DNA of 24,362 nucleotides from a virus. The notes under the pieces are model-generated. The model was not told the origin of the DNA. It saw only the letters and a list, made by a program, of their open reading frames with translations, and did not search any database. The stretch is from positions 1 through 24,362 of the IMG/VR virus record IMGVR_UViG_3300009181_000325; one strand, written 5' to 3'. Positions 1 to 24,362 of the stretch are shown one piece after another (the first letter of the stretch is position 1; the number at the start of each line of letters is the position of its first letter). A program made the position numbers and the translations under genes.

Positions 1-289
1 ATGGGCTTTAGAGATGTGTAGTGGTATGGAGAAGTTCATATCGGGATTAGCGATTAGAGTGGCTCTAATTAACATATGCAACCTGCCTAGACCTAACTTC
101 TTAGTAATCGATGAAGGGTTTGGAACATTAGATGCAGATAACCTATCATCACTATTTATGATGATGCAATATCTTAAAACTCAATTTGATTTCATTTGGG
201 TTATTTCTCACTTAGAACAAATGAGAGATATTGTAGATGGACTTATTGAAATTAAAAAAATAGATGGTTTTAGTAAGATTAACTTCTAA
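1..289 (+). CDS. gp46/SbcC/Rad50-like recombination ATPase, C-terminal fragment
   Basis: The 5' end is cut off by the window edge; the frame is open from base 2, so the first visible Met need not be the start. The remaining ~95 residues are the C-terminal half of an ABC/SMC-type ATPase head. They show a signature loop (CSGMEKF, where SGGE/SGGQ is usual), a Walker B with D-loop (FLVIDEGFGTLDADN) and an H-loop (WVISHLEQMRDIVDG). In T4 the gp46 ATPase pairs with the gp47 nuclease to resect DNA ends for recombination-dependent replication and host DNA breakdown; that role is inferred from the family. Its last 11 bases overlap the convergent minus-strand gene that follows. The missing part would include the Walker A motif and the coiled coil. 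Confidence is high for the fold and moderate for the exact gp46 assignment. Confidence 0.88.
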   Translation, partial: WALEMCSGMEKFISGLAIRVALINICNLPRPNFLVIDEGFGTLDADNLSSLFMMMQYLKTQFDFIWVISHLEQMRDIVDGLIEIKKIDGFSKINF

Positions 290-452
290 CCACCGGTAAT
301 ACATTTTTAGGTGTGGTCTTATTAAAAGACTGCACCTTTTCTTTTATAAGGGTTTCTACTAACCCATTTATTTTATATCCTTTCTCTTTACAAAATTCTT
401 TAAGCATTTGATGTATCTCACCATCAATTTGTATCATTGCGTACTTTTTCAT
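279..452 (-). CDS. Small ribbon-helix-helix-like DNA-binding protein
   Basis: This is a 57-residue protein on the minus strand, the only convincing minus-strand gene in the window. The start codon is the complement of 450-452 and the stop is at 279-281. It begins MKKYAMIQIDGEIHQMLKEF, a short beta strand followed by a helix, then KEKGYKINGLVETLIKEKV, a turn and second helix. This is the arrangement of small ribbon-helix-helix repressors of the Arc/MetJ/CopG type. A basic, Pro/Asn-rich tail follows. Three 10-bp direct repeats lie just upstream of its start and could be its operator. It is convergent with the recombination ATPase gene (11-bp overlap) and divergent from the giant fibre gene, 91 bp away. 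A role as autorepressor or late-gene regulator is inferred. The fold is judged only by eye. Confidence 0.62.
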   Translation of the reverse strand: MKKYAMIQIDGEIHQMLKEFCKEKGYKINGLVETLIKEKVQSFNKTTPKNVLPVVRS

Positions 453-480
453 AACTTTCTTTAGTTTTCTTTAGTTTTCT
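451..480 (-). repeat. Tandem 10-bp direct repeats upstream of the RHH-like gene (operator candidate)
   Basis: Read on the minus strand, AGAAAACTAA occurs twice in perfect tandem (480-471 and 470-461). A 7/10 copy, AGAAAGTTAT, follows and runs into the ATG. A 10-bp period places the copies on one face of the helix, as expected for cooperative ribbon-helix-helix dimers. The third copy also provides the only purine-rich, RBS-like stretch. Binding is inferred. Confidence 0.5.
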
Positions 481-510
481 ATATATAATTATAATGATAA
501 AAAATATTAA

Positions 511-526
511 GAATATTTATCAATAA
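511..526 (+). promoter_or_regulatory. Promoter-like AT motif upstream of the giant fibre gene
   Basis: GAATATTTATCAATAA lies 29 bp before the ATG at 544. It shares the TATTTAT core and the spacing with motifs before other genes in this window. On the minus strand the same bases read GATAAATA, close to the T4 late-promoter core TATAAATA, so the direction is uncertain. Confidence 0.3.
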
Positions 527-543
527 GAATAATAGAAACCCAC

Positions 544-3500
544 ATGGCAAGAATCAAAAAATATGCGGATAATTTAACGCAAAACTTAACTTACTTTCAA
601 ACATATTTAGTAGATACTAATCCAAATTCAACATATTTTAGAATTACTGAATTTAAGGAATCATTTACTGGGGGTAAGAATGGATTTCTAATTGAAGGCT
701 CTGAACATTTAAAAGAGAGTACTGATATAAAAATAGAAATATTAGATGTTGAGGGTAATCCAATTTATTTTGAACCAGGTAACGGTGTTCCTGAATACTA
801 TGAGGGATTATCAAAAGTTGTTGCTGTTTACATATACGAAGATACTCCAATTGGTAATGCAAAAATTACGGTATTAGGAGAATTAAAAACATATATAGAT
901 ACCGATGGAGTCGTACAACCAATCCCAGACGAATGGGCTGGTATTTATAATCTTAAATGGGAGAGAGATTTTAACGTTAATAGATTACTTTCAAATGAAG
1001 ATAAAGTAAGATTTTATGTAAGACCACAAGTGAGTATTACTGAAATAGTTAAACCAATATTTTCAAATGTAGTTACAACAAAAACTCAAACAGGTTCAAT
1101 AAGTGGTATATCTCAAGCACCAAGAGAAGGTCAATCTTTAACAAATTACACATCACCAACTTCATACCTTTTAACAACAAATGATAATACTTTTTGGACA
1201 GCATCTGTTGTTGGTACATATTTAACATTTGATGATATTTCTTATAATCCATTAGTAACAAATATTATTAATAGTAGAGAAGTCATCATTCAACCACCAT
1301 ATACAATAGATAATGGATTGGTTTCAAATTTGACAGAAGTAGGATATACTGCATCATTTAATTATATTGAAGGTATTGATAATTTAAAAACTGCACTAAC
1401 TGGTTCTTTTGCAAAAATAACATTAAGTGATTTAACTACATTTGTTGGAGATTGTGCAAGAGTTAAAATATTTAGAAAATCAACAGCAGATTTATCTGAT
1501 TTTCAGTTTGTACAAGAAATACAATTAGAATCAAATGAAATTTTAGTTGATTTAGAATCTACTACAAAGAATCAAGAAAACTATGGTTTATTTGATAATA
1601 CAAATTTTAAATCATATTGGATAACATCTTCAAATAATTTAGTAACAACATTTAACCAAACATTTTTATACAATTCAGTTAAATTAAATAATACTATTGG
1701 TGTTGAAAAATTCTTTACATCAAAATCTTTTTATATAAATGAAGGAATTGAATATAGTTTAAATTTTAATGTTAAAAAAGAATCAGTTGGTAATACTAAT
1801 AATTATATTGAAGCATACCTAAGTGGTTCTAAGCAAACAACAATAAATGGTTTATTAACTACTGTACAAGTAAAACAAAGTATAGTAAAATTAGAAACTC
1901 AAAATTCTTTACTTCAAAAACAAAATATTACCAATAATATAAAAGCAGAAAAAATTGATAACGCTAAATTATATTTTGATATAAAGGGAAGTGATTGGTA
2001 TGTAGCAGATATTAGTTTAAAAGCATCGCAAGAAACGGCATTCTCTCCCGATGAAATTACATTTGTACAACCAGTACCAAGAAGCTTACCTGCAGAAACG
2101 TTTGTATATCGTTTTGAATTTTATGATATAAATAACAATTATATTCCTGTATTAGTTGAAAAAACAAAAACTTTTAATGGAGGTAATTTACAAACAATTA
2201 GAAAACAACTCAAATTAGTGCCATCATCAGCTGGATTTCAATTTGATTCTGGTTCTAACCCAGTACCACCTACGGTGATTACAATAGATGAACAAAAAAC
2301 TTTATTAACAGGTTCAGTACACTATACATCTCAATCTTTTGATTTCTTTGGTAATTCGTTATCTTCATCTCAATATACACAATCTATTTACCAACAACCA
2401 ATACCACTTTATTCTGGGAGTGGACAATATCCTGGCGTATTAAACGGAATTGGAACTGGTACTGTTTTTATGACTGTTGGTAATTTTACTGGTTCTCGTA
2501 GTGATATAAATGTTCAGCTAGTAAGATTAACTGGTGAGTGTGAGGGATTTACTGATACAATTAATATATATAAAATATTAGATGGATTTGGTGGCGTGAA
2601 TCATATCATTAGACCTTATAGAGGAACTCAAATTAGAAATAGTAGTACCGCATCTTTGGAAGTTCAAGCAGTAAGAATAGATGGTATTAATGATATTATA
2701 TTAAGTAAACAATCTTATAAAAACTTTTCAGATATACAATTACATATACTGAAAACTGCATCAGCTGATTATTCAACTCCTGAAAAATTTGTAAACTTAT
2801 CTTATGTTACATCTAGTAATTATATTAAAGGTTTAATTACCGGTTCTTTGGGTAGTAAACAAATTGATTATAATGCTATTTTTAATAGAGATTCAATTGA
2901 CTTTAGACGAATTATTTATTTAATGCCATCTAGCTCAGCAGCATCTGGACCGGCATACGCAGTTTCATCATCTGTGTTAGCATCAATTATATTAGAAGAT
3001 TTACAGGATGGATTAGATAGTGGTGTTGTTGCATATAACGCAGATTCATTTGTAATAAATCCAAGAACTGAAACTGCATTTAGACCTTCATTTGGATTTG
3101 CAACTGCATCGTTTAGTATAAGAGGAACTGCTGGTGGAAATGAATATGTAACATCATCTTTTCAGATATACCCATCAATGTCAATTAACAAAGATTGGGT
3201 GCCTGAATATTGGATGTACTATCATACACAAAGTTTACATCCAACATTAACGGTTGTTGCAAAAGATGATAATAAAAATATAATCCCATCACAAATAGTA
3301 AATGGAAATGTAAGAAGTCCATTAAATCAAACTAAAAATTTAACATTAACATTTACTTATACTGAACCTTGGACATCTGCATCGGTTAGTTTAGATAAGA
3401 CATTCACAATTATACCAGACGGAAAACCTGGAGATGAGACAATTATATTTGAAGTAAATCCAATAGCAGTAACATTGGGAGCAAATTCAAGAGGTATAGT

Positions 3501-6500
3501 TAATGATTATAGACCTTCTATTACTGATATAAAATTAAAACAGGGTTCTAGATATCTTGCATTTAGTTCAAGTGCTGGTGTATTGGATAATTTAAATACA
3601 CATGGTACTTTTTATATAGCAACCGCTTCTATAATTGAAAAAAATGTTAAAGCGGGTAATGTACAATTTACTTCATCATTTGGAGTACCATATACTTCAT
3701 CTTTAATAGTAAGTTCATCATATAATTTTACACAATTAAGTGGTAGTATTGAATACCCATTAATAATCCATCCATATTATACATCATCAATTTATACCGC
3801 TAGTGTAGTTGTAAATTATACAAAAGTATTGGAAGGAGCACCACCTATACAAATATTAATAACACCAACTGCAGTTACATTAGCTGCTGATGAAGTTGGT
3901 TATGTAACTCCAATTGGATATTCGCCAGCAAATACAACATTACAAGTTAAAGAAGGAGATGATTTTCTTACATTCACAACACGTTCAATAGCCCCTGGTA
4001 CTTGGAGAATAAATTCAATAGAAACTAGAGGAGGTTCTTTTTGGAATATACAAACTGGTTCTTTATCATCATCTTCATTAAGTACCGCAACTATAAATTA
4101 TAATAGATTTGACCACCCATATGTTTCAGCAAGTGCACTTTATACAATTCAAGTATATCCATTTGCTTTAGGAGCTGGGCATTCATATACTTCATCTATT
4201 TTTACTCGTACTCAAACATTTACAAAAAATATAACACCACCAAAAGCTCGTAGTATTGATTTTAAAGCTTCTTCATATACAGTAAACTACGATAGAAATG
4301 GTGTACCATCAATAGCATCACAATCACCAATTGTATTATCAGCAACGGCATTTAATACAACCGCATCAGCTGATAAGGTATATATTGTAATATCCGAAAT
4401 TGCGCAGGATGGTTCTGAAAGTGGAGAATCTGCACCAATAGCTGGTGATAGTGGTACAAACCCCGTAACATTTACATTACCAGATGTAAACTATGCAGAT
4501 GTAGGGCCAGAAACAATAAAAACATTCAAAGTTAAAATTACAGATGGTAATCCATATACATCACCAACATCAAATCCATATAGAGCAGAAGCTCAATTAA
4601 CAATAAGTGGTGTAAAAGCTGGAGCTGATTCATATAAATTAGTAGCATCAAACGAAAATACCACAATAACAGCAGATTTGTGGACAACACAATTTACAGG
4701 TTCTGGTATGAAAATTACCACATTTAATGGAGTTCAACAATTAATAAATGCAAATCCATTACCCCTACCAACTAACCCAAGTGATTTTAATTATCAGGGT
4801 GACCCAATTGGAGTATTAGGATATTCATCTGCATCTATATTTTCAAAATCAAATTGGATTAATACGGCAATTACTAAACCTGTATTTCCATCATCAAATC
4901 CCGCTGAAATTGGAAACATAACTACATGGACTTCGCCAGCTACAAATACATCTGGACAAATAGTTTATAGAGTAGATTTTGAAGGAGATTCATCTACAAC
5001 AAATACATTAATAAGACCTTTAGCTAGACAAACTCAATTTGTAACTCAATCAATATCAGTACAATTTACACCGCCAGCTCCGTATGATGTTAAAATGACA
5101 AATGAAAACTCATCTGTAGTTTATAAAGTAGCTGGTAGTTTATCATTTACAGGAACGGGTACAATAATTAGAGCTTATAGAGGTAGTACTGAATTAGTAA
5201 ACACAAATCCACTACCAGCAACCGATACTGATGCATATGGTACTACGGGATTATCAAAAGATAAGTGTAGAATAACTGTACAATCATATTCATCGGGTAT
5301 AATTACTTTAGGTGGTAGCTTAGGCGCAAGTAGTTTTGTTACTGGTACTCCAGCAACAATGCCAAATATAGCAGGATGGGTCAATCCAACTGCAAATCCA
5401 ACTGCGGAAATTGTATATAAAATTGAATGTGAAGGAAGACAAATTTTTTATAAAACTCAATCCCTATCAATTCAATATGAAGGTAATGTAGGTCCTGGTC
5501 TTGTTATGAGAGGTGAGTGGGATGCTACTAAAGATTATTATGGTTCGGTTGAAAATATAAATGATAGATTGGATGTTGTAACATATCAAGCCACTTCAGA
5601 TGATACAAAATATTATGCGGCAATTAGTGGTTCTGGTCCAAATACTTATGTAAACCCAACCACATCAACTTTTTATAGAGGCGCATCTCCGGGTGCTGGT
5701 TTCAACTCAATTGGAGCTCAGGCGCCAACACCAGCTACAACTCAAGTACCTCCTGTTGCATATTGGAGATATTTGGGAACGCAAGATTTCTTTGTGGCAG
5801 CTAAGTTGGCAATATTTGAAAAATCATATGTTAAGAATTCTATTAATGTTGGTACTAAAGATATTAATGGTGATTTTGCTAACATTGTAATAAATGGAGG
5901 AAGAACTGACCCATATATTGCATTAGGACAAGTTGGTAGTACTGCAGGAACTGCAGGAACTGCTGGTACATCAATTACTGGTACTGGTATTATTGGATAT
6001 GATAGACCTGGTATATTTTTAGGAATATATGAAAACGGAACATCTGGAACAACTGGTAGATTCTCAATAAAAACAACTTCTACTTCTGGTAAGGGAATGT
6101 CTTGGGATGGTGATACATTAAAAATAGTTGGAGCTATTAGACAAGTTGAACCCGGAGTTAGTGAAGGTTCTTTGAGAGGAGCATGGACTACGGGATTTAC
6201 TTATTACACAAATGATATAGTTTCATACGCAGGACAGAGTTGGCAATGTACATCAGCACAAGCACAAAGTTATCAACATGTTGCAACAAATGATACAGCC
6301 GTATTAACAGGATATCCGGGTTCAGGACCTTGGGCAATAGCAGCAGCAGCTGGTACATCTGGAACTGCTGGAAGTGGTGGTACTGCTGGAACTGCTGGAG
6401 GACCTGGTCCTGGTGTGGTTTATAGGGGTCTTTGGGCACAATTTGAAGCTGATGGTACTACTGCCAAAACATATACTAAAACTTCTACTAGACAAGATGT

Positions 6501-8655
6501 TGTACAAGGTAGTGATGGGTTATATTATTTAGCACAATCTACGCATACTACTGCAGCTGGTGGTGGTGGTACTTCTACTAGACCTATTGATGGTGGTTCT
6601 TATTCAACATATTGGGCAGGATTTGGAGCAACATTTAGTTCAATTGCAACTGGTACAATTATATCTGAGCAATCATATGTAAAAAATACTTTAAATGTTG
6701 GTACAAATACAGAAGGTAGTGAAGCTAATATAGCAATTGTGGGAGGAACTGCAACACCGTACATATCATTAGGGCAACCATTACAGGGTTATAATAGACC
6801 TGGTATATTTTTAGGAAATTCAGCAGGAGATTATAGAATGTCTATGAGTGGATCTGGTGGATTTTTTAAATGGAATGGTAGTAGTTTGGAATTGAGTGGA
6901 AATATTACAGCAACGGCTGGTTCTATTGGTAATTGGACTGTTTTAGGAGGTTTATTGAAATCGGCAAATTCAAATATACAATTAGATGGTACTAATGAAT
7001 CAATGCAAGTATTTGATTCTGGGGGTTCATTAAGATTCTCAGCAGATACAAATACAACATTACCATCAATTTCAGGCGGAGGTTCAAGTACAGTATATCT
7101 GCCGGCATTTACAATAAATAAAAGTACTACGGATGGTGGTGGGGATGCAACACCAACTTTACAAACATCATTACAAGAAGTATCATTTACAGCAACAACA
7201 GCTGGTAAGCATATTTTTAAATCAACACTAAACCCAGCAACAGCATATACTAATAATTTGCAAGGGTATGGTAGTGGTTATGCATTGTTGTATTTATCAA
7301 TGGAAGTTTGGAGTGGGGCTGGTGGTACTGGTACACAATTCGGTTCAAGTGGTACATACTATAATTATGCATATGGCAGTATTGATTATAGTAGTGGAAC
7401 GGGTGGGGGTGGTGGATACATATCTGTAACTGGTGATACTTTAATTACTTTGGATGGTGGTTCAACTATAATGGCTAAAGATATTAGTAGAGGAGATTCT
7501 ATTTTATCTTGGGAATGGAGAAACAATTTTAATAAATTTATATCAACTTTTGTTACTGGGACAAAAACAAGAAAGGTTGATAAAATATATAAAGTAAACG
7601 CTGGTGGATATGAGGTTAAAGTATCCGATTCTCACGGATTTTGGTTAGATAATAATACGGAAATTTATGTTGGTGATTTGGTTGCAGGAGAAAGTGAAAT
7701 TTATATTGAAAGTGGGGGTTCTATAAAAAAAGTTTTAGTTGATTCTATTGAAATTATAAATGAGGAGGTTGATGTATATACAATAGAAGTAGCTGGGACA
7801 AATAACTATATTTCAAATAATATTTTATCTCACAACTCTTATGGTTCTAATGGATTTTATTTCAATCGACAAACTGCATATTTAGGAACTAAGAATTATA
7901 CTGTTCAAGCTAACTTACCAACAGCAACAACATATTATGTAGTACATAGAATAGACTATCTTGTTAATTCGGATAATACTAATGTATCTCCTTACAATTT
8001 AAGTTCAGATGCAAGTATATATTATGATATGGCCTCAAAGGCAGTAACTGTAGAATTGGTATCTGCTGGAACTATTGCAAATGGTGGAGGTTTTCAAGCT
8101 GTATCATCCGATAAAAGATATATAAAATTATCAACTGTATCTACTGATTATGAAAATAAAGGAGCGGCTTCATCATTAAGTGGTGGTGTTGAAGCAAAGG
8201 GGGCATTATATCTTTCTGGAAATATAACAGATACTACCGATATAATTACGAAAGGATATGGTAAGGCATTTACGGATAGTAGTTATTGGTATGGATACCC
8301 CGCAGCAGTAAAAGCATTTGGTACACTAAATTATACATCTTCGGGAGGAGGTAACCAAGGAAATGTAGCATATTATACTGTAACAAATTCATTTAATTGT
8401 AATGCAACACCTGGTCTTACTGGTGGTGGTAAATATATAAGTATAGTATTTGCAAACGATATAGGGACTAGTAATTATAATGTAACTTTAACGCCTAGAT
8501 TTGGTACTACTGGATGGGGTGCTACTGTTCAAATATATAGTAAATCAACATCTGGGTTTACATATAGAATAGTAGATTATGGTAGTGGTGAAGCTACTTT
8601 GGGGAGTAATGGTAATACTGGTACTTATGTAGATTTTCACGTAATGGCACTATAA
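544..8655 (+). CDS. Giant modular tail fibre/adhesin (2703 aa) with embedded Hint/intein domain
   Basis: This is a very large, Ser/Thr/Gly-rich, beta-structured virion protein, most likely a tail fibre or receptor-binding adhesin. Residues 1-170 form a compact N-terminal domain that may attach to the virion. Residues ~170-1650 are a series of Ig-like beta modules; visible repeated pairs start near 972 (NPIAVTLGA) and 1107 (TPTAVTLAA), and near 1363 (NENTT) and 1515 (NENSS). Residues ~1650-2150 hold two copies of a unit with an aromatic W/Y module (RGEWDATKDYY, RGAWTTGFTYY, RGLWAQF), a SYVKN[ST][IL]NVGT segment and a [YD]RPGIFLG segment, separated by Gly-Thr-Ala collagen-like stretches. GSIGNWTVLGG near 2126 resembles central-fibre linkers. 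Residues 2294-2431 are a mini-intein-like insertion, and ~2432-2703 form the tip. There is no Shine-Dalgarno sequence before the ATG. A chaperone-like gene follows after 19 bp and glycosyltransferase genes lie just downstream. The family assignment rests on composition and layout; the receptor is unknown. Confidence 0.8.
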   Translation: MARIKKYADNLTQNLTYFQTYLVDTNPNSTYFRITEFKESFTGGKNGFLIEGSEHLKESTDIKIEILDVEGNPIYFEPGNGVPEYYEGLSKVVAVYIYEDTPIGNAKITVLGELKTYIDTDGVVQPIPDEWAGIYNLKWERDFNVNRLLSNEDKVRFYVRPQVSITEIVKPIFSNVVTTKTQTGSISGISQAPREGQSLTNYTSPTSYLLTTNDNTFWTASVVGTYLTFDDISYNPLVTNIINSREVIIQPPYTIDNGLVSNLTEVGYTASFNYIEGIDNLKTALTGSFAKITLSDLTTFVGDCARVKIFRKSTADLSDFQFVQEIQLESNEILVDLESTTKNQENYGLFDNTNFKSYWITSSNNLVTTFNQTFLYNSVKLNNTIGVEKFFTSKSFYINEGIEYSLNFNVKKESVGNTNNYIEAYLSGSKQTTINGLLTTVQVKQSIVKLETQNSLLQKQNITNNIKAEKIDNAKLYFDIKGSDWYVADISLKASQETAFSPDEITFVQPVPRSLPAETFVYRFEFYDINNNYIPVLVEKTKTFNGGNLQTIRKQLKLVPSSAGFQFDSGSNPVPPTVITIDEQKTLLTGSVHYTSQSFDFFGNSLSSSQYTQSIYQQPIPLYSGSGQYPGVLNGIGTGTVFMTVGNFTGSRSDINVQLVRLTGECEGFTDTINIYKILDGFGGVNHIIRPYRGTQIRNSSTASLEVQAVRIDGINDIILSKQSYKNFSDIQLHILKTASADYSTPEKFVNLSYVTSSNYIKGLITGSLGSKQIDYNAIFNRDSIDFRRIIYLMPSSSAASGPAYAVSSSVLASIILEDLQDGLDSGVVAYNADSFVINPRTETAFRPSFGFATASFSIRGTAGGNEYVTSSFQIYPSMSINKDWVPEYWMYYHTQSLHPTLTVVAKDDNKNIIPSQIVNGNVRSPLNQTKNLTLTFTYTEPWTSASVSLDKTFTIIPDGKPGDETIIFEVNPIAVTLGANSRGIVNDYRPSITDIKLKQGSRYLAFSSSAGVLDNLNTHGTFYIATASIIEKNVKAGNVQFTSSFGVPYTSSLIVSSSYNFTQLSGSIEYPLIIHPYYTSSIYTASVVVNYTKVLEGAPPIQILITPTAVTLAADEVGYVTPIGYSPANTTLQVKEGDDFLTFTTRSIAPGTWRINSIETRGGSFWNIQTGSLSSSSLSTATINYNRFDHPYVSASALYTIQVYPFALGAGHSYTSSIFTRTQTFTKNITPPKARSIDFKASSYTVNYDRNGVPSIASQSPIVLSATAFNTTASADKVYIVISEIAQDGSESGESAPIAGDSGTNPVTFTLPDVNYADVGPETIKTFKVKITDGNPYTSPTSNPYRAEAQLTISGVKAGADSYKLVASNENTTITADLWTTQFTGSGMKITTFNGVQQLINANPLPLPTNPSDFNYQGDPIGVLGYSSASIFSKSNWINTAITKPVFPSSNPAEIGNITTWTSPATNTSGQIVYRVDFEGDSSTTNTLIRPLARQTQFVTQSISVQFTPPAPYDVKMTNENSSVVYKVAGSLSFTGTGTIIRAYRGSTELVNTNPLPATDTDAYGTTGLSKDKCRITVQSYSSGIITLGGSLGASSFVTGTPATMPNIAGWVNPTANPTAEIVYKIECEGRQIFYKTQSLSIQYEGNVGPGLVMRGEWDATKDYYGSVENINDRLDVVTYQATSDDTKYYAAISGSGPNTYVNPTTSTFYRGASPGAGFNSIGAQAPTPATTQVPPVAYWRYLGTQDFFVAAKLAIFEKSYVKNSINVGTKDINGDFANIVINGGRTDPYIALGQVGSTAGTAGTAGTSITGTGIIGYDRPGIFLGIYENGTSGTTGRFSIKTTSTSGKGMSWDGDTLKIVGAIRQVEPGVSEGSLRGAWTTGFTYYTNDIVSYAGQSWQCTSAQAQSYQHVATNDTAVLTGYPGSGPWAIAAAAGTSGTAGSGGTAGTAGGPGPGVVYRGLWAQFEADGTTAKTYTKTSTRQDVVQGSDGLYYLAQSTHTTAAGGGGTSTRPIDGGSYSTYWAGFGATFSSIATGTIISEQSYVKNTLNVGTNTEGSEANIAIVGGTATPYISLGQPLQGYNRPGIFLGNSAGDYRMSMSGSGGFFKWNGSSLELSGNITATAGSIGNWTVLGGLLKSANSNIQLDGTNESMQVFDSGGSLRFSADTNTTLPSISGGGSSTVYLPAFTINKSTTDGGGDATPTLQTSLQEVSFTATTAGKHIFKSTLNPATAYTNNLQGYGSGYALLYLSMEVWSGAGGTGTQFGSSGTYYNYAYGSIDYSSGTGGGGGYISVTGDTLITLDGGSTIMAKDISRGDSILSWEWRNNFNKFISTFVTGTKTRKVDKIYKVNAGGYEVKVSDSHGFWLDNNTEIYVGDLVAGESEIYIESGGSIKKVLVDSIEIINEEVDVYTIEVAGTNNYISNNILSHNSYGSNGFYFNRQTAYLGTKNYTVQANLPTATTYYVVHRIDYLVNSDNTNVSPYNLSSDASIYYDMASKAVTVELVSAGTIANGGGFQAVSSDKRYIKLSTVSTDYENKGAASSLSGGVEAKGALYLSGNITDTTDIITKGYGKAFTDSSYWYGYPAAVKAFGTLNYTSSGGGNQGNVAYYTVTNSFNCNATPGLTGGGKYISIVFANDIGTSNYNVTLTPRFGTTGWGATVQIYSKSTSGFTYRIVDYGSGEATLGSNGNTGTYVDFHVMAL
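5932..5979 (+). repeat. Collagen-like Gly-x-x stretch 1 in the fibre
   Basis: This encodes GSTAGTAGTAGTSITG, a run of Gly-x-x triplets including a near-perfect GTA repeat at DNA level (ggaactgca). Such stretches in phage fibres commonly form trimeric collagen-like stalks between globular modules, which would fit a homotrimeric fibre. It also provides a site where slippage or recombination with the second stretch could change fibre length. Confidence 0.65.
6352..6414 (+). repeat. Collagen-like Gly-x-x stretch 2 in the fibre
   Basis: This is a second run of seven Gly-x-x triplets (GTS GTA GSG GTA GTA GGP GPG), ending in a Pro-rich cap just before the RGLWAQF module. With the stretch at 5932-5979 it brackets one of the two repeated fibre units. 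Confidence 0.65.
7423..7836 (+). other. Mini-intein / Hint domain inside the fibre (138 aa, Ser1 ... His-Asn/Ser)
   Basis: Fibre residues 2294-2431 carry the ordered motifs of a Hint self-processing domain. Block A is SVTGDTLITLDGG with Ser at position 1, followed by the usual DISRGDSIL turn. Block B is YEVKVSDSHGFWL, with S-x-x-H in place of T-x-x-H and His at 2364. Blocks F and G are VYTIEVAGTNNYISNNILSHN, with His2430, terminal Asn2431 and a Ser at +1. At 138 residues it has the size of a mini-intein without a homing endonuclease. Splicing would join TGGGGGYI to SYGSNGFYF, deleting 414 nt worth of protein in frame and leaving a 2565-residue fibre. Ser1 instead of Cys1 is less common but is known to support splicing through an ester intermediate. 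Cleavage without ligation is the alternative. Motif recognition is strong; activity is inferred. Confidence 0.82.
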
Positions 8656-8674
8656 AATAAAAAATATAAACAAA

Positions 8675-9136
8675 ATGTATATAGTATATAAAGATTATCC
8701 AATTGAAGGAGATAATTGGTTTAATTATGAAAACCAACCTTTTAACCAATTTAGTAAAAGCGTACATGCACCAAATGGTAGTATGTTTTTATTATGTGAA
8801 TCGTATGCAGAGCATTCTATGTTTTATGAATCATATGAATTAGATTGGACATTAGAATGTGGTTCTATATCTCCATTAACATTTGATATAGAAAAGGCTA
8901 AAATAAAATTTATAGAAGATATAAGAAGCGCAAGGGTATTATATCTTTCAAATTTAGATGTTTATTATATGAAAGCTTTGGAGAGTGGAAATCAAACAAC
9001 TATATCCGATATTGTAACAAAAAAGCAACAATTGAGAGATTTACCAACAATGGATTTATCGGATGTAACCAAACTTTCTGAATTAATGAATAAATGGCCA
9101 ACTGAAATATTGGGTGCTTCTCCATACGAAAACTAA
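8675..9136 (+). CDS. Tail-fibre assembly chaperone-like protein
   Basis: This 153-residue protein follows the giant fibre gene by 19 bp with the A-rich leader ATATAAACAAA and no Shine-Dalgarno sequence. Its C-terminal half resembles the phage tail assembly chaperone type (Phage_tail_APC and related families): an IRSAR...YLSNLDVYYMKALESG helix, then KKQQLRDLPTM and a closing NKWPTEILG. The N-terminal half is a small aromatic-rich domain (WFNYENQPFNQF). Family members sit directly downstream of fibre genes and help fibres fold or trimerise, some staying at the tip. Position and the KQQLRDLP...WP pattern are the evidence; remote homology has not been computed. Confidence 0.62.
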   Translation: MYIVYKDYPIEGDNWFNYENQPFNQFSKSVHAPNGSMFLLCESYAEHSMFYESYELDWTLECGSISPLTFDIEKAKIKFIEDIRSARVLYLSNLDVYYMKALESGNQTTISDIVTKKQQLRDLPTMDLSDVTKLSELMNKWPTEILGASPYEN

Positions 9137-9140
9137 AAAA

Positions 9141-9167
9141 GTATATATTTATATATATAAACAATAA
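9141..9167 (+). promoter_or_regulatory. Promoter-like motif, copy A
   Basis: The sequence GTATATATTTATATATATAA followed by ACAATAA ends 6 bp before the ATG at 9174. It matches copy B (12830-12855) at 24 of 26 positions, although the two precede different paralogous genes. Both follow a run of A residues. A phage late promoter with a very short leader is the simplest reading. Confidence 0.5.
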
Positions 9168-9173
9168 TGTATT

Positions 9174-9458
9174 ATGGCACAAAAAACTGAAAATTTACCC
9201 AAAGAAACTTTAGAATTATTAATAAATTCTCAAACTAAAGCAAATGAATTGATTATTAATTTAGGACAAATTCACTTAAGAATTAGAGATTTTAATAATC
9301 AAATAGCTAAATTGGAAGAGTCTAAGTTAGAAATAGAATCAGAAATTGATAATTCAAGCAAACAATTTTCTGAACTTATTAAAACTTTAGAATTACAATA
9401 CCCACAGGGAGAAGTTGATTTGCAAGAAGGTGTTGTTATATTTGAATCTGCTGAATAA
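9174..9458 (+). CDS. Small coiled-coil protein, paralogue of the 12868-13260 protein
   Basis: This 94-residue, mostly helical protein has a heptad-rich middle (QIAKLEESKLEIESEID) and ends with YPQGEVDLQEGVVIFES. It aligns without large gaps to the protein at 12868-13260. Shared points are the LGQIHLR/FGQIYIR segment, the coiled coil, and the ending [LK]xYPxGxxxLQ[ED]GxV. The function is unknown. Similar short helical proteins are common among T4-like phage structural-region genes. It begins shortly after promoter-like copy A and is followed by the glycosyltransferase fusion, so it may be the first gene of that transcript. Confidence 0.8.
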   Translation: MAQKTENLPKETLELLINSQTKANELIINLGQIHLRIRDFNNQIAKLEESKLEIESEIDNSSKQFSELIKTLELQYPQGEVDLQEGVVIFESAE

Positions 9459-9464
9459 AATAAA

Positions 9465-9496
9465 TTTGGTAGTTTCAAAATAATTTCGTATATTTG
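9465..9496 (+). promoter_or_regulatory. Bacteroidota-type promoter candidate
   Basis: TTTG at 9465-9468 and TATATTTG at 9489-9496 are separated by 20 bp. This fits the known Bacteroidota housekeeping promoter, TTTG near -33 and TAnnTTTG near -7. The ATG at 9502 lies only 5 bp beyond, so the transcript would be leaderless or nearly so. TATATTTG also occurs inside the preceding gene near 9437, so chance in AT-rich DNA cannot be excluded. Confidence 0.4.
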
Positions 9497-9501
9497 TTAC
9501 A

Positions 9502-11670
9502 ATGAGAAAAAAGTTACTTTATGTTGCTCCACACCTTTCTACTGGAGGACAACCACAATACCTATATAAGCAGGTAAAAGAATTCATTAAAGATTTTGAA
9601 ATTGAAGTTGTTGAAATAAACAATAGTGGTGGAGATGCGTTTGTAGTTCAAAAAAATAGAATTAAATCATTATCAACTGTACATACATTGGGAGAAGATA
9701 AATCTGAAATAATTAAAATAATTGAGGATTTTAAACCTGATATAATTCATTTTCAGGAAATCCCACAATTTGATTTACCATTATTTACATTAGATGTTAT
9801 TTTTAGAAAAGATAGACCTTATTTTATTGTAGCATCTACACATGGTTCATTGACAAATCCATCTGAAATAGTTTATCATCCTGATAGATATATTTTAGTA
9901 TCTGAATGGAGTAGACAAAGATTTATTGAAACTGGAGTTGAAACTGATTTATGGGAATATCCAATTGAAGATTATACATTTGATAAAGAAGTTGCACAAA
10001 AAGAATTAGGATTAGACCCATCATATAAACATGTATTGAATGTTGGATTATTTGCACCTGGTAAAAATCAAGGTGAAATATTTGCAATAGCAAGACAATT
10101 AGAAAAATATAAAATTAAATTCCACTTTGTAGGAAATCAAGCTGGAAACTTTGAGAGCTATTGGAAACCTTTGATGGATTATAAACCTGAAAATTGTGTG
10201 ATATGGGGTGAGAGAACTGATGTTGATACATTCTACGCAGCAAGTGATATGTTTTATTTTGCTTCTAAAATAGAATTAAATCCATTATCAGTTAAAGAAG
10301 CCCTATCATATAAATTACCTTCTATATTTAGAAAGTTGCATACATATTTGGATACATACGATAATAATTCATTAGTAACTTATATTAATGATGATTTGAA
10401 ATTAACCAAGAGAATTATATTAGAAACGTTAGAGCCGGAATTTAATGAAATACCTGGTTGGTTTGCATATACGGATTTATATAATGAAATGGTTGAATTG
10501 GCTAAGGGTGGTGAAACTTTTGTAGAAGTTGGTGCATGGTTTGGTAAATCAACAAATCATTTAGCAGGAAAAATTAAAGAGTCTGGTAAAGATATTAAAT
10601 TTACATCGGTAGATACTTGGAAAGGAACGGATGATGAAGAATTACATCAAAATATAGTTGGGGCATTTAACGGAGATATATTTTATGAGTTTATAGATAA
10701 TACAGTCTTATCGGATAACTATGGTACGTTTGACACAATAAAAGATACATCACATAATGCAGCTAATCAATTTCAAAATGGTAGTATAGATTTTATTATG
10801 TTAGATGCTGGGCATTCATATGAATCATTGATGGAAGATGTTAAATTTTGGTATAACAAAGTAAAACCGGGTGGAATTATTAGTGGAGATGATTATGGTG
10901 TATTTCACGGAGTAACACAAGCAGCAAATGAATTTTTCTATGAGCAGTTTGATAAAGGATTTCGTTCATTCATTCGTAAGAAACCCCGTATTCAAATAAA
11001 ACATATGTTGACTAGGCCGGATGATATGAGAGAAAGAGTATCTATTCAATCTATTAAACAATTGGAAAAATATGGTATGTATTACGAACCAATTGTAAAT
11101 GAACCATATGAAGGATTTGCACCTGCTGAAAATTGTAGAAGACCTGAGCATATAAGTAAAGATAATAAGCCGGGAGAGTTATACCCTGGTGCTGGTTTAG
11201 GATGGATGACTGGTAGACATTATGGTTGTTATTTAGCACATAGAATGGCATTAGAAACTATGGATACTGAAAACTTTGATTACACTTTAGTATTTGAAGC
11301 CGATGCATTTATTTATACTGGTTTAGAAGAATTTGTTGAAATAGTACATAGAGCATGTTTCTTATCAGAAAGAGATAATGTACCTTTTATTTCATTCGCA
11401 GATAATCCATCAAGAGAAAAAGAAAAAATAGATGAGTTGTTTTCAAAGACAGCAGCAAATCAAGACCTTGCACATTGTTATCTAATTCCTAATAGAGAAA
11501 AGCAATGGTGGGCAGATAGACTTAAAGATTGTGGATGGGATGTTGGTGACCTTTGGTATAATCACGTATTTATCAATCACCCAAGACCAAGATATACAAC
11601 AAACAAAATGTATAGTAAGCAAGCAGAGGGATTTTCTTTGTTGGATTTAACAGTTAAAACTTGGAGTTAA
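9502..11670 (+). CDS. Three-domain glycosyltransferase-methyltransferase-glycosyltransferase
   Basis: This 722-residue protein shows three enzyme-like domains. Residues 1-330 resemble a GT4/GT-B glycosyltransferase: VAPHLSTGGQPQYL at the N-terminus, a DIIHFQEIP segment, LNVGLFAPGKNQGEIF, and an ELNPLSVKEAL donor-site-like motif. Residues 335-485 are a class I SAM methyltransferase of the Methyltransf_24 sort: FVEVGAWFGKS (341-349 region), VDTWKGTDDEE (D371), MLDAGHSYES (D435) and PGGIISGDDYG (456-466). Residues 495-722 resemble GT25 transferases: GRHYGCYLAHRMA (571-583) and LVFEADAF (E599, D601; EDD is usual). The domains suggest addition and methyl capping of a glycan. The target could be the fibre, capsid or cell surface. 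The 3' end overlaps the next gene by one base (TAATG), so the two are probably translated together. Domain assignments are from motifs only. Confidence 0.78.
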   Translation: MRKKLLYVAPHLSTGGQPQYLYKQVKEFIKDFEIEVVEINNSGGDAFVVQKNRIKSLSTVHTLGEDKSEIIKIIEDFKPDIIHFQEIPQFDLPLFTLDVIFRKDRPYFIVASTHGSLTNPSEIVYHPDRYILVSEWSRQRFIETGVETDLWEYPIEDYTFDKEVAQKELGLDPSYKHVLNVGLFAPGKNQGEIFAIARQLEKYKIKFHFVGNQAGNFESYWKPLMDYKPENCVIWGERTDVDTFYAASDMFYFASKIELNPLSVKEALSYKLPSIFRKLHTYLDTYDNNSLVTYINDDLKLTKRIILETLEPEFNEIPGWFAYTDLYNEMVELAKGGETFVEVGAWFGKSTNHLAGKIKESGKDIKFTSVDTWKGTDDEELHQNIVGAFNGDIFYEFIDNTVLSDNYGTFDTIKDTSHNAANQFQNGSIDFIMLDAGHSYESLMEDVKFWYNKVKPGGIISGDDYGVFHGVTQAANEFFYEQFDKGFRSFIRKKPRIQIKHMLTRPDDMRERVSIQSIKQLEKYGMYYEPIVNEPYEGFAPAENCRRPEHISKDNKPGELYPGAGLGWMTGRHYGCYLAHRMALETMDTENFDYTLVFEADAFIYTGLEEFVEIVHRACFLSERDNVPFISFADNPSREKEKIDELFSKTAANQDLAHCYLIPNREKQWWADRLKDCGWDVGDLWYNHVFINHPRPRYTTNKMYSKQAEGFSLLDLTVKTWS

Positions 11671-12818
11671 TGATATACAATAATTTAAAGAAAAATAAAA
11701 ATAACATAGTTGAGGTAAAAAATAAAGTGATAATTCATTTTGTTAAAGGACCGTATGTGGAAATAAAAGGAAGTACAAATTCAGAATATAAAGTTGAATT
11801 CATAGATAATAAAACTGGTAAAGTTCATTATTCAACAACAATAAAAAATAATTGTTGGTGTAAATGTAGTATAGAATATTTTTTAGATTGGAAAATAAAA
11901 ATCTATGAAAATGAAAAATTATGGTACGAATACATTTATAATGCAAAAGGTAAGCGTGTTTATATAGCAATGGATTCAAAAGCTTTAGGCGATTCATTGG
12001 CCTGGGTTTCTTATGTAGAAGAATTTAGAAAAAAACATGATTGTGAAGTTATAACTTCTACATTTATGAATCATATGTTTGAAGAAAGATATCCTAATGT
12101 AAAATTTGTAGAGCCTGGCAAACCAGTTGAAAATTTATACGCAATGTATCGTGTTGGATTATTTTATAATGATGACAATTCTATAAATTTATTTCAAAAT
12201 CCAATAGACCCTAAGACTCAAACAATGCAAAAAATGTGTTCTGATATATTGGGGTTAGATTTTAAAGAAGTAAAAACTTTAATTAAAAAAAGAAATGTTA
12301 AAATAGACCCAAAGCTTAAGCAAGTTTGTATTGGTGTATTTGGAACTGCTCAATCTAAATTTTGGAATAATCCAACTGGATGGCAGGATGTGGTAGATTG
12401 GTTAAATAATAGAGGATACATAGTTAAATTAGTATCCAAAGAGGGAAATGATTATATGGGAAATAAATTACCAAAAGGAATAATTAGGCACCCAAATGGT
12501 CCTTTGGAATTGGTAATGGATGAGATGTTAAAATCAAAAGCATTTATTGGTATTGGTAGTGGATTAAGTTGGTTAAGTTGGTCTTTAAATGTACCAACTG
12601 TTTTAATTAGTGGATTCTCATATGATTGGGCCGAAATGAAAGATTGTTATAGAATAGCAGCTCCTAAAGGAAAATGTGAGGGTTGCTTTAATAGAATTCG
12701 TTTAGATGCTGGTGATTGGAATTGGTGTCCTGACCATAAAGGTACGGATAGACAATTTGAATGTACTAAATCAATTACATCTGAAATGGTAATAAAACAA
12801 TTAGAAAAATTTTTATAA
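11670..12818 (+). CDS. BAHT-type protein O-heptosyltransferase-like enzyme (TibC/Aah family)
   Basis: This 382-residue protein resembles the bacterial autotransporter heptosyltransferases (Aah, TibC), which add heptose to Ser residues of beta-helical adhesins. Features are the N-terminal strand-loop-strand region (VEIKGS, VEFIDNKTGKVHY, NNCWCKCSIEYF), the segment YIAMDSKALGDSLAWVSYVE with Asp102 at the position expected for the family's catalytic Asp, a GT-B C-terminal half (FIGIGSGLSWLSWSLNVPT), and a four-Cys iron-finger-like motif at C336, C339, C353 and C365 (GKCEGC, NWCPDH, FEC). An upstream TTG at 11661 is in frame, but ATG at 11670 is preferred: it overlaps the stop of the fusion gene (TAATG) and has GGAG upstream. 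The target is unknown; the neighbouring Ser-rich fibre is the obvious candidate. The sugar need not be heptose. Confidence 0.83.
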   Translation: MIYNNLKKNKNNIVEVKNKVIIHFVKGPYVEIKGSTNSEYKVEFIDNKTGKVHYSTTIKNNCWCKCSIEYFLDWKIKIYENEKLWYEYIYNAKGKRVYIAMDSKALGDSLAWVSYVEEFRKKHDCEVITSTFMNHMFEERYPNVKFVEPGKPVENLYAMYRVGLFYNDDNSINLFQNPIDPKTQTMQKMCSDILGLDFKEVKTLIKKRNVKIDPKLKQVCIGVFGTAQSKFWNNPTGWQDVVDWLNNRGYIVKLVSKEGNDYMGNKLPKGIIRHPNGPLELVMDEMLKSKAFIGIGSGLSWLSWSLNVPTVLISGFSYDWAEMKDCYRIAAPKGKCEGCFNRIRLDAGDWNWCPDHKGTDRQFECTKSITSEMVIKQLEKFL

Positions 12819-12829
12819 AAACAAAAAAT

Positions 12830-12855
12830 CATATACTTATATATATAAACAATAA
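12830..12855 (+). promoter_or_regulatory. Promoter-like motif, copy B
   Basis: CATATACTTATATATATAAA followed by CAATAA begins 38 bp before the ATG at 12868 and is almost identical to copy A at 9142-9167. Conservation of 26 non-coding bases ahead of two paralogous genes suggests a shared promoter, or a duplication that carried its own promoter. Confidence 0.5.
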
Positions 12856-12867
12856 AAAACAAAATTT

Positions 12868-13260
12868 ATGGCAGGATTAGATAACATCCCACAAAAACAA
12901 TCTATTGAGATTGAAATAGCTAAATTAGATGAATCTACTTTAGATACAATAAAATCACTAAATGACACAGCAAATCAATTATTGCTTGAATTTGGACAAA
13001 TTTACATTAGAAGAAAAGAAATAGAAGATGAATTGATTAAATTAGATTCTATACTTGAGAAAGGTGAAGATGAATTTAAAAGAAATAGTATTGAATTAAA
13101 AGAAACTTTAGAAGCTTTGGATGATAAATACCCAGCTGGAAGACTTAATTTACAAGATGGTACTGTTCAATATCAACCAGGTGCACCCACTAGAAAACAA
13201 TTAGCTGAGCAACAACAACAACAATCTTCTGGAAACGGAATGAAAGTTGTAAAACAATAA
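12868..13260 (+). CDS. Small coiled-coil protein, paralogue of the 9174-9458 protein
   Basis: This is a 130-residue helical protein. Residues ~20-85 form a charged coiled coil (IEDELIKLDSILEKGEDEF) preceded by LLLEFGQIYIRRKEI and followed by DDKYPAGRLNLQDGTVQY. This is the same sequence plan as the 94-residue protein at 9174-9458, with a divergent N-terminus and an extra Pro/Gln-rich tail (LAEQQQQQSSGNG). The function is unknown. It sits between the glycosylation genes and the nucleotidyltransferase fusion, directly after promoter-like copy B, so it may start a new transcript. A structural accessory role is a guess. Confidence 0.8.
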   Translation: MAGLDNIPQKQSIEIEIAKLDESTLDTIKSLNDTANQLLLEFGQIYIRRKEIEDELIKLDSILEKGEDEFKRNSIELKETLEALDDKYPAGRLNLQDGTVQYQPGAPTRKQLAEQQQQQSSGNGMKVVKQ

Positions 13261-13263
13261 TCT

Positions 13264-13283
13264 CATATATTTATATGATATAA
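13264..13283 (+). promoter_or_regulatory. Promoter-like motif, copy C
   Basis: CATATATTTATATGATATAA lies upstream of the ATG at 13295, with its TTTAT core 25 bp from the start, the same spacing as copy A. It is less similar beyond the core. AAGG at 13283-13286 is a weak RBS candidate. Confidence 0.4.
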
Positions 13284-13294
13284 GGTATCGTATA

Positions 13295-15697
13295 ATGAAC
13301 GGATTATCAAAATTTTTAGTAGAATCAATATTATTGGAAGCGGAATCCATAAACAAAGTAATTGTTGTTTATTCGGGCCGCTTTCAACCTTTTCATAAGG
13401 GCCACTTCGCAACGTATCAAAACCTCATAAAGAAATTTGGGTCTGATAGTGTTTATATCGGAACTTCCAATGTTACCGATTCAAATAAATCTCCTTTTAA
13501 TTTTAACGAAAAAAAAGCAATAATGACAAAGATGTTTGGGATACCATCATCTAAAATTATTAATGTTAAAAATCCATATGCTCCAAATGAAATCTTAAAC
13601 AAATATAATGAAGATACAACTGGTTTAATAGTTGTAGTTGGTGAGAAGGATGAAAATCGTTTAGGTGGTAAATACTTTACGCCATATAAAGGTAAGGTAA
13701 CCGAACCATATTTAGATAGAGGATACGTTTATGCAGCACCATCTGAATCAAATCCTATAAGTGGTACTGATGTTCGTTATTGGTTAAGTGCTGGTAGTGA
13801 AGCTGAAAGAAAAAAGAATTTTACAAAAGCATACCCAAAGTTTGATGACCAAATATTCAAAATGATTACTCTTAAGTTGAAGAAGCTTAAAGAATGTATT
13901 AACGAAGAAATCAGTTTAAATGTAAAAGTTGGAGATACTCTATTAATGGGTAAGTTCAAAAACAAAAAAGTATTAGTAAAAGATATTGGTAAGGATGAAT
14001 GGGGAATGCCAACAATCAATGGTAAGAAAGCAGTAACTTTCAGAATACCTAAAAAAGATAATTTAAAAGAAATGGGATTGGGTGGTGGAGCTGGTGTTGG
14101 TTTAAGTTTGCCAGGTGGATATATTAATGGAGCACCTGATAGTAAAGATGTTAAGAAAAATAGTAAGAAACTTAACAATAACGGAATGAGTGGATATGAG
14201 GAGATTGATGAAGAAAATAACATTTTAGAATACACTGGAAACGAAGCGTTTGATAATGATACGGGTGGCACTACTGGACACACTTGGAATAAAGATTGGG
14301 AAGAATATGATAAAGCTGAATATTATTTAGAAGATTTAGAAGGTTGGGAAAATATGAATCATAAGAGTGATAAAGATGACAAAATAAGAAAAAACAAAGT
14401 TCCAATTTTTAATCACGACGATACAACTGATAAATACAATCGTATATTAAAGCATGATTTAAAATCTCCTAATGATTTTATAAAAGAATCATTAATAATG
14501 GAAGGTGGAGCTTATGGACATATGGCACATCCATTTGATATTGAGATGGGTTTAACATTTGGTGACCTTAAACAAATAGTAGTAAGAGCTCTTAATGGTG
14601 ATTTGGAATTAGCAAGAGAAAAGACTGATGGGCAGGCATTAGCAATTAGTTGGGTAAATGGTAGATTGGTTGCAGCTCGTAACAAATCTCACTTAAAAGA
14701 TAAAGGAGTTGGTGCTATGACAATAGGACAGGTAGCAGATAAGTTTGCTGGTAGAGGTGGATTAACCGATGCTTACAACTTTGCTATGCAGGATTTATCT
14801 AAAGCAATAGGAGCACTATCCGAACCTCAACGTAAGAAGGTTTTTAAGGATGGTAGTTCGTTTATGAATTTGGAAGTAATATATCCAACCTCTGTAAACG
14901 TAATCCCCTACAATCAACCCCTATTAGTATTTCATGGTACTTTTGATTATGATATGTCTGGTACTATAATTGGACAAAATCAAGATGCAGCAAAAGTATT
15001 AGGTGGAATGATTAAGCAAGTAAATGCACATGTTCAATCTAAATACACAATACAGGGACCTCCAATGCAAACACTCCCTAAAACCGAACATCTTTCTAAA
15101 TTACAAGGAAAGTATTTGGGGATGATTTCTAAACTACAATCTGAATTTGGATTAGCTGACTCAGATGGTGTAGCAGATTACCATCAGGCTTGGTGGACAA
15201 ATTTTGTAGAAAAGGGTGCAAAGAAATTAGATGCACAACAAAAGATAGGATTGATTAAAAGATGGGCTTTTTTAGATAAAAGTTTTCGTATAGCGGATAT
15301 AAAGGATGATAAGATAAGAGCTTGGGCTGAACAAACGGATAAGCAAGACCAACAAAAGATATCAAAACAAAACTTAATGAGATTTGAAGAAATATTCTTA
15401 GGTGTTGGTGCAGATGTATTATCATTTATGACATCAGTATTAACTGCAAATCCTGCAGAAGCTACAAAACAAATGAAAGCAAAATTACAAAGTACAATAT
15501 CGCAAGTAAAAGCAAGTGGTGACCCTAAAAAGATTGCAAAACTTAAATTAGAATTAAGTAGAATGCAGGCTTTAGGTGGATTTGATAAAATCGTACCAAA
15601 TGAGGGATTGGTATTTGTATATGGTGGAAACACCTATAAACTAACAGGTGCATTCGCACCCCTAAATCAAATTTTAGGCATATTTTTTGATTCTTAA
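13295..15697 (+). CDS. Adenylyltransferase-like (HxGH) domain fused to a ligase-like covalent nucleotidyltransferase
   Basis: This is an 800-residue protein with two nucleotide-transfer domains. Residues ~20-190 form an HxGH-type nucleotidyltransferase fold like NMN or pantetheine-phosphate adenylyltransferases: VVYSGRFQPFHKGH (H34, H37), a VVVGEKDEN segment, and ISGTDVR (155-161), the second conserved motif of the NadM/NadR group. Residues ~195-395 are a charged linker with a small beta segment. From ~404 (GGAYGHMAHPFD) begins a domain with ligase-superfamily motifs in order: KTDG with Lys443 as the likely nucleotidylated residue, FMNLEVIY (523-530), EGLVFVY (770-776) and YKLTG (Lys782). NAD-related synthesis coupled to nucleic-acid end repair is one guess. 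The sequence FLVESILLEA (7-16) is echoed by FIKESLIMEG (395-404), just before each domain, and looks like a prohead-protease site. The substrates are unknown. Confidence 0.75.
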   Translation: MNGLSKFLVESILLEAESINKVIVVYSGRFQPFHKGHFATYQNLIKKFGSDSVYIGTSNVTDSNKSPFNFNEKKAIMTKMFGIPSSKIINVKNPYAPNEILNKYNEDTTGLIVVVGEKDENRLGGKYFTPYKGKVTEPYLDRGYVYAAPSESNPISGTDVRYWLSAGSEAERKKNFTKAYPKFDDQIFKMITLKLKKLKECINEEISLNVKVGDTLLMGKFKNKKVLVKDIGKDEWGMPTINGKKAVTFRIPKKDNLKEMGLGGGAGVGLSLPGGYINGAPDSKDVKKNSKKLNNNGMSGYEEIDEENNILEYTGNEAFDNDTGGTTGHTWNKDWEEYDKAEYYLEDLEGWENMNHKSDKDDKIRKNKVPIFNHDDTTDKYNRILKHDLKSPNDFIKESLIMEGGAYGHMAHPFDIEMGLTFGDLKQIVVRALNGDLELAREKTDGQALAISWVNGRLVAARNKSHLKDKGVGAMTIGQVADKFAGRGGLTDAYNFAMQDLSKAIGALSEPQRKKVFKDGSSFMNLEVIYPTSVNVIPYNQPLLVFHGTFDYDMSGTIIGQNQDAAKVLGGMIKQVNAHVQSKYTIQGPPMQTLPKTEHLSKLQGKYLGMISKLQSEFGLADSDGVADYHQAWWTNFVEKGAKKLDAQQKIGLIKRWAFLDKSFRIADIKDDKIRAWAEQTDKQDQQKISKQNLMRFEEIFLGVGADVLSFMTSVLTANPAEATKQMKAKLQSTISQVKASGDPKKIAKLKLELSRMQALGGFDKIVPNEGLVFVYGGNTYKLTGAFAPLNQILGIFFDS
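15661..15688 (+). terminator. Weak intrinsic terminator candidate overlapping the end of the nucleotidyltransferase gene
   Basis: The hairpin CCTAAA-TCAAAT-TTTAGG (15661-15678) is followed four bases later by six T residues (15683-15688), just inside the 3' end of the reading frame. The stem is short and AT-rich and overlaps coding bases, so this is a weak call. It does precede a promoter-like motif and the packaging genes. Confidence 0.25.
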
Positions 15698-15713
15698 TCG
15701 TTTTTTTGATTTT

Positions 15714-15737
15714 GATATACTTATATATACAAATATA
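15714..15737 (+). promoter_or_regulatory. Promoter-like motif, copy D
   Basis: GATATACTTATATATACAAA plus TATA lies before the ATG at 15749. It shares ATATACTTATATATA with copy B, and its TTAT core is 28-29 bp from the start. It may drive the zinc-ribbon protein and terminase genes. Confidence 0.42.
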
Positions 15738-15748
15738 TCGTATATAGT

Positions 15749-16432
15749 ATGGCAAAGGAATTCAATAAAAAGTTTATGCATCCAACTCGTAGAAAGTTGG
15801 TTGATATGGTAATGCATGGTGCTGAATATGAAAAGGAATCATTTATTTCATTTTCTGGCGCAGATAAAAAAAAGGTAAAAAGAGAAGTTGGTGATAAGTG
15901 GATTGATGATAATGGTAGGTCTTATGAGCAATTAGAAGCTGGTAAAATAGAAACATCAAATTTGACAGATACAATGTCAGAAGTAAGAGCTTACCTAGAT
16001 AAATTAAATACATGTAAATCTGATAATTGTAAAACAATTAAATTAGAAAGAGTAGATAAAAAACTTATATCTAAAACTGGATATTGTTTACATTGTCTTA
16101 CTATAAAAGAAGCTCAAATTAAAATAGATGGATTGTGGAAAGAATATGAAGATTACAAAATTTATTCTAATATGATTGCACATGGTGTAGATGTAATAGC
16201 TCAATTTCAACAAGCTTATAGAGATGCAAAACAAACTTATGAAGTAGTTCAAGAAGATGGTAAAATTGAAACTTGGAGTATGGAAAGAGACGTTAATGAA
16301 TTGAAAGCTGAAATAATGACTGATATTATTAATTTTGAAAAAGAAATAAAAGAAGTTACTAAATTAAGAAATGAGGCTTACGATAAATTAAAAGATAAAA
16401 ATTACGATTTAGTAAGACCTCTTAAAGATTAA
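15749..16432 (+). CDS. Zinc-ribbon and coiled-coil protein in the small-terminase position
   Basis: This 227-residue protein ends one base before the start of the large terminase gene. The N-terminus (MAKEFNKKFMHPTRRKLVDM) is basic. The middle carries a four-Cys zinc-ribbon-like pattern, CKSDNC followed about 25 residues later by CLHC, and the remaining ~110 residues are helical with coiled-coil character ending in KDKNYDLVRPLKD. T4-like phages carry the small terminase gp16 immediately upstream of gp17, so by position it could recognise DNA and regulate the large subunit. T4 gp16 is helical but has no zinc ribbon, so the equivalence is uncertain. A recombination, scaffold or late-transcription role for the zinc ribbon is the alternative. 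Confidence 0.6.
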   Translation: MAKEFNKKFMHPTRRKLVDMVMHGAEYEKESFISFSGADKKKVKREVGDKWIDDNGRSYEQLEAGKIETSNLTDTMSEVRAYLDKLNTCKSDNCKTIKLERVDKKLISKTGYCLHCLTIKEAQIKIDGLWKEYEDYKIYSNMIAHGVDVIAQFQQAYRDAKQTYEVVQEDGKIETWSMERDVNELKAEIMTDIINFEKEIKEVTKLRNEAYDKLKDKNYDLVRPLKD

Positions 16433-16433
16433 T

Positions 16434-18029
16434 ATGAGTACTGGGATAACACAAAAGAAATCTTTAAAAGATATTATTGCAGAAGAATACAAAAAATGTG
16501 CGGTAGACCCGATACATTTTATGAAGAAGTATTGTATGATTCAACACCCTGTTAGAGGTAAGATACCTTTTCAACTATTTCCATTCCAAGAAAAAACCCT
16601 AACTCAATTTAAAGATAATAGATTTAATGTAGTATTAAAATCACGTCAAACTGGTATTTCAACACTTTGTGCTGGGTTTTCACTTTGGAAAATGATATTT
16701 AATACGGATTTTAACGTATTGGTTATTGCAACAAAGCAAGAAGTTGCAAAGAACTTAGTAACAAAAGTTAGAGTGATGCATGAATTACTTCCAAGTTGGC
16801 TTAAAGGTGGGTCTATGGAAGATAACAAACTTTCCCTTCGTTTACAAAATGGTTCTCAAATTAAGGCTATTGCTTCTTCTCCTGATGCAGGACGTTCTGA
16901 AGCCTTATCACTTCTTATATTTGATGAGGCAGCTTTTATTGATGATATTGATGAGATTTGGGTATCAGCACAATCAACACTTTCAACAGGTGGTAGTTGT
17001 ATTGCTCTTTCTACTCCTAATGGTGTTGGTAATTGGTTTCACCAAACTTGGTTAGGCGCTGAAGAAAGCATAAATCCATTTAATACAATCAGATTACATT
17101 GGACAGTTCATCCTGAAAGAGACCAAAAATGGAGGGATGAGCAAGAGAAGTTATTGGGTACAAAGAAAGCAGCACAAGAATGTGATTGTGATTTTATATC
17201 TTCTGGTGAAACTGTAATTGAACCAGAACTATTAATGTTTTATAAAGAAACATATGTAATACCACCAATTGAAAAAGGTGGATTTGATGGAAATCTTTGG
17301 AAATGGGAGCATGCAGATTATTCTAAATCATATATGGTAGTTGCCGATGTGGCTAGAGGTGATGGCGCCGATTATTCCACTTGTCATGTAATTGATATTA
17401 TTAATTCAGTACAGGTTGCAGAATATAGAGGTAAGGTTGATACTAAAGATTTTGGAAACTTCTTAGTTGCACTTTCAACCGAATATAATGATGCTTTACT
17501 TGTTGTTGAGAACGCAAATATTGGGTGGGCAACAATTCAGCAAGTAATTGATAGAGGATATAAAAACTTATTCTATATGAGTAAAGATTTAAAATATATT
17601 GATGTAGAGAATCAAATGACAAATAGATATAGAAGTGAAGAAAAGGGATTAGTAGCTGGATTTTCAACCACTTCTAAGACTAGGCCTTTAATCATATCTA
17701 AATTAACTGATTACTTTAGAGAAAAATCAATTATAATTCGTTCATCTCGTTTAATAGATGAGTTATTTACATTTATCTATATGAATGGTAGAGCTGAAGC
17801 AATGAAAGGTTATAACGATGACTTAGTTATGGCTATATCAATTGGATTGTGGGTTAGAGATACTGCACTTCGTTTAAGACAAGAAGGTATTGATTTAACC
17901 AAACAAGCGGTAAGTGGTATAACATCAAATACATCTCAGGGGGTATATGGTGGTAATGATATGATGACTGATAACCCTTGGAAAATGAGAGTTGGGGATG
18001 ATTTTGAAGATTTATCCCAATGGTTGTAG
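16434..18029 (+). CDS. Terminase large subunit, gp17-like
   Basis: This is the DNA-packaging motor: an N-terminal ATPase and a C-terminal RNase H-like nuclease that binds the portal and cuts concatemers. Of 531 residues, 69-77 form the Walker A variant KSRQTGIST, preceded by the Q-motif-like FPFQEKTL. Walker B is LLIFDEAAF (D164, E165), and ALSTPNGVGNWFH is the coupling motif. The nuclease shows VADVARGDGADYS (D305), LLVVENANIGW (E359) and YNDDLVMA (D462, D463), consistent with a two-metal site. Its length is somewhat below that of T4 gp17 (610). One base separates it from the upstream gene. Unlike in T4, the tail sheath and tube genes do not follow it; the portal gene does, after a 64-bp gap with an inverted repeat. 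Confidence 0.97.
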   Translation: MSTGITQKKSLKDIIAEEYKKCAVDPIHFMKKYCMIQHPVRGKIPFQLFPFQEKTLTQFKDNRFNVVLKSRQTGISTLCAGFSLWKMIFNTDFNVLVIATKQEVAKNLVTKVRVMHELLPSWLKGGSMEDNKLSLRLQNGSQIKAIASSPDAGRSEALSLLIFDEAAFIDDIDEIWVSAQSTLSTGGSCIALSTPNGVGNWFHQTWLGAEESINPFNTIRLHWTVHPERDQKWRDEQEKLLGTKKAAQECDCDFISSGETVIEPELLMFYKETYVIPPIEKGGFDGNLWKWEHADYSKSYMVVADVARGDGADYSTCHVIDIINSVQVAEYRGKVDTKDFGNFLVALSTEYNDALLVVENANIGWATIQQVIDRGYKNLFYMSKDLKYIDVENQMTNRYRSEEKGLVAGFSTTSKTRPLIISKLTDYFREKSIIIRSSRLIDELFTFIYMNGRAEAMKGYNDDLVMAISIGLWVRDTALRLRQEGIDLTKQAVSGITSNTSQGVYGGNDMMTDNPWKMRVGDDFEDLSQWL

Positions 18030-18073
18030 TATTTTGATATTTTACGATATTTATGTTATATAATGTCAAAATA
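18030..18073. repeat. Inverted repeat between terminase and portal genes
   Basis: TATTTTGATATT (18030-18041) pairs with AATGTCAAAATA (18062-18073), giving 12 pairs with one G-T, around a 20-bp centre that contains a TATTTAT promoter-like core. It begins right after the terminase stop. There is no T-tract downstream, so it is not a typical terminator. An operator or an RNA processing hairpin is possible. Confidence 0.4.
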
Positions 18074-18093
18074 GAAAACTGATAAAATAAATT

Positions 18094-19878
18094 ATGGCAG
18101 AACAAGAATTAGATGATAGTAAAAGTTTTTTTGGTAGACTAAAGAAATTATTCTCAACAAATGCTATTGTTACCGTTGATAAAGATGGTAAGCGTAGAGT
18201 TGTTGATACGGATGAGAAGCAAATGAACACAAATTTTGTTAATCTTAGAGATAGATATACAAAATTACAAAGGTCATACTATGAAACTAATCAGGGTGCA
18301 CAATCAATGGCATACCATCAGGTTCGTAGAGAATTATTTAGAGATTATGATGCTATGGATAATGACCCAATTATAGCATCAGCATTAGATATCTATTCAG
18401 ATGAATCTACAACAAAAAATGAATATGGTGATATATTAGCAATTAAATCATCAAACGAAAATGTAAGTGCAATACTACATAACTTATTTTATGATATTAT
18501 AAACATAGAATTTAACCTTTGGCCTTGGACTAGAAATTTAGTAAAGTACGGAGATTTCTTTTTAGCATTAGAAATGGCAGAAGGTAAGGGTATTATTAAT
18601 GTAACTCCATATTCTGTATATAATACGGAAAGGTTGGAAGGTACTGACCCAATGAATCAAAACTATGTTAAATTTAAGGTTGAATTGGATAGATTTGGTA
18701 AAAAAGAATATGAGAACTATGAAATGGCTCACTTTCGTTTATTATCAGATACAAATTTCCTACCATATGGTAAGGCTATGATTGAAAATGGTCGTAGAGT
18801 TTGGAAACAATTACAATTAATGGAAGATGCGATGTTAATTCATCGTATTATGAGAGCTCCTGAAAAAAGAATATTTAAAATTGATATTGGTAATATTAAT
18901 CCCAACGAAGTAGATAACTACATGCAAAAGATTATTAACAAAATGAAGAAAACTCCATTTGTTGATAAAAATACAGGTGATTATAATTTAAAATATAATA
19001 TTCAAAATCTTACGGAAGATTTCTTTTTACCTGTTAGAGGTGGAGATAGTGGTACTTCAATTGATAACTTAGCTGGATTAGATTATACTGCAGTAGAGGA
19101 TATTGATTACTTAAAAGCTAAATTATTTGCAGCACTTAAAATACCTAAAGCATTTTTAGGATATGAAGAAGATGTAAATGGTAAAGCTACTTTAGCAGCA
19201 CAAGATGTTCGTTTTGCTAGAACTATTGAAAGAATTCAAAGAACAATTGTTAGTGAATTATATAAGATTGCAATTGTTCACTTAGCTGGACAAGGTATTG
19301 ATGATTCGGAAATGACAAACTTCCAACTTACTTTAACAAACGCTTCTACAATATATGAGCAGGAGAAAGTAAATCTTTGGAGTGAGAAGGTTAGATTAGC
19401 AACCGATATGAAAGCATTAAATATGTTATCTACTGATTGGGTTTACCATAATGTGTTTGGTATGAGTGAAGATGAGATGGATATGGAGAGAGCTAAATTA
19501 GTTTTAGACCTTAAAGATAGATTCAGATATAATTCAATTGAACAGCAAGGACAAGACCCAGCAAATCCACCACAACAAACAAATGTTGAGGAGGAGATTG
19601 AAAAAATGAAGCAGGAGATAAATGATAATGATAAAGGTGGTAGGCCAAGAGAGGGAAATACTTACGGAAAGGATAAGCATCCATATGGTAGAGACCCATT
19701 GGGTAACAAAGAAAATGAGAAAGAGAGAAAGAGAGAAACTCGTACAAATGAATCAAATAAAAAAATAGCACAAGAATATATAAACGGAATTTCGGCAAAA
19801 AAGAAGATTTTAAGTGAAAAATCAGAAAAATCTGACCTTTTAGATGAAAATAATCTGTTAGATGACAGTAAATTTTAA
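18094..19878 (+). CDS. Portal protein, gp20-like
   Basis: This 594-residue protein would form the dodecameric ring at the head vertex through which DNA passes and on which head assembly starts. The T4-type portal is recognised by its central sequence: NDPIIASALDIYSDEST, YGDFFLALEM, LPYGKAMIENGRRVWKQL, MLIHRIMRAPEKRIFKIDIG, and KIPKAFLGYEED followed by AQDVRFARTIERIQR. It is somewhat longer than T4 gp20 (524). The extra length is a highly charged C-terminal tail (~490-594) with KGGRPREGNTYGKDKHPYG and Lys/Glu/Ser-rich helices, probably a surface or scaffold contact. The leader has no Shine-Dalgarno sequence (GATAAAATAAATT). Neighbours are the terminase upstream and head genes downstream. Confidence 0.95.
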   Translation: MAEQELDDSKSFFGRLKKLFSTNAIVTVDKDGKRRVVDTDEKQMNTNFVNLRDRYTKLQRSYYETNQGAQSMAYHQVRRELFRDYDAMDNDPIIASALDIYSDESTTKNEYGDILAIKSSNENVSAILHNLFYDIINIEFNLWPWTRNLVKYGDFFLALEMAEGKGIINVTPYSVYNTERLEGTDPMNQNYVKFKVELDRFGKKEYENYEMAHFRLLSDTNFLPYGKAMIENGRRVWKQLQLMEDAMLIHRIMRAPEKRIFKIDIGNINPNEVDNYMQKIINKMKKTPFVDKNTGDYNLKYNIQNLTEDFFLPVRGGDSGTSIDNLAGLDYTAVEDIDYLKAKLFAALKIPKAFLGYEEDVNGKATLAAQDVRFARTIERIQRTIVSELYKIAIVHLAGQGIDDSEMTNFQLTLTNASTIYEQEKVNLWSEKVRLATDMKALNMLSTDWVYHNVFGMSEDEMDMERAKLVLDLKDRFRYNSIEQQGQDPANPPQQTNVEEEIEKMKQEINDNDKGGRPREGNTYGKDKHPYGRDPLGNKENEKERKRETRTNESNKKIAQEYINGISAKKKILSEKSEKSDLLDENNLLDDSKF

Positions 19879-19890
19879 TAAACATTAAAA

Positions 19891-19912
19891 AGTTTATATT
19901 TATATGTGTTAG
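19891..19912 (+). promoter_or_regulatory. Promoter-like motif, copy E
   Basis: AGTTTATATTTATATGTGTT plus AG follows a run of A residues, as in copies A and B, with the TATTTATAT core 48 bp before the ATG at 19947. It would head the head-assembly gene cluster. Confidence 0.33.
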
Positions 19913-19946
19913 TTTATGTACATAGGTTAAATTATAGGGTAATTAA

Positions 19947-20828
19947 ATGAAAAAAATAAAACATTCCAAAGTTAAGAACACTGGAGTGTTATTTGAATTA
20001 TTAGTAAGACAAATAACATTAGAGGTACTTAATGGTGATAAGACTGAGAACGCAAAACATATAGTAAAAGAATTCTTTGCTGCAGGTACTGAATTAAATA
20101 AAGAATTACGTCTTTATGATTTACTATTAAAAGAAAAATACAATTCAGAATCAAAAGCTGAAATGTTTGTTGAAACTGTATCTCAAGCACATTCAAAATT
20201 AAATGGTGTAAAGCTATCTAAAGAAAAATACAATCTTATTAAAGAAATTAATTCAAAATTTGAATTAGAGCAATTTTTAACATCTCCTATAACTAACTAT
20301 AAAGTATTAGCATCAATATATAAAGTATTTGAATCTAAAAAATCAGAAAACTACGATATTAAAGATATATTCAATTCTAAGATTACATTAATTGAGAACA
20401 TTATCTCTAGACCTCCTCTAAACAAAACAATTGAGGTATCTGATAGTACAAAACTAATAGAAACCTACAAAAAGCAAGATAAAGACCTACGATTACTAAC
20501 ATATAAGATTCTTGTTGAGACTTTCAATAAAAAATACACAAATTTAGATGAAAAACAAAAGGGCCTGTTAAAAGAGTATATTAATAACATGTCTAATACA
20601 ACTAAATTTAAAGATTATTTAGCAGTTGAACTTCCACAAATTGTGAAAGAATTAAAAACAATTAAATCTAAAATATCAGATAAAGTAACTACAATCAAAT
20701 TGTCAGAAACTATTTCTGTTTTAGAAAAAATGAAAATTGGCAAAACTGTAACTGATAATAATGTTTCATCTATAATGCTTTCTTATGAGTTAATCAAAGA
20801 ATTAAAATCAAAGGCAAATGTCAAATAG
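19947..20828 (+). CDS. Conserved phage head-region protein of unknown function
   Basis: This is a 293-residue, Lys-rich, almost entirely helical protein. Its N-terminus, KHSKVKNTGVLFELLVRQIT, looks like a conserved block and I have the impression of similar starts in proteins near head genes of marine T4-like phages, but no family name can be given. There is no catalytic motif, signal peptide or membrane segment. It lies between the portal and prohead protease, where T4 has the small core genes 67 and 68, so an internal core or portal-associated role is inferred. Its last 11 bases overlap the next gene, indicating coupled translation. Confidence 0.75.
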   Translation: MKKIKHSKVKNTGVLFELLVRQITLEVLNGDKTENAKHIVKEFFAAGTELNKELRLYDLLLKEKYNSESKAEMFVETVSQAHSKLNGVKLSKEKYNLIKEINSKFELEQFLTSPITNYKVLASIYKVFESKKSENYDIKDIFNSKITLIENIISRPPLNKTIEVSDSTKLIETYKKQDKDLRLLTYKILVETFNKKYTNLDEKQKGLLKEYINNMSNTTKFKDYLAVELPQIVKELKTIKSKISDKVTTIKLSETISVLEKMKIGKTVTDNNVSSIMLSYELIKELKSKANVK

Positions 20829-21405
20829 ACTAAAAGAAATAATCAGAGGTATAGTTAAAGAAATCCAAGACGAAAAGGAATTGGAAGAAATGACTGGAAC
20901 TGGTGCAGTTGCTGGATATGATACTCCGGCGGCATTTTCTAAACCAGGTCAAACTGCAAAGAAAAACAAAAGATTAGCTAACGTAACTGGTGGTGAGGTT
21001 GTTGATGATTTAGAAGAAGCTAAGGATTGGTTAAAAAACGATGTTCCTGCTAACTCTAAAAAACCATTAGCAATAAAGCCAACGGCAATTAGTTCAGCTG
21101 ATGCTGGTGGTATTGCTGATAAGAGTGGTATGATATTAGCTAAAGAGGATGAGGAAGCTAGTTTAAATGAAAATCGTTGGTTAGAAATTAAAAACGGAGA
21201 TGGTTCACCTAAAGCTAAAATGAGTAGAGGTGTAACATCTATCAAACAACAATTAGGTGAAGTAGAGAAATTTGTTAACTGGTATTCTAAAATAAAAAAT
21301 GAGAATGGGGTTAAAAGAGGAGATTATTATAAAAGAACAAATAAGAGTTTACATAAGATAAAAGAAAGGTTAATGAATCTTTCAGAAAAAATAAGAACTT
21401 TATAA
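20818..21405 (+). CDS. Head-region structural protein of unknown function, possible prohead core component
   Basis: This 195-residue protein starts inside the previous gene (11-bp overlap). It opens with an amphipathic helix (NRLKEIIRGIVKEI) and an acidic stretch. Then comes TGTGAVAGYDTPAAF (about 25-40), which resembles small internal motifs in T4-like structural proteins, a low-complexity middle, and a basic helical C-terminus (KRTNKSLHKIKERLMNL). The Leu-Glu-Glu just before Met-Thr-Gly fits the L-x-E pattern cut by T4-type prohead proteases, as do L-N-E and L-G-E later in the chain. It is probably a core or internal head protein removed or processed during maturation; this is inferred from position and composition. 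Confidence 0.68.
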   Translation: MSNRLKEIIRGIVKEIQDEKELEEMTGTGAVAGYDTPAAFSKPGQTAKKNKRLANVTGGEVVDDLEEAKDWLKNDVPANSKKPLAIKPTAISSADAGGIADKSGMILAKEDEEASLNENRWLEIKNGDGSPKAKMSRGVTSIKQQLGEVEKFVNWYSKIKNENGVKRGDYYKRTNKSLHKIKERLMNLSEKIRTL

Positions 21406-21406
21406 A

Positions 21407-22081
21407 ATGCCAGCAGTATCAAAAGCACAACAACGATTTATGGGTATGGTTCATGCAGTACAAAATGGAGACATGGAAGCACCATCTAAAGAAGTTGAAA
21501 AAGCAGCTGATTCAATGAGTAAAAAAGATGCAAAAGATTACGCATCTACATCACATAAAGGTCTACCAAATAAAAAAGAAAATATGAACACATCAATTAC
21601 AAAATCAAGACTAAAAGAATTAGTTAAGGAAGTAATGACAGAAGAAAACGAATATCAAGCGTTTTTTGCTAAAGCATTGGAAAAAGCTGGAAAATCTATT
21701 CCATCTATGAGTGATGAAGAAAAGAAAGCATTTTTTAATAAAATAGATACTGCTTGGAATGGTAAGGGTGATAAGAATGAAGCATTAGTTGGTGGACAAA
21801 AAGAATTAGATGTTGATAAGGATGGTGATATTGAAGGAGATGATTTAGCAGATTTAAGAGCATCAAAAAACGAAGCTAGAGATTCTAGCGGAAATGAATT
21901 TCCTGAACTTGAAGATGTTAAATCAGCTGTTAAAAAAATAATCCAAAATAATGATGTTGAAAAGCTTTTAAGAAATAAAGTTATTGCGTATTTACAAAAA
22001 GAAAAAGGATTTACTGGAGCTGGTAATACAAATAGTAGTAGATTATACGATAAAGTAATAAATGATTTACTTAAACACTAA
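21407..22081 (+). CDS. DUF3008-like protein with an EF-hand/dockerin-like calcium motif
   Basis: This is a 224-residue protein starting one base after the previous stop. Residues 1-56 (MPAVSKAQQRFMGMVHAVQN ... STSHKGLPNK) match the plan of DUF3008, a small domain frequent in phages and Proteobacteria. A helix similar to that of the preceding gene follows (SRLKELVKEVMTEE). Residues 135-147 read DVDKDGDIEGDDL, an EF-hand or dockerin-like calcium loop with Asp at positions 1, 3, 5, 7 and 12 and Ile at 8. The C-terminal ~60 residues form a helical domain. It lies just upstream of the prohead protease gene. A calcium-stabilised core protein would fit; the role is unknown. Confidence 0.75.
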   Translation: MPAVSKAQQRFMGMVHAVQNGDMEAPSKEVEKAADSMSKKDAKDYASTSHKGLPNKKENMNTSITKSRLKELVKEVMTEENEYQAFFAKALEKAGKSIPSMSDEEKKAFFNKIDTAWNGKGDKNEALVGGQKELDVDKDGDIEGDDLADLRASKNEARDSSGNEFPELEDVKSAVKKIIQNNDVEKLLRNKVIAYLQKEKGFTGAGNTNSSRLYDKVINDLLKH

Positions 22082-22095
22082 GAATTAAAATAAGA

Positions 22096-22692
22096 ATGAA
22101 GAATCTTTTAATAGAAACAAAATTATTTGAGGGAAAGGTACACGAAGATGAAGGTGGAAGAACCATTGTTAAAGGTATTCTACAAAGAGCTGGTGCTGAA
22201 AATCAAAACGGAAGAATTTATCCGAAAGAAATCTTAATGAGAGAAGCTAAGAAGTATGAGGTATTCATTAAAGAGCGTAGAGCATTAGGTGAATTAGACC
22301 ATCCGGATTCTACTGTAATTAACTTAAAGAATGTTTCTCACAATATTAGAGAGATTCATTGGGACGGTGATGATTTATGTGGGACTGTTGAAGTTCTATC
22401 TACTCCATCTGGTAACATCTTAAAAGAATTATTGAAAGCTGGTATCCTATTAGGTATTTCATCAAGAGGTATGGGTTCTACTCGTAACTTATCTGGAAAC
22501 AAAGTAGAGGTACAAGAAGATTTTGAATTGATTGGTTGGGATTTCGTATCTAACCCATCTACACATGGTGCATTTATGGTACCTGTAAACGAATCGGTTA
22601 ATAGAGGTTTACAACAAATCGGAACTGATGTTTGCGGAGATTTCTGTAAAGCACAAGACTTAATGAGAGAAATAATAACTGAAATAGCATAA
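22096..22692 (+). CDS. Prohead core protease, gp21-like
   Basis: This 198-residue protease degrades the scaffold and trims capsid proteins before DNA packaging. Family features are the N-terminal KGILQRAGAENQNGRIYPKE, LGELDHPDSTVINL with the probable catalytic His69, GTVEVLSTPSGNIL, and LLGISSRGMGS with the catalytic Ser at 122 or 123, then DFELIGWDFVSNPS. Its length is close to T4 gp21 (212). The N-terminus (residues 4-13, LLIETKLFEG) fits the L-x-E/G cleavage rule of its own family and resembles two segments in the nucleotidyltransferase fusion at 13295-15697, so it may be a self-processing site. It lies 14 bp after the previous gene and 2 bp before the next. Confidence 0.95.
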   Translation: MKNLLIETKLFEGKVHEDEGGRTIVKGILQRAGAENQNGRIYPKEILMREAKKYEVFIKERRALGELDHPDSTVINLKNVSHNIREIHWDGDDLCGTVEVLSTPSGNILKELLKAGILLGISSRGMGSTRNLSGNKVEVQEDFELIGWDFVSNPSTHGAFMVPVNESVNRGLQQIGTDVCGDFCKAQDLMREIITEIA

Positions 22693-22694
22693 GA

Positions 22695-23240
22695 ATGGCA
22701 AAGAACTTTGATATATACGATTTCGTACACAACAATAAGATAACCTTAAAAGTTGATGCACCAAAAGGAACTACTGTAGCTAAAGCATACAATGATATCC
22801 GTAAAACTAACTTGAAAGAAGTAAAGATAGTTAATGGTAAATTCAGTTTAGCTGAAAACTTAGAAGATAGAAAACTATCAAACGAAGTTAAAAAACACTT
22901 CTTAGAGATTATTTCTACTTACAATACTTTCCAAGACCAAATGAGAAGACAATCTGATTTGACTGAAGTTGCAAATACTTTAGGTGCTATTGTTGAGGCT
23001 GCAAAAGAAATGACATTAAGAGAAAGTGGTGATTGGTTTGATGCAGTGACTGTAAAAAGAAATATGCAGGAATTAGACAAATTAGGTAAATCATTTGATA
23101 AGTTCGCTGTTGAAGCAAACTCAATGGATGAAAGATTACATTCTTTATATGAAGATATGGGTCACATCTTAAATCGTTACTATGAAATCGCTGATATCTC
23201 TGTAGATACAATGAAAGAAAGATTAGGTAAAAAGAAATAA
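22695..23240 (+). CDS. Conserved head-region helical protein of unknown function
   Basis: This is a 181-residue protein with a small N-terminal alpha/beta part (FDIYDFVHNNKITLKVDAP) and a long helical part from about residue 60. Notable segments are STYNTFQDQMRRQSDL, ESGDWFDAVTVKRNM and LYEDMGHILNRYYEI. This helix-rich pattern with DWFD...VxRNM resembles a hypothetical protein carried by T4-like cyanophages; that is recalled, not searched. It lies between the prohead protease and the presumed scaffold gene, so it probably contributes to the head, but no activity is evident. Confidence 0.75.
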   Translation: MAKNFDIYDFVHNNKITLKVDAPKGTTVAKAYNDIRKTNLKEVKIVNGKFSLAENLEDRKLSNEVKKHFLEIISTYNTFQDQMRRQSDLTEVANTLGAIVEAAKEMTLRESGDWFDAVTVKRNMQELDKLGKSFDKFAVEANSMDERLHSLYEDMGHILNRYYEIADISVDTMKERLGKKK

Positions 23241-23242
23241 TT

Positions 23243-24076
23243 ATGATTCGTTTAGGTGGTTTAATATCGCAAAAAGCATTTGGTAAATTTGAAATGGGTA
23301 AAGTAATTTCAAATCCATTTGCAACGGCATTCATTAAAGAAGGTGAAGGTGAAGACCATGAAGTTTCTATGGCAAACAATTCATTGGATACCATTATTAA
23401 AATGGCAACTGAATTGAAAGCTAAAATGGGAGAAAACGAAAAGGATATTCCTGCTTGGATTCAAGACCATATTACTAACGCAGCTAATTTTATTTCACAA
23501 GCATCAACTAACTATCACGAATACGGAACAAACGAATCGGTAAATGAAGGAGCTGGTAGAGAAGCAATGGGAATTGCTAAATTTACTGGTACTCGTGCAA
23601 TTGCAGTACAAAAATTTATAGATGATTTTAATTTGAACGCTAAAAAGCTTTTTAACTTTATAGCTAAAGGAAAATTAAAAGATAGAATGGACTTTGCAAC
23701 AGCAATAAGTGGAACACGTGGTAACAAATATCAAGGTAATTTTGTAGGTATGTTCGGAGAAGGTACACTAAACGAAGATTCTGAAACAAAGAGATTGGAA
23801 ATGCTAATTAAAAACTTGGAAGAAACAAATAAACTATTAGTACAACAACTTAAAGATAATAAAAGTTTAGCAAATAATAAAAAAGAAAATATTAAAAAAT
23901 CAATAGTACTAAACTTAGATTTAATTAACTATTATAAAAAATGGTTAAAGGATTATCAATCAGCTGCAAACGAATCATTAGTAAAAGAAGATGGCCCTTG
24001 TTGGCAAGGATATAAGCAAGTTGGTATGAAAAATAAAGGTGGTAAGCAAGTTCCTAACTGTGTTCCAAATAAATAA
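23243..24076 (+). CDS. Conserved head-region protein with candidate prohead-protease sites and a basic two-Cys tail
   Basis: This 277-residue protein starts two bases after the previous stop. It has an N-terminal helix-poor piece ending in AFIKEGEGEDHE, a helical region with MATELKAKMGENEKDIPAW and IQDHITNAANFI, a middle segment (DRMDFATAISGTRGNKY), and a Lys-rich coiled coil. The tail is CWQGYKQVGMKNKGGKQVPN followed by CVPNK. WxxGYKxxGMKxKxGKxVPNC endings recur in structural proteins of marine T4-like phages (from memory). I-K-E/G at 31-34 and ESLVKE/D at 244-250 fit the cleavage rule of gp21-type proteases and would release the tail. It could be an internal core protein; the function is unknown. 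Confidence 0.72.
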   Translation: MIRLGGLISQKAFGKFEMGKVISNPFATAFIKEGEGEDHEVSMANNSLDTIIKMATELKAKMGENEKDIPAWIQDHITNAANFISQASTNYHEYGTNESVNEGAGREAMGIAKFTGTRAIAVQKFIDDFNLNAKKLFNFIAKGKLKDRMDFATAISGTRGNKYQGNFVGMFGEGTLNEDSETKRLEMLIKNLEETNKLLVQQLKDNKSLANNKKENIKKSIVLNLDLINYYKKWLKDYQSAANESLVKEDGPCWQGYKQVGMKNKGGKQVPNCVPNK

Positions 24077-24097
24077 ATTCTAAAGAAAAGTATAGAT

Positions 24098-24140
24098 TTT
24101 TACGTTTTTGTAAAATTTTATATATTTATTCTTAACAATA
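24098..24140 (+). promoter_or_regulatory. Promoter-like motif (copy G) with an upstream AT hairpin
   Basis: TTTTAC-GTTTTT-GTAAAA (24098-24115) forms a small hairpin followed by TTTTATATATTTATTCTTAA and CAATA, which shares TATATATTTAT and AACAATA with copies A and B. Unlike the other copies it lies about 150 bp before the next start. The hairpin could end transcription of the preceding gene and the motif restart it. Confidence 0.33.
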
Positions 24141-24160
24141 ACCTATTAATTTAGGTTTTT
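24140..24160 (+). terminator. Intrinsic terminator or leader hairpin
   Basis: AACCTA-TTAATT-TAGGTT (24140-24157) forms a 6-bp stem with a 6-nt loop and runs into five T residues (24156-24160). It is the best terminator-shaped element in the window. It lies just downstream of a promoter-like motif, so attenuation of the next gene is equally possible. Confidence 0.45.
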
Positions 24161-24162
24161 CT

Positions 24163-24250
24163 ATTGGTAAATGAATACTCTCGTTCTATGAGAAGTGACC
24201 AAAACGCCAATCAAAAACATACATTGAAGTCCACAAATTTAATGACTTCA
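24163..24250 (+). ncRNA. Structured 5' leader of the scaffold/capsid gene
   Basis: Two further inverted repeats lie here. ATTGGT (24163-24168) can pair with GCCAAT (24206-24211) around an inner stem ACTCTC/GAGAAGT (24177-24182 with 24190-24196, one bulge). TGAAGTC (24225-24231) pairs with GACTTCA (24244-24250) around a 12-nt loop. The gene start at 24276 follows AAGGA, one of the few Shine-Dalgarno-like sites in this window. It fits no riboswitch family known to me. Confidence 0.35.
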
Positions 24251-24275
24251 GAAATCCGATAAATAAGGAAAACAA

Positions 24276-24362
24276 ATGGCAAGTTCAAAATTGTTGAAAG
24301 AAGCAATTGCTGATGCTAAAGCTGTACGTGAAACTGCTATCGCTAACGCTAAAATCGCATTA
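24276..24362 (+). CDS. Start of the next head gene, probably the scaffold (gp22-like); truncated by the window end
   Basis: Only 29 codons are visible: MASSKLLKEAIADAKAVRET followed by AIANAKIAL. The Ala-rich, heptad-friendly helix is typical of prohead core scaffold N-termini and differs from usual T4 gp23 starts. Gene order (protease, then scaffold, then major capsid) also favours the scaffold. The ATG follows AATAAGGAAAACAA, a rare Shine-Dalgarno-like leader here, which fits high expression. The major capsid protein is the alternative, because too little is visible to separate them. Confidence 0.55.
   Translation, partial: MASSKLLKEAIADAKAVRETAIANAKIAL

Follow-up and report, generated by a model that had tools for sequence, protein, structure and literature searches.

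A Ser1 Hint domain at a fixed site in the fibre tips of uncultivated tailed phages is probably a self-processing module

The window analysed here is a stretch of 24,362 nucleotides of viral DNA, and all the features described below lie on its forward strand. A reading frame that is open throughout (544..8655) encodes a giant tail-fibre-like protein of 2703 residues, which is host to a Hint (intein/BIL) domain of 138 residues (7423..7836, fibre residues 2294-2431). The translation of this segment runs SVTGDTLITL...SNNILSHN and is followed by a serine. The upstream half of the tip domain (7135..7422, approximate boundary) has a flank that is homologous among relatives and ends in the Gly-rich loop ...SSGTGGGGGYI, while the downstream half (7837..8160, approximate boundary) ends near GGGFQAVSSDKRYIKL and shows homology to NFVEIKAGGIQVVSD..YV of the relatives. 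The Gly-rich flank described in an earlier note on this DNA is thus present in the window, but it is not general in the family. Beyond the tip domain lies an exchangeable distal C-terminal module (8161..8652), where the window and its relative L002 are poorly alignable; homologous fibres carry Peptidase_S74, gp53-like tail-fibre or other modules at their C-termini, and in many relatives Peptidase_S74 is found in the same protein as the Ser1 Hint. Residues 1880-1906 of the window fibre give a CBM_5_12-like match that is below cut-off (E 1.7e-4). The small gene located 3' of the fibre (8675..9136) is tail-fibre-assembly/chaperone-like; its product matches phrog_20196 (E 1.3e-18) and, below cut-off, phrog_4912 'tail fiber assembly' (E 0.0065) and Phage_tail_APC (E 0.087). 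The family phrog_20196 is annotated as function unknown. A Hint match was sought in this small gene and none was found.

By its sequence and its predicted structure, segment 7423-7836 is a Hint domain, with a homology far beyond chance. The Pfam profile Intein_splicing (PF14890) matches the segment alone with E 2.4e-8 and 34.3 bits, just under the gathering cut-off of 35.8, and matches the whole 2703-residue protein with E 5.5e-7; the relative L011 clears the cut-off with 36.3 bits. The profiles for the two ends of an intein also match, each below cut-off: TIGR01445 (intein_Nterm) with E 0.0014 and TIGR01443 (intein_Cterm) with E 0.05. A phmmer search of the PDB gave the bacterial intein-like domain 2lwy as the top match (E 5.5e-4), and a profile built from 10 relatives retrieved BIL2, the DnaB and CDC21 inteins and 2lwy with E values from 4e-8 to 2e-6. 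In the AlphaFold2 model the Hint region has block means of pLDDT of 75-96, and among the matches listed by VIA-align all are inteins, BILs or Hedgehog, with Z 20.0 and an rmsd of 1.8 over 137 residues for the DnaB intein 1mi8, and Z of 18.6 and 19.9 for the BILs 2lwy and BIL2, respectively. Foldseek matches BIL2 with E 1.7e-9. No homing endonuclease insert was found in the 138 residues, either in the segment sequence or by Pfam search, which rules out a homing intein as defined by its endonuclease domain. The earlier note had placed a Ser1 Hint without endonuclease near the tip of a structural fibre, with blocks A, B, F and G within 138 residues that end in His-Asn followed by Ser; the coordinates and residue numbers are exact, the translation bears out the blocks, and the Hint-profile search that it proposed gave the PF14890 match and the intein and BIL folds reported above.

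The surroundings of the domain were modelled less uniformly: the flanks came out poorly in the first AlphaFold model, whereas the second, of the relative L018, was good. In the latter, the strands upstream and downstream of the Hint are confidently predicted, and the upstream flank consists of beta strands with block means of pLDDT mostly of 67-93. When the tip models were used in structure searches, the matches were taken up by the Hint and not by the flanking tip domain. The homologue L107 (see below) and separate flank pieces were misaligned by MAFFT and were left out of the folding.

The family comprises 31 distinct Ser1 Hints, including that of the window, all at one homologous site in the fibre-tip domains of uncultivated tailed phages. 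Block A of the window (SVTGDTLITL) opens with Ser1 (7423..7425), the predicted N-terminal nucleophile of an N-O acyl shift, and block B (VSDSHGFW) contains Ser68-x-x-His71 (7624..7635), the predicted catalyst of this shift. Block F reads VYTIEVAGTNNYI and is delimited as VDVYTIEVAGTNNYI at 7768..7812, while block G (SNNILSHN|S) ends in His137-Asn138 (7831..7836), for which cyclization of the asparagine and C-terminal cleavage are predicted. Ser1, His71, His137 and Asn138 are each invariant (31/31), as are Val118, Asn128 and Tyr129 of block F; position 68 is Ser in 29 sequences and Thr in two, and position 120 is Thr in 20 and Ser in 11. The free substitution of Ser1, His or Asn that the earlier note had named as evidence against its reading is therefore not seen. 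This invariance holds in a family where pairwise identity falls to 28% within a subset of 22 sequences, and the mean identity of the Hint is 43% versus 27% for the upstream flank. A class 3 intein is ruled out by the invariant Ser1 and by the Thr or Ser at position 120, where there is no Cys nucleophile. A Hedgehog Hog domain is likewise ruled out, since what comes directly after the terminal His-Asn of the Hint is no sterol-recognition region but the continuation of a beta-rich fibre domain.

The residue that follows the Hint behaves differently from the catalytic positions. In the window this +1 residue is Ser (7837..7839), but over the 31 sequences it is Pro in 13, Val in six, Thr in four, Ser in three, Ala in two, and Asp, Phe and Ile in one each. 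A nucleophile (Ser or Thr) is thus found at +1 in only seven sequences and is absent from 24. The tree of the family requires at least 11 changes at this position, and the near-identical L191 and L193 differ by having Ser and Pro there, respectively. In the L083 group, which has tandem Cys1 and Ser1 Hints, the +1 residues are Val and Asp. The absence of the nucleophile in 24/31 and the number of changes do not support a family of plain splicing mini-inteins. The term 'Ser1 mini-intein' of the earlier note is therefore accurate as to the Ser1 Hint, but plain splicing as the function of the family is not supported. In the window member, the Ser at +1 makes canonical splicing chemically feasible, and it may occur there.

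Purifying selection acts on the Hint, whose distances follow those of the flanks. Its dN/dS is 0.11-0.43 versus 0.29-0.83 for the flanks, and in each of the eight pairs tested it was lower than in either flank. The Mantel correlation of Hint distances with those of the downstream flank is 0.54 (a value reached in 0 of 2000 permutations), and with those of the upstream flank 0.62, a value given without a permutation run. The intein-free homologue proposed as a check was found in L107, the one homologous fibre seen to lack the Hint, which aligns in one piece with joined flanks (E 1.3e-31 for those of L020) and in two pieces with an intact fibre such as that of L020. Given the purifying selection, the flank-tracking distances and the existence of L107, the domain appears to be neither a fossil nor an intein that homed in recently.

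A tblastn search of isolated phages with three family Hints gave only a match to a Salmonella phage terminase (E 0.005), and fibres of isolates are related only through their S74 end or their N-terminal part. HTVC008M gp059 and gp062 were considered as Hint-less homologues and ruled out, since the alignment covers nothing but the S74 end of gp059. PHROG 8215 and PHROG 5668 seem to match over long spans, which are read as multi-domain stitching because no tail PHROG is matched by the Hint on its own. A search for relatives of the window's own distal tip found none, and a scan of genome contigs gave only two archaeal matches, to the last 21-33 residues.

The reading that we favour, with a probability of about 0.6, is that of a Ser1 autocatalytic Hint similar to type A BILs, fixed in a loop of the tip domain, that gives cleavage, release of the Hint and perhaps re-ligation. 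The Hint would be placed in the loop between two groups of beta-strands, and after translation Ser1 would perform an N-to-O acyl shift under the influence of His71 of block B. Cyclization of Asn138, aided by His137, would break the bond between Asn138 and the +1 residue, which is an Asn-Pro bond in 13 of the 31 members. Without a conserved nucleophile at +1, the chain would usually be cut at either border or at both, and some ligation might follow where the free amine attacks the Ser1 ester, while the members with Ser or Thr at +1, the window among them, could splice canonically. The two halves of the mature tip would then either stay packed against each other around a nick or form one chain that lacks the Hint, and we infer that a tip of either kind would be of biological use. 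An ester is generally a poorer acyl donor to amines than the thioester formed by Cys1. For this reason, ligation without +1 is doubtful and the N-terminal cleavage may be slow, which speaks against the favoured reading, as does the Ser at +1 in the window, whose own chemistry could be plain splicing.

The same ester chemistry weighs against the proposal of a true splicing intein, in which the Hint is excised and the tip halves are joined. Members with Ser or Thr at +1 would follow the class 1 route, and in the others the amine would attack the Ser1 ester. All intein blocks are present, the window has its Ser at +1, L107 has a contiguous tip domain without the Hint, and ligation without +1 is known from type A BILs (PMC4031507). 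Nonetheless, +1 drifts freely among Pro, Val, Ala, Phe, Ile or Asp in 24 of the 31 members, and the tandem Hints of the L083 group end before Val and Asp, which makes splicing as the family function rather unlikely. A Hint that is catalytically dead, retained in the tip as a structural insert or as the fossil considered in the earlier note, would account for a stable insertion at a single site and for the absent endonuclease, but it is very improbable in view of the four invariant catalytic positions in 31 sequences and of a selection that is stronger on the Hint than on its flanks. It is also improbable that the domain is a device for covalent transfer similar to that of Hedgehog, in which the Ser1 ester is attacked by another chain, a virion partner or a cell-surface molecule, and the fibre becomes cross-linked. 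The invariant Ser1 and His71 next to a variable +1 are consistent with this, as are the eight of the 31 loci where a neighbouring gene encodes a Cys1 Hint close to the C terminus of its product and the virion proteins of Erwinia jumbo phages that end in Cys1 Hints. However, Asn138 and His137 are also invariant and would be unneeded for pure N-terminal transfer, the ester is a poor donor for nucleophiles from outside, and no candidate acceptor was found. Only with the same small likelihood would the Ser1 ester serve not in splicing but as a one-shot chemical glue or trigger, by which the tip is attached covalently to the surface of the host or to a partner protein; in some phages the thioester of the Cys1 Hint encoded by the small adjacent gene would take part.

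BILs lack the +1 nucleophile, and those of type A retain His-Asn and mainly cleave, with some ligation (PMC4031507; PMC7765530). The family shares with type A BILs (2lwy of C. thermocellum; Tetrahymena BIL2, 6tmm/6y75) the predicted fold, a similar length, the terminal His-Asn and the lack of a conserved +1 nucleophile, although the window has Ser. Like the type A BILs in variable proteins (PMC7765530), it occurs in fibre tips with exchangeable C-terminal modules. It differs from the solved BIL2 entry, which has Cys1 (as C1A), by having Ser1 in 31/31, and from BILs by its single fixed site in a phage fibre-tip domain, the Hint-less homologue and a +1 that is often Pro. With class 1 mini-inteins (Ssp DnaB 1mi8, Npu DnaB 4o1r, gp41-1 6qaz) it shares blocks A, B, F and G, a fold with Z of about 18-20, Ser or Cys at position 1, the C-terminal His-Asn (31/31) and, in the window, Ser at +1. 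Unlike them, it has an unconserved +1 nucleophile, Thr or Ser at position 120 of block F, and a structural fibre as host in place of a conserved enzyme site. Hints that end in His-Asn are also found in the phage structural or tail-fibre proteins gp103 of Erwinia phage Yoloswag and the 'large intein domain protein' of Phage NCTB, but these have Cys1, lie at the extreme C terminus and are distant in sequence; they are known by annotation, and no functional study of them was found. The C-terminal Peptidase_S74 intramolecular chaperone, which releases itself after trimerization by a Ser-Lys dyad (PMC8326128), resembles the Hint as a putative self-processing module at the fibre tip, but the two are unrelated. 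In FlhB/YscU, an intein-like self-cleavage occurs between Asn and Pro and the fragments remain associated (PMC3189125); this NPTH switch is an analogy for the Asn-Pro step only, and not a relative. The literature searched contained no study of an intein or BIL within a tail fibre.

The domain is best labelled a Ser1, type-A-BIL-like self-processing domain at a single fibre-tip site, with an activity that we infer, and a Ser1 Hint at this fixed site, with Ser1 in 31/31, appears to be a variant on the type A BIL theme. As judged from the sequences, the family probably cuts or rearranges the fibre tip during maturation. If it is active, these fibre tips would be chemically edited after translation beside the S74 self-cleavage, in many members together with it, and the mature receptor-binding protein would differ from the gene product. 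The natural role of BIL domains, relatives of inteins without the splicing nucleophile, is unsettled. The family forms a coherent natural set, in which divergent phages keep the catalytic residues at one fibre-tip site but let the splicing nucleophile drift, and it offers a direct experimental handle on the purpose of BILs.

It is clear that the window carries a real, conserved Hint domain. The translation of 7423-7836 (+) reads SVTGDTLITL...SNNILSHN, followed by Ser at +1 (the first residue after the Hint), and occupies residues 2294-2431 of a fibre-like protein of 2703 aa (ORF 544-8655, +). Pfam PF14890 matches it with an E-value of 2.4e-8, its score falling slightly short of the curated threshold; there are weak matches to TIGR01445 and TIGR01443, and a profile built from the relatives matches solved structures of inteins and of bacterial intein-like domains (BILs). 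In an AlphaFold2 model made from an input of 22 sequences, the Hint region has pLDDT block means of 75-96, and the predicted fold resembles those of the DnaB mini-intein 1mi8 (Z 20.0; 137 residues at 1.8 A rmsd), Tetrahymena BIL2 (Z 19.9) and the C. thermocellum BIL 2lwy (Z 18.6). The PF14890 match, the relatives' profile and the predicted fold thus bear out the Hint domain proposed here in the earlier note.

Judged from its sequence, the source of this 24.4-kb virus record is a T4-like tailed phage. Genes for a terminase, a portal protein and a head protease have matches among the PHROG head-and-packaging families. Compared by terminase, the closest isolated phages are Flavobacterium phage immuto, at 57% identity, and Microcystis phage Mel-JY01, at 56%. 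A glycosyltransferase-methyltransferase fusion (Glycos_transf_1 and Methyltransf_24, 722-735 aa) lies shortly 3' of the fibre gene in the window (9502-11670) and in two relatives' loci (L002, 6026+; L018, 5911+); glycosylation of the fibre is possible. Further on, the product of 13295-15697 is 800 aa long and cytidylyltransferase-like at its N terminus; in immuto, a large gene lying upstream of the terminase is annotated as nicotinamide mononucleotide adenylyltransferase.

Scanning viral contigs with the Hint segment, its alignments and the downstream flank yielded more than 50 contigs and, from these, 31 distinct full-length Ser1 Hints, including that of the window. All lie inside long open frames whose C terminus comes 249-339 residues further on. 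The flanks are also homologous in the first 14 sequences aligned, the upstream side being marked by a strand motif like LYLEAV...VIG and the downstream side by FRY...NFVEIKAGGIQVVSD, and searching with the downstream flank found it in further members, which indicates one insertion site in a single tip domain. A second model, of the relative L018 (Pro at +1), confidently predicts the strands on either side of the Hint, which would pack as one domain. The Hint is retained while the extreme C-terminal module differs among relatives (Peptidase_S74, gp53-like and others). The only Hint-less homologue found, the fibre L107, gives one continuous alignment to relatives' flanks joined together (e.g., L020, E 1.3e-31) and a two-part alignment to the intact protein.

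Ser1, block-B His71, His137 and Asn138 are invariant in all 31 sequences, and position 68 is always Ser or Thr, despite pairwise identities that fall to 28% already within a 22-sequence subset. Position +1 is Pro in 13, Val in six, Thr in four, Ser in three, Ala in two, and Asp, Phe and Ile in one each; at least 11 changes are required on the Hint tree, and the near-identical pair L191 and L193 differ here (Ser versus Pro). This means that the positions for acyl shift and Asn cyclisation have been kept, and the trans-esterification residue has not.

Across eight pairs, dN/dS was 0.11-0.43 for the Hint versus 0.29-0.83 for the flanks, with the Hint lowest in every pair; these are simple Nei-Gojobori estimates over short stretches, some with few substitutions, from partly non-independent pairs. 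Hint distances correlate with those of the downstream flank (Mantel r 0.54, with none of 2000 permutations as high) and of the upstream flank (0.62, a value given without permutation test), and synonymous divergence in the Hint is about that of the flanks in most pairs. Taken together, these sequence comparisons point to long residence under purifying selection rather than decay or recent homing. Between the window and L002 (4001-4414), synonymous divergence is 0.12 in the Hint versus 0.30 and 0.51 in the flanks, hinting at local exchange of the Hint in this pair.

The Ser1 family is not alone, given that Hints are present in other phage virion proteins. At eight of the 31 loci, the fibre gene is directly followed by one for a small protein of 235-252 aa, whose N terminus resembles MALQTSGAISL.DIH.EAGG and which has a Cys1 Hint towards its C-terminal end (L026 1576+, L092 3810+, L113 3823+, L103 3693+, L095 3778+, L100 1195+, L167/L174 4275+; eight distinct loci). 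Cys1 Hints also end virion or fibre proteins of Erwinia jumbo phages and Phage NCTB (L121 2023-3456, L122 2017-3459, L123 1-3483), annotated as virion structural protein or, for NCTB, 'large intein domain protein'. The L083-L091 group carries tandem Hints at the same fibre-tip site as the family (in L083, residues about 697-847, Cys1, and 855-997, Ser1, of the open frame): the Cys1 Hint ends in THN then V, and after a 7-residue linker the Ser1 Hint ends in SHN then D. In L031, L034, L053, L055, L059 and L065, Cys1 Hints sit at the extreme C terminus of phage proteins, with 2-14 residues after SHN and Ig-like-looking repeats upstream. The literature searched yielded no publication on inteins or BILs within tail fibres.

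The earlier note's 'Ser1 mini-intein' describes the anatomy correctly; as a statement of function it is too narrow. Canonical intein membership is unproven, because +1 is not conserved in the family and splicing is putative, and the family is classed as Ser1, type-A-BIL-like domains with predicted self-processing. Self-processing of the type A BIL kind is the best-supported reading. According to reviews, BILs lack a +1 nucleophile, and type A BILs retain His-Asn and can splice, with cleavage products predominating (PMC4031507; see also PMC7765530). Their described route runs through an N-terminal thioester and C-terminal Asn cyclisation, after which the freed amine attacks the thioester (PMC4031507), whereas Ser1 in the fibre family would give an ester. 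Pro at +1, found in 13 members, is not necessarily a bar to Asn-type cleavage, given that FlhB/YscU undergo intein-like self-cleavage between Asn and Pro, with the fragments staying associated (PMC3189125). In the fibres, an N-terminal acyl shift at Ser1 would form the ester, Asn would cyclise at the Hint C terminus, and, by analogy, the Hint may be released to leave the fibre tip as a nicked yet packed domain. The window member, given its Ser at +1, could also splice normally.
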